A stretch of DNA of 64,000 nucleotides. Origin: Pyrinomonadaceae bacterium. Its GTDB lineage: Bacteria > Acidobacteriota > Blastocatellia > Pyrinomonadales > Pyrinomonadaceae. Below are positions 1 to 64,000 of the stretch, piece after piece. The stretch is from assembly GCA_026129865.1 (NCBI GenBank), contig JAHCHG010000001.1, forward strand, positions 558,001 to 622,000, in the 5' to 3' direction. Below the pieces are notes generated by a model, which was not told the origin of the DNA, ran no database searches, and saw only the letters and a list, made by a program, of their open reading frames with translations. The position numbers and the translations under genes were made by a program. Numbering within the stretch: position 1 is the first letter of the stretch; each line of letters opens with the position of its first letter.

Positions 1-2384
1 TTATCGAACGTTTCCGCCGTAAGGCGACCCATTTCACTTAGATCTTCATCGCGCCTGTCGCCGACACCGCTCAATATTCCGGTAAGCTTGGAACTGTTCA
101 AATTTTTGATGAATTTGCTCAAACCCTTAAAGCCTTCGGGATTATGTGCAAAATCCATAAGAACATGAAAATCGCGAATTTCAACGATATTCAAACGTCC
201 GGGCGTTTGCGCGGTTGACGGAGTAAAGGTCGTCAACCCGACCCGAATATCCTCGAGCGAAACTCCGTGAACAAACGCCGCGAGCGTCGCCGCCAGAACG
301 TTCTGGATCATAAATTCGGCTTTTCCGCCGAACGTCAGCGGGATATTGATAACCTTTTCGACCCTGACCTTCCAATGACCTTTCAAAATAGTGATAAAAC
401 CGTTTTCAAAAACGCAGGAAACACGCCCGCGTTTTGCCTGCCGCTGAATGTTGGGATGATTTTCATCCATCGAAAAATAAACAAGATGCCCGTCAACCAT
501 TTCCTTCATCTGGTACACAAGCTCATCTTCGGCATTTAGAACTGCGTAGCCTTTTTTTGAAACCGATCTTGGAACGACCGATTTTACGCGCGCCAGATCT
601 TCCAGCGTATTTACGTCCTTCATTCCAAGATGATCGGACGCGATATTCGTTACAACTCCGACATCACAATGGTCAAATCCCAGACCGGCACGAATGATGC
701 CGCCGCGCGCAGTTTCCAGAACCGCAACTTCCACGGTCGGATCGCGCAGAACAAGCTGTGCCGAGATCGGTCCGGTATTATCGCCCGTAACGATCTGATT
801 GTTGCCGATATAAGTTCCGTCGGTTGTTGTAAAACCGACCGTTTTTCCGCTGTTCTTCAAAATATGAGCGATCAAACGCGTCGTTGTCGTCTTTCCGTTC
901 GTACCGGTGATAGCAAAGATCGGAATTCGCGAAGAAACTCCCGGCGGAAAAAGCATATCGATAACATGTTCAGCGACATTCCGACCGATTCCCTCGCTCG
1001 GCGATAAATGCATACGAAATCCGGGAGCAGCGTTTACCTCGATAATTCCTCCGCCGTTCTCGGTCAAAGGTTCGCTGACATTCGGCGCAATGACATCTAT
1101 TCCGGCAATGTCGAGCCCGATGATCCTTGCGATCCGTTCAAACAAAAATTTGTTTTCCGGATGAATCTCATCGGTTCTGTCGATCGCCGTTCCGCCGGTT
1201 GAAATGTTCGCTGTCGTCTTAAGGTTAAGGACTTCATCCTTGGCGAGAACAGATTCCAGCGAATGATTTTTCGCCTTTATCAGCCTTTCCGTTTGCTGAT
1301 CGATCGAGATCTGCGTCAACACATTTTCATGCCCGTAACCGCGCCGCGGATCGGCATTTGTTTTGTCGATCAATTCCCGGATCGTCGAACTTCCGTCGCC
1401 GACAATATGCGCCGGAAGCCTTTCCGCAACCGCGATCAGCCGGTTGTTTACGACAAGTGCGCGAAAATCGGACCCGATCAGCTGTTTTTCAACGATGATC
1501 CAACGGGAATATTCCTTCGCTTTTACAAAAGCGTTTTTTGCATCTTCCAGAGTTTCAATGCCGATCGTCGCACCTTTACCATGATTTCCGTCGAGCGGCT
1601 TAATAACGACGGGAAAACCGACGCGGTCGACGGTTCTTTCAAGATCTTCTTCGTCGCGAATTTCGTAACCGGTCGGCACCGGAACGCCCATTTGTCCGAG
1701 CAGGTTTTTCGTTGCGGCTTTGTCGCCTGCGATATCGACAGAGATCATGTTCGTATTCGACGTCGTCGTCGCCTGTATTCGTTTTTGGTGGATTCCGTAA
1801 CCTAGCTGAACAAGCGATTGATCGTTTAGCCGAATGTACGGAATGTCGCGCGAATCGGCTTCTTCTACGATCGAACCGGTTGACGGACCAAAACGAACAT
1901 CTTCACGGATCTCGCGCATTTCCTGAACATCGCGTTCAAGCTTTGCCCTGATCTTTTCGATATCGGTATTTTCTGCAAGGTCGAGAAACAATCTAACTGC
2001 TGCCCGCGCCGCAAAGCGTCCGACCTCTTCTTCCATATAGGCAAAAACGACATTGTAAACTCCGGGATCGCTAGTTTCGCGCGTTCTGCCGTAACCGACG
2101 TCCATGCCGGCTTGAGTCTGTATCTCGAGCGCGAAATGCTCGATTACATGTCCCGCCCACGTTCCTTCCTTTACGCGCCGCAAAAAACCGCCATCTTCGC
2201 CATAACTGCAGCCGTGCGTTTGCAAACCTGGCAGAATTTCCCTCATCCGCTCATAAAATCCGTCAATTTTATCGGTCGGTTTTTCTTCATAATCATCAAT
2301 ATCGAGGCGCATGATGATCAGCTTTTTCCAATAACCGCTCCAATAGTTGGGACCGCGCAATGTACGGATCTCGTGAATGTTCAT
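1..2384 (-). CDS. cphA: Cyanophycin synthetase, 3' end beyond the window
   Basis: Cytoplasmic ATP-dependent enzyme that polymerises aspartate and arginine into cyanophycin, a nitrogen store. The reverse strand is open from the ATG at 2384 to base 1, about 794 residues. The family is usually near 870-900 residues, so roughly the last 80-100 lie outside the window. Visible parts in order: the family signature RGPNYWS at residues 10-16, an ATP-grasp core with IKPLDGNHGKG at 261-271, and a Mur-ligase-like half with the P-loop GTNGKTTT at 494-501. It lies 40 bp downstream of cphB on the same strand, so the two are probably co-transcribed. No lesion is seen in the part present. Confidence 0.95.
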   Translation of the reverse strand, partial: MNIHEIRTLRGPNYWSGYWKKLIIMRLDIDDYEEKPTDKIDGFYERMREILPGLQTHGCSYGEDGGFLRRVKEGTWAGHVIEHFALEIQTQAGMDVGYGRTRETSDPGVYNVVFAYMEEEVGRFAARAAVRLFLDLAENTDIEKIRAKLERDVQEMREIREDVRFGPSTGSIVEEADSRDIPYIRLNDQSLVQLGYGIHQKRIQATTTSNTNMISVDIAGDKAATKNLLGQMGVPVPTGYEIRDEEDLERTVDRVGFPVVIKPLDGNHGKGATIGIETLEDAKNAFVKAKEYSRWIIVEKQLIGSDFRALVVNNRLIAVAERLPAHIVGDGSSTIRELIDKTNADPRRGYGHENVLTQISIDQQTERLIKAKNHSLESVLAKDEVLNLKTTANISTGGTAIDRTDEIHPENKFLFERIARIIGLDIAGIDVIAPNVSEPLTENGGGIIEVNAAPGFRMHLSPSEGIGRNVAEHVIDMLFPPGVSSRIPIFAITGTNGKTTTTRLIAHILKNSGKTVGFTTTDGTYIGNNQIVTGDNTGPISAQLVLRDPTVEVAVLETARGGIIRAGLGFDHCDVGVVTNIASDHLGMKDVNTLEDLARVKSVVPRSVSKKGYAVLNAEDELVYQMKEMVDGHLVYFSMDENHPNIQRQAKRGRVSCVFENGFITILKGHWKVRVEKVINIPLTFGGKAEFMIQNVLAATLAAFVHGVSLEDIRVGLTTFTPSTAQTPGRLNIVEIRDFHVLMDFAHNPEGFKGLSKFIKNLNSSKLTGILSGVGDRRDEDLSEMGRLTAETFD

Positions 2385-2424
2385 ATAGACCAACGACCTC
2401 GGAAAACTCTAAATTTTGTAAAAG

Positions 2425-3279
2425 CTATTCAATATCCGGAAGCAAAAATTCTTTCGGCGGGTGAATCGGTTTTCGGCTGAAATAATCATAGGTTAAGCCA
2501 TCGCCCAATATATGGATCTTGGCACCGCAAACCGAAAACGGTTCGGCGTCGCCGACTTCGGCGATCTCGTTATATGTAATGTCGGATCCGTCGACGATCG
2601 TCGCGGTTCCTTCACCAAAAACCTCAAGTTCGCCGGCGTTATTTAAAATGATCGCGGTGTTTTCGTCAATTCCGACGCCCAGATTGTAAGGATTATACGC
2701 AACCGCGGTGATCAGACGGCTAAGACGTCCGCGTTCGGTAAAATGCTGATCGATAATTATATTTTTCAAAAAGCCGAGCCCGGGCGAAAGTCTTACCGCA
2801 CTTTTTCGAGGAAACGGCGACGCATCGCCGCGGACTATCATCGACGAGGACATTCCGGCAGCGCCGGCGCTGGTTCCGGCAATGACAACTTCGGTCTCAC
2901 GCGCTATCTCCCGCATTCTTTGCGAAAAATTTGTTCCGCCGAGCGTGGACGTCAAACGCATCTGATCGCCGCCGGTCATAAAAATTCCGGTAATGCCGTC
3001 GAGCAATTCATCGGCGTCTGCTTCGAAAACGTCCTGGCGCGCAGCCGCACGAAGTACACGCGGATTCGCGACTCCCAATTTTCGAAACGCCTGTGTGTAA
3101 ACATCGGCGGCAAACTCAGGATAATCGGACGCGACCGGAACTATCAAAACCTGAGCGTTTTCGCCCCCTGCAAGCGAAAGAAATTTCTTCAAAATTCTCC
3201 GTTCGTTGTATTTATCTTCAGCGCCGCCGATCACAAGAAGGTGACCGCCGACGATTTCGCGGTGTATTAGCTCTGTCAT
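2425..3279 (-). CDS. cphB: Cyanophycinase
   Basis: Serine peptidase of family S51 that cuts cyanophycin into beta-Asp-Arg dipeptides. The 284-residue protein has the expected length. The nucleophile elbow GTSAGA is at residues 135-140, with Ser137 as the likely catalytic serine. The N-terminal strand VIGGAEDK and the segment FMTGGDQMRL are also typical. Unlike secreted cyanophycinases it has no signal peptide, so it should act on intracellular granules. It precedes cphA by 40 bp, so synthesis and breakdown genes appear to share one transcript. The ATG at 3279 is the first start and gives a canonical N-terminus. Confidence 0.95.
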   Translation of the reverse strand: MTELIHREIVGGHLLVIGGAEDKYNERRILKKFLSLAGGENAQVLIVPVASDYPEFAADVYTQAFRKLGVANPRVLRAAARQDVFEADADELLDGITGIFMTGGDQMRLTSTLGGTNFSQRMREIARETEVVIAGTSAGAAGMSSSMIVRGDASPFPRKSAVRLSPGLGFLKNIIIDQHFTERGRLSRLITAVAYNPYNLGVGIDENTAIILNNAGELEVFGEGTATIVDGSDITYNEIAEVGDAEPFSVCGAKIHILGDGLTYDYFSRKPIHPPKEFLLPDIE

Positions 3280-3378
3280 GAATGATTGCCGTATCTATTT
3301 AAAATGATTTGAATTAAGTTATTTCAAAAGCGAGGCGTGCGTCAAGAATGACTTCTTTAATTAGAGTGATCGTCGGAG

Positions 3379-3540
3379 TTATTTCGGCAAGTTTGATTCG
3401 GATTCCGCCGAACAACCGCAGCCGGTTTTGCATGATGCCTTTTTCGAAGAAAATGCCGACAATTTCTTGTAGGTCAGCGAACCGACATAGACCAGCGAAA
3501 GCAGTATTATTATTGCCGCAACAATTGTTTGTGAATCCAT
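3379..3540 (-). CDS. FeoB-associated Cys-rich membrane protein
   Basis: Small gene of 53 codons starting with ATG at 3540, only 7 bp after the feoB stop. Residues 5-23 form one hydrophobic helix. The short tail carries Cys37, Cys41 and Cys43 in the pattern SCKTGCGCS, followed by an acidic and polar end. This architecture, one membrane segment plus a short Cys-rich tail directly behind feoB, matches the FeoB-associated Cys-rich protein family. The family is thought to help FeoB in iron transfer or sensing, but its exact role is unclear. Translation is probably coupled to feoB. Confidence 0.85.
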   Translation of the reverse strand: MDSQTIVAAIIILLSLVYVGSLTYKKLSAFSSKKASCKTGCGCSAESESNLPK

Positions 3541-3547
3541 AATCGTA

Positions 3548-5608
3548 TCAGCCAAAGCCTAAATATTTACCGACTTGATATGTCAAAAGCGCCGCCAAAT
3601 ATGCGAGTCCCGTCATGTAACCGACCATAAAGATCGTCCAGCTCCAGGAATTCGTTTCACGCCTGACGACCGCGACTGTTGACATACATTGCATTGCCAG
3701 CACAAAGAAAACCATCAAGGTCAGCGCCGTCAGCGGCGTCCAGGCTTTCGATCCGTCATCCTTTTTCGCGTCGCGAACGGCGTTGATCAGCGACGGAGAT
3801 TCTTCGGTCGAATCGGCGCCGGTGTTGTAAATTATACTAAGAGTTGAAACTAAAACTTCCCTCGCCGCAAACGAAGCAATCAATGCGACGCCGATCTTCC
3901 AGTCGAATCCGAGCGGTTCGATCACGGGTTCGATCAAATGCCCGAGCTGACCGGCGAAGCTGTTGCGCAGCTGTATGCCTTCATCGGGCGAACCCTCAGC
4001 AGCAGCAGCGGCGGTGGAACTTTGAATGTTTGAGATGTCTTCCGCGCTCGTCCGCGGAAAATATGCGAGAGCCCAGAGCAGGATCGATATCGCCAGGATC
4101 ACAGTTCCGGCGCGCTTAATGAAAATTCCCGCGCGCGTGAACATATTCAGTAGCACGGTCTTGAAATTCGGCACTCGATATGGCGGTAATTCCATTACAA
4201 ACGGAGGCGGCGGCGATTTCAGTATCGTACGTTTTAATATAAATGCGACGATCACCGCCATGACAATTCCGAGCATGTACATTGCGAGGATCAAAACCGC
4301 GCCGAGCGACAGAAATCCAAAAATATATTGACCGCTGAAAAACGCTGCGATCATCAATGTATAAACCGGAAGCCGTGCCGAACAGCTCATGAACGGCGCG
4401 ATCATGATCGTCGCTAGGCGGTCTTTCGGATTTTCTATCGTCCGCGTCGCCATAATTCCCGGAATTGCGCACGCGAAACTAGACAAGAGTGGAACAAAAG
4501 CTTTTCCATGCAACCCGACGCCGCGCATCAGGCGGTCTAGCAAAAACGCCGCCCGTGCCATATATCCCGTATCTTCCAAAATCGACAGAAAAAGAAAAAG
4601 CAGCAAGATCTGCGGAAGAAAAACAAGCACGCCGCCGACACCGGCGATTATGCCGTCGGCAATTAGGTCGGTTAAGATCCCTTCCGGCAGGCTGGACTTC
4701 GCTAATTCCGCAAGAGAACCGAACCCGGCGTCGAGAAGGTCCATCGGAAGACTCGCCCATGAAAATATTGATTGAAATACGATGAGCAAGATTCCGATCA
4801 GTATCAATAATCCGAAAAATTTATGCGTCAAAATTCCGTCGATCTTCTCGGAATACCCTCGTTCGAGCGTGTCGATCGGCGTTACGGAACGTTGGTAAAC
4901 TTCCGAAATAAACCCGTAACGCGCAAATATCTGCTTGTTTGCCGATGCGTCGTCCGTCAGACTCAAATGAATTTCTTCCTCCGAACCTTGGATCGTTTCG
5001 GATAACCATGAGGCTTTCGGTCGATCCGTCGAGCGAGCCGTTCTTAATACCGCTGCTTCCAATTCGTCAATTCCCGCACCGCTGGCGGCGGTCACCTTAA
5101 CAACGGGAATTCCGAGCATACGCGAAAGAATCTTGACGTTTACGCCAAGCGATCTTTTCTCTGCGACATCGACCATCGTCAAAGCCACAACAACCGGCAG
5201 CCGGAACTCGATCAACTGCGTAACCAGATAGAGATTGCGCTCAAGATTGGTCGCGTCGACAACCGCTACAACGACGTCCGGTTTCGGAATATCATAGATA
5301 TTCCCCGTCAAAATATCGCGCGCGATCTGTTCATCAAGCGAAGTCGCGTCGAGACTATATAAACCCGGCAGATCGATCAAACGAATAACCTCGCCGGCAG
5401 CGTTCCACGTCCCTTCTTTTCGTTCGACAGTTACGCCCGGATAATTCGCAACCTTTTGCCTCAATCCGGTAAGCTGATTGAATAAAGTCGTTTTTCCGGC
5501 ATTCGGATTTCCGGCAAGCGCAACGGTTAAATCGTTTTTCGCCGTTTTCACCCTGACGTCGGCTTTAACCGATCGGATATCTTTTGATTTCACCGATGCT
5601 ATCGCCAT
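3548..5608 (-). CDS. feoB: Ferrous iron transporter FeoB
   Basis: Inner-membrane Fe(II) transporter with an N-terminal G-protein domain. Residues 33-40 are the G1 P-loop GNPNAGKT. The G3 motif DLPGLYS follows, and the G4-like motif appears as VDATNLERN. A spacer and a polytopic membrane domain then run from about residue 260 to the end. The length of 686 residues is near that of compact FeoB proteins. The start ATG overlaps the feoA stop in TAATG, a mark of translational coupling, and a small Cys-rich membrane protein follows 7 bp downstream. The protein appears intact. Confidence 0.96.
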   Translation of the reverse strand: MAIASVKSKDIRSVKADVRVKTAKNDLTVALAGNPNAGKTTLFNQLTGLRQKVANYPGVTVERKEGTWNAAGEVIRLIDLPGLYSLDATSLDEQIARDILTGNIYDIPKPDVVVAVVDATNLERNLYLVTQLIEFRLPVVVALTMVDVAEKRSLGVNVKILSRMLGIPVVKVTAASGAGIDELEAAVLRTARSTDRPKASWLSETIQGSEEEIHLSLTDDASANKQIFARYGFISEVYQRSVTPIDTLERGYSEKIDGILTHKFFGLLILIGILLIVFQSIFSWASLPMDLLDAGFGSLAELAKSSLPEGILTDLIADGIIAGVGGVLVFLPQILLLFLFLSILEDTGYMARAAFLLDRLMRGVGLHGKAFVPLLSSFACAIPGIMATRTIENPKDRLATIMIAPFMSCSARLPVYTLMIAAFFSGQYIFGFLSLGAVLILAMYMLGIVMAVIVAFILKRTILKSPPPPFVMELPPYRVPNFKTVLLNMFTRAGIFIKRAGTVILAISILLWALAYFPRTSAEDISNIQSSTAAAAAEGSPDEGIQLRNSFAGQLGHLIEPVIEPLGFDWKIGVALIASFAAREVLVSTLSIIYNTGADSTEESPSLINAVRDAKKDDGSKAWTPLTALTLMVFFVLAMQCMSTVAVVRRETNSWSWTIFMVGYMTGLAYLAALLTYQVGKYLGFG

Positions 5609-5835
5609 TATTCGCTTTCCACCTCGATCGCATCAGCTTCGCTGATCCGCATAGCAAGACTGTATCCGCGGAGCTTAATTTCTAACGGATCGCCGAACGG
5701 CGCCGATTTTACAACGCGAAAAGTCACGCCCGGGACAACGCCCATTTCCATCAAGCGCTTTGTAATCGCATTGTTTCCATGAACCGCAATGACCTTTGCG
5801 CGCGAACCGATCGGTAATTTTGTTAAAGTCTGCAT
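5608..5835 (-). CDS. feoA: FeoA, SH3-like iron transport accessory protein
   Basis: Small cytoplasmic protein of 75 residues with the FeoA/SH3-like fold, needed for FeoB-dependent Fe(II) uptake in other bacteria. The segments GSRAKVIAVHG, RLMEMGVVPG and LRGYSLAMRISEADAI are typical of the family. It is the first gene of a three-gene operon with feoB and the Cys-rich protein, and its stop shares a base with the feoB start. A 237-bp upstream gap with a near-palindrome at 5957-5977 probably holds the promoter and a metal-responsive operator. Confidence 0.92.
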   Translation of the reverse strand: MQTLTKLPIGSRAKVIAVHGNNAITKRLMEMGVVPGVTFRVVKSAPFGDPLEIKLRGYSLAMRISEADAIEVESE

Positions 5836-5956
5836 CTTTTACCCGATTTGAAAAGTCAGCCGCCGGATATCGTTAATCTATTTAACCTTCGTAAATTTTG
5901 CCGGCGTGGTCGCCATCCGAACTTAAAAAAGCTCCGAACCAAAATCAGTTTAGTTT

Positions 5957-5977
5957 AATTGAAAATAGATTTCAATT
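5957..5977. promoter_or_regulatory. Inverted repeat upstream of feoA, possible metal-regulator operator
   Basis: Two perfect 8-bp arms, AATTGAAA and TTTCAATT, are separated by 5 bp in an AT-rich stretch about 120 bp before the feoA start. Spacing and position suit a dimeric repressor site such as a Fur or DtxR family operator. The sequence is not a textbook Fur box. Assignment is inference from position and symmetry. Confidence 0.4.
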
Positions 5978-6072
5978 TCATTAGCAGATAAAATCTCATC
6001 GTAAAGCAATTCAGAGTTTTAAAAATGACCGAATAGTGAAAATCCTTTGAAAGTCCAGGAAAATTTGAAGGA

Positions 6073-7599
6073 TTATTTGACGATCTCGTTCTTTATAGAA
6101 ACAAGCTCACCTTGATAAGTTCCGGCGGAAAACCTGAGCGGGACGCGCTTTTCGTCAACCGAGAGCCAAATTTTTAAGTTGTACCGGTCAAATTCTGGAT
6201 TTCCTGTCGAAATCGACAGCATCTGCGCTGTAACTTTTTCTCCGTTGACGGTTACGATCTCCGAATTTGACGGACGAATCGTGAAAACATACGCGCGATC
6301 CATAAAGAAAACGGCAACGCGCGTATCGTTAACCGGATTGTTAGGATCTTTGCTCGGCTTCAAATTGAAAGAACGAACCGCGTACGCAAGCGACAAAAGA
6401 CTGTGCGTTCCGACCGGAATATCCGACGAGACGCGTCCGTCGAAAGCGACTGTTCCCGTTTTTTGATCGAAAACCGCTGATTGATTGTAAACTGCCAGCG
6501 CGCCGGAAAATTTTAGATCGATAGCTTGCGGAGCCAACGATTCCGGATTTACTTGTGCAATGATCGTGTCGTTCAAACCCAGAACCGAACTGGCACCGTC
6601 AACTCCGGTTACCTGAGCGCGTAGTTGAAGGCTATCAACGCCCGAAAATAGCTTGCGCTCCGACGCGTGAAGCGTTACCAGACCGATCGGCTTTCCAGCA
6701 TCTGTTACGCGAAACTCAAGTAATTCGCCAAGTTGAAAAGCAAGATCCGGAGAAAGCGGAAGATTTTCCACAAAAGGAACCGGAGTTGCAGCCGGACGCG
6801 GAGTCGGAACAGGCGTCGGAACTGGAGTCGGAGTTGCCGCGGGCACGATAACCGGAGCAGGAATAGTGTTTTGAATACTTGCCGCTTCAGCACAAAAATC
6901 GCCTTTATCGGTTTTGAAACGGATCAAAACAGGAACGCGCGATTCATCGATAGTGAAATTGATCTTTAGATCGCGAATTCCCTTTTCCGTGAAATATTCG
7001 CTTGTTACCGAGGAAACAGATGTTTCAAAATCGCCGGCGTCTGTAGAAACCAATTCGGTCGCAGTATTCTGAAAGACCGCCTGATAGACGCGGTCGTCTT
7101 CGAAAAAAGAAAAGGTTCCCGTTCCGGCAAAGAATCTTGCCTGAAAAAACATTGTCAGAATATCAAAGTTTGCGGTTGGAGATGTTAAGTAGTTTTGCAC
7201 GGTTATTTTAGGCAAAACACCTTCATTTACGGTCTTTCGGACATACAACGGAAATCCGTTCTGAGCAGAAGCAAACGTGGTTCGCGATTCGTCAATATAA
7301 TAAAACGCAGCACTGACAACGTTCGTGGTCTTGATCTTAGAACGAAGCTCAACCGCGTCGCGATCTCCTAATTTGCCCCGTGAAACAACATGCGTTTCGG
7401 CATAAGCGGCATTCTTGAACTTTCCGAACGTTACATTGTAAGTAATCTTTTCGCCGGTTCTAAACGGCGTTGCGGGAAGGTCGGCTACCACCGGCGCTAA
7501 CTGTGCTAATACGGAAACAGACAGGATCAGCATTAATAGCGGCGCAAACAGAAAAGCACAGCAGAGGATTTTATAAGGAAGTTTTTGCGACTTTATCAT
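6073..7599 (-). CDS. Secreted protein with two DUF3108 domains
   Basis: A 508-residue protein with a hydrophobic N-terminal segment (about residues 10-33) that looks like a signal peptide. Two related beta-rich halves follow, about residues 40-245 and 290-505. Each opens with a FRTGEKITYNVTFG-like or FQLGELLEFRVTD-like strand and each ends near a YNLKIWLSVDEKRVP-like segment. This is the DUF3108 pattern in tandem. The halves are joined by a low-complexity linker of Pro, Thr and Val (residues ~258-285). A periplasmic or outer-membrane-facing location is likely; the function is unknown. Its ATG overlaps the pyrF stop (TAATG), so it is the last gene of the pyrF operon. Confidence 0.75.
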   Translation of the reverse strand: MIKSQKLPYKILCCAFLFAPLLMLILSVSVLAQLAPVVADLPATPFRTGEKITYNVTFGKFKNAAYAETHVVSRGKLGDRDAVELRSKIKTTNVVSAAFYYIDESRTTFASAQNGFPLYVRKTVNEGVLPKITVQNYLTSPTANFDILTMFFQARFFAGTGTFSFFEDDRVYQAVFQNTATELVSTDAGDFETSVSSVTSEYFTEKGIRDLKINFTIDESRVPVLIRFKTDKGDFCAEAASIQNTIPAPVIVPAATPTPVPTPVPTPRPAATPVPFVENLPLSPDLAFQLGELLEFRVTDAGKPIGLVTLHASERKLFSGVDSLQLRAQVTGVDGASSVLGLNDTIIAQVNPESLAPQAIDLKFSGALAVYNQSAVFDQKTGTVAFDGRVSSDIPVGTHSLLSLAYAVRSFNLKPSKDPNNPVNDTRVAVFFMDRAYVFTIRPSNSEIVTVNGEKVTAQMLSISTGNPEFDRYNLKIWLSVDEKRVPLRFSAGTYQGELVSIKNEIVK

Positions 7600-8336
7600 T
7601 AATGATTTGCTGATCTGTTCAAACTATCGTCCAATTCGCCAAGGATTCGGATCAAGGTTTCTTTCGGATTCTTCGATCTTGTGATCGGACGCCCGATCAC
7701 CAAATGGTCGGCACCGAGAGCGACCGCCTCGGTCGCGGTCATTACACGTTTTTGGTCATCGTTTGTTGCATTATCAGGACGAATTCCGGGGGTAACGATC
7801 AAAAAGCTTTCATCATCTACAGCTGACCGGACCATTCCAATTTCCTTAGGCGACGCTACAATTCCGTTTAAGCCGTTAGAATGACAAAGCTTAGCCAATT
7901 TAATAACTTCCGAATCGACCGGCTCGTTAATCCCAATTTCGAGAAGTGTCGAATCGTCGGAACTAGTTAAGACTGTTACGCCGATCATCAGCGGTTGATC
8001 GCGACTCTCTTTCGCGCAGAATTCTCGAACGGCATCGACGGTCTGTACGATCATCTGAGATCCGCCGAGCGCATGAATGTTAAACATCCAAACACCGAGC
8101 CGGGCAGCTTCGATGGAGGCATTTGCGACTGTGTGTGGAATATCGTGAAACTTTAAGTCGAGAAAGATCTTGATGTCCCGATCGACAAGTTCTCCGACAA
8201 ATTTTCCGCCAGCCGCAAGAAAAAGCTGAAGCCCGATCTTGAAAGCTCCGGCTTCAGGATGAAGTTCGTCAATTAATTTGCGCGCCTCATCGGCAGATTC
8301 CACGTCGAGCGCGACTATGATCTTGTTTTTCGTCAA
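7599..8336 (-). CDS. pyrF: Orotidine-5'-phosphate decarboxylase
   Basis: Last step of de novo UMP synthesis: decarboxylation of OMP. The 245-residue TIM-barrel protein has ALDV near the N-terminus, the catalytic signature DLKFHDIPHTV with the active-site Lys and Asp, and the phosphate-binding VTPGIRP near the C-terminus. The start is a TTG at 8336, because an in-frame TAA lies just upstream and no ATG is available. It is 11 bp downstream of the zinc-ribbon/TPR gene and overlaps the next gene by one base, so it sits inside a six-gene transcription unit. Confidence 0.95.
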   Translation of the reverse strand: MTKNKIIVALDVESADEARKLIDELHPEAGAFKIGLQLFLAAGGKFVGELVDRDIKIFLDLKFHDIPHTVANASIEAARLGVWMFNIHALGGSQMIVQTVDAVREFCAKESRDQPLMIGVTVLTSSDDSTLLEIGINEPVDSEVIKLAKLCHSNGLNGIVASPKEIGMVRSAVDDESFLIVTPGIRPDNATNDDQKRVMTATEAVALGADHLVIGRPITRSKNPKETLIRILGELDDSLNRSANH

Positions 8337-8347
8337 AGTAGTTTAAA

Positions 8348-9541
8348 TTAGGTAAAGACAATGCGGTCAAACAGAAAGCGCCGTAAACGGGCTGAACCGC
8401 CAAACAGAATTCTAGTTTTTGGCTCCTCAAAATGCAAAAACGGAAGCGGAAGCAAAGGCGTCAGCTGCTCGTTTTCATTGAGAAATTTCAAGCATTGCGC
8501 GCGCGATTCGCGCGAATCTTTAGCCGCCGCAAGCGATTCGTTCGCGCTTAGGATATTTTCCATTCGCCGGTACGCAGCACTCATCATAAACCATGCATCC
8601 GCGTAACGCAGATCGAGCGCAACCGCTTTCATAAAATGCTCAACCGCCTCGGCGTCGTTCCCCATCGCCGCATAAACACAGCCGATCAAATACTCTGCCT
8701 CAGGCGTTATTTCAGATTCGAACGATCTGTTAAACGAATCGAGCGCCTTCTCGTATTTGATATCGAAAGCATGCCGCATTCCTTGAAGATAATACGCCGC
8801 GGACGAGAAACGCAGATCGTTTTTCGCTATTAAAAGTAGTTCGTCGTCAAGATCTCGATCTCGGTCGTCCGCGCGTAATGCGGTGAGAAGAATGGTAACG
8901 TCCGCGTTTTCCGGTTCGATCGACCTCCCTTTTTCAAGTAGGATCTCCGCGTCGATGAACCTTTCGCACATCAAAAAATATCGGGCAGAGAGCACGATCA
9001 GCGGTAAATTTTCAGGTGAAACTTCCCGCGCTTTGGAAAGATTCTTAAAGCCTTGTTTTTCCTCGTGGTTTTCGAACGTTCTAATCGCTTCCGAACAGAG
9101 TGTTTCGAGCAACGCCGAATTTGACCCTTCGTGAGCACCAATTATTTGATCGAGATTCGGACTGGAAATAACTCTCGATCGCGAAGGTTCGCCGGCAAGT
9201 TCGTCATTTTTGATTTCCCCGATCTGAGGGAAACTCGCTCTTAACGAAGCATAAACTTGTTCCAACCGTCGTTTTTCGACCTCGAACGAATGCGCTTCGT
9301 GCCGGATATAGTCAAATGCGTTTGAGAGCTGCTGCGCAAGCTGAGAGATCCGAAGTTCAAGCAGCGACACGCGTTCGAGCAAATGATCTTCGTAGTATGT
9401 CGGCGAAACACCGGGCGGCTCGAGCTTTTGCGAACGCGGCAGAACGATCAGCATCAGCGGCGAGCCGCAGCGATGGCAGCTTTGTTCGCCGGGTTCATTC
9501 GGCGAGGAACATTTCTGACAATAATGAGATATCTTTTCCAC
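8348..9541 (-). CDS. Zinc-ribbon protein with TPR-like repeats
   Basis: A 397-residue cytoplasmic protein. A small zinc ribbon formed by Cys8, Cys11, Cys22 and Cys25 (two CxxC pairs) opens the protein. A likely coiled coil at about 55-105 follows, then a helical repeat region from about 140 to 350 with TPR character, including segments such as DAEILLEKGRSIEPENADV. GTG at 9541 is the start that keeps the zinc ribbon, with an AGG ahead of it. Function is unknown; such proteins often serve as scaffolds. It lies 17 bp after the small CPCC gene and 11 bp before pyrF. Confidence 0.6.
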   Translation of the reverse strand: MEKISHYCQKCSSPNEPGEQSCHRCGSPLMLIVLPRSQKLEPPGVSPTYYEDHLLERVSLLELRISQLAQQLSNAFDYIRHEAHSFEVEKRRLEQVYASLRASFPQIGEIKNDELAGEPSRSRVISSPNLDQIIGAHEGSNSALLETLCSEAIRTFENHEEKQGFKNLSKAREVSPENLPLIVLSARYFLMCERFIDAEILLEKGRSIEPENADVTILLTALRADDRDRDLDDELLLIAKNDLRFSSAAYYLQGMRHAFDIKYEKALDSFNRSFESEITPEAEYLIGCVYAAMGNDAEAVEHFMKAVALDLRYADAWFMMSAAYRRMENILSANESLAAAKDSRESRAQCLKFLNENEQLTPLLPLPFLHFEEPKTRILFGGSARLRRFLFDRIVFT

Positions 9542-9558
9542 GAAAACCTAAAAAATTA

Positions 9559-9852
9559 TTAATCGAGATCAAGCGGATTCTTAAACGGTTTGTGAAGATC
9601 GGCGTCGTCCTGCGCACGTTTTTTTGCCTCTTGAAACTTCTCTTCCAACAGTCGTTCGCGGTCCTTTTGCGACGACATCTCCTGTGCAAACAACTGATCA
9701 CGTAGTTCCTTCTGTTTTGTCAATTCAGTTCTTAGATCGTCGAAAGATCCGTGAACCTTCTTCTTTTCGGCGTGCGAAATGATCGCTCCGGTGTTTCCGT
9801 CGATGACCAGCGTCGCTTCACAGCATGGACAAATTACACTTATTTTTTCCAT
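9559..9852 (-). CDS. Small CPCC zinc-binding coiled-coil protein
   Basis: Predicted protein of 97 residues from the ATG at 9852. An upstream TTG at 9867 is possible but overlaps a TATAAT-like sequence. The N-terminus carries a CPCC knuckle within SVICPCCEATLVIDG and is followed by a charged helix likely to form a coiled coil. Only one Cys pair is present, so any metal site would need dimerisation or other ligands. It lies between a lipoprotein gene and the zinc-ribbon/TPR gene, all on one strand. Its position next to another zinc-ribbon protein hints at a shared role; I do not recognise the function. Confidence 0.6.
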   Translation of the reverse strand: MEKISVICPCCEATLVIDGNTGAIISHAEKKKVHGSFDDLRTELTKQKELRDQLFAQEMSSQKDRERLLEEKFQEAKKRAQDDADLHKPFKNPLDLD

Positions 9853-9884
9853 AGTTCGATTATACAAAACTCACAACCGAAAGA

Positions 9885-10409
9885 TCATTGCGCTTCATTT
9901 TTATTCCCGTCTTTTTTCGAGACCGGCGCCGGTGTCGGGACGTCAACGCCGATCGCTTTAAGAATATTTCCCGGCGCAGTCGTCCGCATGTCTGCGATCT
10001 GGTCTTCTGTAAAGTCGTAAACTTTACCGTTTCTTAAATAAACTTTTCTCGTTACGTTCGGACCGTTCGTCACTCGCTCGATCTTTAACAATTGCGGGTG
10101 ATCTTTGAATGTCCGGGTTTCCGCAAAGCTTCCGTCCGGTCGCATATATGTCAAAACTTCAGAATTATCCGGCGCCGTGCGTTTTTGAAAATCTTCGCTT
10201 TTCGGCACTTCGCGGTTAACGGTCGGAATGTTCGCGGTGTTTGCGTTGAACGCCTCGGCGTTAACGTTCGGCAGCAAGATCATCTGGGAATTTCCGTTTG
10301 AATTTACGGGTAAGTTCGTGTTCGCTATATTTGCATTTACATTTTCGTTAGAAGCGCTCGAACATCCAGCAGCAGATGCGATCGCCAATGTTATTAGTAG
10401 TTTCTTCAT
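9885..10409 (-). CDS. Asn-rich putative lipoprotein
   Basis: A 174-residue protein with a short signal peptide ending in SAAGC, a plausible lipobox with Cys16. It is followed by an Asn-rich, low-complexity stretch (about 20-65) typical of lipoprotein linkers. The C-terminal half (about 75-160) looks like a small beta-rich domain with the segments TYMRPDGSFAETRTF and KVYLRNGKVYDFTEDQ. Function is unknown. Its start overlaps the stop of the acetyltransferase gene in ATGA, which implies translational coupling. Confidence 0.6.
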   Translation of the reverse strand: MKKLLITLAIASAAGCSSASNENVNANIANTNLPVNSNGNSQMILLPNVNAEAFNANTANIPTVNREVPKSEDFQKRTAPDNSEVLTYMRPDGSFAETRTFKDHPQLLKIERVTNGPNVTRKVYLRNGKVYDFTEDQIADMRTTAPGNILKAIGVDVPTPAPVSKKDGNKNEAQ

Positions 10410-10996
10410 CTATCTCTTTTTAGTTTCTCCAAAAGATTTCGTTTTACCGATTCCCATTCGGAATCTATGATGCTGAAAATGACGCTGTCGCGAATTCTCC
10501 CCGAATCGACGATCAGATGATTTCGCAAAATTCCTTCCTGTTTCGCCCCGAGCCGCAGAATCGCATTTCGAGATCTTTCGTTAAAGACATCCGTTATGAT
10601 CTCAACTCGAATGCATTTCCAAGTTTCGAATGCGTGCGAAAGCATCAGCAGCTTTGCTTCGGTATTGATATACGTCCGCTGCCACGCCGGGTTTATCCAT
10701 GTCCAGCCGATCTCAGCCGAACGATTTTCCGTTGAGATATTACCAAACCGTGTAGCTCCGACGATCTTTTCCGATTTGCGGTCGACGGTTACAAACGGCA
10801 GCGCCGTTCCGGCGCTTTTTCCGGCAAGAGCTGATTCGACATACCGGCGCATATCGTCAAATTTTTCGATATTGGTAGTCGTCCATTTCCAGATGTCTTT
10901 TACGCTTCCGATCTCAAAAAGTATTTCCGTGTGATCGGCTCGCATCGGCTCAAGCCGGACGAGATCGCCTTCGAGAATAACGTCGTCAACAGTCAT
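10406..10996 (-). CDS. GNAT-family N-acetyltransferase, RimJ/RimL type
   Basis: Predicted 196-residue acetyltransferase that would use acetyl-CoA on an amine of unknown identity. Family features include LVRLEPMRADH at the N-terminus, IGWTWINPAWQRTYIN in the acetyl-CoA region, and the ending segment NAILRLGAKQEGILRNH, usual for RimJ/RimL-like proteins. An upstream in-frame start at 11032 is rejected because that stretch forms the loop and stem of the glnA terminator; the ATG at 10996 gives the conventional N-terminus. It is the first gene of a six-gene reverse-strand run ending with the DUF3108 gene. Confidence 0.85.
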   Translation of the reverse strand: MTVDDVILEGDLVRLEPMRADHTEILFEIGSVKDIWKWTTTNIEKFDDMRRYVESALAGKSAGTALPFVTVDRKSEKIVGATRFGNISTENRSAEIGWTWINPAWQRTYINTEAKLLMLSHAFETWKCIRVEIITDVFNERSRNAILRLGAKQEGILRNHLIVDSGRIRDSVIFSIIDSEWESVKRNLLEKLKRDR

Positions 10997-11016
10997 CCGA
11001 AAAAGTTTAATCAAAT

Positions 11017-11055
11017 AAAAAGCGGCGGGCAACTGTGCTGGTGCCCGCCGCTTTG
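11017..11055 (-). terminator. Rho-independent terminator of glnA
   Basis: A perfect 11-bp GC-rich stem, AGCGGCGGGCA paired with TGCCCGCCGCT, has a 10-nt loop. On the reverse strand it is followed by a T-rich run. It lies 20 bp past the glnA stop. Confidence 0.9.
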
Positions 11056-11074
11056 CTCAAAAGGTAAAAACGAC

Positions 11075-12496
11075 CTAAACGTCGTAATACATCGAAAACT
11101 CCATCGGATGCGGTCTAAGCCGAAGTTTGTTGACCTCGTTGTCGCGCTTGAATTTGATCCAGCGCTTGATCATATCTTCGGTGAAAACGTCGCCTTTCAG
11201 CAAAAATTCATAATCGTTTTCGAGTGCGTTCAGCGCTTCTTCCAAACTTCCCGGCAGGCTCGGAACATCCTTTAATTCTTCCGGAGAAAGATCGTAAATA
11301 TCCTTGTCGAGCGGTTCGCCCGGATCGATCCGATTTTGAACGCCGTCAAGTCCTGCCATTAGAAGCGCGGCAAAAGTCAGGTACGGATTGCAGCTCGGAT
11401 CGGGCGGACGAAATTCAAGCCGTTTTGCCTTCGGCGATTGCGAAAACATCGGAATTCTCACCGCCGCCGAACGATTTCGTGCGGAATATGCAAGATTTAC
11501 CGGCGCTTCGAAACCCGGAACGAGTCGTTTGAAGCTGTTTGTGGTCGGCGCAGCAAACGCGATCAACGCGGGCGCGTGTTTTAGCAGCCCGCCGATGTAA
11601 AACTTTGCCATCTCCGATAAACCCGCGTATTCATTACCCGAAAACAGCGGCTGACCGTCTTTCCAGAGCGATTGATGGCAATGCATTCCGGACCCATTAT
11701 CGCCGACCAGCGGCTTCGGCATAAACGTCGCGGTCTTTCCATAAGCATGCGTCGCGTTCTTTACGATATATTTGAAAAGCATCAAGTTATCTGCCGTGTT
11801 CAGCAGATTCGAAAACTTAAAATCGATCTCGCACTGTCCCGCTGTCGCTACCTCGTGATGATGACATTCGACGAAAATTCCGACTTCGCCTAGGATCGAA
11901 GATATCGCATTTCTTAGGTCGATCAGCGAATCGACCGGCGAAACAGGCACGTAACCTTCTTTCGGTTTGATGTGGAAACCCATGTTCGGCGCATCGCTGG
12001 TACTTTTCCGTGCGGAATTCCAATGACCTTCCTCGGACTCGATCGTGTAACCCGAAGATTGCTGGTCGTTGTGAAACGAAACTCCATCAAACACAAAAAA
12101 TTCCGCTTCCGGTCCAACATAAACGGTGTCCGCAATTCCGGTAAATTTTAAATAACTTTCCGCACGTACCGCGACCGAACGCGGATCGAGCCAATAGCCT
12201 TCTTTCGTCATCGGTTCAACCACATTTGCAATAATGCAGAGCGTCGTATCTTCCGTAAACGGGTCGATCCAGCAGCGCGCCGGATCGGGAACAAGAAGCA
12301 TGTCCGATTCATTGATCGCCGCCCAACCGCGCAGACTCGACGCGTCAAATCCAAATCCGTCCTCAAACGAATCTTCCGTCAATTGTTCGATCGGATATGT
12401 AAGGTGATGCCAGGAACCGAGCAGATCGGTAAACCGGACAGAAACAAACCTCGCTTCCTGATCCGCAGCGTAATTCAATACATGTCTTGCGTTCAT
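11075..12496 (-). CDS. glnA: Type I glutamine synthetase
   Basis: Makes glutamine from glutamate, ammonium and ATP; dodecameric cytoplasmic enzyme. The 473-residue length fits GSI. Seen in the sequence: the RFTDLLG start of the beta-grasp domain, [14 protein letters not shown] with the active-site residues, and [13 protein letters not shown] in the ATP/glutamate site. The segment IYDLSPEE around Tyr401 matches the adenylylation site of GSI-beta enzymes, so covalent control by GlnE is possible. The ATG at 12496 is chosen because AGGAG stands just before it; an upstream in-frame start adds 16 residues foreign to the family. It is a single-gene unit bracketed by terminators. Confidence 0.96.
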
Positions 12497-12670
12497 TTGA
12501 TCTCCTAAGATGATTGTGAAATTTGATAAACTTTTCTTAAACAAAATTCGCCCGGATGATGCGCGAATAAAAAAAAGATTCTACACCAGCACCCGTATTG
12601 TTTAAAATGGGTTTTGTAAAAACGTCGGAAGAATTTCGTTTTTTTCGTTTATCGAAAAACGCTGACAAAA

Positions 12671-12710
12671 AATAACCGATCAAACGGCGTTTTGCAGTTT
12701 GATCGGACTT
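12671..12710 (-). terminator. Rho-independent terminator after the 12728-14428 gene
   Basis: A perfect 10-bp stem, CCGATCAAAC with GTTTGATCGG, has an 11-nt loop and on the reverse strand a T-rich tail. It separates the upstream gene from glnA. The remaining 12497-12670 gap should hold the glnA promoter; a TAGAAT hexamer with no clear -35 partner is visible on the reverse strand. Confidence 0.85.
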
Positions 12711-12727
12711 ATTTAAATTGGTTTTGT

Positions 12728-14428
12728 CTACTTGATCTCGACGGTTGAATCAGTTGCGAATCCGACGGTTTGACTATTTGAATTCAGCAAATGAACCTTC
12801 TTGTAGCCTTTTTTCTCACCTTCGGCAACGAGTTTTCTAGCGATCTCTTCTTTTTTCTCGCGCGGTGCGCCTTCAAATTCAGGAGTTGCAATAACAAACA
12901 GAGTATCACTTGTTACACGCCCGGATTCGATAAAGTTCTTGAATGGAGTTTTTTCAAACTCTATCGCTTTGACGTCCGAATCGCGTTTAAGCGGAGCGCT
13001 AAAAACTTCGACCCAGAGAACAAGGGCGGCAGATAAAACGAGCGACAAGATCGTGAGTCCGAGAACCCAACGGTTTACCGAGAAAACATTGAAAAATTTC
13101 GACGAGAAAAACGATTCTTTCGCTTCCGTTTTTCTCCTTCGCGAAGGATCGTTCAAACCTTCACAATCTTCCGAGGAACCGATGCCGGGATTTTCGCGGA
13201 TCGTCCTTATGATCTCCGCGATCTCGACGGATTTATTGGTCGCTTCCGATATGGTCGAATCAAAGATAAAACTGTATTTATCTTCGATCGTTTCAGCAAT
13301 GCTTCGCTCCTGACCGTATCGCAACAGGTCGATATAGCGATTGCCGATCTGAACATTGCAAATGATCGCGGTTGCTGCGATCTGTGGCGAAAAGAAAAGT
13401 TCTGCCGTGCTTCGTTTCAAGATCCGAACACGGTTAAAGAACTCGGAGTCGATCAGATCATCAAAATCACGTGTACTGCGCGCTTCGCGAAGCATTTCCT
13501 CAAATCGTGCGAGTAATGAATTTATTCGTTCGGATGCTTCCTCATCTAGATTTGTCGGAGGACTTTTCCATTCCAAATAGAGCTCCGAAAGATGTTCCAC
13601 AAGTTCTTCTTGCGAAAACACAAGTTCCCGCTTGTTGTCTTCGACATCGGTAGCGAAAAGTCTTGTAATTATCAATTCAAATTTATTGCGGTTATTTTCC
13701 GAAAATTTTGCGTTCCGATAAAATTTTGCCAAAGCAAGCAATGCCGGCGGTGAAAGCGGCGGACGCGTATTTTCACAGCAATAACGCAAATTTTCGATGG
13801 AGATCTTCTGATCGCGCGACGCGAGCGCCATCTCCCACATAGACATTTGTTTTGTTAAAGCGTCCTGAAATTCGCCGCAGTCGTCAACGTTCGTTGCCGG
13901 CGGAAGCTTGACGAATTCGTGGAGAATTTTCTTCAGAGGCAAATCGTCAAACGGCTTGGCGTTCGTTTTGATCTGTTCGCGTTCGACACTTGAAAAAATG
14001 TTATCGACCATTTGAAGTGAAGAAACCTGCTCGAGCATCTTCTTACGAAATCTTTCAAATGGTGTCGGAATACGCTTTTTCTTTACCGGCGGCGCTTCAT
14101 CGCCGTTACGTTCGACAACGAATTGATCTTGCGAAATTTCCAGAATGTCATCCTCTGCCACATTCGGGGTAATTTCGACCGGAGTTTCATCGGGATTTGC
14201 TGAAGAATCGGCAAGCGTTTCAAGAAACGCTTCGGATTCCATTATCTCGAGTTCCGACAATTCGTCTCCGGCATCGTCGATAATGATGTCGCCGAAAAGA
14301 TCGCCGTCCGCTGTTTCCGGATGGCGATCAGCCTCTTTTTTTGGTCTCTTTTCTGAGAATTCGCCCGTGTTGGTTTCGATCAAATGCTCTTCTTTGAGCT
14401 CGTCGATCAACTCATCAAATACGTTCAT
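12728..14428 (-). CDS. Unknown acidic protein with one C-terminal membrane helix
   Basis: A 566-residue protein with no family I recognise. Residues 1-120 are strongly acidic and probably disordered. The middle (about 120-440) is helical and charged. One hydrophobic segment, WVLGLTILSLVLSAALVLW, near residues 465-485 should cross the membrane once. The last ~80 residues form a small domain outside it with TLFVIATPEFEGAP and KKGYKKVHLLNS. The large N-terminal part would be cytoplasmic. It lies 45 bp downstream of the pilin gene on the same strand, so it may belong to the pilus or envelope system; that is only suggested by position. Confidence 0.6.
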   Translation of the reverse strand: MNVFDELIDELKEEHLIETNTGEFSEKRPKKEADRHPETADGDLFGDIIIDDAGDELSELEIMESEAFLETLADSSANPDETPVEITPNVAEDDILEISQDQFVVERNGDEAPPVKKKRIPTPFERFRKKMLEQVSSLQMVDNIFSSVEREQIKTNAKPFDDLPLKKILHEFVKLPPATNVDDCGEFQDALTKQMSMWEMALASRDQKISIENLRYCCENTRPPLSPPALLALAKFYRNAKFSENNRNKFELIITRLFATDVEDNKRELVFSQEELVEHLSELYLEWKSPPTNLDEEASERINSLLARFEEMLREARSTRDFDDLIDSEFFNRVRILKRSTAELFFSPQIAATAIICNVQIGNRYIDLLRYGQERSIAETIEDKYSFIFDSTISEATNKSVEIAEIIRTIRENPGIGSSEDCEGLNDPSRRRKTEAKESFFSSKFFNVFSVNRWVLGLTILSLVLSAALVLWVEVFSAPLKRDSDVKAIEFEKTPFKNFIESGRVTSDTLFVIATPEFEGAPREKKEEIARKLVAEGEKKGYKKVHLLNSNSQTVGFATDSTVEIK

Positions 14429-14473
14429 GTTGTTTTAGCTGCACAATTCGTCTAAAAGGGGTTTAAGGAACTA

Positions 14474-14896
14474 TCAAGGAAATATCTCGGTGATCTTTCC
14501 GGTCTGATCCACCTGGACGACATACCGCGTTTCCTGAGAGCTGGCGGGTTTCGTAGCAATAATCGTATAGCCTTCCTTCAGGTCGGCGTCGGTCGGGTTC
14601 GCATTCGGGCTCAATTCAAAAGTAAATTTTCCGCGGATTATGTTCGGCGCGACGACCGTTCCCAAACCGTTTCCCTGGCTTGTGTTTAACTCATCAAGAC
14701 GCGCAAACCGTCCGTTTGACGAAAGAAAATTTACCTGTGCTGAAGACATCGTCCGAAGCGTCGCGTAGGCGTTTCGCTCTTCTGTCCGATGGATCGCCTT
14801 CAAAAGATAAGGAATTGCGATCGTTGAAATGACGCCGAGGATTACGACAACAAGTAATAACTCGATCAGTGAAAATCCGCTCTCTCTGTCTTTCAT
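14474..14896 (-). CDS. Type IV pilin-like protein
   Basis: A 140-residue pilin or pseudopilin. The prepilin peptidase site is G7-F8 in ESGFSLIELLLVVVILG; Glu12 is the conserved fifth residue of the mature protein, and the hydrophobic helix spans about 8-30. After cleavage and N-methylation it would be assembled into a type IV pilus or type II secretion pseudopilus. The C-terminal part resembles short acidobacterial pilins with a YTIIATK strand. It is the first gene of a reverse-strand pair with the 12728-14428 gene. Whether it is a major or minor pilin cannot be told here. Confidence 0.88.
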   Translation of the reverse strand: MKDRESGFSLIELLLVVVILGVISTIAIPYLLKAIHRTEERNAYATLRTMSSAQVNFLSSNGRFARLDELNTSQGNGLGTVVAPNIIRGKFTFELSPNANPTDADLKEGYTIIATKPASSQETRYVVQVDQTGKITEIFP

Positions 14897-15298
14897 ATTT
14901 TTGCCTCACAAATTTTTATTAGGGTATAAGCGCTTTTGTGACAAATATTGGCAGTTTTTCGAAACAAGATACGACAATTGTTGGCTCCGATTTCCGGGAC
15001 AGCCTACATAAACCGTTGAAAAACTTGATTTTATCGATGCTTTTCATATCTTTCGATATTTCCCGCATCAAATTAGTGCAACGACTGTGCCATCCGTGTA
15101 TTTCCACCGGCTCGCGTCGGTTCAAGTACTAGCCGAAAATCAATTTTGGGAATTTTAAATTTTTCCGCGGCGCGGCTGTGAAATTAACTGTTGTTCTTAC
15201 TTTTCATTTTTGATAGATTTCTTATAAGTTATATGGCTTGGTTTAATTTCGTGGAATTTCATTCTTGAAATTTCATTTTTTATTTGGAGAAAAGTAAT
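14897..15298. other. Divergent promoter region between the pilin gene and speA
   Basis: About 400 bp without a convincing gene. Codons here do not resemble a gene on either strand. The region should hold the promoter of the reverse-strand pilin gene and that of forward-strand speA. The speA side is very AT-rich, with several TATAAG/TTATAT-like hexamers around 15215-15235. I see no strong terminator or operator. Confidence 0.5.
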
Positions 15299-17251
15299 TT
15301 GAGCGCGGTAATAGAAAAGAACATAGAAACGTACGGAATAGATAATTGGGGCGCAAATTACTTTGGAGTCAATAAAAAAGGAAACTTGATCGTCCGCTCG
15401 CCTGAAGGTGATAACCTTTCGGCGGACGTTAAGGAGATCATAGACGACCTTCAGCGGCGCGGAATTTCGACGCCGATCCTTCTTCGCTTCCCGCAGCTTT
15501 TATTCGGACAAGTTCGCAAACTTCACAAGGCTTTCAGAAATTCAATGAAGGAATTTGGCTATGAAGGCGGGCATATGTGCGTTTACCCGATGAAGGTAAA
15601 TCAAAACCGCGCGGTCGTAGAAGAGTATTTAAAGGAGGCGTCGCGATATGATTTTGGGTTGGAAGCGGGTTCAAAAGCAGAACTTTACGGCGCGCTTGCG
15701 ATGGACCAGACCAAAGACAGTTTGTTGATACTCAACGGATTTAAGGACCGCGACTTTCTTCGTCTGGCGTTTGTCGGCGCGCAAGCAGGCAAAAACATTG
15801 TCATTGTTATCGAAAAATTGAGCGAACTTGAAAACACGTTAGCGATCGTCGATGAGCTGACTGCGCAGAATTCCGATGCCAAGCTTCCGATGCTTGGTGT
15901 GCGCGTCAAGCTATATTCAAAGGGCTCCGGCAAATGGGAAAAATCCGGCGGCGAAGCTGCTAAGTTCGGATTGACCACGACCGAGATCCTTGAGGTCATT
16001 CGCCGTCTTCACGAAGCCGGTCGGACCGACATGCTTCGACTCCTGCATCTTCACATCGGTTCTCAGCTTACCGACATCAAGCGGATCAAGAACGCGATGA
16101 AAGAAGCGGCGAGGACTTATGCAAAGATCAAACAGCTGAATATCCCGATCGATTATTTAGATGTCGGCGGCGGTATGGCAGTGGACTATGACGGTTCGAG
16201 AACTTCTTATGAATCTTCGGCGAACTATAACGCGCAGGAATTTGCAAACGACGTAATTTATGTGATCAAAAGTGTCTGCGACGACGAAAACGTACCGCAC
16301 CCGACGATCATCCAGGAGTCGGGAAGGTTCCTGACGGCATATCACGCGATCCTTGTAACAAATGTTCAGGATGAGATCGAAACAGTTGTCGAAGATCTAA
16401 CACCGATGGTTGTTGATGAAGACGATCCGCAGGTGGTCAAGGAATTATACGATCTGCGCGAGAGCATAAACGGAAAAAACTATCGCGAGTACTACCACGA
16501 CGCGCTCGAACATCGCGAAGAACTTTTTACGATGTTCATTCTCGGGTTGATTTCCCTCGAAGATCGAGGTAAAGGCGAAGTTTTGTTCTGGGATGTATGC
16601 GAACAGGCGGACAAATTTGCCCAGCAGAAGAAATATGTCGCTGAAGAATTTAACGATCTTCGCCGTCTGCTTTGCGCGAAATACCTTGTAAATTTTTCGG
16701 TCTTTAGGTCGATGCCGGACAACTGGGCGCTCGAGCAGCTGTTCCCAATTGTTCCGATACATAAACTTAACAAAAAATTGACGGAATATGCTACTCTTTG
16801 TGACATCACTTGCGATTCAGACGGTATAGTTGACAAGTTCGTCGATCTGCATGATGAAAAACCGGTTTTGGAACTTCATTCATTGCAGAAAAACGAGCCG
16901 TATTATCTGGCGATAATGCTTGTCGGCGCGTATCAGGAAGTGATGGGAAACAATCATAATTTGTTCGGGGTTCCGCACGAAGCTCATATTCATATCGGCG
17001 AAGACGGTTATATTATTAAAAAGGTAATTCCGGGCGCGACACTCGGTGATACTCTTAAAACCGTTCGCTTCGACGAAGCGCAGCTTCATGAGCAGTTTCG
17101 GAAAATAGTCCTAAAACAGATCAAGAATGACGAACTTTCCGAAAAAGACGGGCAAAAACTGATCGAATATTACGAGAAAAAAGTTAATAGTTACACGTAT
17201 CTTTCGGTCAGCGAGAACGGCGCAAAAGTCGCCGGATCCGGGACGAAATAA
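15299..17251 (+). CDS. speA: Biosynthetic arginine decarboxylase
   Basis: PLP enzyme of the alanine-racemase-like fold that converts arginine to agmatine and CO2. At 650 residues it is close to the usual SpeA length of 630-660. Lys99 in VYPMKVNQ is the likely PLP Schiff-base lysine, and HIGSQ and DVGGG are further PLP and substrate motifs. The start is placed at TTG 15299 because GGAG at 15286-15289 lies 9 bp ahead. An in-frame TTG at 15284 would include this ribosome site in the coding part. It begins the speA, DHS-like, speB cluster for polyamine formation; the next gene starts 53 bp downstream. Confidence 0.93.
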   Translation: MSAVIEKNIETYGIDNWGANYFGVNKKGNLIVRSPEGDNLSADVKEIIDDLQRRGISTPILLRFPQLLFGQVRKLHKAFRNSMKEFGYEGGHMCVYPMKVNQNRAVVEEYLKEASRYDFGLEAGSKAELYGALAMDQTKDSLLILNGFKDRDFLRLAFVGAQAGKNIVIVIEKLSELENTLAIVDELTAQNSDAKLPMLGVRVKLYSKGSGKWEKSGGEAAKFGLTTTEILEVIRRLHEAGRTDMLRLLHLHIGSQLTDIKRIKNAMKEAARTYAKIKQLNIPIDYLDVGGGMAVDYDGSRTSYESSANYNAQEFANDVIYVIKSVCDDENVPHPTIIQESGRFLTAYHAILVTNVQDEIETVVEDLTPMVVDEDDPQVVKELYDLRESINGKNYREYYHDALEHREELFTMFILGLISLEDRGKGEVLFWDVCEQADKFAQQKKYVAEEFNDLRRLLCAKYLVNFSVFRSMPDNWALEQLFPIVPIHKLNKKLTEYATLCDITCDSDGIVDKFVDLHDEKPVLELHSLQKNEPYYLAIMLVGAYQEVMGNNHNLFGVPHEAHIHIGEDGYIIKKVIPGATLGDTLKTVRFDEAQLHEQFRKIVLKQIKNDELSEKDGQKLIEYYEKKVNSYTYLSVSENGAKVAGSGTK

Positions 17252-17304
17252 TAAAACATTTTCTAGATTTATACAGTACTTATTAAAATTGAGACGGAGA
17301 CAAT

Positions 17305-18366
17305 ATGGCAACACAACGAAAATCAAAGGCTTCGAAATTTCTGACGGTTCCGACACGACCTATTCCGGTCGATCGTGACCGTTCAGTTGCGGGGCTTCTT
17401 GAAAAAATGGAAGGCGCGGGATTTGGTGCCAGGCAGCTGGCGGAAGCACATCGAATTTGGCTCGATATGCTCGACGATACAACCACGATCTATATGTGCG
17501 CGTCGGGAAATTTGATTCCTTCCGGAATGCGCCGCTTGCTGGCGTACGTAGTAAAAAACCGGTTTGTCGATGTTTTAGTGCTTTCCGGCTCAGTCATCTT
17601 TCATGACATTCATGAGATCCTTGGACGCAATCATTACCAGGCTCATCCGAGCATGAACGATGAAGAGCTTGAAGAATCAGAAGTTACGCGCATCGGCGAC
17701 CTGCTTTCGAGTCAGGAAGAATATCGCGAAGCGGACGAATGGATCGGCAGCGTTATCAATCAATTAGAACTTTCGCGATCGTATTCGATTCGCGAATTTC
17801 TCCATCTTTTGGGTCGCGAACTTGCAGAGATCGCTCATGAAGACGGCATTTTGACCGCAGCATTCAAATCGCGCGTCCCGGTTTATTGTCCGGATCTGTT
17901 GTCGACCGAACTTTCCGTCGGCATTGCCCGCGCGCGGTTTGAAAAGAAGATCCAGTTTAATTTCGACATTACTCAAGACACGCTGGAAATGATGCAGATC
18001 GCTGAGAAAACGCGAAATTCCGGCATCATCACGCTCGGCGGCGTCGACAGCCAGAAAATGGTTAATATGGCGGAAATGTCCTCGTACATTACGCGGACAA
18101 ACACGCGCGGACATAAATACGCGGTTTCCGTTACGACCGATTCAGTTCCGCTCGATACGCGCACCCCGTCGATCGGCGGCAATCATAGAAGCGTCTTTGG
18201 GAAATTGCTGAAAAACGCTACGACAGCTTATGTACCGAGCGATCCGTCGATCGGTTTGCCGATGCTGGTTACCGCGCTTTCGCAAACCGCTGCAAAATTT
18301 ATGAAGACCCGCAAGCGACCAAGTTTCAGCTTTTCGGGCAAAGACCTCGGAATCGAAATTCCGTAG
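17305..18366 (+). CDS. Deoxyhypusine synthase-like protein
   Basis: A 353-residue member of the deoxyhypusine synthase fold family. In eukaryotes and archaea the enzyme moves an aminobutyl group from spermidine to a lysine of eIF5A/aIF5A through an enzyme-lysine intermediate. Bacteria have no eIF5A, so this protein must do something else, perhaps a homospermidine-synthase-like reaction on putrescine. From memory, SVFGKLL with Lys300 lines up with the catalytic VSWGKI region. The place of the eukaryotic HHIANA histidine reads QKMVNMAE. Its position between speA and speB argues for a polyamine role. A strong terminator follows 20 bp after the stop. Confidence 0.8.
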   Translation: MATQRKSKASKFLTVPTRPIPVDRDRSVAGLLEKMEGAGFGARQLAEAHRIWLDMLDDTTTIYMCASGNLIPSGMRRLLAYVVKNRFVDVLVLSGSVIFHDIHEILGRNHYQAHPSMNDEELEESEVTRIGDLLSSQEEYREADEWIGSVINQLELSRSYSIREFLHLLGRELAEIAHEDGILTAAFKSRVPVYCPDLLSTELSVGIARARFEKKIQFNFDITQDTLEMMQIAEKTRNSGIITLGGVDSQKMVNMAEMSSYITRTNTRGHKYAVSVTTDSVPLDTRTPSIGGNHRSVFGKLLKNATTAYVPSDPSIGLPMLVTALSQTAAKFMKTRKRPSFSFSGKDLGIEIP

Positions 18367-18385
18367 ACCTCCGATCGTAATAGTT

Positions 18386-18434
18386 AAAAGAGTCTTTCAA
18401 ATCACTTTTTATCAAGGTTTGAAGGGCTCTTTTT
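18386..18434. terminator. Terminator after the DHS-like gene
   Basis: AGAGTCTTTCAAA pairs with TTTGAAGGGCTCT, allowing two G-T wobbles. The stem is flanked by A and T runs, so it can act in either direction. It separates speA and the DHS-like gene from speB, which must then have its own promoter or depend on read-through. Confidence 0.8.
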
Positions 18435-18467
18435 CGTATTTCAGGAATTATTTTGTAAACTTTAGAA

Positions 18468-19376
18468 ATGAGTGAATCAGCGACTTTACCAATGAACTTC
18501 GGCGGAATCTCCGAACCGGAATTTTCAGATTTCGATTCGGCGCGGGTTTTGGTGCTTCCGGTTTCGTACGAAGGAACCGTTTCGTTCGGTACGGGAACCG
18601 GCGCCGGTGCGATGGCTATTGTCGACGCGTCGCGAAACATGGAGCTTTACGAAGAAGAAACCGATGCCGAAGTTTATAAGATCGGCATCCATACGCTGGA
18701 CGAATTCAAACCGCGCGAAACGCCAGCCCGGATGATGAATGATCTTTACGAACATTCGAAGGAATTATTAAATTCGGATAAATTTTTATGTATGCTTGGC
18801 GGCGAACATTCCGTCAGCGCGCCGATCATTAAGGCGCATGCGGAAAAATATCACAATCTTTCGATCCTGCAGATCGACGCGCACGCGGATCTTCGCGATG
18901 AATATGACGGAACGCCGCATTCGCACGCTTCGATAATGGCGCGGACAGTGAAAGACCTGAAGATACCGGCGGTTCAGGTTGGAATACGCTCGATCTCAGC
19001 GGAAGAAGCGCGGGCGATCGAATCCGGTCTGCCGACAAAGATCTTTTGGGCAAAAGACATTGTTGGAAGAACGGATTGGATCGACGACGCGGTCGATTCC
19101 TTGACCGAAAATGTTTATCTGACGATCGACATCGACGGACTTGACCCGAGCATAATGCCGACGACCGGAACTCCCGAGCCGGGCGGCTTGGGTTGGTACG
19201 AAACGTTGAAATTAATTAGAAAACTTGCGAAAAAGCGTCGCGTGGTCGGAATGGATCTCGTCGAATATTCATATTTTGAGAATCAGGATGCTCCGGCGTT
19301 CCTTTGTTCAAAGCTGGTTTACAAGTCGTTGGCTTATATTTTCCGGGAAGAAACGCCGAAAGTTGTGGGCAAATAA
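18468..19376 (+). CDS. speB: Agmatinase
   Basis: Ureohydrolase with a two-manganese centre that converts agmatine to putrescine and urea. At 302 residues it has normal length. The metal ligands are in GGEHS, DAHADLRDEY with HSHAS, and DIDGLDPS. The C-terminal GTPEPGGL is also typical. The nearby speA makes it an agmatinase rather than an arginase or formimidoylglutamase. It lies 101 bp after the DHS-like gene, behind a terminator. It completes an arginine-agmatine-putrescine route. Confidence 0.93.
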   Translation: MSESATLPMNFGGISEPEFSDFDSARVLVLPVSYEGTVSFGTGTGAGAMAIVDASRNMELYEEETDAEVYKIGIHTLDEFKPRETPARMMNDLYEHSKELLNSDKFLCMLGGEHSVSAPIIKAHAEKYHNLSILQIDAHADLRDEYDGTPHSHASIMARTVKDLKIPAVQVGIRSISAEEARAIESGLPTKIFWAKDIVGRTDWIDDAVDSLTENVYLTIDIDGLDPSIMPTTGTPEPGGLGWYETLKLIRKLAKKRRVVGMDLVEYSYFENQDAPAFLCSKLVYKSLAYIFREETPKVVGK

Positions 19377-19481
19377 TTTAACCGAACATTAATCGAACTT
19401 TCACGTAAAATTAACTGTTAGATTCGATCGTAAAATTAAAGAAAAAAGTATTGCAATTTAACCATTTCTGGAGAGTTTTAT

Positions 19482-20987
19482 ATGAATTTTAAAATGAGCT
19501 TTCAGCGAAACGTCGTAAAATTTGCGGCAATCTCCGCATTGATCGCGGTGGCGGCATTTTCCGGATGCAAGTCGACCTTTTTCGGCGGAACAGAATCCGC
19601 TCCGTCGAACCAAGCTCCGCAGGCGCCGCCGGCTCCCGTAGTTGTGGACGGCGTCCGGACGTCTTACGCCGACGTTGTCGACAAAACGTCGCCGGCTGTC
19701 GTCATGATTCAATCGGAACGGAAGGCTTCTGCTCAATCGCAGCAATTCCCTTTCGGCGATTTCTTTAACTTGCCGAACATGCCGCAGCAGCCGCAGGAGC
19801 AGCAACGTCCGCTCGAACGCGGCGTCGGATCCGGTGTGATAGTCAGCGCCGACGGGACGATCCTGACCAACAATCACGTTGTGGACGGGGCTGAAAAGAT
19901 CACTATTCAGATGAACGACAAACGGACATTCGAAGCAAAGATCGTCGGTTCAGATCCGCCGAGCGATCTCGCCGTACTTAAGATCGAAGGTGAAAATTTG
20001 CCGTTTCTGACACTTGGAAATTCCGACAATGTACGCATCGGCGACATTGTACTTGCGATCGGCAACCCGCTCGGCATCGGTCAAACCGTAACTGCCGGAA
20101 TAATTTCGGCAAAAGGAAGACAAACCGGCATCAGCGACGGTAGTTTTGAAGATTTTCTTCAAACCGATGCTCCCATAAACCGCGGAAATTCCGGCGGAGC
20201 GCTTGTTAATTTGACGGGCGAGCTGATCGGAATCAATTCTCAGATCCTTTCCGGCGGTAACGCTGGCGGTAACATTGGAATCGGATTTTCGATCCCGTCG
20301 AACATGGCGAAATCGGTGATGGAGCAGCTTCTAAAAGACGGGAAGGTTCGTCGCGGAATGCTTGGGGTGAACATTCAGAACCTGACCGAAGACATTGCGA
20401 AAAATCTTGAACTAAACACAACTAAAGGAGTTGTCGTCAGCAATGTCCGTACAGGAAGCGCAGCTGAAAAAGCCGGTATAAAGACCGGAGATATCATCAT
20501 TGCGATCAACGGCGAAAATGTTGAAGACAGTAACACACTGCGAAACAAGGTTGCCGGAACATTGCCGGGAACCGAGATCACGATAAAGATCATTCGCGAC
20601 GGCAGTGAAACGGAACTCAAAGCAACGCTTGATGAATTTGAAGTTCCGGGTGCCGCTACACCGGGACAGGAACCGAAAAAGAACAATCCTGACGGTTCCG
20701 AACAGAACGGCAAACTCGGTCTCAGTCTTCAGCCGATCACGCCGGAGATCGCAAAGCAGTTGAAATTGGAATCGACGAATGGTCTGGTTGTTACAAATGT
20801 TGATCCGAACGGCGCCGCCGCCGAAAAAGGAATGCAGCGCGGCGATGTGATCTTGCAGATCAACCGCCAGCCTGTTTCTTCTCTTGACGAGGTCAGAGCG
20901 GCGATAGAAAAAAGCGGCGATCGTCCGGTATTGCTGCTCGTATCGCGCGGCGGAGTTCCTATCTTTTTGACCGTTTCGCCGAAATAA
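19482..20987 (+). CDS. HtrA/DegP-family serine protease with two PDZ domains
   Basis: Envelope protease and chaperone of the Do family, 501 residues. The N-terminal signal ends in FSGC29, so the protein may be a lipoprotein. A Pro/Gln-rich linker and a trypsin-like domain follow, with His132 (TNNHVV), Asp162 (SDLAVL) and Ser237 (RGNSGGAL) as the triad. PDZ1 runs from about 290 to 385 and PDZ2 from about 405 to 500, each with a GxxxGD carboxylate-loop motif. It is probably induced by envelope stress. It stands alone, closed by a bidirectional terminator shared with the tRNA-Pro gene. Confidence 0.93.
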
Positions 20988-21004
20988 AAGCGAAGTGATC
21001 AATC

Positions 21005-21044
21005 AAAAAAAGGCTCCGGACAATTTTCCGAAGCCTTTTTTATT
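21005..21044. terminator. Bidirectional terminator between the HtrA gene and tRNA-Pro
   Basis: The stem AAGGCTCCGGA with TCCGAAGCCTT has one mismatch and is flanked by A7 and T6 runs. It can end the protease transcript on the forward strand and the tRNA transcript on the reverse strand. Confidence 0.88.
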
Positions 21045-21045
21045 T

Positions 21046-21122
21046 TGGTCGGGACGGCAAGATTCGAACTTGCGACCTCATCCACCCCAAGGATGCGCGC
21101 TACCGGGCTGCGCCACGCCCCG
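21046..21122 (-). tRNA. tRNA-Pro, anticodon GGG
   Basis: A 77-nt tRNA on the reverse strand including an encoded CCA. The acceptor stem CGGGGCG pairs with CGTCCCG (one G-U). The D arm contains GGTAGCGC. The anticodon stem CATCC/GGATG holds the loop TTGGGGT, so the anticodon is GGG and it reads CCC and CCU. The T arm has GTTCGAATC. It stands alone, 62 bp before the MerR gene on the same strand in map order. Confidence 0.95.
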
Positions 21123-21184
21123 TCATGAATTAAACAGAGTAGAAATGTTTTTGGACAAAGTCAAACCGGCGGGAAATTACGAGA

Positions 21185-21685
21185 TCAAACGTTCTTTTTC
21201 CTGAGTAATTCACGAAGTTCGAGCAATTGTTCGGTCAAACTCACCAGCGCTTCGCGGCGGTCTTCGTCGAGTTCGGTAACTTCGGTTTCCACCGATTCCT
21301 CTGAATCTTCGAATTCGATTTCATCATCCAATTCGACGTCTTCGACCGGTTCCGCGCGTTTAACCTCTTTCAAAAAACTCTCTTTCTTTGTGTTTTCCGA
21401 ATGAACGATCTTCAGCCGGCTCGAATCGCGCATTTCGTTTTGCAGCTTTTTCTTCGCACCGGCGATCGTGTACAAATCTTCGTAAAGAAGTTCTTTGATT
21501 CGCAGCGCGATCTCAACATCGCGACGGCGATAACTGCGTTGACCGGAACGGTTTTTTTGCGGCGAGAGCATTGGAAATTCGGTTTCCCAATACCGCAAAA
21601 CATGTGCCTGGACTCCGACCAGATCACAAACTTCACCGATCTTAAAAAATATTTTCTCAGGTATCGACACTGCTGCGTATCCCAT
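21185..21685 (-). CDS. MerR-family transcriptional regulator
   Basis: A 166-residue DNA-binding protein. The winged helix-turn-helix at residues 10-80 includes [20 protein letters not shown] and [20 protein letters not shown], both MerR hallmarks. The remainder is an acidic region and a C-terminal helix likely to form the antiparallel dimer coil. There is no Cys-rich effector loop as in metal-sensing MerR proteins. It most resembles the small MerR-like proteins common next to housekeeping genes such as ihfA in other bacteria. Target genes are unknown; it is divergent from thiL. Confidence 0.85.
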
Positions 21686-21771
21686 TAATTCCTCGATATG
21701 TGTTAAAGTTTTTTGTAAATTGCGCCGCCGTTATTGTATGTATTTAATGATTTTGTGTCAACGAAAATCCT

Positions 21772-22770
21772 ATGAAGACCGAATTTGAATTTCTTTCAAA
21801 CCTGAAGCAAAGGTTTAAGCTAAACAATATCGGTGATGATTGTGCCGTCTTGCCAAAGGACTCGGAAACGGATCAGGTAATTTCCGCGGATCTGCTCGTT
21901 GAAGACATTGATTTCAGGCTGAAATGGACGACACCCGAATTTCTCGGTCATAAAGCACTTGCGGTTTCCCTTTCCGACATCGCTGCGATGGGCGCAAAGC
22001 CTGTCTGGTCAATGCTTTCCCTCGGAATTCCTGAAAATTTATGGCGCACCGATTTCGTCGATGAGTTTTATGAAGGCTGGTTCAAATTGGCTCGTTCGAC
22101 AAAGGTTGAGCTCATCGGCGGTGATATTTCAAGAACACCGGATAAGTTAGTCATCGACTCGATCGTCGGCGGCGAAGTTGACAAAGGTCGTGCGGTTTTA
22201 CGTTCGGGTGCAAAGACAGGCGATGTTATCTTTGTCAGCGGTTCACTGGGCGGTGCGCAGGCAGGACTAAATTATCTGGAATCAGGCATTTTACCGGACT
22301 CGGTTAATATTCAATCGAGCCTGCGGAAACTCATTTTGCGCCAACTCAAACCGGACGCGCAGACCACTCTCGGTCGCATCTTGGGCGAACGAAAACTTGC
22401 TAAATCGATGATCGATATCAGCGACGGATTATCGAGCGATTTGTTTCATCTCTGCAGATCAAGTAATAAAGGCGCCCGAATTTATGCGGACAAAATTCCG
22501 TTCGACGTTAATCTAACAAAAAATTCATCCGAAAATTTGGACATTCTCGATCTTGCATTAAACGGCGGAGAGGATTTTGAGTTGCTCTTCACAGCAGATC
22601 GGAAAATTTCTGAAAAATTTTTTCGTGAAATTTCTACTGCATTGAAAGTTGCGCTCACCTGTATCGGCGAGATCACGGAAACGCCCGAAAACATTGAGCT
22701 TTGTGTTAATTCAACAAGCCGAACTTTAATACCGAAAGGCTTTCAGCATTTTGCGAAATTTAATGAATGA
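21772..22770 (+). CDS. thiL: Thiamine-monophosphate kinase
   Basis: Phosphorylates thiamine phosphate to the active cofactor thiamine diphosphate; PurM-like ATP-binding fold. At 332 residues it matches the family. Visible motifs are GDDCAVLP near residue 20, SADLLVEDIDF, the dimer-interface HKALAVSLSDIAAMGAKP, the glycine-rich SGSLGGAQAGL, and DISDGLSSD. It is divergent from the MerR gene, with an 86-bp gap. No other thiamine gene is near. Confidence 0.93.
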   Translation: MKTEFEFLSNLKQRFKLNNIGDDCAVLPKDSETDQVISADLLVEDIDFRLKWTTPEFLGHKALAVSLSDIAAMGAKPVWSMLSLGIPENLWRTDFVDEFYEGWFKLARSTKVELIGGDISRTPDKLVIDSIVGGEVDKGRAVLRSGAKTGDVIFVSGSLGGAQAGLNYLESGILPDSVNIQSSLRKLILRQLKPDAQTTLGRILGERKLAKSMIDISDGLSSDLFHLCRSSNKGARIYADKIPFDVNLTKNSSENLDILDLALNGGEDFELLFTADRKISEKFFREISTALKVALTCIGEITETPENIELCVNSTSRTLIPKGFQHFAKFNE

Positions 22771-22793
22771 CTTTCAAAATTTTAAAAAAATGC

Positions 22794-22824
22794 TTGACAA
22801 AGGCATTTACGATCTTGCTATACT
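22794..22824 (+). promoter_or_regulatory. Strong sigma-70-type promoter
   Basis: A perfect -35 TTGACA at 22794-22799 is followed by GCTATACT. The -10 could be TATACT (19-bp spacing) or GCTATA (17-bp spacing). Directly downstream, GTTCG-CCGG-atga-CCGG-a-CGAAC can fold into a leader hairpin (22832-22854). A ribosome site and a 50-codon ORF follow. It is one of the closest matches to consensus in the window. Confidence 0.7.
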
Positions 22825-22876
22825 CGCCACTGTTCGCCGGATGACCGGACGAACTTAATTTTTGGAGATAATTTTA

Positions 22877-23029
22877 ATGACTCAGAATCGGTTAAATACA
22901 AACATGATTGCGAACAGCTTATCCGCAAATTTGCGGTTTTGCGGAATTTTGCCGGTTTGTATCGATTTTGAATGTTCGAAACTTCAACAAATAACCGACG
23001 GCGTAGAATGCCGCGGAAGAAAGATCTAA
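22877..23029 (+). CDS. Undescribed 50-residue Cys-containing small protein
   Basis: Fifty codons from ATG 22877, with GGAG at 22864-22867 placed 9 bp ahead and a strong promoter 55-80 bp upstream. The peptide has four cysteines (22, 28, 33, 45) in the arrangement C-x5-C-x4-C-x11-C, an Asn-rich first third, and a basic end. I know no such family. It may be a metal-binding or redox micro-protein, or a leader peptide whose translation controls the RNA downstream. A compact terminator ends the unit at about 23160. Evidence for expression is indirect: promoter, ribosome site and terminator in the right order. Confidence 0.4.
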   Translation: MTQNRLNTNMIANSLSANLRFCGILPVCIDFECSKLQQITDGVECRGRKI

Positions 23030-23101
23030 AAAAGCGGGAGCGGCGGTTTCCGCTCCCGAAACTTACAATTTAAGAGTTTTTGAAACTCGAAATCGGTTTT
23101 T

Positions 23102-23160
23102 GGAGCGGTGACGCGAAAGTTCTCGAAAGAGAATTACGAGTCTCCGCTCTTTTTCGTTTT
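23102..23160 (+). terminator. Compound hairpin terminator downstream of the small ORF
   Basis: GAGCGG-t-GAC pairs with GTC-t-CCGCTC. An inner hairpin TTCTC-gaaa-GAGAA has a GNRA-type tetraloop. The stem is followed by TTTTTCGTTTTTT. Two more hairpins lie before it: CGGGAGCGG/CCGCTCCCG at 23035-23058, whose T-run is on the reverse strand, and GAGTTT/AAACTC at 23074-23088. Confidence 0.7.
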
Positions 23161-23196
23161 TTCACTGATGTTTGACAATTGAATAACCGACAAACC

Positions 23197-23384
23197 GTTC
23201 GGAGCTGTTACTTTAGGCGCGAAGATGCGAGCGAGGGTGCAGCTCCGGACACAAAAAAGGTAGAGAGTTCTTAAAGATCGTCTTCTTCCATAAAAACTTT
23301 GGCGAGTTCCAAAGAAGAAGACCTTGTGGACCGCACCGGGACTTCGATTTGTCCGGACTCTGCCCGAATTCTCTGCCTTTTTTT
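23197..23384 (+). ncRNA. Putative structured RNA of two domains
   Basis: Domain 1: GTTCGGAGCTG (23197-23207) pairs over 11 bp with CAGCTCCGGAC (23240-23250). Domain 2: AGGTAGAGAGTTC (23258-23270) pairs over 13 bp with GAATTCTCTGCCT (23366-23378), two wobbles, then T7. Inside domain 2, GTCTTCTT pairs with AAGAAGAC, topped by CTTTGG/CCAAAG, and GGAC/GTCC forms a further hairpin. A TTGACA stands at 23172-23177 but no good -10 follows. It matches no RNA family I can name. It could be an sRNA, a leader, or a small non-autonomous element. The strand is inferred from the T7 run. Confidence 0.35.
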
Positions 23385-24035
23385 ACAATTTTTTCTTATT
23401 GATTTACCGGTCTGGCACGTCTCAATTTTCAGATTTTAAATTGGTCACTCAACGCCCAAATTATTCAGCAGACGCACCCACTACGGGATGATCACGCCTG
23501 AAGGCATTACTCTGATCGATTTTTATCGAGCTTACCAAAACGAAATACGGGCGAACTATTTGCGAGGAAAAGCGAAGAATTTTAATTCCTATGTTCGCAA
23601 CGAACACTTTTTTCGCTTATCTAACGAAGCAAATGAAGCGCCTGTGTTTCCTCCGTACAGAAAGAGTTCAACACCAATGTGTGGTTTTACGGAATATCTT
23701 TCAGCGGAAAAGTCGAATTTAATCGGCTAAATTTTACGAAACGGTCATCCTGAAGTAAATAACGGATGAGAACCGGAAAACAGAGAATTATCAAAGAAAT
23801 CAGAAATTATCTCGGATAGTACTTTTTTTTTAATTTTTCGCTTTTAGATGTAATTCGATAGACAATTTCGATTAGATTCGTTAGGATTCGAATCTGATTA
23901 AAAATCGATCTCATTTGTCCCAAAAAATCTTCCGATTTCTAGGTCACGCATTTAACATTTTTCAAACCCTTAGAGAAATTAAATGCACTGAGATTCTTGT
24001 CAAAAAATAAAACTAAACATTGGAGCGTAGGATTT
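23385..24035. other. Non-coding upstream region of the secreted protease gene
   Basis: About 650 bp with no gene I can support. An 80-codon ORF (23488-23730) has no ribosome site or recognisable protein pattern. At 23871-23898, ATTAGATTCG pairs with CGAATCTGAT around an 8-nt loop (one wobble), a candidate operator or hairpin about 140 bp before the protease start. Confidence 0.5.
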
Positions 24036-27000
24036 ATGCAGTTTAACCCCAAAGGGACACAAATGTTCCTGCTTTTGGCGATGCTTGCGATCTCGGCGCT
24101 GGGCGTTACCGCTCAGAAACAAGTTTGGTCGGAAAACGACCAGAACCGGGCTAGCATTACAACAAACAAAGCTGTTGCGAGACAGTCTTTCCCCGAAGAT
24201 TTCAAATTGTTCAATTTGAATATCGAACCCCTGAGACAGCAGTTGTTGTCGATCGTTGATGGACGATCGTCACGAAATTCGACCGTCATCACTCTTCCGA
24301 ATGCCGACGGCAAAATGGAACTTTTTGAAGTTTATGAAGCTTCAAACTTCGAACCCGATCTTCAAGTTCAATTTCCTGAGATCCGCGCTTATTCCGGAAT
24401 CGGAATTACCGACCGTTATGCGACGTTGAAATTGAGCCTTTCTCCGCAGGGCATTCAAACAATGGTTTTCCGAACCGATAGTTTGAACGAATTTATCGAA
24501 CCGTATTCACAGGACGGTACGATCTATGCCGCCTTTAGAAGTTCGCGCAGCAAAGGCGAATTGCCGTGGGCTTGTACGACGCACGACCAAAATTTTTTTG
24601 ACGGAATGGGCGAGAAGTTCGGCATTTTTGACGAGCCGATCAGCAACGAAGGCAAATTGAGAACAATGCGCCTCGCCCAATCGAACAACGGTGAATACGC
24701 AAACTACTTCGGTGCATCGACATCCGGAACGCCAGCCGATCAGGCGATCGTTCTTGCGGCATTTAATGCGACATTAACCCGCGCCAACGGTGTTTACGAA
24801 CGCGACCTTGCGCTCCATTTGAATCTCGTAGCACAAACTGTAAACGTCATCTATTATGACCCGGCGACCGACCCGTACACGACTTTGAGCAACTGGAACA
24901 ACCAGCTGCAGACTGCGTTGACAGCAAATGTCGGCGAAGCAAATTATGACATCGGTCATATGTTCGGAGCTTCGGGCGGCGGCGGAAACGCGGGCTGTAT
25001 CGGCTGCGTTTGCTCCGATGGTCAAAAAGGGCGTGGAATTACATCGCCGGCGGACGGCATTCCGCAGGGCGATAATTTCGACATCGATTACGTTGCGCAC
25101 GAGGTCGGACACCAGCTTGGTGCAAATCACACATTTTCAATGTCATCCGAAGGAACCGGACGAAACAAGGAAGTAGGTTCGGGAATTACCGTTATGGGTT
25201 ATGCGGGAATTACGTCGCAGGACGTTGCACCGCATTCGATCGATGTGTTTCATCAAACCTCGATCGAACAGATACAGGCAAATTTGATCACGAGACCGTG
25301 TCCGGTCGTTACGACAATGACGGCGAACGGTCCTCCGGTCATTGCACCGATCGGTAATTTTACGATTCCGATCAGCACTCCGTTCCAGTTGACGGGTTCG
25401 GCAACCGATCCTGAAGGCGATGCGATCACTTATAACTGGGAGCAAAATGACAATTCAACCACGACGGGTGCGGCAAGCGTTGCTTCGCCGACGAAATTAA
25501 CCGGTCCTAACTGGCTGACATTTCCGTCGACAGCTTCCCCGACCAGAATGTTTCCGCGGTTATCGACGATCCTTGCAGGATTGGCTGTAACTCCGCCGCT
25601 GCCGGGCGGCGACGCGGGCGCGAATATCGAGGCTTTGAGCTCGGTTACCAGAACTCTGAATTTCAGATTGACGGCGCGCGATAACAAACCGTATGTTCCG
25701 GGTTCGACCATCGGTCAAACTCAGTTTGCCGATTCGGTTGTTACCGTGACGAACACAGCGGGTCCGTTTAAGGTAACTGCTCCGAACACAGGCGTTTTCT
25801 GGGCGGCAACGTCAACTAAGACAGTAACCTGGGACGTTGCAAACACAACAGTGGCTCCGATAAATACGGCAAACGTTAAGATCACAATGTCAACGGACGG
25901 CGGAAATACTTTCCCGATCGTTCTTGCTGAAACTACACCGAATGACGGATCGCGTGACATCGTTGTTCCAAATACACAGACAACTACAGGTCGCGTTAAG
26001 ATCGAATCGATCGGTAATATCTTTTTCGATATTTCCGACGCCAACTTTACGATCATCCCGAACGCTCCTTTCATAACGAGCGGCGGACCGGGCGCAATTA
26101 CGGCAGAAAGCTGCCCGCCGGCAAACAATTCGCTCGATCCGGGTGAAAATGTTACGGTCAACTTCCCGATCTTGAATTCGGGCGCTCAAAACACGTCGAA
26201 CCTCGTCGGAACGCTTCTGGCGACAGGCGGCGTAACGAACCCGAGCGCGCCGCAAAATTACGGCGTAGCAGTTGCGGGCGGCGCGGCAGTTACCCGACCG
26301 TTTACGTTCAAAGTCGATCCTTCAATGATCTGCGGAAACACGGTTACCGCAACGCTTCAGATGCAGGACGGCGCAACGGATCTCGGAACTGTAACATTTA
26401 CGTTTACGACCGGCGTTCAGGCAATTAATCTTAGCCAGAACTTCGACGGTGTAACGGCGCCTGCGCTTCCTGCCGGCTGGACGATGAACCAAACATCCGG
26501 CACGGGAATTACGTGGACGACAAGCACAACGTCGCCGAATTCGGCGCCGAACACGGCTTTTGCTCCCGATCCCGCAAGTATAAATGCGGCGGCGCTCGAA
26601 TCACCGGTGTTCCCGGTTTCGGTTCCTAATGCATCGTTAACATTCCAAAAGGCTTATACGACGGAAAATACATTCGATGGAGCTGTTCTTGAGATCAAGA
26701 TCGGTTCCGGAGCATGGACGGATATCGTTGCTGCCGGCGGAGTTTTCGTATCCGGAGGATATACAGGCACGATCAGCACGTCTTGGGGCAGTCCGATCGG
26801 CGGTCGAATGGCTTGGACGGGAACGTCGGCTTCGTTCACTCCGTCGGAAGTTACTTTGCCTGCGGCTGCAAATGGACAGAACGTTCAGCTTCGCTGGCTG
26901 ATGGCATCTGACAGTTCGGTTGCATCGGTCGGGTTCAGACTCGATGACGTCTCGGTTTCTGCAGGTGTAATTTGTTCCAGCTGCACATCATCGGTCAGAT

Positions 27001-27824
27001 CACCTTTCGATTTTGACGGCGACGGCAAATCGGATGTTTCAATTTTCCGCCCGAGTGTTGGTGAATGGTGGTATCTGCGAAGTTCCGATTCGACGAGCCG
27101 CGCATTGCAGTTCGGTCAGGGAACGGAAAAGATCGCTTCTGCTGATTATACCGGCGACGGTAAAACAGATGTCGCGTTCTGGCGTCCTACGACCGGAGAA
27201 TGGTTCATTTTGCGGAGCGAGGATCAGTCGTTCTATTCGTTCGCATTCGGTGCGAGCGGAGATATTCCGGCGCCTGCGGATTACGACGGCGACGGCAAAG
27301 CCGATCCGGCTATTTTCCGTCCGTCGAATTCGACTTGGTACATCCTGAAATCGAGCGGCGGAACTATTATCACCACGTTCGGAACTAGCGGTGACCGACC
27401 GGTCGCGGCTGATTACGACGGAGATGGCAAGGCGGATCTTGGAGTCTTTCGCCCGTCAACCGGAGAATGGTGGATCAATCGCAGCTTGTCAGGCATTTTC
27501 GTTGCCACGTTCGGATCATCGACCGACAAGACCGTTCAGGGTGATTACACCGGCGACGGAAAGGCTGACATTGCGTTTTTCCGTCCGTCATCGAACGAAT
27601 GGTTTATTTTGCGCAGCGAAAATCAATCGTTCTACTCGTTCCCGTTCGGTACGAGCGGTGATCTGCCGGTGCCCGGAGATTTTGACGGCGACGGCAAGAT
27701 CGACCCGTCGGTTTTCAGACCGTCAAACAACGTTTGGTATAAACTGCAGTCGACAGCCGGTTTTGAAGCCATCACCTTTGGTGTTAGCGGCGACACTCCG
27801 GTTCCGAATGCCTTTGTACGATAA
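24036..27824 (+). CDS. Secreted reprolysin-like metalloprotease with C-terminal FG-GAP repeats
   Basis: A 1262-residue exported zinc protease. The ATG at 24036 is chosen because GGAG lies 10 bp ahead and a signal peptide follows at once; a TTG at 23997 would add 13 residues. A propeptide-like N-terminus leads to a catalytic domain with HEVGHQLGANHTF (about 350-362), the HExxHxxxxxH site of metzincins of the M12B type. Ig- or cadherin-like domains follow, then a jelly-roll-like segment. Six repeats of about 45 residues from 27002 on each begin with DxDGDGKxD, a calcium-binding FG-GAP/VCBS signature. It may degrade extracellular protein or bind polymers. It is a single-gene unit. Confidence 0.85.
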   Translation: MQFNPKGTQMFLLLAMLAISALGVTAQKQVWSENDQNRASITTNKAVARQSFPEDFKLFNLNIEPLRQQLLSIVDGRSSRNSTVITLPNADGKMELFEVYEASNFEPDLQVQFPEIRAYSGIGITDRYATLKLSLSPQGIQTMVFRTDSLNEFIEPYSQDGTIYAAFRSSRSKGELPWACTTHDQNFFDGMGEKFGIFDEPISNEGKLRTMRLAQSNNGEYANYFGASTSGTPADQAIVLAAFNATLTRANGVYERDLALHLNLVAQTVNVIYYDPATDPYTTLSNWNNQLQTALTANVGEANYDIGHMFGASGGGGNAGCIGCVCSDGQKGRGITSPADGIPQGDNFDIDYVAHEVGHQLGANHTFSMSSEGTGRNKEVGSGITVMGYAGITSQDVAPHSIDVFHQTSIEQIQANLITRPCPVVTTMTANGPPVIAPIGNFTIPISTPFQLTGSATDPEGDAITYNWEQNDNSTTTGAASVASPTKLTGPNWLTFPSTASPTRMFPRLSTILAGLAVTPPLPGGDAGANIEALSSVTRTLNFRLTARDNKPYVPGSTIGQTQFADSVVTVTNTAGPFKVTAPNTGVFWAATSTKTVTWDVANTTVAPINTANVKITMSTDGGNTFPIVLAETTPNDGSRDIVVPNTQTTTGRVKIESIGNIFFDISDANFTIIPNAPFITSGGPGAITAESCPPANNSLDPGENVTVNFPILNSGAQNTSNLVGTLLATGGVTNPSAPQNYGVAVAGGAAVTRPFTFKVDPSMICGNTVTATLQMQDGATDLGTVTFTFTTGVQAINLSQNFDGVTAPALPAGWTMNQTSGTGITWTTSTTSPNSAPNTAFAPDPASINAAALESPVFPVSVPNASLTFQKAYTTENTFDGAVLEIKIGSGAWTDIVAAGGVFVSGGYTGTISTSWGSPIGGRMAWTGTSASFTPSEVTLPAAANGQNVQLRWLMASDSSVASVGFRLDDVSVSAGVICSSCTSSVRSPFDFDGDGKSDVSIFRPSVGEWWYLRSSDSTSRALQFGQGTEKIASADYTGDGKTDVAFWRPTTGEWFILRSEDQSFYSFAFGASGDIPAPADYDGDGKADPAIFRPSNSTWYILKSSGGTIITTFGTSGDRPVAADYDGDGKADLGVFRPSTGEWWINRSLSGIFVATFGSSTDKTVQGDYTGDGKADIAFFRPSSNEWFILRSENQSFYSFPFGTSGDLPVPGDFDGDGKIDPSVFRPSNNVWYKLQSTAGFEAITFGVSGDTPVPNAFVR

Positions 27825-27920
27825 GAGGAGTTTTTATCGTAAAGCGTTGGCGGGAAAGCGGTAAAGGTTTCGATCTTCGAATCCGGACATCTTTTCTGCT
27901 AAAAAGATCGAACAATTTAC

Positions 27921-28000
27921 GAATACGGAATCATTTCCGTATTCAAAACCATCGAAGCTGGCAGTCGCGGGAAATTTCCCCGCTGCCGGCTTCGTTTTTT
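27921..28000 (+). terminator. Two hairpins ending the protease transcript
   Basis: GAATACGGA/TCCGTATTC (27921-27944) is a perfect 9-bp hairpin. The second, from GAAGCTGGCAG to CTGCCGGCTTC with an inner GCGGG/CCCGC part, is followed by T6 (27954-28000). The second is a typical rho-independent terminator. Confidence 0.85.
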
Positions 28001-28034
28001 CATAATTCACGGCTTTTTATAAATGGAGGAAAAT

Positions 28035-29213
28035 ATGCCATATAGAAGACTGAATATCAGCGGCGCAGAAGCCGACATTTTGTCGTGGGTCGACCACGAC
28101 CTGTCGCTTGACGAACAAAATATGCTCCGCAACGTTTCGCGGCTGCCTTGTCTTTACAAGCATGTCGCGCTTATGCCCGACGCGCATCTCGGGATCGGTT
28201 CGATGGTCGGATCGGTTATCGCGACGAAGGACGCGGTAATTCCCGCGACTGTCGGTGTCGATATCGGATGCGGGATGATGGCGGTTAAAACGCCGTTCAA
28301 AAGCGGGATCTTGGATGGAAAGCTAAAAGATCTTCGCCACAACATCGAACGCACAATTCCGGTCGGTTTTAACGAACATAAGGAAGCGGTCGAAGAGTCG
28401 AACGATTGGTCGCGCTGGTCGGAATTCGGCGATCTGCACTCAGGTGTACACGACCGCAAAAGGAAAGCGATGCGGCAGCTTGGAACTCTGGGCGGCGGGA
28501 ATCATTTCGTTGAAGTGTGCCTCGATACCGAAAATTATGTCTGGCTGATGCTTCATTCTGGTTCCCGCGGTATCGGAAATCAGCTCGCGACGCGGCATAT
28601 CGAAACCGCCAAGCAGCTTCATCGTCTAAACGAACTGCCCGACCCGTCGCTCGCCTATTTTATTAAAGGAACCGATGAGTTCAAAAATTATTGGCGAGAT
28701 CTGAAATGGGCGCAAAGCTACGCGATGAAGAATCGCGAGATCATGATGACGCGTCTGCTTTATCAATTTAACCGTATGTTCAATAACGGCGAAGATTTCC
28801 AGCCTGAAATTACGGTCAATTGCCATCACAATTACGTCGCCGAAGAGTTGCATTTCGGCGAAAACGTATTTGTAACCCGCAAGGGCGCGATCAATGCCGC
28901 AGACGGTCAATTCGGAATTATTCCGGGTTCGATGGGCGCGAAGTCGTTCATCATCAAGGGACGCGGAAACGCCGAAAGTTTCAATTCCTGCTCGCACGGC
29001 GCGGGACGAAAAATGTCTCGAACCGCCGCGAAAAAGAGATTCTCGAAAGAGGATCTGGAACGTCAAACAAAAGGCGTCGAATGCCGCAAAGACAAAGGCG
29101 TAATTGATGAGATTCCCGGCGCATATAAGGACATTGACGAAGTTATGCGGAATCAATCCGACCTTGTAGAGATCGTCGCGGAATTGAAGCAGGTCGTTTG
29201 TGTGAAAGGGTAA
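28035..29213 (+). CDS. rtcB: RNA-splicing ligase RtcB
   Basis: GTP- and Mn-dependent ligase that joins RNA 2',3'-cyclic phosphate or 3'-phosphate ends to 5'-OH ends; used in RNA repair. The protein is 392 residues from ATG 28035. That start is preferred because GGAGG stands 5 bp ahead, while the ATG at 28023 comes before this site. Cys79 in GVDIGCGMMA is a metal ligand, GGGNHFVEV and SGSRGIG are family motifs, and the His in NSCSHGAGR is the guanylylation site. No archease or RtcA gene lies beside it. Confidence 0.95.
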   Translation: MPYRRLNISGAEADILSWVDHDLSLDEQNMLRNVSRLPCLYKHVALMPDAHLGIGSMVGSVIATKDAVIPATVGVDIGCGMMAVKTPFKSGILDGKLKDLRHNIERTIPVGFNEHKEAVEESNDWSRWSEFGDLHSGVHDRKRKAMRQLGTLGGGNHFVEVCLDTENYVWLMLHSGSRGIGNQLATRHIETAKQLHRLNELPDPSLAYFIKGTDEFKNYWRDLKWAQSYAMKNREIMMTRLLYQFNRMFNNGEDFQPEITVNCHHNYVAEELHFGENVFVTRKGAINAADGQFGIIPGSMGAKSFIIKGRGNAESFNSCSHGAGRKMSRTAAKKRFSKEDLERQTKGVECRKDKGVIDEIPGAYKDIDEVMRNQSDLVEIVAELKQVVCVKG

Positions 29214-29280
29214 GGCGAGTTTGTTGAAGTATTATGATATTTCAACATACTCAATTGATTTCAACCCATTGAGAAAAATT

Positions 29281-29853
29281 ATGGACATATTCAAACAAGC
29301 TAAAACTGAACTCAAATCTGCCGAACGCGCAATTTCAATGATGAAAACTGCCAAGACTTTTGATGAATTTGAAGAAGCTTGGAAAATGTATTTGAACAGT
29401 ATTGAGAAATGCTGGATTAAAGTTGAAAGAATTTGCCAACACAAAAGGAATATTTTCGAGCCGTGGCAAGGAAAATATAAAAGACTGCGAAAAAAAGATA
29501 TGCTCCTTAGGTATCTTCACCATGCAAGGAATGCAGATCAACATACCATTGAAGAAACGGTAAAACATATTCCAAGCAGATGGGAAGCTAAATTTCCAAA
29601 TGGAAGCGGATATATTAGATCAATGAAAATAGTAAATGGAGCAATCACTGAATACGAGGGTTCGCCAATGCTGATTGAAAGTTTTCCTTCACGTATTGAA
29701 TTACTCAGATTTAAAGAGCGTGGTGATTGGCATAATCCTCCAACTCAGCATCTCGATAAAAATTTAGAACACCGTGATCCAATTTCTATAGCACAAAAGG
29801 GTTTTCGTTTTTACGGTGAGTTTTTAGTGAATGCAGAAGATAGATTCTCCTAA
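29281..29853 (+). CDS. Hypothetical protein, AT-rich orphan gene
   Basis: A 190-residue protein from ATG 29281; an upstream TTG at 29221 would add 20 residues with no ribosome site. The N-terminal half is helical and charged, with LKSAERAISMM and HHARNADQHTIEETVKHIP. The C-terminal half looks beta-rich. No signal peptide or membrane helix is present. Base and codon use are clearly more AT-rich than the rtcB gene next door, and a tRNA-like relic follows 22 bp downstream. Both points suggest transfer from another genome. The family is not recognised. Confidence 0.6.
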   Translation: MDIFKQAKTELKSAERAISMMKTAKTFDEFEEAWKMYLNSIEKCWIKVERICQHKRNIFEPWQGKYKRLRKKDMLLRYLHHARNADQHTIEETVKHIPSRWEAKFPNGSGYIRSMKIVNGAITEYEGSPMLIESFPSRIELLRFKERGDWHNPPTQHLDKNLEHRDPISIAQKGFRFYGEFLVNAEDRFS

Positions 29854-29875
29854 TGTTTGATTGAGTAAGAAAACA

Positions 29876-29948
29876 GAGTTGGTGTAGTGGCTACGACCTC
29901 GACTTGCTACTCTCGGGAACAGCGGTTCGAATCCGCTACCTTGCTCCA
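29876..29948 (+). pseudogene. tRNA-like relic
   Basis: A 73-nt stretch with tRNA features. It has a perfect T arm AGCGG-TTCGAAT-CCGCT, seven bases, a discriminator and CCA, and an upstream TGGTGTAGTGGCTA that resembles a D arm. The acceptor 5' side does not pair with the 3' side, and the anticodon loop would have 10 nt on a CTCGA/TCGGG stem. So it is probably a decayed or chimeric tRNA, possibly an old attachment site at the edge of the AT-rich gene. A divergent but working tRNA cannot be excluded by eye. Confidence 0.35.
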
Positions 29949-30018
29949 ATTTCAAAGCCCGATAAATTGTTTTTTTCCTATGATATAATTTCAAAAAACT
30001 TTGCGAGAAATAAAGAAG

Positions 30019-30270
30019 ATGGAATCATCAATAATCGAAGGCACTTGGGAAGAAATTCAGCGATACGGTTCGCGGCTTATAGGGCATCGGCTTCGGGTTA
30101 CCGTTTTGGATAAAGAAAACGACGATGCGAACGAAGTTGAACCGAATCGTAAAATGCAAGAAGCGATGGAAAAGATCAAAGCAAAGCAGGAACATATGAG
30201 ATTTACCGACGGCTCGAAAACGCAGGAGATTTTGCGTGATGGTCGTGATGGAGGAATGTTTGACGAATGA
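30019..30270 (+). CDS. Putative antitoxin of a PIN-domain pair
   Basis: An 83-residue protein from ATG 30019; an in-frame TTG at 30001 is less likely. Its first half has strands such as TWEEIQRYGSRLIGHRLRVTVLD. Its C-terminus LRDGRDGGMFDE resembles the tail by which VapB-like antitoxins wrap around PIN toxins. The last four bases (ATGA) overlap the toxin start, the usual coupling in type II systems. It would bind and neutralise the toxin and repress the promoter. Family assignment is by context and tail, not a full domain match. Confidence 0.65.
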   Translation: MESSIIEGTWEEIQRYGSRLIGHRLRVTVLDKENDDANEVEPNRKMQEAMEKIKAKQEHMRFTDGSKTQEILRDGRDGGMFDE

Positions 30271-30743
30271 TTCCGGCAAAACTTCCCGATGCGGTAGTCG
30301 TTGACGCGAATATTCTCATCGCGCTCTGCACAAAGGAAAAACTCACATTTCAAACCGCCGAAAATGCTTTTAAAAATTATGTCAAAAACGGTTGGGTTTT
30401 CTTCGCGCCGAACCTCATCGTCGCCGAAGTCATTTATGTTCTTTGTCAAAAACTTTTGCAGGGAGTTTTAACTCGAACCGAACACGAAGAAGCCGTCGAG
30501 TTTTTCGAAAATTATATGACTGCGATTTCGCCACCCGAGAACGGCGAAGCAACTTTAATCAAACGCGCCGAAAAAATCAGAGAAACTTACGGATGCAGTC
30601 GCACTTCCGATGCGCTTTACATCGCTCTGGCAGAAGAATTAACCAAAACCCGCGCAACCGAACTCTTAACTTTCGACATAGGTTTTGTTAATCAATCTGC
30701 CAAAAACGCTCCAACTGTTCGCGTAAATTTGCTGGCAATATAG
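30267..30743 (+). CDS. PIN-domain ribonuclease toxin, VapC-like
   Basis: A 158-residue PIN-fold nuclease. The acidic metal-binding residues are Asp13 (VVVDANIL), Glu54 (IVAEVIYVL), Asp115 (TSDALYIALAE) and Asp137 (TFDIGF), so the active site looks complete. PIN toxins cut tRNA or rRNA when the antitoxin is lost. The start overlaps the antitoxin stop by 4 bp. The pair lies between the tRNA-like relic and a non-coding stretch, in a part of the window that looks acquired. Confidence 0.82.
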   Translation: MIPAKLPDAVVVDANILIALCTKEKLTFQTAENAFKNYVKNGWVFFAPNLIVAEVIYVLCQKLLQGVLTRTEHEEAVEFFENYMTAISPPENGEATLIKRAEKIRETYGCSRTSDALYIALAEELTKTRATELLTFDIGFVNQSAKNAPTVRVNLLAI

Positions 30744-31196
30744 AAATTATCTTTTTAAAAGGAAATGCGCGAACAGTGTCAAAAACTTATCTTGCCGCGC
30801 TCGAGAACACCGGACGTGAAACCGCTGCCGCGCTTCAGACGTTCTAGACAGTTCAACGACCAACAATCAATAATTTCTCGCAGACGGAATATCTCCCCGG
30901 ACCAGCCCGGTTCTTGGCTAGTCTCGTGAGCCGCGCCGTCTGCCGGATGGAGCGGATCTGATGCAAACGATCCGCTTCTTATAAGCTGCAGAAAGCCCTG
31001 CGAAGTAAGAAAATTTGAAATTCCGATCAATCCGCTGCTTCGTGTAGATCTGCAAAAAGACTAAAAATTTCGTGTACAAATCGATAATAAATCGTTTAAT
31101 ATAGTGGCAAATAAAAATTTCCCCACAATATATTGCGATTTGTTTTTTACTTACAACAATTATCAAAATATAAAGACAGAGTAGGAGGTGAGTCCG
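30744..31196. other. Non-coding region with stem-loops before the HNH gene
   Basis: About 450 bp with no convincing gene. GCAGACGG (30880-30887) and CCGTCTGC (30936-30943) form an 8-bp stem around a 48-nt arm containing GGCT/AGCC. A second hairpin, AGCGGATC/GATCCGCT, follows at 30951-30976. The last 150 bp are AT-rich and should hold the HNH promoter. An 83-codon reverse ORF here lacks gene-like character. The stems could be a leader RNA or the remains of an element. Confidence 0.4.
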
Positions 31197-31751
31197 TTGA
31201 TAACCGGAAGAGTACTATTACTTAATTTTTCTTATGAACCGCTCGGCACCGTCGGCGTTGCGCGAGCTGTCTGTATGTGGTTTCGAGGCAAAGTTTCAGT
31301 CGAAGAGCACGACGGCGAAAACTTTCTGCGTTCGCCTTCCACAGAAATTCGCGTGCCGAGCGTAATTCGTCTGCGAACTTATGTAAACATTCGGCGCCAG
31401 CGCCGCGAAACAACAATGAAGCGCGCGCGAATTTACATTCGCGACAAATACCGCTGCCAGTATTGCAGCGACCATAAACATGCGAAAGATCTGACGCTCG
31501 ATCATATTCTCCCGCGTGCACAGGGCGGCGAAAGCACTCCGCAAAATCTCGTTACGGCGTGTGTTCCCTGCAACCAGCGCAAAGGAAACCGAACGCCGGA
31601 ACAGGCGCGCATGCCGCTTTTAACGCCTCAGAAAAACTTCAACATCGGGCTTGACCGCGTTCTGCTATGCCATTACGCCGAATCGCGTCCGGAATGGAAG
31701 AAGTATCTGTTCATGGATGAATTCGAGTCTGACGAACTGATCGCTGCTTGA
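31197..31751 (+). CDS. HNH endonuclease
   Basis: A 184-residue protein with a C-terminal HNH nuclease domain. Cys residues in CQYCSDH and CVPCNQRKGN form a zinc site. DHILPRAQGG carries the catalytic His, and NLVTAC gives the Asn. The N-terminal ~75 residues are a conserved part seen in stand-alone chromosomal HNH proteins of several phyla. Their role is unknown, and no restriction or phage gene lies beside it. TTG 31197 is preferred as start: AGGAGG at 31183-31188 is correctly spaced for it but overlaps the upstream GTG at 31188. Confidence 0.88.
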   Translation: MITGRVLLLNFSYEPLGTVGVARAVCMWFRGKVSVEEHDGENFLRSPSTEIRVPSVIRLRTYVNIRRQRRETTMKRARIYIRDKYRCQYCSDHKHAKDLTLDHILPRAQGGESTPQNLVTACVPCNQRKGNRTPEQARMPLLTPQKNFNIGLDRVLLCHYAESRPEWKKYLFMDEFESDELIAA

Positions 31752-31771
31752 GTTAAATTCCCTGACTCAAG

Positions 31772-31803
31772 AAAAAAAGGTGGTCAGCCAGATCACCTTT
31801 TTC
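31772..31803. terminator. Bidirectional terminator between the HNH and GGDEF/EAL genes
   Basis: The stem GGTGGTC/GATCACC with loop AGCCA is flanked by A7 and T6. It serves both the forward HNH gene and the reverse-strand gene ending at 31825. Confidence 0.88.
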
Positions 31804-31824
31804 CCTTAACTAAATTTTCACTAT

Positions 31825-34440
31825 TCAATGGTTTACATGATCGCTGCCGGTCTGCAAAAGCGGGATCGCAGGGACCGGAAACTCCCGGTGTTCGAACGAT
31901 TTGAAAAAATCGGGTACTTCTTCGACTTTCAAAGGTTTCGCGTACAAATATTCCTGCCCAAGATCGGCGCCGAGTTCGCAAAGTCTTTCATGCTGGCTTA
32001 GCGTTTCAATTCCTTCGGCGATTATCTCGAGTTTCAAGGTCTTCGAAAGAAGAATGATCGTTTTTACTATCTCAAGGCTTTCAGACTCGCCGCAAATTTG
32101 CGAAATGAACGAACGGTCGATCTTCAAACTGCTGATCGGAAGTTTTCTCAGATAACTAAGAGATGAATATCCGGTTCCGAAATCGTCCATACTGAGGTTA
32201 ATTCCTATCGCGCGGAACTGTTTGAGAACTGAGATCATCGCGTCGCTATATTCAAGCAGAACGCTCTCCGTAATTTCCAGCTTAATTTCCGACGGCTCGA
32301 TATGGTATTTTTCAAAGACTTCCAATGTATCCAGCAAAAATTTCTTTTGAAGCAGCTGTTTTGTCGACACATTTATGCTCATCCATAGTTTTCTACCCTT
32401 TGGAGCGCTGTTTTTCCAAATACTATGCTGCCGGCATGCTTCTTCCAGAACATATTTGCCGATCGGAAGGATCGCACCGGTTTCTTCCGCGATCGGAATG
32501 AAATCGGCTGGCGAGACAAATCCTAATGTCGGATGATGCCATCTGACCAACGCTTCAAATCCGACGAGCTGCCGGTCGGCTAAAGATACGATCGGCTGGT
32601 AAACAAGAAAAAGTTCGTTGCGTTCAACCGATTGGAGCAGATCCTTTTCGAGTTTCATTTGATTTTGCGCTCTTTGACGCATTTGCTCGTCAAAGATCAC
32701 ATACCGCGATCTTCCCTGTGTTTTTGCAATATGAAGCGCAGTATCGGCATCGCGCAGAATGTCTTCTTCCGATTCATGAGACTCATCGTTTCCGACTATC
32801 CCGATGCTCGCGGTAATTCGTATTTGCTGACCGCCTATGCCGTAAACAAGCCCGACTTGCCGCTGAATTTCTTCCGCGATGACGGCGAGCGGCGGGTTTC
32901 CGGGTCGATCATCCAGCAAGATCAGAAATTCGTCGCTGCCGAAACGCGCCAATGATCTGCCGTCAACCTCGCGAGAATATGGAATACATTTGGAAATTCG
33001 ATCGCTGACCGCTTTTAGCAGCTTGTCGCCGAGCGTATGTCCGAAAATGTCGTTGACAAGTTTGAATCGGTCCAAATCGACGAAAAGTACGGAAAATTTA
33101 TATCGCTCATCTGAAGCAGCCCGTGCGATCGCTTCGGAAAGCAGCTCCATAAAAGCAGCCCGGTTGGCAAGATTCGTCAGCGAATCGAAACGCGCGTCAT
33201 AACGAAGTTTTTCCTCGGCGTAATGGCGGGCAGTAATATCCTGAAATTGAAAAATCAGTTTTGAATCGTCCGCGTCATTTAATCTGGAAATACAGGTTTG
33301 CGACCAGATCTCTTCGCCCGCTTTGTTCGAAAACTTGAGCTCACCCTGAAAAACCGCAGATTTTCCCTGAATAATTTGACCGATGTTGGTCAATATATTG
33401 ACCAGATCTTTGGGATCGACAAGGTCGTGAACCTTTTTCTCAAAGATCTCTGCCTGAGAAAAACCGAATACTTTGCGGAACGCTTCGTTGACATCGAGCC
33501 ATTTTCCTTCTTTTGAAAGTATTCCAATTCCGATCGGAGCATTGCTGAAAGCCGAACGAAAACGCTCTTCGGACTTTTTCATATCGATCAGATGCTGTTC
33601 GTTCTGTTCGGATTGATCGATCAAAGCCTGAACCTTGCCTTGCTGCGTGTAATAGGAAAAATAGATTATCGCGACGAACGGCAGAATGACCAGAAATGCG
33701 TAGAATCCGGAGGTCTGAATAATGTTGTCCGCGATCAACGCGACCGAACCGCTGGCGAGAAACGGGACGAACATCCAAACGTAATATTCCGTCCAAGTTG
33801 ACAAAAGCGACCGTCCCGAGCGAAAAGCGTTCGATCCCGCCACGACGAAAGTATTTATCAAATAATGCGCGATGATCATTACAAACATCGCGCCGAACAG
33901 CTTCGCCGTGAAGCCTTTGGTCGCAAGCTCCGGCAGCGATCCGAAAAAGGCAAAGGTTATCTGGTAGGACGTGAAGATGGAGATTGCCAGAATGCCGGAA
34001 TTGAACGCGCGAAATTCGACCCGTTTCGTAAATCTGGTTGATGTGATGTAGGCTTCCGTCGCTGCGATAACCGTAGCGCATTCGATGCCGTAAAGCAGAG
34101 CCGTCAAATAGATAAAGATATCTGCAACCGACAGATTCGACTTAAACGCCTGGAAATCCATCGCGACGCGCGACCCTAGAACGAGCGTGAGGATCACGAT
34201 CACTGCAAAATTGATATCGACGGCGCTAAACGGAAAGAACAGAAGCGAATACACGAAAACGACCGCGCCGATAAAGGCAAACGACCAGTGATAAGTGTTT
34301 ATTAATAGTTCGGACTTCGCCGGTTCTGTTTTCAAGAAGTTAGGGTTTTGAGATCGGAATTTTTTCGGAACTTGGTAAGAAGGGAGCGTTCGAAACAGAC
34401 ACGCAATCAAATATTGCACTATAAAAGCGGACGGTGTCAA
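31825..34440 (-). CDS. Membrane GGDEF/EAL cyclic-di-GMP protein with PAS domain
   Basis: Up to 871 residues. About seven or eight membrane helices span roughly 48-280 (MASE-like sensor). A PAS domain follows at about 300-410 (FSNAPIGIGILSKEGKW), then GGDEF at about 425-590 and EAL at about 605-855. The EAL half keeps EALVRW, NVS, EITES, DDFGTGYSS, KIDRSF and AEGIET, so phosphodiesterase activity is likely. The cyclase signature reads GSDEF, which may weaken or remove synthesis of c-di-GMP. The start is uncertain: the TTG at 34440 coincides with a TTGACA promoter-like hexamer, and the TTG at 34335 is a good alternative. Confidence 0.85.
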   Translation of the reverse strand: MTPSAFIVQYLIACLFRTLPSYQVPKKFRSQNPNFLKTEPAKSELLINTYHWSFAFIGAVVFVYSLLFFPFSAVDINFAVIVILTLVLGSRVAMDFQAFKSNLSVADIFIYLTALLYGIECATVIAATEAYITSTRFTKRVEFRAFNSGILAISIFTSYQITFAFFGSLPELATKGFTAKLFGAMFVMIIAHYLINTFVVAGSNAFRSGRSLLSTWTEYYVWMFVPFLASGSVALIADNIIQTSGFYAFLVILPFVAIIYFSYYTQQGKVQALIDQSEQNEQHLIDMKKSEERFRSAFSNAPIGIGILSKEGKWLDVNEAFRKVFGFSQAEIFEKKVHDLVDPKDLVNILTNIGQIIQGKSAVFQGELKFSNKAGEEIWSQTCISRLNDADDSKLIFQFQDITARHYAEEKLRYDARFDSLTNLANRAAFMELLSEAIARAASDERYKFSVLFVDLDRFKLVNDIFGHTLGDKLLKAVSDRISKCIPYSREVDGRSLARFGSDEFLILLDDRPGNPPLAVIAEEIQRQVGLVYGIGGQQIRITASIGIVGNDESHESEEDILRDADTALHIAKTQGRSRYVIFDEQMRQRAQNQMKLEKDLLQSVERNELFLVYQPIVSLADRQLVGFEALVRWHHPTLGFVSPADFIPIAEETGAILPIGKYVLEEACRQHSIWKNSAPKGRKLWMSINVSTKQLLQKKFLLDTLEVFEKYHIEPSEIKLEITESVLLEYSDAMISVLKQFRAIGINLSMDDFGTGYSSLSYLRKLPISSLKIDRSFISQICGESESLEIVKTIILLSKTLKLEIIAEGIETLSQHERLCELGADLGQEYLYAKPLKVEEVPDFFKSFEHREFPVPAIPLLQTGSDHVNH

Positions 34441-34566
34441 GAAATGTTAGTTATTGCAAAAGAATGTTTTGCGTTTGTCGGCGATTTAATTGTTCATAGT
34501 TTTTATAGGATAACGACTCCGTCAAATAATTTTACAGATCGAGTCGAATTTATGAAGAGGTTTCTG

Positions 34567-34974
34567 ATGAAATACAAAACGAATGAAGAATTAGAAGATG
34601 TATTCGATTCGTTCGAGCGGGCGACCATTAAACGGGAAAATTGGGGGCATGCGGAACATTTGATCGTCGCGTATTATTATGCGCGCGGCAGCGATCTTGA
34701 TCGGGCTCTCGTCAATATGCGTGCCGGAATCTTTCGCCTGCTAAAATCGTTTAAAGTCGATCTTTCAATAGAGATGCCGTACCACGAAACATTGACGGTA
34801 TTTTGGATGCGGACCGTTTTCGATTTTCTTGAAAAGCATGAAGAGTTTTCGAATTTGGAGATTTGCGCATCGCTGATCGAAACGTTCGACAAGGATTTTC
34901 CATTGAAATCTTACTCAAAGGAATTTCTCTTTTCCGACAGGGCGCGGCGTGAATATGTTGAACCTGATCTGTAA
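34567..34974 (+). CDS. Hypothetical small helical protein
   Basis: About 135 residues from ATG 34567, which has AGAGG 6-8 bp ahead. ATG 34552 is possible. The ORF is open further upstream, but that part overlaps the divergent GGDEF/EAL gene. The protein is mostly helical, with TIKRENWGHAEHLIVAYYYA and PYHETLTVFWMRTVFDFLEKH. His and Glu are prominent. It has no signal peptide or membrane helix. Similar short proteins occur in many bacterial genomes without known function. It stands before cysS on the same strand with a 136-bp gap. Confidence 0.6.
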   Translation: MKYKTNEELEDVFDSFERATIKRENWGHAEHLIVAYYYARGSDLDRALVNMRAGIFRLLKSFKVDLSIEMPYHETLTVFWMRTVFDFLEKHEEFSNLEICASLIETFDKDFPLKSYSKEFLFSDRARREYVEPDL

Positions 34975-35110
34975 AGTTCGACGAAATTTGAAGATCGAGA
35001 AATAGACATCAGCGCCTTCATATCGTTTAATGAAAATTTATACGATTTCAAAAGACGCGCGGCAAAGCTCAGAGGCTTTGCCAGTTAAAGCAACTGTAAC
35101 GGCGAATAAA

Positions 35111-36511
35111 ATGCTCAAATTTCACAACACATTATCGAACAAGATTGAAGAATTTCATCCGTTGTCGGGAAACGAAGTAAAGATGTATATTTGCGGACCG
35201 ACAGTCTGGAATTTCGCACATATCGGCAATTTCCGAACTTTCACATTCGGCGACATTCTGGCGCGGTATCTTCGATATAAAGGATTTGACCTAACCTATG
35301 TAATGAATTTGACGGACGTCGATGACCGGATAATTAACGAAGCTTCGAAGCGGAACATTTCTATTGACGAGATGACGGCTCCGTTCATTGTCGCTTTTTG
35401 GGAAGACATGGACGCGATCGGCAATCTTCGTCCGGACATTGCTCCGCGCGCAACGGAACATATCGCGGAAATGATCGAGATCATCAGCACTTTGCTCGAA
35501 AACGGCAAGGCTTACGAATCGGACGGTTCGATCTATTACCGAATTTCTGCATTTCCCGACTACGGAAAACTGTCAAAAATTAAGTTTGAAGGAAACATTG
35601 TCGGCGGCAGCGAGCGGATCGACACGGACAAATATGAAAAGGAAGACGCGCGCGATTTTGCTCTTTGGAAATTAGTCGACGACGATGATCCGACCGGCTG
35701 GGAAGCGCCGTTCGGTCGCGGAAGACCGGGCTGGCATATCGAATGCTCGGCGATGTCGATGAAATATCTCGGCGAAACTTTCGATATACACGCCGGCGGC
35801 ATCGATCTGCAGTTTCCGCATCACGAGAATGAGATCGCGCAATCTGAAGGCGCGACCGGGAAGTTGTTTGCCAAATATTGGCTGCATGGCGAATTTTTGA
35901 AGATCGACAATGAAAAGATGGCGAAATCATTGGGAAACGATTTCACGCTTCGCGATATCTTTTCGCGCGGATTTTCTCCGCTTGCGATCCGATATTTGCT
36001 TTTCAGCGTACCTTATGGAAAGCAGTTAAATTTTACATTCGAAAATTTAAAGGGCGCCGAAACAACGGTCGAACGGCTGAACGATTTTAAAAAACGCTTG
36101 CACGAAGCGCATTTACAGGACGGAGTTAACCCCCATCTGCAGTCGAAAGTCCGCGAGTACTTGCGGGAGTTTGAAGAGGCAATGGATGATAATCTCAATA
36201 CTTCAGTCGGTTTAGCCGCTCTTCACAATATGGTTCGCGAGGTAAATACGGCGCTTGCGAATGAAACAGTTTTAACGGAAGACAGAAGCGTGATACTTCA
36301 AGTTCTCGACAGCTTCCATGCGGTTCTTGGGATCTTTCCGGACGAATCCGAAGAACTGATCGACGACGATATTGAAAAATTGATAGACGAAAGACAGGAA
36401 GCCCGCCGCAGCCGCGATTTTGCACGTTCCGATGAAATTCGGGACATGCTCGCGGAAAAAGGGATAATGCTTGAAGATACAAAAGACGGCGTCCGCTGGC
36501 GGCGGAAATAA
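35111..36511 (+). CDS. cysS: Cysteinyl-tRNA synthetase
   Basis: Class I synthetase charging tRNA-Cys. From ATG 35111 the protein has 466 residues and begins MLKFHNTLSNKIEEF, the usual CysS opening; an earlier ATG at 35030 adds 27 residues not typical of the family. The zinc/HIGH region reads CGPTVWNFAHIGN, the further zinc ligands are in GWHIECSAMS and HHENE, and the KMSKS loop is KMAKSLGN. The C-terminal helical and anticodon domains are complete. Its stop is one base from the stop of the convergent glycosyltransferase gene. Confidence 0.95.
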   Translation: MLKFHNTLSNKIEEFHPLSGNEVKMYICGPTVWNFAHIGNFRTFTFGDILARYLRYKGFDLTYVMNLTDVDDRIINEASKRNISIDEMTAPFIVAFWEDMDAIGNLRPDIAPRATEHIAEMIEIISTLLENGKAYESDGSIYYRISAFPDYGKLSKIKFEGNIVGGSERIDTDKYEKEDARDFALWKLVDDDDPTGWEAPFGRGRPGWHIECSAMSMKYLGETFDIHAGGIDLQFPHHENEIAQSEGATGKLFAKYWLHGEFLKIDNEKMAKSLGNDFTLRDIFSRGFSPLAIRYLLFSVPYGKQLNFTFENLKGAETTVERLNDFKKRLHEAHLQDGVNPHLQSKVREYLREFEEAMDDNLNTSVGLAALHNMVREVNTALANETVLTEDRSVILQVLDSFHAVLGIFPDESEELIDDDIEKLIDERQEARRSRDFARSDEIRDMLAEKGIMLEDTKDGVRWRRK

Positions 36512-36512
36512 G

Positions 36513-38027
36513 TCACGGATCGGTTCGTTCCGCCTTTAAGAGGAACGCCTGCGATCCGCCGGTGTGAAATTCGCTGATCTTTTCTATTTTGAATTTTTCA
36601 TCGAGTAAATAATCTCGAAAAGAAAGATCCTCGGCGGTTTTTCCGCGAAATGCAATATAGAAACTGTTGAGGTCTAAATTCGAACCATCTTTTCGTTGAA
36701 CTTCATCAAATCCGCGCGGTAGAAAATAAGCTGAATCTTCCCTTGCGCCCTCTACCTTTTGGAGTTTTACGACCCGCAGATCGTTCCGTTTTCGCACAGC
36801 AAACCACGTTTGGTACGCAACAAGATCCTCAAAAACAACGATCGTTTTCGGCTGATCGTCAATCTGAATTTCGTTCGCAAACTGCTCCCACGCGCACCAT
36901 ATAGGCGTTTCGTTCTGTGATCTTAATTTCACAACAAACGCCGCGCCCGAAAAAATGATCATTAAAACAGCAACTGCCGGACCGGCTTTTCGAAGCTTCA
37001 CTTCGAAAATACATTTACTCAAAAGGATCGCCGCCGGTACAAAAACGATGATCAAATGACGCGACCCCCAGATCGAAAACGGCAAAATCCAGCTCGCCGC
37101 AAATGCCGAAATTATCGGCAGCAATATCATGATCGAAAGAAAAAGAAAGCCGTTCCGGTCATTTTCAGAACGAGTTTTCCAGTCGGCAAGGTATAGAAGA
37201 ATTGCTGTAAGTGAAACGATCAAAATCGGAATGCTGATCTGCCAGATCGTAAAAATGTCCGCGTTGCTGACCTGAAAATAGAATGGTTCAGTGAGGTTAA
37301 ATAAAAAAAGTGTCAGCAAAACGAGTCCCGGCTTTTCCGCCCAGCCGAGATTTTGCGCCGCATCCGCCGCAAGCGACGAATTCGAGAACACATAGACGCT
37401 CCATGGAATCGCAGATGCCAGCGTTATACCGAACATTATCATCATCTGTCCGATCTTAACGCGCTGTAAGATCGTCAGAATTAAAACTTCCGATCCGACC
37501 ACGAACCAACCAAAGTACTGCGTGTGAACCAGAAGAATGTTGACGCCCGCCAAAAACCAGATCCCTTTTCCTACATTCAAATACCGAGCAAACAGCCAAA
37601 GCGAAAGCACCGAAAGGAACAGCAGGACGGAATACATTCGAACTTCCTGCGAGTATTTGATCAAACTTCCGTTTACTGCAAACAGAAAGAAAGCGAACAA
37701 AGTTGCTGAATCGGATAATTTAAGCTGACGGCAGAGTTTGAAAAACGGAAAAAGCGCGGCTAACGAAAAAAACACGGAAAACGATCTGACAGCGAGCACG
37801 GAATCGCCGGTAAGTCCGATCCAAATTTTCAGCAGAACATAGAAAAACGGCGGATGGATCAGGTCGTTCCCGATGAACGGAAACATTGCGCTCCAGGTCA
37901 TTTCAGCGGCATGAATGCTGAATATTTCGTCAAACCATAAGCAGGCGTCCGTCAATCGCCAAATGCGAAACGCTGCGTAAATTACACACAGAACGACTGT
38001 TAACGCGGCAAAGGTTTTTCGGTTCAT
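36513..38027 (-). CDS. ArnT/PMT-like membrane glycosyltransferase
   Basis: A 504-residue polytopic membrane protein with about 11-12 helices. The first periplasmic loop carries LWFDEIFS, where the acidic pair fits the catalytic Asp-Glu of GT-C fold enzymes of the ArnT/PMT (GT39) type, and NDLIHPPFFYVLLKIW is a further family segment. A periplasmic C-terminal domain of ~130 residues follows. It should move a sugar from a polyprenyl phosphate carrier to lipid or protein; substrate unknown. It is convergent with cysS with a single base between stops, so no space is left for a terminator. Confidence 0.8.
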   Translation of the reverse strand: MNRKTFAALTVVLCVIYAAFRIWRLTDACLWFDEIFSIHAAEMTWSAMFPFIGNDLIHPPFFYVLLKIWIGLTGDSVLAVRSFSVFFSLAALFPFFKLCRQLKLSDSATLFAFFLFAVNGSLIKYSQEVRMYSVLLFLSVLSLWLFARYLNVGKGIWFLAGVNILLVHTQYFGWFVVGSEVLILTILQRVKIGQMMIMFGITLASAIPWSVYVFSNSSLAADAAQNLGWAEKPGLVLLTLFLFNLTEPFYFQVSNADIFTIWQISIPILIVSLTAILLYLADWKTRSENDRNGFLFLSIMILLPIISAFAASWILPFSIWGSRHLIIVFVPAAILLSKCIFEVKLRKAGPAVAVLMIIFSGAAFVVKLRSQNETPIWCAWEQFANEIQIDDQPKTIVVFEDLVAYQTWFAVRKRNDLRVVKLQKVEGAREDSAYFLPRGFDEVQRKDGSNLDLNSFYIAFRGKTAEDLSFRDYLLDEKFKIEKISEFHTGGSQAFLLKAERTDP

Positions 38028-38095
38028 CGATGAATAAGAAGAATGAGACTTAATCTAACCGAAGCCGCGAATTCTGTAAATCTTTCCGGCATTAT

Positions 38096-38671
38096 TTATA
38101 AAACAACGCCGCTGCAAAGCTTTCCTTTAATACTTGAATAAAATAGTGGCACCGACTTGAAGGTGTCGGTTTCGCGGCAATACGAAAGACAGGATTCGAA
38201 GGGTCTTGAATAGATATGAAGACTGACGGCACGCTGATCGAATTCGGGTAGATTCAATATTTGATGGATCGGTTCTTCCAGTTCGACCTTTGCAGCGAGG
38301 CAATCTGAAAGTTCAAAACTGTCGGTCTGTTCAAGTTTGCAGAAACCTTTTTCCGGCTGAATTTCCTTAATCTTAAAATTCTGACCGCGCAGTCGTCCGA
38401 CAGGGACGGTCATCCAGCACATTTGATCGGCATGATCGTGAACTCGGGAGATCTGACCTTTTTCCCAGCAAAGAACCATCAATTCGAAACGCTCGTCGCG
38501 GTAGATCAGATTGCGGGTGTAACAGTTCTTGCTCCAGAAAAAATAGGGCGAAAGCGTATCGACATCGATCGGATTATCCGTCAAAAACTGGTAAATATTG
38601 TCACCGCGAAAATCGTCATCGGCAACATTCTGCAAACCGGAAACCAGGTTTTCGATCGATACAATTTTCAT
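38096..38671 (-). CDS. Cysteine dioxygenase type I
   Basis: Non-haem iron cupin that oxidises cysteine to cysteine sulfinate. The protein is 191 residues from ATG 38671; the ORF continues upstream to a TTG at 38737 with no ribosome site. The iron ligands are His78 and His80 in SRVHDHADQMCWM and His152 in VSLHIYSRPF. A Cys at 85 in the same motif is close to the position of the cross-linking Cys of animal enzymes. YTRNLIYRDERFELMVLCW carries the Arg that binds the substrate carboxylate. It would limit cysteine or feed taurine and sulfite pathways. It lies 23 bp before the dsbD end on the map but is downstream of dsbD in transcription. Confidence 0.88.
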   Translation of the reverse strand: MKIVSIENLVSGLQNVADDDFRGDNIYQFLTDNPIDVDTLSPYFFWSKNCYTRNLIYRDERFELMVLCWEKGQISRVHDHADQMCWMTVPVGRLRGQNFKIKEIQPEKGFCKLEQTDSFELSDCLAAKVELEEPIHQILNLPEFDQRAVSLHIYSRPFESCLSYCRETDTFKSVPLFYSSIKGKLCSGVVL

Positions 38672-38760
38672 AGATTTTAAAACGGTGCGTGTCTCTAACG
38701 GTTGTTCGAAAATATCAGACCTTTCAATAGAGAGCAAATTTGCATCTGACTGTCCGATTT

Positions 38761-40683
38761 TTACAGCGGTTTTCCGGCGTCGCCATCCTGCGCTTTCTGA
38801 AGAAAATCTAAAAACTCGGAGGTGTTTCGTGTAAGCCCCGGAAAAGTTGAAACGACCGTTCCGTCCGGTTCCAAAACCGCGTAAAACGGCAGCGCAACAG
38901 TTTTGAATGCTTTCTGCTGATAACTTTGCTGCCGTTCGTAAATTTCGCCGTCGCCGTCTGTGTAAAGTTTGGCGAGGACAAACGGCGCAAGTTCGGCTCT
39001 AACCTCTTTTTTTACAAAAACATTTGCTTCCATCCACCGGCAGTTTGTACATGTGTAACCTGTAAAATCAATAAATACCCTTTTATTTTCAGCTTTTGCC
39101 TGAGTCAGCGCTTTATTCAGATCGTCTTTGATCCATGTGAGTTCATCTTTTCGATTTCCGCCAAAAAGTCGTGCCGAGTTATTTTCAAGATCGGGCGGCA
39201 AAAACGATTCGAGTTCGCCGAGTTTGGCTCCGAATAATCCGGTCAAAAGATAAAAACTGATCGCCAGACTTAAAACGGCAGCCATCAAACGGACAGCACC
39301 GATACGTTCCGGTTTGGAATCATGCGGCAGCTGAAATTTACCCAAAAGATAGATCGCCAAAACTATTCCGATCGCGATCCAGATCGATAAAACTACATCG
39401 CGGGTAAAGATGCCCCATTTCCAGATAAGATCGACGTTTGAAATGAATTTCATCGCGGCGGCGACTTCCAAAAAGCCCATCGAGACCTTTATCGAATTCA
39501 TCCATCCGCCGGCGCGCGGAAGATTCGCGATCAACTGGGGCGCAAGCGCAAGCACGAAAAACGGCAGCGCAAATATGACCGAAAACGCGAGCATTCCGAC
39601 CAAAGGAAGCTGCCAGCTGCCTTGCGCCGACTTGACCATGATCGAGCCGACGAATGGTGAAGTGCACGTGAAACTCGTCAAAGTAAACGTCAATCCCATC
39701 AAAAGCGCGCCCAAGATTCCGCTGCCTTCGCCCTCTTTGCTCCTCGTCAGCGAATCGAGCTTTGTCAAAACCCCGGTCGGCACCGATATTTCATAAGCGC
39801 CGAAAAGATTGAACGCGAAGAATAGGAATATTCCGGTGATCAGCAAATTTACCCATGGATTTGCTGCAAAAAGATTGATCCCTGCTGCTCCGACAAAGAT
39901 CGCGAGAAGCATTCCTAGAATCGTAAACGTGGCAATAATGCCGAATGAATAAACCGCTGCGAGTTTCACAGCCTTTTTTCGGTCGCCGGACGAATGATTC
40001 GTAAAATAAGAAACCGTGATCGGAATCATCGGAAAAACGCACGGTGTCAAAAGTGATAACGCGCCCGCGCCGAGCGCAAGCCAGATCAATGACCAAATGT
40101 CAGTTTCGAGCGGATCGTCATTCGCTATTTGTGCGGTCGAGTTTTCCTGAACGGATAAATCAGGGATCAGCGGATCGGAAACATTTGACCGTTTGACATC
40201 GCTAAAACCGGCAAGGTTTACCGCAACGGTTTTCGGAGGCAGGCAGACCGAGTCGTCGCAGACCTGATATCGGACATTCACCTCGACCTCGGAATTCTCA
40301 ATATCCGTATCGGAGCTCAGCAGAACCTTGAAAATTGCGCTTTCTGAAAAAATTCTAGTATTTGTCTTAAAATTCGGATCAAACTTTTCGACCGCACCTT
40401 CTGAAGTAACACCGCCTTGAATTTTGTAAGTTTTGCTGTCCGGGACGGTGATCTTCGTCGGGAATGGTCCGCTTCCCGGCTGCGAAACGTCGTAAAGATA
40501 CCACTTCGGTTCGATCGCGGCTTTTAACTTTAATTCAGCCTTTTCGCCCTTTTTTATCGTTTTGACTTCTTTCGGGAACTCGAGCGACCAGCTGACCGGA
40601 TTTTGAGCCGGCGTTATTGGCGAAAACAGCACAAGCACCGAAAAAACGGTCAAGAATACTTTTATTATCGTAATTTGCTTCAT
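38761..40683 (-). CDS. dsbD: Thiol:disulfide interchange protein DsbD
   Basis: Inner-membrane reductase that carries electrons from cytoplasmic thioredoxin to periplasmic proteins. At 640 residues, in order: a signal peptide (1-26), an N-terminal periplasmic domain (about 30-170) with the redox pair in YQVCDDSVCLPP, eight or so membrane helices (about 200-490) with LLTPCVFPMIPITV, and a C-terminal thioredoxin domain with CTNC at 545-548. All three cysteine pairs expected for DsbD are visible at least in part. It is followed by the cysteine dioxygenase gene on the same strand, 89 bp away. Confidence 0.93.
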   Translation of the reverse strand: MKQITIIKVFLTVFSVLVLFSPITPAQNPVSWSLEFPKEVKTIKKGEKAELKLKAAIEPKWYLYDVSQPGSGPFPTKITVPDSKTYKIQGGVTSEGAVEKFDPNFKTNTRIFSESAIFKVLLSSDTDIENSEVEVNVRYQVCDDSVCLPPKTVAVNLAGFSDVKRSNVSDPLIPDLSVQENSTAQIANDDPLETDIWSLIWLALGAGALSLLTPCVFPMIPITVSYFTNHSSGDRKKAVKLAAVYSFGIIATFTILGMLLAIFVGAAGINLFAANPWVNLLITGIFLFFAFNLFGAYEISVPTGVLTKLDSLTRSKEGEGSGILGALLMGLTFTLTSFTCTSPFVGSIMVKSAQGSWQLPLVGMLAFSVIFALPFFVLALAPQLIANLPRAGGWMNSIKVSMGFLEVAAAMKFISNVDLIWKWGIFTRDVVLSIWIAIGIVLAIYLLGKFQLPHDSKPERIGAVRLMAAVLSLAISFYLLTGLFGAKLGELESFLPPDLENNSARLFGGNRKDELTWIKDDLNKALTQAKAENKRVFIDFTGYTCTNCRWMEANVFVKKEVRAELAPFVLAKLYTDGDGEIYERQQSYQQKAFKTVALPFYAVLEPDGTVVSTFPGLTRNTSEFLDFLQKAQDGDAGKPL

Positions 40684-40816
40684 TTAAAAGTCTGAGACGA
40701 AAATACTTAATAGTTCGTCGCGGAATTTTTCTCCCGATCAAAGCGCGGTTGAAACTGTGATTCTATCATTAAAATATTTAAAATTTCGAACTGAAATCAC
40801 GATAGACTTTTCGATT

Positions 40817-40846
40817 TTGCAGTAATCGTCTGCGCTCGCTTATAAT
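40817..40846 (+). promoter_or_regulatory. Probable promoter of the pdh operon
   Basis: TTGCAG (40817-40822) and a perfect TATAAT (40841-40846) are separated by 18 bp, about 85 bp before the pdhA start. GGAGG at 40916-40920 then precedes TTG 40930 by 9 bp. Confidence 0.55.
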
Positions 40847-40929
40847 CAAAGCTTGAAGTTTTCAAACTTAAATGAATAAGTAAAAAGCGTTGAGTTTTAT
40901 TCCAAAGACAAACGCGGAGGAATTTAGTT

Positions 40930-42069
40930 TTGCCAAAGACGACCACGAAAAAAGCTCCCGCGAGCAAAGACAAATCGGTTTCGAGCGCAAGCTCTGACCC
41001 GAAAAATAAAAAGGCAGCGAGCAGTTCGAAGCCAAAAACCGCGAAATTTGACAGCAAAAAAGCAAAAGCCGAATTTGCCGAGCGCAGTAAACTTCAGCTT
41101 GAATCGATCAAAAAGCTTGATAAGAACCTCTTGCGCGAAATGCTTTATCAAATGGTTCTTGGGCGCGTTTTCGAACAAAAATGCGCCGAAGTCTACCGAA
41201 TCGGTAAGATCGGCGGGTTCTGTCATCTTTATATCGGTCAGGAAGCGATCGCGATCGGTTCGATGATGGCTCTCAAAGAAGGCGATTATGTCATTACTTC
41301 TTACCGCGATCACGTTCAGGCGATGGTCGCCGGAATCACTCCGGAAGCCGTAATGGCTGAACTTTACGGAAAAGCCGATGGGAACGTAAAGGGCAAAGGC
41401 GGTTCGATGCATCTGTTCTCAAAGGAGAAGGGTTTCTTCGGCGGACACGGCATCGTCGGCGGTCAGATCGGTGTCGGCACGGGAATGGCTTACGCGCAGA
41501 AATACAAGGGAACGGATAATGTAACGCTGTGTTTTTTCGGCGAAGCAGCGGTCAATCAGGGAATTTTTCACGAATCTTTGAATATGGCTGAGCTATGGGA
41601 TCTGCCGATCATTTACATTTGCGAAAATAATAAATACGGAATGGGAACGTCGCAAAAACGCGCGATGAGCATTTCGAGCGTCGCTCAAAAAGCCGAAGCT
41701 TACGGAATGGCTGGCGAATTTGTCGACGGCATGGACGTCATCGCCGTCCGCGACGCGACGCTGAGGGCGATTAAACTTGCCCGCGAGGAATCGCGTCCTA
41801 CGCTGCTCGAAATCCGGGCGTATCGATATATGGGACATTCTATGAGCGACCCCGGAAAATATCGCTCGACCGATGAGATCAAGAAATATCAGGAGCGCGA
41901 CCCGATTCTTTTATTTAAGGAATCTTTAAAAGCGGCGAAAATATTCACGGATAAAGATTTCGCAGAAATAGAAAACGAGGCGAAAGAAGCAACACAAAAA
42001 GCAGTCGATTTCGCGGAGAACAGTCCGTTTCCCGACGAAAGCGAGTTGTTTACTGATGTATATGCTTAA
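40930..42069 (+). CDS. pdhA: Pyruvate dehydrogenase E1 alpha subunit
   Basis: Thiamine-diphosphate subunit that decarboxylates pyruvate. The start is TTG 40930 with GGAGG 9 bp ahead. The first ~55 residues are a Lys/Ser/Ala-rich extension without counterpart in most E1 alpha proteins. The catalytic core follows: LYIGQEAIAIGSMMALKEGD, GGSMHLFSKEKGFFGGHGIVG, and the TPP motif read here as GEAAVNQG with ENNKYGMGTS. Most relatives have GDGxxNxG, so Glu and Ala replace the usual Asp and Gly. It opens the pdhA-pdhB-pdhC operon, but a ~900-bp cassette lies between it and pdhB. Confidence 0.92.
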   Translation: MPKTTTKKAPASKDKSVSSASSDPKNKKAASSSKPKTAKFDSKKAKAEFAERSKLQLESIKKLDKNLLREMLYQMVLGRVFEQKCAEVYRIGKIGGFCHLYIGQEAIAIGSMMALKEGDYVITSYRDHVQAMVAGITPEAVMAELYGKADGNVKGKGGSMHLFSKEKGFFGGHGIVGGQIGVGTGMAYAQKYKGTDNVTLCFFGEAAVNQGIFHESLNMAELWDLPIIYICENNKYGMGTSQKRAMSISSVAQKAEAYGMAGEFVDGMDVIAVRDATLRAIKLAREESRPTLLEIRAYRYMGHSMSDPGKYRSTDEIKKYQERDPILLFKESLKAAKIFTDKDFAEIENEAKEATQKAVDFAENSPFPDESELFTDVYA

Positions 42070-42084
42070 ACGGTTTTGCCTTGA

Positions 42085-42175
42085 GTAATCGAATTTTTCG
42101 CGACTGCTATTTAAAAGTATTGCAGCGATCACGCACCGCCAGCATTTTCACGCGGAATATAGCGGAAACGAGGCG
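42085..42175 (+). pseudogene. Broken DUF4160 5' part
   Basis: Read in one frame this gives VIEFFATAI, a TAA at 42112, then KYCSDHAPP. After one extra base near 42142, HFHAEYSGNEA continues in the frame of the downstream ORF. DUF4160 proteins have just this order, ending in DHxPPHFHAEY, so the start of a DUF4160 gene has been lost to a stop and a +1 shift. No start codon remains. Confidence 0.6.
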
Positions 42176-42487
42176 TTGTATGAAATCGAAACTTTGCGGG
42201 TTTATGCCGGAAGATTGCCGCGCCGGGCACATAATCTGGTTAAAAATTTTGTCGTTTCAGTTGAATTTACAGATGGCTCGAAACGCGAGATTGGTCTCGA
42301 ACCTTATCTGCGCGGAAAAGTTTTTGAACAGATAAGGCAGGATCAAACGGCATTCAAAGCGATGAAGATTGACGAAAGAATGGGAACGATTGTTTGGGGA
42401 AATGGCGCGGATATTGATCCTGATGTTCTTTTTCACAACTTGAAACCGGCTTGGGCAGATGAGAAAGAATTGGAATTGACGAAATAA
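42176..42487 (+). CDS. DUF2442 protein fused to the end of DUF4160
   Basis: An open frame of 103 codons (TTG as first possible start). Residues 1-20, YEIETLRVYAGRLPRR, are the end of a DUF4160 domain. Residues 25-90 are DUF2442, with VVSVEFTDGSKREIGL and GTIVWGNGADIDPDVLF. DUF4160 and DUF2442 proteins are usually separate neighbours and behave like toxin-antitoxin-type pairs; here they seem to have been one fused gene whose front is broken. Whether the remaining part is still made is unknown. It sits in the cassette between pdhA and pdhB. Confidence 0.6.
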   Translation: MYEIETLRVYAGRLPRRAHNLVKNFVVSVEFTDGSKREIGLEPYLRGKVFEQIRQDQTAFKAMKIDERMGTIVWGNGADIDPDVLFHNLKPAWADEKELELTK

Positions 42488-42497
42488 TTTATGGCAG

Positions 42498-42553
42498 ATG
42501 GCAGAAATGACAATCTGCAATGCCCTCAATCAATCGTTGAGCGAAGAAATTTG
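42498..42553 (+). pseudogene. Relic of a second pdhB 5' end
   Basis: The first 18 bases match the start of intact pdhB (42967) exactly, and about 41 of the first 51 agree. Translation gives MAEMTI-CNALNQSLSEEI and a stop, against MAEMTI-RDALNAALREEL in PdhB. Many differences fall at third codon positions, so this looks like an orthologue-level divergent copy, not a fresh duplication. It stands just before hicB. Confidence 0.7.
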
Positions 42554-42556
42554 ATT

Positions 42557-42760
42557 ATGAAGTTAAAAGTAATTGTTCACGAAGCGGAAGAAGGCGGATT
42601 TTGGGCGGAAGTTCCCGCGATTCGCGGTTGCGCGACGCAGGGCGAAACCTTTGAAGAATTACTCCAAAATCTTTACGAGGCAGTTGAAGGTTGTTTGTCG
42701 GTTGATATTTCGCCGACTCAGATTACGGCTAATGAAAGAATTGTCGAAATTGCAATATGA
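42557..42760 (+). CDS. hicB: HicB-family antitoxin
   Basis: A 67-residue protein from ATG 42557. The sequence KLKVIVHEAEEGGFWAEVP, GCATQGETFEELLQNLYEAVEG is the partially degraded RNase H fold of HicB-like antitoxins. There is no C-terminal DNA-binding domain, as in short HicB proteins. Its stop overlaps the hicA start in ATGA. Because hicA is frameshifted, this antitoxin now seems to lack a working partner. The frame is open further upstream to 42491, but that part is the shadow of the pdhB relic. Confidence 0.82.
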   Translation: MKLKVIVHEAEEGGFWAEVPAIRGCATQGETFEELLQNLYEAVEGCLSVDISPTQITANERIVEIAI

Positions 42761-42959
42761 AAACGGTTTCGGGAAAACAGTTTGCTAAATTGCTGGAGAA
42801 AAACGGTTGGGAACTATTGAGAATTCAAGTCATCATATTTACGGGAAAAGCGGAAACGAAGCGAGAATTTCCGTTCCGGTTCATAAAAATCAAAATTTGA
42901 AAACCGGACTTTTACGACACTTACTAAAATTAGCCGAATTAAGCGAAAACGATATATAA
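42757..42959 (+). pseudogene. hicA: Frameshifted hicA toxin gene
   Basis: The frame starts MKTVSGKQFAKLLEKNGW and ELLRIQ, a normal HicA double-stranded-RNA-binding fold. It then leaves the frame where GSHH is expected. In a second frame HHIYGKSGNEARISVPVH, KTGLLRHLLKLAELSENDI and a stop follow, the typical HicA end. A deletion of four bases near 42830 explains both: 203 bases are present and 207 would give 68 codons plus stop. The catalytic His lies at the lesion, so the toxin should be inactive. Confidence 0.8.
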
Positions 42960-42966
42960 AAATTTT

Positions 42967-43950
42967 ATGGCAGAAATGACAATCCGCGATGCGCTGAATG
43001 CGGCGCTGCGCGAAGAATTAATCAGAGACGAAAACGTCTTTATCATGGGCGAGGAAGTCGCCGAATATGACGGCGCGTATAAAGTTACGCGCGGGCTTTG
43101 GAAGGAATTCGGAGATAAGCGTGTCGTCGATACGCCGATCACCGAGCTCGGATTCGCGGCGGTCGGAGTCGGGGCGGCGATGGCTGGACTTCGTCCGGTG
43201 ATCGAATTTATGACTTTCAATTTCAGCATTTTAGCGGCTGATCAGATAATCAATCATGCGGCAAAGATGCTTTACATGTCGGGCGGGCAATTTAACATCC
43301 CGATAGTCTTTCGCGGTCCCAATGGTTCCGCATATCAGGTTTCGTCCCAGCATTCGCAGGCGCTTGAGGCTTTATATGCAAACTTTCCCGGCTTGAAAGT
43401 TGTAATGCCGTCGACACCCGCAGATGCGAAAGGTCTTTTAAAATCGTCCATCCGCGACGATAATCCCGTTATTTTTCTGGAACAGGAAACTATGTACGGA
43501 TTAAAGGGAGAAGTTCCGGAAGACGACGATTTTACGATTCCGCTGGGCGTCGCCGATGTTAAACGCGAAGGAACCGACTGTACGATCGTGGCACGATCGT
43601 TCACCGTTCCGCAGGCTTTGCAGGCGGCGGAAATTATGCAGAAAGATTTTGACGTTTCGGTCGAAGTGGTCGATCCGCGCACAATTAAACCGCTCGATAT
43701 TGAAACGATCGCAAATTCCGTTAAAAAGACAAACAGGCTGGTTATTGCGGAAGAATCGCATTCGTTCGCTTCCGTCGGCGCAGAAATTTCGCATCAGGTT
43801 TTGGAAAACGCCTTCGATTATCTCGATGCTCCGATCAAACGAATTTCGACCGCCGAGGCTCCGATGCCGTACGCGCGAAATCTTGAAGTCGCCGCGCTGC
43901 CGAGCGTAGAAAAGATCGTTGCTGCGGTTAAGGAAGTTTGTTACTTGTAA
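42967..43950 (+). CDS. pdhB: Pyruvate dehydrogenase E1 beta subunit
   Basis: Partner of PdhA in the E1 heterotetramer; 327 residues, normal length. Motifs include EEVAEYDGAYKVTRGL with the TPP-contacting Glu, DTPITELGFAAVGVGAAMAG, EFMTFNFS, and the C-terminal VIAEESHSFASVGAEIS. It appears intact, but its start lies 8 bp after the hicA pseudogene. A divergent second copy of its first 18 codons lies 469 bp upstream. Expression must read through the cassette or start from a new promoter inside it. Confidence 0.94.
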   Translation: MAEMTIRDALNAALREELIRDENVFIMGEEVAEYDGAYKVTRGLWKEFGDKRVVDTPITELGFAAVGVGAAMAGLRPVIEFMTFNFSILAADQIINHAAKMLYMSGGQFNIPIVFRGPNGSAYQVSSQHSQALEALYANFPGLKVVMPSTPADAKGLLKSSIRDDNPVIFLEQETMYGLKGEVPEDDDFTIPLGVADVKREGTDCTIVARSFTVPQALQAAEIMQKDFDVSVEVVDPRTIKPLDIETIANSVKKTNRLVIAEESHSFASVGAEISHQVLENAFDYLDAPIKRISTAEAPMPYARNLEVAALPSVEKIVAAVKEVCYL

Positions 43951-44028
43951 TTTCCAGGGATTCGGGACAAGGGCGAGGGACGGGTAATCCCTTGTTTCTC
44001 GTCTCTCTTTCCCCATCACTAAATAAAT

Positions 44029-45357
44029 ATGGCTAATAAAATTTTAATGCCGAAACTTTCTCCGACGATGGAAGAAGGACAAATTTCGACCTGGGTTAAA
44101 TCGGAAGGCGACGAGATCGAAGCGAATGAGACGATCGCCGAAGTCGATACCGACAAAGCGACGATGGAAATGACATCGCTCGAAGCCGGAACCCTTTTGA
44201 AAATTCTCGTTCCGGGCGGCGAGAATGCGAAGCTCGGTCAGACGATCGGGATCATCGGCGAAAAGGGCGAAGATATTTCGGCTCTTTTAAAAGAGATCGA
44301 AAGCGAAGGGTCGTCAAACGGTGCATCGGCAAAAGAAGCCGGTCAAAAGGAATCCGGAGAATCCGACCGCGAAGCTTCGGATAAAGATACTTCCAAACCT
44401 GCCGACAAGCCCGAAGAAGTTCCATCAAAATCCGAAGAAAAAAAACCGGCGGCTGAAACCGGTTCGTCCGGTCGAATGCTCGTTTCGCCGATTGCCGCGC
44501 GCATGGCGACGGAAAACGGAATCGATCTACGTACGATCTCCGGTTCCGGTCCCAATGGTCGCATTATCAAGCGCGATATCGAAGCCGCTATTGAGTCCGG
44601 CGTGCAAAGTTCGGAGCAAAAGACCGAAAAGACTGTTAAGGCTTTCGCGCAGACGGCTGAAGTTCAAGGCGCAAGCGCTTACCGGGAAGAAAATACATCA
44701 AACATTCGCCGGATCATCGCCGAACGATTGGCGGAATCGATCGGTCCAGTTCCGACATTTTATTTAACCGTCGATATCGAAATGGACCGCGCGCTCGAGC
44801 TTCGCAAGAGCATAAACGATGCCGTAGCGCCCGAACGCGTGTCGGTTAACGATGTCCTGATAAAGGCAGCTGCAATGGCATCGATGCAGCATCCGTTCGT
44901 AAATTCGTCATATCGCGGCGACAAGATTCGATTTTACGAAGACGCCGATGTCGGCGTTGCCGTTGCTATCGACGAAGGGTTGATCACGCCCGTCATTCGC
45001 GGCGCCAATAAAAAAGGGATCGCCCAGATCTCGCGAGAAGTAAAGGAACTTGCTGAACTCGCACGCGAGAAAAAGCTTCAGCCGGAGCAGTACACCGGTG
45101 CGACTTTTTCGATTTCCAATCTCGGAATGTTCGGGATCAAAGAATTCACGGCGATAATCAATCCGCCCGAAGCCGCGATCTTTGCGATCGGCGCAGCGAA
45201 ACCGACGGCGGTCGTGAAAAATGGTGAGATCGTTGTCCGGAACGTCATGTCCGTTACAATGAGCTGCGACCATCGCGTAATCGACGGCGCCACCGGCGCG
45301 AAGTTCCTTCAAACCTTCAAGCAGATGCTGGAAAACCCGGCTTTAATGCTTGTTTAG
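44029..45357 (+). CDS. pdhC: Dihydrolipoamide acetyltransferase (E2) of pyruvate dehydrogenase
   Basis: Core of the pyruvate dehydrogenase complex; transfers the acetyl group from lipoyl to CoA. In 442 residues: one lipoyl domain (1-80) with Lys43 in VDTDKATMEM, a charged flexible linker (about 85-145), a peripheral-subunit-binding domain (about 150-190) with SPIAARMATENGIDL and GPNGRIIKRDIEAA, and the catalytic domain with His415 in DHRVIDG. No E3 (lpd) gene lies downstream, so E3 is encoded elsewhere. The 78-bp gap after pdhB carries short GGGACAA-like repeats. Confidence 0.94.
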   Translation: MANKILMPKLSPTMEEGQISTWVKSEGDEIEANETIAEVDTDKATMEMTSLEAGTLLKILVPGGENAKLGQTIGIIGEKGEDISALLKEIESEGSSNGASAKEAGQKESGESDREASDKDTSKPADKPEEVPSKSEEKKPAAETGSSGRMLVSPIAARMATENGIDLRTISGSGPNGRIIKRDIEAAIESGVQSSEQKTEKTVKAFAQTAEVQGASAYREENTSNIRRIIAERLAESIGPVPTFYLTVDIEMDRALELRKSINDAVAPERVSVNDVLIKAAAMASMQHPFVNSSYRGDKIRFYEDADVGVAVAIDEGLITPVIRGANKKGIAQISREVKELAELAREKKLQPEQYTGATFSISNLGMFGIKEFTAIINPPEAAIFAIGAAKPTAVVKNGEIVVRNVMSVTMSCDHRVIDGATGAKFLQTFKQMLENPALMLV

Positions 45358-45399
45358 AGATTTCAATTTGACCCAATAAAGGACATTTAATATAGATCC

Positions 45400-46791
45400 T
45401 CACTTCGATTTTCGTTTCACCGACGCTGCCTTCTTGCGGTCTTTGTCGGCTTTTTCCGTTTCATTTATCGAATCAAAAGCGGCTGCGCGGTTTTCATACG
45501 CCAGATGATCTTTCGGATCCAGCTCGATCGCCTTTGTAAAATCTTCGATAGCAAGCCGGTAATTCTTCATCTCCAAATGTGCAAAGCCGCGATTAAAAAA
45601 ATTCGTTGACTCGACCATCGAGAGTTCGATCGCCCGGTCATAATCCTGAACCGCGCGCTGATAATCGCCGATCTCCAAATAAACATCACCGCGCGCAGAG
45701 ATAGCTTCAGCGTAATTCGGATCGACCTCGATCGCAGAATTAAAATTTAACAATGCAGCCTGATAAGCTTCGCGTTCATAAAAGATCGCGCCGCGATTGT
45801 AAAACGCATATTTATCGTTCGGGTTTAACGTGAGCGCCGCGCCGTAATCTTCCAGCGCCTGGTCTTTTTTATCGAGGTAATAGTTGGCAAGACCCCGGTT
45901 GAAAAATAATTCCGGATCCGAATTATCGATCTCAATAGATTTATCAAGATCGTTTTTCGCCAATGAATATTTTCCTTTCTTTATGTATGCCACCGCCCGA
46001 CTCAGGTAATAGCTGCTTACAAGCGGCGCAATAGAAATCGCTTTTGAATAATCCGCAATCGCTTTATCGATATTTTCCCTGGAAAAATATATATTTCCAC
46101 GACCGTTTATCGCGTAATGATTTTTCGGGTCGAGTTTTATCGCTTTTTCATAATCCTTGAAGGCTTCAGCTTCGTTTTCGAGCATTTCATAAATAAATGC
46201 CCGCTGCGCAAACGCGTCGGACGATCTTTCATCGAGTTCCAGATACCTTTTTAAGTCAGCAAGCGCCGAATTGTAATCTTCTTTGTCCCGGTAAGCGACC
46301 GAACGATTATAAAGAGAATCTAAAACCTCGAAATCCAGTTCGATAGCCTTCGAATAATCAAGGATCGCAGCGTCATATTCTTTAGCTTCCGCCAGCCAAA
46401 TTCCCCGGTTAAAATACGAAGATCCGTTGTCGGGCAAGAGTTCTATGCATTTGGAATACAATTCTGTCCGACATTGAGTATCTTTATCGCCGCATTTTTC
46501 GGCAGCGTCGAAATATTGCCGCGCAGTCGCGTTCTTTAACTCAATGATCAGATTGTCGCCAGCCTGCTTCGACCGCAAGTCCGCCTCGATCTGCCGGTCG
46601 ATCAAAAAATCGATGCCGCGTTTTGAGATCTGTTGAATGAGCAGCAGATTCCGAGTCTCGACAGCCAGACCGGTGTCGCTAAGCGCTGTATTTATCTCAG
46701 ATAATGTAACCGGCACGCCCGCCGCCGGTGTTTGAGCGTAAAAACTAACCGCAAAAGAAACTAAAAATACAATCGATAAGATCTTTTTCAT
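45400..46791 (-). CDS. Exported TPR protein
   Basis: A 463-residue protein with a signal peptide (1-20, cleavage likely after FYAQT). From about residue 105 to 450 it has ten or so tetratricopeptide repeats, many with the pattern YNRGxxxxxxxxYxxAxxDxxKAIELDP. Such arrays bind other proteins; here probably in the periplasm. The repeats are regular and the frame intact. It is convergent with pdhC. No enzyme domain is seen. Confidence 0.85.
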   Translation of the reverse strand: MKKILSIVFLVSFAVSFYAQTPAAGVPVTLSEINTALSDTGLAVETRNLLLIQQISKRGIDFLIDRQIEADLRSKQAGDNLIIELKNATARQYFDAAEKCGDKDTQCRTELYSKCIELLPDNGSSYFNRGIWLAEAKEYDAAILDYSKAIELDFEVLDSLYNRSVAYRDKEDYNSALADLKRYLELDERSSDAFAQRAFIYEMLENEAEAFKDYEKAIKLDPKNHYAINGRGNIYFSRENIDKAIADYSKAISIAPLVSSYYLSRAVAYIKKGKYSLAKNDLDKSIEIDNSDPELFFNRGLANYYLDKKDQALEDYGAALTLNPNDKYAFYNRGAIFYEREAYQAALLNFNSAIEVDPNYAEAISARGDVYLEIGDYQRAVQDYDRAIELSMVESTNFFNRGFAHLEMKNYRLAIEDFTKAIELDPKDHLAYENRAAAFDSINETEKADKDRKKAASVKRKSK

Positions 46792-46964
46792 CCTGAAAAT
46801 CCGCCTTTTGAATAGAGATTCCGGCAGTCCATGATTTGGACAAAAAATTCTAGCATATTCAAATCGTTTTCAATCGGAAAAATCTCTTTTTATTTACAGC
46901 TCAATCTCTCTATTGAGAATATGCAATACTCAAATAATTTTGTTAGCATCAGCCTTTAACTTTG

Positions 46965-47891
46965 ATGGAAAACGACTCGACAAAAGAGAGTTACGCGCCG
47001 CATATCGCGTTGATCGCGGTTCAACTTATGTTCGGCAGTGCGCCGATCCTCGGAAAATTTGCGCTCCTCGAATTTCCGAGCTTCGCGATCGTCGGATTCC
47101 GGGTCGCCGGCGGGGCGCTCGCATTCTATATCCTGCAGCGGTTTCGCGGAAAACTCGCACTTGACGAGCGTAAACATTATCTATATTTCGCACTGTTCGC
47201 GTTGTTCGGCATTGTGCTCAATCAGCTTTTGTTCTTCCACGGTCTCTCCCTGACAACGGCGACGAATACTTCCCTTTTTGCAGTTTTGATACCTGTTTTT
47301 GCAATAATTGTCAGCGCGATGGTCGGGAACGACACGCTTGGATGGAAAAAGATCACGGGTATTATAATCGCAGGGTTGGGAGTGGTTTATTTGATCGATC
47401 CGCGCAATGCGAGCTTTTCTTCGGCAACCACGATCGGCGACATTTTGGTGATCTTAAATAGTTTATCGTACGGCATTTACGTCGCGATCTCGAAAAAACT
47501 GATCAGCCGTTACGGAGCGCTGCGGTCGATCGCCTGGCTCTTTATATTCGGTTCGATCGTTAATGTCCCGATCGGTTTTATTTCGCTTCAGTCTGTCGAT
47601 CTGATAAATGTCAGTCTAAAAGCTTGGATCGCGTTGGCGGCTATCGTTCTGATCCCGACAATTCTTGCATATTATTGGAATACCTGGGCGTTGGCTCGCG
47701 TCGAACCGTCGATCGTCGCGGTTTACGTTTACTTACAGCCTGTCATCGGAACGGTTCTGGCGATAACCATTCTCGGCGAACCGCGAAATCCGAGAATTTT
47801 TGTAGCGATGGCGCTGATCTTTGCAGGAGTCTATCTGGTAACTAGAAAACGAAAGATCTTTGTAACCGAGACTCATCTGACCGCAAGTTAG
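46965..47891 (+). CDS. EamA/DMT-family transporter
   Basis: A 308-residue inner-membrane protein with about ten helices formed by two EamA repeats (about 10-145 and 155-300). Features include PILGKFALLEFPSFAIVGFR, LFFHGLSLTTATNTSLF and YLQPVIGTVLAITILGE, all typical of drug/metabolite transporters that export amino acids or related compounds. The substrate cannot be told from sequence. ATG 46965 is chosen over the preceding in-frame TTG. It is convergent with the LysR gene, with three bases between stops. Confidence 0.88.
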   Translation: MENDSTKESYAPHIALIAVQLMFGSAPILGKFALLEFPSFAIVGFRVAGGALAFYILQRFRGKLALDERKHYLYFALFALFGIVLNQLLFFHGLSLTTATNTSLFAVLIPVFAIIVSAMVGNDTLGWKKITGIIIAGLGVVYLIDPRNASFSSATTIGDILVILNSLSYGIYVAISKKLISRYGALRSIAWLFIFGSIVNVPIGFISLQSVDLINVSLKAWIALAAIVLIPTILAYYWNTWALARVEPSIVAVYVYLQPVIGTVLAITILGEPRNPRIFVAMALIFAGVYLVTRKRKIFVTETHLTAS

Positions 47892-47894
47892 ATC

Positions 47895-48815
47895 TTATTT
47901 CGACTGCGATTTAGCTAGATTTTCACGATCGGCAAAGCTTTCCTTGCATAATTCGACAAACTCTTTCGCGATCGGTGAGAAATATCCGCCTTTAAGGCGT
48001 GCAAGCCCGAGATCCCATTTTATATCTGCGCCTTCAAGTTTCCAGGAGTTGAGTTTTCCTTCCTTTACCTGCTGCGAAACATATTTGACGCCCGAAATTC
48101 CGACGCCCATATTGTTTTCGACCATCTTATTTATAGCTTCCTGCCGGCTTAGTTCCATGACAACATTCGGTCGGACGTGAGCCGAATCAAAGAATTCATC
48201 GATCATTCTTCGCGCGTTACCGCCCTGCTCGCCGAGGATCAGGTCTTCCTTCGCCAGCAGCGCCGCATTGATCGATCTTTTTTTGGCAAGCGGATGCGAC
48301 GGATGCGAGATAGCAACCATTTGATCGCTAAAAAGTGTCTCGGTCAGAATATTCGCGTTCTCGACGGGCAGCGAAACAAACGCTACGTCGATCTCGTTAT
48401 GCATGATCTTTTCGACGAGCACGGCGCTTGTCCCGGACGATACCGTAACTTCGCTTTTTGGAAATTTCCTTTTTAAAGCCTCGAGTATCTTCGGCAGCTG
48501 AGCTGTTGCGAACATCGCCGACGCCGATCCCACACGCAGCCGTCCGTATTCCGAACCCGCAATTTCTGCTATTTCAACAATTGCGGTGTCGTGCTCGCGC
48601 AAAATCCTTCGCGCTCGCCGCAACAGACATTCACCGGCTTCGGTAATTATTACCCGCCGCGATGTGCGTGTGAAAAGCGAAAGACCGATCTCTTTTTCAA
48701 GCTGCTGGATCTGCATTGAGATCGCCGCCTGTGTAATGTTCAGCCGGCGCGCGCCCGCGGTAAAGGTTTTCGTTTCGGCGATAGCGATAAATGCCTTTAA
48801 TTGCCTTATTTCCAT
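47895..48815 (-). CDS. LysR-family transcriptional regulator
   Basis: A 306-residue regulator. The N-terminal winged HTH (1-60) has FIAIAETKTFTAGARRLNIT and AAISMQIQQLEKEIG; the rest is a periplasmic-binding-protein-like effector domain (about 90-295). LysR proteins often control a divergent neighbour, here lysA 364 bp away, or themselves. Two similar 19-20-bp direct repeats at 48913 and 48971 lie in the shared gap. The effector is unknown. Confidence 0.92.
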   Translation of the reverse strand: MEIRQLKAFIAIAETKTFTAGARRLNITQAAISMQIQQLEKEIGLSLFTRTSRRVIITEAGECLLRRARRILREHDTAIVEIAEIAGSEYGRLRVGSASAMFATAQLPKILEALKRKFPKSEVTVSSGTSAVLVEKIMHNEIDVAFVSLPVENANILTETLFSDQMVAISHPSHPLAKKRSINAALLAKEDLILGEQGGNARRMIDEFFDSAHVRPNVVMELSRQEAINKMVENNMGVGISGVKYVSQQVKEGKLNSWKLEGADIKWDLGLARLKGGYFSPIAKEFVELCKESFADRENLAKSQSK

Positions 48816-49001
48816 CTATTTCTGCTGAAGGTATTAGAAATTGGGCGAACAAAACGTCATCCACAGTGGTCATGTTTCGTTTTTAACAACGCTTATGTCC
48901 GAGTTCCCAGGTTACCTTTGATTGCTTAGATAGTCTGAATATAACGCAATTCGATTATTTCGTCTATAAGTATCTTTGATGGTTTAGAGAAAGTTTAAAA
49001 C

Positions 49002-49125
49002 CTGTTCCGGCATACGTCGCCGGCTGACTGAAAACCCTGATCCTACGCCTGTCTGAGGCTTCGAGTCCTGCAATGCATTAATGTTGACGAGCTTCCGACC
49101 GATACCGGAAAGGAACAGATTTTTA
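49002..49125 (+). ncRNA. Possible structured leader RNA before lysA
   Basis: CTGTTCC (49002-49008) pairs with GGAACAG (49112-49118), extended by GG/CC across a bulge. It is followed by ATTTTTATT, so the whole could fold as a terminator-like structure. Inside are CCGGC/GCCGG and GCCT/AGGC hairpins. It ends 55 bp before lysA. The sequence does not show the lysine riboswitch core I would expect. The rest of the 48816-49179 gap holds the direct repeats noted under the LysR gene and no coding frame. Confidence 0.35.
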
Positions 49126-49179
49126 TTGAAACGACTCTAACGGATTGAATTTTATGAACTCATTCGCTTTAATTAGCAA

Positions 49180-50619
49180 ATGAATCAGGCTTGGGCAATA
49201 GAAAATCTACTCGGTGTAAATAACGGTGAACTGGAAGTTTGCGGTATTTCAACGACGAAACTCGCAGACGAATTTGGAACTCCGCTTTTTGTGTTTAGCG
49301 AAGAGCGAATAAGAGAAAATTTATCCGAACTCAAGCGTTCGGAAGACCGAATCGGCAGCAAACTGAAGATCTGTTACGCGGCAAAGGCAAATTCTGTCAT
49401 GGCGATCCTGCGAACGGTGCGCGACGCCGGCGCCGATCTTGAAGTAAATTCGGGGGGCGAACTGTATAAGGCTTTGAAGATCGGATTTAAACCCGACCAG
49501 ATCATTTTTAACGGCACGAGCAAGACAGAACGCGAGCTTGAAGAAGCCATTACGGCAGGAATTTATGCGATTCAGGCAGATTCTGTTTTCGAGATCGAAC
49601 TTGCGGAGCGTGTTGCGAAGCGGATCGGAATGCGGGCAAATATTTCACTTCGTTTGGTTCCGGAAATAAAGAGCGAAACACTTTCAGGACTGCAAACGGC
49701 ACTTTTGACCTCAAAATTCGGCATGATGCCGGATGAAGCGCTCGCGGCATTCCGCCGCTGGAAACCAGACGATCCAAATCTTAATCTCTGCGGAATTCAC
49801 CTTCATATCGGATCGCAAAATCCGAGTTCCGAGCCCTATGCAGAGGCTTTGACAAAACTTTTCAAAAACCTTCTGGAAATTAATGAAACGACCGGTCACA
49901 GGCTTTCGCATTTGAATCTCGGCGGCGGTTTTCCTGTGAATTACCTGCGCGACCGCTCTCATGCCGGAGATTTTTCGCCCGAAAAGCGCGAAATGCTGTC
50001 AGCAGAATTAGAACCTGCAAAAGTACTGGAAAAAGCCTGGGACGCGATGGCGATCGTTGCGGAAAATCTTGACGCACAGCATTTGATCGACGGCATCGAA
50101 CTGCTGATAGAACCCGGGCGAAGCGTTATTTCGGATGCCGGCATTTGTCTGACAACTGTTAGAAACAAAAAGGAAAGACCGATCGAGCAATTAAGAAATT
50201 CCGACGCGAATCCGGACAAAAAGAGCCAAAAGGATACGTGGCTTTTAACCGATGCCGGATTTAACATTTTGCTTTCGATGGAAACTTATAAATGGTATTA
50301 CCACCTGATCTCGGCTTCGCGGGCGGCGCTTCCGCATAAAACCGAATACAAACTTGCCGGTCCGCTGTGCGACGGCGGCGATGTTTATTTTGATATCGAA
50401 GGCGAAGGTCGCCTGCCCGATCATCGTAAGCTGCCCGAAAACGTTGAGGTCGGCGAGGTTTTGGCACTGCTCAATTGCGGCGCTTATTCTCTTGCTCAAA
50501 TGTCTCAATACAACGGTCGCCAGCTTCCAGCTGTAGTTTTGATCCGCGAGGACGGAGAAATTGAATTGATCAGAGAACGGGATAAATATGAAGATCTTCA
50601 TTCAAACGACATCTTTTAA
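49180..50619 (+). CDS. lysA: Diaminopimelate decarboxylase-like PLP enzyme
   Basis: Fold-type III PLP decarboxylase, 479 residues, most likely making lysine from meso-diaminopimelate. Lys69 in CYAAKAN binds PLP. HIGSQ, the glycine-rich NLGGGFPVNY, and EPGRSV hold the phosphate. The C-terminal barrel ends with NCGAYSLAQMSQYNGR. The active-site Cys segment reads CDGGDVYF, where classical enzymes have CESxD, so a different but related substrate is possible. An insertion at about 285-350 makes it longer than the usual 420 residues. No clear ribosome site precedes ATG 49180. Confidence 0.72.
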   Translation: MNQAWAIENLLGVNNGELEVCGISTTKLADEFGTPLFVFSEERIRENLSELKRSEDRIGSKLKICYAAKANSVMAILRTVRDAGADLEVNSGGELYKALKIGFKPDQIIFNGTSKTERELEEAITAGIYAIQADSVFEIELAERVAKRIGMRANISLRLVPEIKSETLSGLQTALLTSKFGMMPDEALAAFRRWKPDDPNLNLCGIHLHIGSQNPSSEPYAEALTKLFKNLLEINETTGHRLSHLNLGGGFPVNYLRDRSHAGDFSPEKREMLSAELEPAKVLEKAWDAMAIVAENLDAQHLIDGIELLIEPGRSVISDAGICLTTVRNKKERPIEQLRNSDANPDKKSQKDTWLLTDAGFNILLSMETYKWYYHLISASRAALPHKTEYKLAGPLCDGGDVYFDIEGEGRLPDHRKLPENVEVGEVLALLNCGAYSLAQMSQYNGRQLPAVVLIREDGEIELIRERDKYEDLHSNDIF

Positions 50620-50646
50620 CCCCGGATCGAACGTCGTCAAAAGATC

Positions 50647-52149
50647 CTAGAAAATTTCAGCCTTTCGAACCATTTCTTTTAAAATTGCGGTTTCAGCCTC
50701 GGTCAATTTGAATTCGTATTGTTCGTAAAACTCTGCGAGTTCGGCGAGTTTTATCGAACGATTCGACTCATCGCGGATCCCGGAGATCGTTTTCAGATTT
50801 TCATGAAGAAAAAGCCGCGCTTTTTCAATGTCTCCGTGCTGTTTATAGCGCGTTGCAAAGGCGCTGAAAGCATCGGAACGCGAAGCTGTCTGGGGAACCG
50901 AATCAAGTAATTCCTGCGCTTCCTTCAGATACAAAAGCGCCTGCGAATCGTCTCCGGCTGCATTTTTTGCGTCGCTCATTCCGATCAAGGTAAACATTTT
51001 TGTCGATTCTTCAAAGATCGCGTTCAGCGCCTGTTTTGCCAGTTCGTCGTTACCTTTTCCGGCAGCGATCCGGGCAATTTGTGAAAGTGCCGATAGTTGC
51101 TGCATTTCATCGATATTTTCCTGAGCGATCTCTATCGCGCGTTCGTACTTTTCAAATTGAGCAAATTGAACCGCAATATTCGCAAACAACCCGAATCGCG
51201 CTTTGCTGTCGCGAATCTCGGCGTCGCGCTGAGATTTCAACAGCGCATAAGCTTCTTCCAGCGTTTCGATCGCTTCCTGAGTTTCGCCGTTTTCGTAAAA
51301 AATTCGTGAAAAACCGACCAGACACGATGAAACCTGGGTATTGTCCCCGACCAGATCGAGAGTCCGGTCAGCCGATTCCAGGTCGCCGGCTTGAAGAAAT
51401 CCGACAGATATTTTAGCCAGGAGCGAATCTCTGTGAACGCCGTCGATGCGTTCGGCAAATATCTTTGCATCTTCAAAAAGCTCGCGGGCGCGTTCTACAT
51501 TCCCAACTTCACGAAACTGATGCGCAACGTCCGTCAACGCGCGGACCTTCTCTTCGTAATACTCAATATCTTTGGCTGCGCCGACCGCTAATTCAAAAAA
51601 TTCATCAGCCTTTATCGAATTCTGCTGTTTCGTAAAATATACTGCAATGTTCTGATAAGCGGTCGTGCGCGAAGCAGGAAAATCTATTCTTTCCAGGGTT
51701 TTCAGCGCCGATTCTTCATCGTTTTTAATTATCTGATGAAGTGCGATATCCGCAAAAGCATCGTCCGGATGCGACAGAACTTCTACGATTTCCAAAGCCC
51801 GGTCGATCTCGTCCTTTGCCGATTTTTGCAGCGCAACCTTTTCCCGCGCCATACTTTGCGTTCCTTGATCTTCGATCGCCTCGATCAGCTGAAACGCGTA
51901 CTCGTCATCGTCGATGGCGGCGCATTTTTCCGCTACATGCATCAGCAGCCGATCGCGGACGAACGGGTCACGGACCGAATCGGCAAGCTGCGCCGCGAGG
52001 TCAACTTCGGAACGCTCGATGAATCGCGGAACAAGTGCGCTCATCGCCTCAGAATGCCCGTCGGCGCTTGAAATGTTTTCGGCAAGAAAAGTAGCGCAGG
52101 AAAGCAGATCTCCCTGCGCATCGTCGATATGAATTAAATGTTCTGACAT
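50647..52149 (-). CDS. Helical-repeat (TPR-like) protein
   Basis: A 500-residue acidic protein made almost only of helix pairs of 30-40 residues, such as ALTDVAHQFREVGNVERARELFEDA and AFATRYKQHGDIEKARLFLHE, in the TPR/SEL1-like style. No signal peptide, membrane helix or enzyme motif is seen, so it should be a cytoplasmic scaffold. It is convergent with lysA, with 27 bp between stops. The 198-bp gap upstream (52150-52347) holds only AT-rich sequence and probably its promoter. Confidence 0.7.
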   Translation of the reverse strand: MSEHLIHIDDAQGDLLSCATFLAENISSADGHSEAMSALVPRFIERSEVDLAAQLADSVRDPFVRDRLLMHVAEKCAAIDDDEYAFQLIEAIEDQGTQSMAREKVALQKSAKDEIDRALEIVEVLSHPDDAFADIALHQIIKNDEESALKTLERIDFPASRTTAYQNIAVYFTKQQNSIKADEFFELAVGAAKDIEYYEEKVRALTDVAHQFREVGNVERARELFEDAKIFAERIDGVHRDSLLAKISVGFLQAGDLESADRTLDLVGDNTQVSSCLVGFSRIFYENGETQEAIETLEEAYALLKSQRDAEIRDSKARFGLFANIAVQFAQFEKYERAIEIAQENIDEMQQLSALSQIARIAAGKGNDELAKQALNAIFEESTKMFTLIGMSDAKNAAGDDSQALLYLKEAQELLDSVPQTASRSDAFSAFATRYKQHGDIEKARLFLHENLKTISGIRDESNRSIKLAELAEFYEQYEFKLTEAETAILKEMVRKAEIF

Positions 52150-52347
52150 ATAAGTAAAGCGGCTGAAACGTGGAAAACGTTAAAATGGGGAAAAGCGAAA
52201 AAGACAAACGGCGAAAAAATTCGATTAAAATTTTTAGGAGTGTTGAACGAGAATGCACGTTCAGTGAAAACGTGTTTGCAAATCTTTTTTCAAATTATCA
52301 CTTGTCCACGTTTTCGCATTTTCACCTTTTACATTTTTATCATTTGA

Positions 52348-53040
52348 TTAAACAAATACCTGCCGCATCGACTCAGGCATCCAATCGTTTAAATCTTTAG
52401 CCACAGAATAAGCGCCGGCTTCTCTTAGACGACGTTCGGATACGGTATTCGTTACACCGAGCGTCATTAATCCGGCGAGGTTTGCTGAGACAATTCCGGG
52501 CGGAGAATCTTCGATCGCCAGACAATCTTTATGAACCATCGGATTTCGCCCCCGGCGGGTACGTTCGGCGTCGATCAAATTAAATCCCGTCAAATAACAT
52601 TCCGGATCGGGTTTAGGTCGCACGACGTCTTCCGCGCTGACGATAGTCATAAAGCAATCGCGAAGTCCCGTTTTTTCAAGGACAAATTCGATCTCTTTAC
52701 GCTGCGCCATGCTGACGATGCCAAGCGCGAAATCTTTTTCCATCTTTTTGATGAAATTTTCAATTCCGTCGAAAAGCGGAATCCTTTTTTCGACCAATTC
52801 AATCCATTTCGCGGTTTTCGCTTCAATTACCGCCGCTATCTGTTCGTCAGACGCATCTTTCTCTACTCGCTGAAACGCCGCGTTTGTAAAGGTTACGTCG
52901 TCCATGCCGAGACACGAATAATATTCCTCTTCCGAAAGATCGATCCCTTCGTTTTTCAGAGCGTGCTGGTAGCCCTGCATATGCAGCGGTTCGTCATTGA
53001 TTATGACGCCGTTAAAGTCCATCAAAATTGCTTTTATCAT
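52348..53040 (-). CDS. HAD-superfamily hydrolase, beta-phosphoglucomutase-like
   Basis: A 230-residue HAD protein with a helical cap. Motif I reads MDFNGVIIN: Asp8 is the nucleophile, but the second aspartate normally found two residues later is Asn10. Motif II is VSMAQ, the motif III Lys is near 115, and the acidic pair is in AIEDSPPG. The cap with LHMQGYQHALKNEGIDLSEE is as in phosphoglucomutase and phosphatase relatives. The Asn may slow phosphate release or select another reaction. Substrate unknown. Confidence 0.85.
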   Translation of the reverse strand: MIKAILMDFNGVIINDEPLHMQGYQHALKNEGIDLSEEEYYSCLGMDDVTFTNAAFQRVEKDASDEQIAAVIEAKTAKWIELVEKRIPLFDGIENFIKKMEKDFALGIVSMAQRKEIEFVLEKTGLRDCFMTIVSAEDVVRPKPDPECYLTGFNLIDAERTRRGRNPMVHKDCLAIEDSPPGIVSANLAGLMTLGVTNTVSERRLREAGAYSVAKDLNDWMPESMRQVFV

Positions 53041-53123
53041 CTTGTTTTTACCGGTTAAATTTTTCGTTAAAATATATCAGAATTTTTGGAATGGAACACT
53101 TCGACGGAAAAATAGAAGCTCGT

Positions 53124-54626
53124 TTACGTCGCAAGAAATTTTTCGTCAAACATATTTCCGCGGCTCAAAATTGAGTTCGGGTCAAATTCTTTTTTCAATT
53201 CCGCCATTTCGTTTAGATAACGCTCGCCGTACATGACGTAAAGATAATTTCGTTTGAGCTTCCCGATGCCGTGCTCCGCCGAGATCGTTCCGCCCATCAT
53301 AACGGACTGCGCAATGAATCTTCCGTAAAGATGTTTCGCGCGCTTTGCCTCTTCGTCGTTCTTTGGCAAAAGATTGGCGTGCAGGTGATTGTCGCCGATA
53401 TGTCCGAAAATGACATATTCAATTCCGCTTTCAATTAGTTTTTGTTTATAAAATCTCAAGAACGATTTAAATTTATCGTCAGGAACAGCCATGTCCGTCC
53501 CGATCTTTCGCTGTTTATTTCGAACGACCTTTTCATTAACAGAAACCGGCAGTGCATGTCGAAACGCGCGCATTTTCTCGAGGTCTTGTTCGTTTATCGC
53601 AAACCAGGATCGATCTATCTCGGCATTGTGCTTTTCCAGAAGTTCGTTCCATTTTTCAAAAAGTGCGTCTTCGTTCGATTCGTTTGTTTCTTGCTCAAAA
53701 AAGATTGCGCCCGCCATATTTTCTGGTGTTTCCGGGAACTTTTCAGAAATAAATTTCAACGCCTGATCGTCGAAATACTCCAAAAGCGAAGCATCAAGGC
53801 GATTTTGGATTTCGGATTTTGGATTTTGGATTTGCCTTGTTTCAAATGATTCTTTTCTAGCTTCGTTCACTAGATTCAACAGATCATTTTCGTGTTTGAA
53901 AAATACGATTCCGCTCAAAAAACCTATTGGTTTAGGCAAAAGCTTAAGTTCGATTTCCGTGATTATCCCGAGTGTTCCTTCGCTTCCAATAAAAAGATCG
54001 ATCGCGTCCAATTTGGAAGACGTAAAATACCCCGAAGTGTTTTTGCGGGTTTCAGGCTGCAAATAGGTTGGAATTTTCACATTCTTCAAATTTCCTTCAA
54101 CCGTTGGAAACCTGACAAATCCGTCCTTTGCGAAAAGTTCGCCGCGTTTGATTTGTAATTGTTCTCCATTTGCCAAAACGATTTCCAATCTTTCAACATA
54201 TTCCCGCGTCGCGCCGTATTTGAAACTTCTCGCGCCGCTCGCATTTGTCGCGACAGTTCCGCCGATCTGACAGCTCCATTCGGTCGGGTCGGGCGGATAA
54301 AATAAACCTTTCGCTTCGACCGCTTTCTGCAGATCTGTCAGCAAAACGCCCGCTTCAACTACGGCAAAATCGTTTCCGATCTCCTTTATCCGGTTGAGTT
54401 TTTCAAGTGAAATAACATATCCGCCGAACGGAATCGCACCGCCAACCGTTCCGGTGCGCGCGCCGGAGATCGTTACCGGAATTCGGCGCTCGTTCGCCTC
54501 GCGCATTATTTCCGCAATTTCCTGTGCCGATTCGGGAATGAACAATTTCTCCGCGAATCCGCCGGACATATTGCTTGCGTCCGTTAAATAGTTCTGCAAA
54601 TCTTCCCTCTGAGTTTTCACCTGCAT
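53124..54626 (-). CDS. FAD-linked oxidase, GlcD/D-lactate dehydrogenase-like
   Basis: A flavoprotein of 500 residues from ATG 54626, which oxidises a 2-hydroxy acid such as glycolate or D-lactate. The PCMH FAD domain (about 20-200) shows PVTISGARTGTVGGAIPFGG, CQIGGTVATNASGARSFKYG and SEGTLGIITEIELKLLPKP; the C-terminal half has GHIGDNHLHANLLP and SAEHGIGKLKR. An odd insertion IQNPKSEIQN near residue 270 is encoded by a heptanucleotide repeat at 53801-53833. An upstream TTG at 54674 is unlikely. No GlcE/GlcF gene is near. It lies just after uvrB on the same strand. Confidence 0.88.
   Translation of the reverse strand: MQVKTQREDLQNYLTDASNMSGGFAEKLFIPESAQEIAEIMREANERRIPVTISGARTGTVGGAIPFGGYVISLEKLNRIKEIGNDFAVVEAGVLLTDLQKAVEAKGLFYPPDPTEWSCQIGGTVATNASGARSFKYGATREYVERLEIVLANGEQLQIKRGELFAKDGFVRFPTVEGNLKNVKIPTYLQPETRKNTSGYFTSSKLDAIDLFIGSEGTLGIITEIELKLLPKPIGFLSGIVFFKHENDLLNLVNEARKESFETRQIQNPKSEIQNRLDASLLEYFDDQALKFISEKFPETPENMAGAIFFEQETNESNEDALFEKWNELLEKHNAEIDRSWFAINEQDLEKMRAFRHALPVSVNEKVVRNKQRKIGTDMAVPDDKFKSFLRFYKQKLIESGIEYVIFGHIGDNHLHANLLPKNDEEAKRAKHLYGRFIAQSVMMGGTISAEHGIGKLKRNYLYVMYGERYLNEMAELKKEFDPNSILSRGNMFDEKFLAT
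53801..53833 (+). repeat. Heptanucleotide tandem repeat inside the FAD oxidase gene
   Basis: About 4.5 copies of GATTTTG (one copy GATTTCG) lie end to end. Read on the gene strand they encode IQNPKSEIQN, in frame. Three heptamers equal seven codons, so copy number can change by three without a frameshift. Confidence 0.85.
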
Positions 54627-54676
54627 ACGGAAATTATATAAGACAAACGAATTTTTTTCTTGGCGGCGCTGCAAAA

Positions 54677-56665
54677 TTAGCCGAGCTGGATCTGACGTTC
54701 TCGCAGATAATTGATCTTGTCGCGATATTCCGCGGCTTGCTCGAACTTCATCTCTCTTGCCGCCTGCCTCATATCCTGTTCGAGATTTGAGATCTTTTCC
54801 TTCAATTGTTTCGGCGAATATTCTTCGTATTTATCGAGTTCGAGCGGAACTTTGAAATAATCGGCTTCATACGCCGTAACCAACGTCGCTTCGATAGATT
54901 TTACGATCGTTGTCGGAGTAATTCCGTGTTTCTCATTATATTCTTCCTGAATTTTCCGTCTGCGCTTTGTTTCGTCGATCGCAACCTTCATCGAACGCGT
55001 AATTTTATCGGCATAAAGTATCGCTAAACCGTCCGAATTTCGCGCCGCGCGCCCGATCGTCTGGATCAAACTTCGCTCCGACCTTAAAAATCCTTCTTTA
55101 TCCGCGTCCAAAATAGCAACAAGCGAAACTTCCGGAAGATCGAGCCCTTCACGCAAAAGGTTGATCCCGACTAAAACATCAAATTCACCGCGGCGAAGAT
55201 CGCGAAGAATTTTTATCCGTTCGAGCGTGTCGATATCCGAATGCAGATAACGAACTTTCACGCCGACCTCGGAAAAATATTCGGTCAGATTTTCCGACAT
55301 TCTCTTAGTCAGCGTCGTGACCAAAACTCTTTCATTTCGTTCCGTTCGCAGCCGGCATTCTTCGAGAAGATCGTCGATCTGCCCGCGCACCGGTCGCACT
55401 TCGATCTGCGGATCGAGCAAACCGGTCGGACGAATCACCTGCTCAATTATTTCGCCGCCTGTTTGTTCCAGTTCATAATTTCCCGGCGTTGCAGAAACAT
55501 AGATCGTCTGACCGATCATTTGGTTAAATTCTTCAAAATTGAGCGGTCGATTGTCCTTCGCGCTCGGAAGCCGAAAACCGTATTCGACCAGAGTTCCCTT
55601 TCGCGATTGGTCGCCTTTGAACATGGCGCCGAGCTGAGGAATCGTCTGATGCGATTCATCGATCACGATTATCGTGTCTTTCGGCAGATAATGCAGAAGC
55701 GTCGGCGGCGGTTCGCCGGGATTTTTCCCGGTCAAATGGCGCGAGTAGTTTTCGATCCCGCGGCAAAAACCCATTTCTTTGATCATTTCAAGGTCATACA
55801 TCGTCCGTTGATGAAGCCTTTGCGATTCGACGATCTTACCTTCTTTTATCAGCTCTTCTTCCCACCAATCGAGCTCTTCCTTGATAGTTTTCAGTGCGCG
55901 CTTGATGGTCGGCTTGCTCATTACATAATGGCTTTTCGGATAGATCGGTAAACGCGAGTCGTGTTTGAACAGAACTTCGCCAAGAAGCGGGTCAATGGTC
56001 GAAATCGAATCGATCTCGTCGCCCCAAAACTCTATCCTGTATGCCTGATCCTGATAACTCGGATAGATCTCGACAATGTCGCCGCGAACGCGAAAACTGC
56101 CGCGATCAAAATCGATGTGCGAGCGCTCATACTGAAGTTCGACGAGCCGTTTCAGCAGCTCTTCCCGCTTCATTTCCTGCCCCGGCTCAACAAAGAGAAG
56201 CATTCCGAAATAAGCATCCGGATCGCCAAGACCGTAAATGCACGAAACGGAAGCAACTACGATAACGTCGCGCCGTTCGAAAAGCGCACGCGTCGCGCTC
56301 AAACGCAAACGGTCGATCTCTTCATTGATCGTTGCTTCTTTTTCTATGTAAAGGTCAGCTGCCGGAACGTAGGCTTCAGGCTGGTAGTAATCGTAGTAAG
56401 AAACGAAATATTCTACGGAATTTTCGGGGAAAAAGGATTTGAATTCTTGATAGAGCTGAGCTGCGAGAGTTTTATTATGCGCAAGTACCAGCGTTGGACG
56501 CTGGACCTGATCGATGACATTTGCGATCGTAAAGGTTTTTCCGCTGCCCGTAATGCCGAGCAAGACCTGATCTTCGGTGTTTTCGTTCAGCCCTTGAACT
56601 AATTGAGCGATCGCCTGCGGCTGATCGCCTTTCGGATCGTTATCCGAAACCAACTTAAATTTCAT
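54677..56665 (-). CDS. uvrB: Excinuclease ABC subunit B
   Basis: DNA-damage recognition helicase of nucleotide excision repair; 662 residues, normal length. Walker A is GITGSGKT at 37-44, the beta-hairpin region reads [12 protein letters not shown], and helicase motifs include VIDESHQT (DEAD-like), [18 protein letters not shown] and QTIGRAARN. The C-terminal UVR domain (about 620-660) has [19 protein letters not shown]. The frame is intact. It precedes the FAD oxidase gene; the next gene starts about 50 bp after its stop. Confidence 0.97.
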
Positions 56666-56734
56666 GCAAAAATTGTATCGTTTATGATACGCAAATGCAC
56701 GGGCGAAATTTGATTTTTTAGCCGCAGATTTTTT

Positions 56735-57292
56735 CTATGATTCGATTTCGCTTGAACGAGCGCGTGCGGTTATCGTCGCATAACTCTCCGTCAATGCGTC
56801 TGCACGAGCGGCATGGATCGCGGTGATCACACTTCGGTCCGACGGGCGAAATGCCCGCAGCATAATCTTCCGCGTTCGGACAAACCCTTTTGCATCAACA
56901 ACAACGATAGCTCGCGTAAAACTCAGAGGAAAGATCGGATGTTTTGCAAATTGCCTGGTTACCTGACGGTCTTGATCAGCGAGTAAACGAAGCGGCAATT
57001 TATATTTCGAAGAAAATTCCAGATGATCAGTTGAGGCTGCAGGTGAAACTCCGACGATCTCAGCGCGAGTACTTAGATATTCCGACCAATTATCGCGAAG
57101 CGAACAGAGCTGCCGCCGGCAAACCATCGTTTCGTTTTGCGGGTAAAACAGGATCGCGGTTACGCGTCCGATCTGGTCGGACAAACGCCAATCGTTTCCC
57201 TTTTCATCCGGAAGGACAAAATCGGGCGCGATCTCCGGAATTTCTTTCCCGCGGATAACATCGGCGCTTTCGGCGTGGAAGATTGAGGGCAT
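56735..57292 (-). CDS. Peroxiredoxin, PrxQ/BCP-like
   Basis: Thiol peroxidase of 185 residues that reduces hydroperoxides with thioredoxin-type electrons. The active-site motif reads PQNETMVCRRQLC: peroxidatic Cys58 in the PxxxTxxC frame and a second Cys63 five residues on, the spacing of two-Cys PrxQ. Usual neighbours VCTxE are replaced by VCRRQ. The thioredoxin fold elements APDFVLPDEKGN and AILFYP are clear. No signal peptide. It lies 35 bp after the HEAT-repeat gene on the same strand. Confidence 0.85.
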   Translation of the reverse strand: MPSIFHAESADVIRGKEIPEIAPDFVLPDEKGNDWRLSDQIGRVTAILFYPQNETMVCRRQLCSLRDNWSEYLSTRAEIVGVSPAASTDHLEFSSKYKLPLRLLADQDRQVTRQFAKHPIFPLSFTRAIVVVDAKGFVRTRKIMLRAFRPSDRSVITAIHAARADALTESYATITARARSSEIES

Positions 57293-57327
57293 GATTTTAC
57301 GACCAAGTCGAAGATGCGTTAACTAAA

Positions 57328-58485
57328 TTAAACTGTCACAAATCCCATTTCTTCGACCGTTTTGTCGATCTCTTCCTGAAACTCGGGCGTTAATCCTTTC
57401 ATATTCATCAAAGCGTTCAAAGCATCGAGCCCGTGTTTATTTTTGCTGGATTTGATCGTGTGCAGAAGCGCGCGGCGCAAGCCCGTGTCCGTCGACTTCT
57501 TTAAGAACCTGACTATTTCTTCCATTTCGCCGGCACGGATAAGCATTATCACCATTGCGAAAGCCTCATACGCATATTTCCGATCGCGATGGATCAACCG
57601 TTCAAACGATCGTTCGACAAGGTCGGCAGCGATCGCAGCCCGAGCCATTTGGACAACCCGACCACGATCCGAAGAATTGGCAATTCTTGCGTAAGACTGT
57701 GCGCGGTCAAACGTTAGATGAAACAAAGCGCGAGCCGATGCGGCACGAACTTCCCGCGATGGGTCGGCGCATGCGAGCAGGATCGTGTCGAAAACGGATT
57801 CGTGATCAAATTCCGAAAGCGTTGTTACAGCCGAGGACCTGACGTTCGCCGAAAGATCGTACAGCGCGACCTGCGAAAGCGCTTCGACCGAGTTTCTTGT
57901 TTTGAATGCCGCTAAAATTCTGACAGCTATCGATCGAATTTCCTCGTCTTCTTCAAACTCATCGCGAATTTGCTCGATCGCGTTCAAGAGCGAAGGGTCG
58001 TTCGAAACCGGAAGCTCTTTAAACGGCGGTACGGCTTTGAGTTTTAAGAACGAGTAGATCGGAAGCGTGGCGGACAGCTGATCGATGTCTACATTTGAAA
58101 AAGACATGGTTCGCGACGTATCTTCTCCGTTGAGCCGGGCTTTGACGGCGGGCTTTGGAGATGAAGCGCGGTTCCTTTCGCTGCTATTCCTGCCAAGCTT
58201 TGCGAGATCGGATGCGGAACGTGTCGATTGAGCGGAATCTCTCTTATAAGGAGCTGCAGGCGCGACATCCGAACTCTTGTTCTTGAATTTAAAATAGATC
58301 GCTATCACCAAACATCCAACCAGAACGGCTAGGATCGCGACGGTCCAATTTTGTCCTTCGGGCTGAAGATCAACCGGACGTTTTTGCTGTGCGATCGTGC
58401 TGACGGAAGACGCGGCGATCAAGATCGCGGGAAAAAAGACATTCATTCCCGATCTGAGAATTTTATTACGTTCGTTTTTAAGCAT
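57328..58485 (-). CDS. Membrane-anchored HEAT-repeat protein
   Basis: A 385-residue protein. Two hydrophobic segments, about residues 14-32 (signal or first helix) and 47-66 (WTVAILAVLVGCLVIAIYF), anchor it. A Ser/Arg-rich linker follows (about 70-125), then a helical HEAT/armadillo-like repeat region (about 140-380) with DLSANVRSSAVTTLSEFDHE and DPSREVRAASARALFHL. The repeats should face the cytoplasm if both helices cross the membrane. It likely acts as a protein-binding scaffold. It is divergent from purC. Confidence 0.72.
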   Translation of the reverse strand: MLKNERNKILRSGMNVFFPAILIAASSVSTIAQQKRPVDLQPEGQNWTVAILAVLVGCLVIAIYFKFKNKSSDVAPAAPYKRDSAQSTRSASDLAKLGRNSSERNRASSPKPAVKARLNGEDTSRTMSFSNVDIDQLSATLPIYSFLKLKAVPPFKELPVSNDPSLLNAIEQIRDEFEEDEEIRSIAVRILAAFKTRNSVEALSQVALYDLSANVRSSAVTTLSEFDHESVFDTILLACADPSREVRAASARALFHLTFDRAQSYARIANSSDRGRVVQMARAAIAADLVERSFERLIHRDRKYAYEAFAMVIMLIRAGEMEEIVRFLKKSTDTGLRRALLHTIKSSKNKHGLDALNALMNMKGLTPEFQEEIDKTVEEMGFVTV

Positions 58486-58785
58486 ATCTAATCATCCAAA
58501 AAATCGTTGAAAATAAGGGTCAATTCGATTGGTGCGAGATGCGGATACCGATTGGCTGGGGCAGCTTTTACTGCGATTCGAAGTCAATTTATTGGTCTGG
58601 CGGTTTTGTCGCCGAATGTATTATGCAACTTTTTATTCGCCTTGTCATCTCTTTTTTGACATTTTTTGCAAAATGACAACAAATTTTAACATTTTTCCGG
58701 GAGTTGTCGAATTTTTGCGGTGTTTGCTTTACCAAAATCGAATTTCGTACTAAAGTTACACCTGCTAAATCTCCAAAAAACTTGT
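58486..58785. other. Divergent promoter region before purC
   Basis: 300 bp without a gene. A TTGACA is at 58656-58661 but its -10 partner is weak. GACAAC (58675-58680) and GTTGTC (58704-58709) form an inverted pair around the AT-rich centre and could be an operator. The purC frame is open upstream to 58720, but the protein family starts at 58786. Confidence 0.45.
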
Positions 58786-59688
58786 ATGCAAGCTATTAAA
58801 ACGGTTTCGGAAACTCGTGTTGCAGGATTGTCGCTGGCGCATCGCGGAAAGGTTCGCGACGTTTATGAAGTTGGCGATGACCTTCTACTGTTGGTTGCGA
58901 CCGACAGAATTTCGGCTTTCGATTGTGTAATGCCGAATCCGATACCTTTAAAGGGTCGTATTCTGACAGCACTCTCCGTTTTTTGGTTCGATCTTCTTTC
59001 GGATATTACCGCGCACCATTTGATCACGGCGGATCTGGAGCAAATGCCGCAAGAAGTTCGCCGCAACGAAGAACTTCGCGGGCGTTCCGTGTTGTGCAGA
59101 CGGACAAAGGTTTTTCCGGTTGAATGCGTTGTCCGTGGATATCTTGAAGGTTCCGGCTGGAAAGATTATTTAGCGTCCGGCGAAGTCTGCGGTCATAAAC
59201 TGCCCGAGGGTTTACTCCAATGCGGCAAACTTCCCGAACCGCTGTTTACGCCGGCAACCAAAGCATCGGAAGGACACGACGAAAACATTTCAGAAAAACA
59301 CTTTGCCGAAATTATCGGCAAAACCGCTGCGCAAAAGCTGAAGACGCTGTCGCTTGCGATCTACCGGCGGGCAAGCGAATACGCGGCTGCAAAGGGAATA
59401 ATTATTGCCGATACAAAATTTGAGTTTGGGTTGACCAGCGACGGCGAAATTATTCTTATAGATGAGGTTCTAACGCCGGATTCATCGCGGTTTTGGTCGG
59501 CTGAAGATTATAAACCCGGTCGCGCCCAAGCCTCCTTCGACAAACAGTTTGTCCGCGAATATCTGGAAACTCTGGAATGGAACAAACAGCCTCCCGCGCC
59601 CGAGCTGCCGCCAAATATAGTCGACGCGACAACTTCGCGATATTTGGAAGCTTACAAGATACTGACAGGAAAAAGTTTAGAAATTTAA
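58786..59688 (+). CDS. purC: SAICAR synthase
   Basis: Purine pathway enzyme that joins aspartate to CAIR with ATP. It has 300 residues from ATG 58786, the longer type found in many non-enteric bacteria and eukaryotes. Motifs: HRGKVRDVYEVGDDLLLLVATDRISAF is the glycine-rich N-terminal strand pair, FPVECVVRGYLEGSGW binds substrate, and IIIADTKFEFG and LIDEVLTPDSSRFW form the metal and ATP site. It stands apart from other pur genes. A Fis-type HTH gene follows 74 bp later. Confidence 0.95.
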   Translation: MQAIKTVSETRVAGLSLAHRGKVRDVYEVGDDLLLLVATDRISAFDCVMPNPIPLKGRILTALSVFWFDLLSDITAHHLITADLEQMPQEVRRNEELRGRSVLCRRTKVFPVECVVRGYLEGSGWKDYLASGEVCGHKLPEGLLQCGKLPEPLFTPATKASEGHDENISEKHFAEIIGKTAAQKLKTLSLAIYRRASEYAAAKGIIIADTKFEFGLTSDGEIILIDEVLTPDSSRFWSAEDYKPGRAQASFDKQFVREYLETLEWNKQPPAPELPPNIVDATTSRYLEAYKILTGKSLEI

Positions 59689-59762
59689 CGATCATTCCGT
59701 GTTTATTAACGTCAAGCGTTATCTGACAGTCACATAACTGTAATGTTCAACCCCCAAAAAGT

Positions 59763-60011
59763 ATGCAACTGCGCGACCGAATTGAAATCTTGATCGAGGA
59801 AATGCTTGACGGTCAGATCCTTTTAAACGAAGCATTGTCTGAATTTGAGAAGATCTATATCGAAAAGGCTTTGACGAGAAACGATGAACATCTCTCAAAT
59901 ACTGCCTGTATGTTGGGAATTCATCGAAATACGCTCGCTAAACGCGTCGCCGCGTATCAGAACGGCAACGCAAAAACCCCAAAGCGGCTTTTAAAAAGAA
60001 AAGCGCGTTAA
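59763..60011 (+). CDS. Small Fis-type helix-turn-helix protein
   Basis: An 82-residue protein. The C-terminal half has the Fis-type HTH: EFEKIYIEKALTRNDEHLSN and TACMLGIHRNTLAKRVAAY. The N-terminal 30 residues form a helix for dimerisation. It could be a nucleoid-associated protein like Fis or a fragment-like regulator similar to the last domain of NtrC-type activators, but no ATPase part is present and the length is normal for a stand-alone form. Its stop overlaps the stop of the convergent MOSC gene by four bases. Confidence 0.8.
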   Translation: MQLRDRIEILIEEMLDGQILLNEALSEFEKIYIEKALTRNDEHLSNTACMLGIHRNTLAKRVAAYQNGNAKTPKRLLKRKAR

Positions 60012-60847
60012 TTTTCGATAGTTGTAAATGTATCGCCAACTTTAATGCTGCTGCCGAACTTTTCCGGAACGAAATTTTGTCCGAAAAGCACGGAATTAGC
60101 TGAAAATCCGAAACTCTCGTAATTTTCGGGGAAGACGTGCGAGGCGGACCGAAATTTCGCAAGCGACCGTAGCGGTTCGCTTCCCGCAGAAGTTCCGGTC
60201 GATTGATCGATCGTCGTAATTATGCAGCGTGCGCACGGTTTTGTCGATCGAAAAACGTTCTCCCCGATCTTAACCGCTTTCCATTTGTCCTCGCCGAACG
60301 GTTCCGATCCCTCCAAGACAATATTTGGTCGAAACCGGTTCATCGGGACCCTGACTTCCATTTTCGAATTTAGCTCGTCAAGCGAACTTTGTCCGATCAT
60401 CAAAAGCGGATAGCCGTCGGCAAAGCTGACTATCTCTTTCCCCTTATTAAACTTTTTATTAACCGGACGAAGAGAATCTTCCGGCATATAAGCAAGCTCG
60501 AAATTATGACCGAGTTGATCGGAAAACCATCGGTTGATATGACGCCCCGCAATGACTGCGTCGCAAATGCTGTTCCAAACCGTAACTTGTTTGCGATCGC
60601 CCTTAAGGATAGACGGAACTCGCAAAACTTCCCCGTCGGGTGCCGCTACTTTGAAAAACTCATCGTCAATAGAAAGAGTCAGAGCCGCAAGACGCGGAAA
60701 CTCACGCTGCGAAACGAATCGATTATCAGCGTCGATCAGCATGAACCGCCGATCAAAACGCAGACCTCGTTTTTCAACAACCGACTTTTCCAATGAAATT
60801 CCGCCGAGCGATTTAATCGGATAAATATTGATCTCTGAAACTCTCAT
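60008..60847 (-). CDS. MOSC-domain protein, YcbX/mARC-like
   Basis: A 279-residue protein with an N-terminal MOSC beta-barrel domain (1-115; INIYPIKSLGGISLEKS and RGLRFDRRFMLID) and a C-terminal MOSC domain (about 125-275). CARC in STKPCARCIITTID gives the Cys that should bind the molybdenum cofactor. Relatives reduce N-hydroxylated compounds. It reads toward the HTH gene and away from the groESL promoter. No electron-transfer domain is fused, so a separate reductase is needed. Confidence 0.85.
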   Translation of the reverse strand: MRVSEINIYPIKSLGGISLEKSVVEKRGLRFDRRFMLIDADNRFVSQREFPRLAALTLSIDDEFFKVAAPDGEVLRVPSILKGDRKQVTVWNSICDAVIAGRHINRWFSDQLGHNFELAYMPEDSLRPVNKKFNKGKEIVSFADGYPLLMIGQSSLDELNSKMEVRVPMNRFRPNIVLEGSEPFGEDKWKAVKIGENVFRSTKPCARCIITTIDQSTGTSAGSEPLRSLAKFRSASHVFPENYESFGFSANSVLFGQNFVPEKFGSSIKVGDTFTTIEN

Positions 60848-60895
60848 AAACTTGACAGTGCTGTTATCACATTTTATGCAACGTAATTCTTAGGC

Positions 60896-60924
60896 TTGAT
60901 ATTTTGTGAAAGTTTTCCTATACT
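60896..60924 (+). promoter_or_regulatory. groESL promoter
   Basis: TTGATA (60896-60901), exactly 17 bp, and TATACT (60919-60924) form a good sigma-70-type promoter about 100 bp before groES. Its -10 overlaps the CIRCE element by two bases. Confidence 0.8.
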
Positions 60925-60949
60925 AGCACTCATTGATCACGACTGCTAA
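60923..60949. promoter_or_regulatory. CIRCE operator for HrcA
   Basis: CTAGCACTC, nine bases, GACTGCTAA. Against the consensus TTAGCACTC-N9-GAGTGCTAA there is one change in each arm. Position at the -10/start of the groESL promoter is as expected, so the operon should be repressed by HrcA and released on heat stress. Confidence 0.9.
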
Positions 60950-61026
60950 AAACTTCGGATTTCTGTGTTCGTGATCCTTCAGATCATAAATCTTATTAGA
61001 GATAAATAAAAGGAGTTACAACTATT

Positions 61027-61341
61027 ATGGCTACAAAAATCAAACCTTTGCACGATCGTGTGATCGTTCGCCGCATTGAAGAAAGCGACAAAACGGCGGG
61101 CGGGCTTTTTATTCCGGATTCCGCTAAGGAAAAACCGCAGGAAGGCGAAGTTATCGCAGTCGGCGATGGAAAATACAAAGACGACGGCAGCCGTCAGACG
61201 CTTGATGTTAAGACCGGCGACCGCATTCTTTTCGGAAAATACAGCGGTTCGGAGATCACCATTGACGGTGAAGAATTTTTGATGATGCGCGAAGACGAAA
61301 TTCTCGGAATCATCGAACGCGCGGGCGCAAACGCCAGCTAG
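61027..61341 (+). CDS. groES: Co-chaperonin GroES
   Basis: A 104-residue lid of the GroEL chamber. It opens [13 protein letters not shown], has the mobile loop around [19 protein letters not shown] that docks on GroEL, and ends with the GroES signature [19 protein letters not shown]. Length is slightly above the usual 95-100. It is first in the groES-groEL operon under a CIRCE-controlled promoter. AGGAG lies 10-12 bp before the start. Confidence 0.97.
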
Positions 61342-61426
61342 TTGAACGAGTTCGCAGAGTTGCGAGCTTAAAAACTCGGTCAACTCAGTCAACCCGGCAA
61401 ACTTTTTAACAAAACATTTTTATTAG

Positions 61427-63094
<1,668 letters not shown>

Positions 63095-63147
63095 ATTTCC
63101 TCCTCGCAGGTGTTCGATTTCGGAATACCAACATTCACATAGGCAAG

Positions 63148-63184
63148 AAAAAGGCTCTGTTCTCAAACGAACGGAGCCTTTTTG
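63148..63184 (+). terminator. Terminator of groESL
   Basis: AAGGCTC-t-GTTC pairs with GAAC-g-GAGCCTT around the loop TCAAAC, followed by T5. Flanking A5 makes it usable from the other side as well, for the reverse-strand gene ending at 63221. Confidence 0.88.
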
Positions 63185-63220
63185 TGTCACGAGGATTAAA
63201 TCGAGCGAAAAATTCTCGAA

Positions 63221-63712
63221 CTATCTTGTCTTACGTACGATCGTAGAATTTTCCCGAAAATTCAATGGTCGCCTTAAAATCAGCTTTACATAACCGTATT
63301 CAATGCCTTCAAGTCCTTGCAAGGTCTTATGCGTAATATCTTCCATCTGCCCTAATTTTGTAATCCACCACCCATTTGCAAGTTGCCTCGAGGCATGAGT
63401 TACTTCAGAATCCTTCACATAAAAGGCAACTTTTTCAAATCCTTCTTCAAAGCTTTCGTCGGTCCGTTCCTGAAACCATAACAAATTAAATTGTTTTTCG
63501 AAATTATCTAATGTTTCGCCCAACTCGCCAGTCAACCAACAATACCTTTGATTTGTCGAGGGCTGCATACAATGGTCAGAGTATCCAGCCGCCCACGCAA
63601 AACAATTATAAGTGAAATCAACTGGACTAGTGATTTCAAACTCGTCCAGTTCCAAGTTCGGGAAAAACCTACTTTGAATTTCTTTTTTTTTGAGGAGTCC
63701 TAGATCGACCAT
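63221..63712 (-). CDS. DUF7689-like protein, possible papain-fold
   Basis: A 163-residue protein. It contains YNCFAWAAG near residue 35, TLDNFEKQFNLLWF, FEKVAFYVKDSEVTHASRQL and NGWWITKLGQMEDI, a pattern I associate with DUF7689 proteins. The conserved Cys (NCFAWA) and His (THASRQL) are placed like a Cys-His pair of small papain-like enzymes, so peptidase or transferase activity is possible but not shown. The partner gene ends 3 bp upstream, so the two are co-translated. No signal peptide. Confidence 0.6.
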   Translation of the reverse strand: MVDLGLLKKKEIQSRFFPNLELDEFEITSPVDFTYNCFAWAAGYSDHCMQPSTNQRYCWLTGELGETLDNFEKQFNLLWFQERTDESFEEGFEKVAFYVKDSEVTHASRQLANGWWITKLGQMEDITHKTLQGLEGIEYGYVKLILRRPLNFRENSTIVRKTR

Positions 63713-63715
63713 ACA

Positions 63716-63997
63716 TTACTTGGTTAAGTAATTGTTTATTCTTCCCCATTCTTTCCAGTTTTCAATCGCTTCTTCAACACTTTCCGCGGTTGCTGCAGGA
63801 TCCTCCCCCGTAATCGCCTCCAACGCCCGAAACCAGGCTAAAAAAGGGCGACGCGAAAATCTTTCAAAAATTTGTGGCAAAAACTTGTTTCCAATCGCAA
63901 CGATTCGAAGAAATGCTGGATGTCTAATCTGCTGACTTTCAAGCGATTGATATTTTATCGCATTCTCCCACGTCTCAACTAGCTTTTCGAATTCCAC
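63716..63997 (-). CDS. Small helical protein paired with the DUF7689-like gene
   Basis: About 93 residues from a GTG at 63997; the true start may lie beyond the window, since the frame is open to the edge. It has IRHPAFLRIVAIGNKFLPQIFERF and WFRALEAITGEDPAAT, followed by ENWKEWGR, a helical HEAT-like pattern seen in short proteins often found next to DUF7689 genes. It would be the first gene of a two-gene operon. It may chaperone or inhibit its partner; this is inference from the tight pairing. Confidence 0.55.
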   Translation of the reverse strand: MEFEKLVETWENAIKYQSLESQQIRHPAFLRIVAIGNKFLPQIFERFSRRPFLAWFRALEAITGEDPAATAESVEEAIENWKEWGRINNYLTK

Positions 63998-64000
63998 TAA

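Follow-up and report, generated by a model that had tools for sequence, protein, structure and literature searches.

Introduction

The peptides of known transcription attenuators monitor one amino acid or a small number of them, and the genes they control are biosynthetic. The unit analyzed here resembles the trp, his and ilv attenuators (trpL, hisL and ilvL) in its leader ORF, its predicted and mutually exclusive 1:2, 2:3 and 3:4 pairings, the intrinsic terminator formed by 3:4, and the decisive role that ribosome position would play. According to one survey, hardly any of the attenuators predicted in Acidobacteria have been linked to functions (PMC2965389).

Here, we describe a leader unit of the acidobacterial class Blastocatellia, starting from a copy within a 64,000-nucleotide stretch of a Pyrinomonadaceae genome (hereafter the window). 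Judged from sequence and predicted folds, the window copy is probably an orphaned member of a family of ribosome-mediated attenuators that head tRNA operons in Blastocatellia and would act in cis as a 20-amino-acid AND gate. It also seems fairly likely that Blastocatellia couple tRNA-operon transcription to all 20 aminoacyl-tRNAs through this "pangram" leader, a cis counterpart of stringent control, with the module also placed before rtcB in two genomes. If true, stable-RNA synthesis would be matched to amino-acid supply in cis, with the tRNA pool as the target, and the unit would be a natural and directly testable 20-input AND gate, in bacteria whose attenuators mostly await functions.

We found no description of the unit in Rfam or in the literature that could be searched. 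In Rfam searches, run with both gathering and relaxed thresholds, those of the listed matches that passed the cut-off were all to tRNAs; a match to AniS (E = 0.19), on the opposite strand and far below the cut-off, was rejected.

Organization and Conservation of the Leader Unit

All features of the window copy lie on the forward strand. It opens with a promoter (22794–22824) comprising a −35 hexamer TTGACA (22794–22799), a 19-nt spacer and a −10 hexamer TATACT (22819–22824). In the alignment of relatives this position is kept as TTGACA-N17/18-TGCTAAAAC, with a spacer of 17–18 nt rather than the 19 nt of the window, and it is the 19-nt spacer that keeps the window promoter off the standard scan list. 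The unit follows thiL (stretch 22482–22770), and it does so too in relatives whose tRNA cluster at this place has been lost (L036, L022).

The transcript would start with a 5′ hairpin (22832–22854; predicted fold −13.2 kcal/mol), retained in the aligned relatives with differing letters, followed by a ribosome-binding site, GGAGATA (22864–22870), that is likewise kept. The leader ORF (22877–23029) runs from an ATG at 22877 through 50 codons, four of them for Cys, to a TAA. Hairpin 1 (23035–23058; fold −19.0 kcal/mol) starts 5 nt past this stop codon and is conserved; its arms are CGGGAGCGG (arm 1, 23035–23043) and CCGCTCCCG (arm 2, 23050–23058). A middle hairpin (23073–23088), whose sequence varies among relatives, separates arm 2 from arm 3. 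Hairpin 2 (23102–23149) has a GAAA-capped inner stem and is followed by a U-tract, and together they comprise a conserved intrinsic terminator (23102–23162; fold −26.4 kcal/mol) built from arm 3, GGAGCGGTGAC (23102–23112), and arm 4, GTCTCCGCTC (23140–23149); arm 3 is alternatively predicted to pair with arm 2. Beyond the terminator lies a boxA-like motif, TTTGACAATTGAATA (23170–23184), near-invariant across 27 aligned family loci and weaker or absent in families other than Pyrinomonadaceae. We sought to compare it with the organism's own rRNA leader and found no 16S rRNA gene in the window's assembly. The unit is followed by a structured RNA of approximately 128 nt (23256–23384), termed RNA2, which has a closing stem, a U-tract and an invariant ACTTTGGCGAGTTCC at 23296–23310.

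The promoter hexamers, 5′ hairpin, ribosome site, 50-codon ORF with four Cys and GAAA-capped terminator had all been recognized in the initial annotation and are present in the sequence; the hairpin at 23035–23058, the middle hairpin, the boxA-like motif at 23170–23184 and the structured RNA reaching 23384 are additions to it.

Searching 40 related genomes at the DNA level recovered a 600-bp block, 68–74% identical, from four further genera of Pyrinomonadaceae, and its alignment revealed that the promoter, 5′ hairpin, GGAGATA site, ORF, both hairpins, boxA-like motif and RNA2 are common to relatives. Within Pyrinomonadaceae, 31 of 119 genomes contain a DNA-level match. A covariance model spanning the stop codon through the boxA stretch (R1) matched 79 of 162 Blastocatellia genomes in five families, and the matches of a refined model (R2) were confined to Blastocatellia when 396 genomes of the phylum were scanned. 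A pattern scan of GTDB identified hosts in Pyrinomonadaceae, Chloracidobacterium and other Blastocatellia (Acidobacteriota). Pattern matches in Streptomyces and other phyla come without the ORF and without tRNAs and were treated as background, with the exception of one locus (L192) on an Acidobacteria-named contig within an Actinomycetota bin. At the sequence level, the conservation of the unit exceeds chance. The initial annotation had named a lack of conserved ORF or stems among close relatives as grounds for refutation, and when this was examined the proposal was not refuted. The 600-bp block and the class-wide covariance-model matches show the conservation.

tRNA Operons Downstream of the Unit

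At most loci in relatives, the unit immediately precedes a large tRNA operon or cluster. The downstream tRNA genes typically number several, and up to 17, within 1.7 kb of the leader stop codon; they include those for Tyr, Trp, Ser, Arg, Gln, Leu, Glu, His, Asp and others. Behind the window leader, no tRNA gene occurs on the same strand for 11 kb, and an Rfam scan of the window returned a single tRNA-Pro and nothing else. The window's genome contains only 40 tRNA genes, which stand singly or in small groups over its contigs, whereas those of relatives form long clusters. It is because these 40 genes are scattered that we regard the window copy as an orphan, a reading that assumes a tRNA operon at this locus to be ancestral in the family. 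In the window lineage, the operon would have been dispersed while the promoter hexamers, hairpins, boxA-like motif and RNA2 stayed, and the peptide would have drifted to 17 of the 20 amino acids.

Amino-Acid Coverage of the Leader Peptides

Leader ORFs span 49–82 codons. Their peptides lack any conserved stretch and defy alignment between clusters, which share <40% identity with each other; even five close relatives have just seven invariant columns. A Pfam search with the peptide gave no match. What persists is composition. All 20 amino acids occur in 52 of 61 intact leaders, against 5.7 expected from leader length and pooled composition, and the remaining nine contain 19. When a single leader was retained per cluster (60% identity), approximately 40 of 45 were complete, against 4.4 expected. 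The rare residues are sampled sparingly; among the 61 intact leaders, Trp occurs exactly once in 59, Tyr in 52 and Cys in 45. The coverage is specific to the frame, other frames of the same DNA reaching 14–20, and a control of 54-residue windows cut from the long ORFs of the window yielded all 20 amino acids in one of 209 cases. Because start codons were picked by ribosome-site score and by reference to relatives, the boundaries of each leader retain some latitude.

Since the "intact" status of the 61 leaders was partly set after their coverage was known, the linkage was re-tallied by tRNA count. Of the 65 loci with two or more downstream tRNAs, 53 had complete coverage, compared with 3 of the 14 other loci (Fisher p = 3e-5; both locus groups were tallied manually, and related loci are not statistically independent). 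The tRNA-linked exceptions include L103 (18/20) and L192 (16/20), and L023, L148 and L155 are complete despite no or one tRNA nearby. Leader copies that lack a tRNA operon mostly show chance-level coverage. The window copy is among them, its peptide containing 17 of 20 amino acids (without His, Trp and Tyr), where the chance mean at such a length is approximately 17.4. In the window's family, Val is nearly always the residue missing from tRNA-linked 19/20 leaders near thiL (L019, L025, L032, L033, L037).

These data bear on what the unit produces. The initial annotation had offered both a new micro-protein gene and a leader peptide. A functional micro-protein, or a trans-acting small RNA, would accord with the unit's own promoter and terminator, with the conserved RNA2 behind it and with the window's lack of a tRNA operon. 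However, the peptide diverges beyond alignment while its coverage persists, and a constant spacing from stop codon to hairpin (see below) is unexpected for a protein gene; we therefore regard such a product as most improbable, and the four Cys once singled out are no hallmark, intact relatives having one or two. The leader-peptide alternative gains support from what is conserved: the coverage of amino acids, the spacing between stop codon and hairpin, and the hairpins themselves. What selection appears to favor is a complete set of amino acids rather than a particular peptide sequence.

The leader might also merely couple translation to the transcription of an untranslated tRNA operon, sensing general ribosome activity (e.g. 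under antibiotics), with the amino-acid set carrying no signal. An anatomy in which a ribosome at the stop codon matters, together with the boxA-like motif, would fit this proposal, as would the copies before rtcB or without tRNAs, which retain their hairpins despite incomplete coverage. Against it, coverage lies far above chance, rare residues are used just once, and coverage mostly disappears where the tRNA operon is lost, which makes general coupling distinctly unlikely.

A Predicted Ribosome-Dependent Switch

The distance from stop codon to arm 1 is 4–6 nt in all 66 analyzable loci, though peptide lengths and stop codons differ. Arms 2 and 3 are complementary at 7 of 7 positions in 61 of these loci, and masking the first six bases of arm 1 leads to 2:3 pairing in 65 of 66 predicted folds. 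As modeled, the 1:2, 2:3 and 3:4 pairings are mutually exclusive, with 3:4 forming the intrinsic terminator. Within the alignment, hairpins 1 and 2 exhibit a few compensatory changes. The 2:3 pairing is kept at 99.5% in the aligned set, compared with 33–53% for slid controls; covariation support for it is weak because five of the seven base pairs are invariant.

A ribosome positioned on a stop codon occupies about a dozen downstream bases. In the proposed mechanism, the ribosome would have to decode at least one codon for every amino acid in the leader. With all aminoacyl-tRNAs supplied, it would reach the stop codon and cover approximately the first five bases of arm 1, whereupon arm 2 would pair with arm 3, the terminator would be blocked, and RNA polymerase would enter the tRNA genes. 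If any aminoacyl-tRNA were short, the ribosome would stall upstream, 1:2 and then 3:4 would form, and tRNA transcription would end. Inferred from this anatomy, the sign of control would be opposite to that of the trp/his attenuators. When arm 1 is left free, static folding of arms 1–3 favors hairpin 1 at only 38 of the 66 loci, and the order and timing of transcription must therefore matter. In the trp system, the ribosome leaves the stop codon after roughly 1 s (PMC1183508); with a similar occupancy, the polymerase could get to arm 3 in the meantime. As low tRNA would lead to less tRNA, this positive loop would have to be damped somehow.

The same attenuator could also work with the opposite sign, as an OR gate in which a stall from any uncharged tRNA raises read-through and replenishes tRNA homeostatically, as in trp and his. 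That is the sign of known amino-acid attenuators (PMC1183508), and coverage of all 20 amino acids ahead of a tRNA operon fits a homeostatic loop too. Yet arm 1 lies outside the ORF, and a ribosome stalled upstream would leave it free, favoring termination. Moreover, a search of the leader ORFs of 60 loci found no ORF segment able to pair with arm 1, an argument against the classic design in which a stall prevents termination. We therefore consider the OR gate unlikely, and retain the reading in which a ribosome at the stop codon permits tRNA transcription. As a separate observation, the leader ORFs of these 60 loci appear to steer clear of sequences complementary to arm 1 (mean shuffle p of 0.74, none ≤0.05).

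RNA2 and Variant Copies

RNA2 was found only behind the leader unit, in 13 of 119 family genomes (L010–L021 among the loci), and is kept in the window. It has no match in Rfam, and an early idea that it is 6S RNA was dropped on that account. RNA2 may explain the survival of the orphaned unit in the window.

Two genomes (G015 and G040) feature a further attenuator copy directly upstream of rtcB, which encodes an RNA ligase (L115/L126 on G015:C97 and L116/L109 on G040:C1). In each, this rtcB is the only one found, and the associated leaders contain 18 of 20 amino acids. Second copies were also seen in Pyrinomonadaceae BP_15 and BP_17 (L124 and L153), followed by a small ORF without identity and one tRNA-Pro. 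Further downstream of L124 lies a 479-residue protein with a weak VWA match alone; a resemblance to Ro60 noted by eye was not confirmed by Pfam.

Comparison with Known Systems

The conserved leader ORF and ribosome site, together with the frame-specific coverage, suggest a translated leader, as in the trp/his type. Leaders of that type are rich in cognate codons, whereas those of Blastocatellia sample all amino acids evenly; their ORF overlaps segment 1, whereas the Blastocatellia stop codon stands ahead of arm 1 in 66 of 66 loci; and they govern biosynthetic genes, whereas this unit would govern a tRNA operon with an inverted sign. As two defining features, cognate-codon enrichment and ORF–segment 1 overlap, are missing, we class the unit as a variant of the attenuator and not as a member of the trp/his type.

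As with tnaC, a ribosome occupying the leader stop codon would keep termination from occurring downstream. However, tnaC employs an arrest peptide, a single effector and Rho termination, whereas the Blastocatellia unit has no conserved arrest peptide, no single effector and an intrinsic terminator, and its signal would be reaching the stop codon rather than arresting there. T-boxes likewise link tRNA charging to the choice between terminator and antiterminator, whereas sensing here would proceed by translation; no T-box match to Rfam was found in the window, and in 20 relatives the 150 matches listed out of 214 were all tRNAs. Finally, the unit shares with the boxA (NusB/S10) leaders of rRNA operons a stable-RNA operon and a boxA-like motif near the transcript start, but some Blastocatellia families have only a weak form of this motif or none, and it is preceded by a leader ORF and an attenuator.
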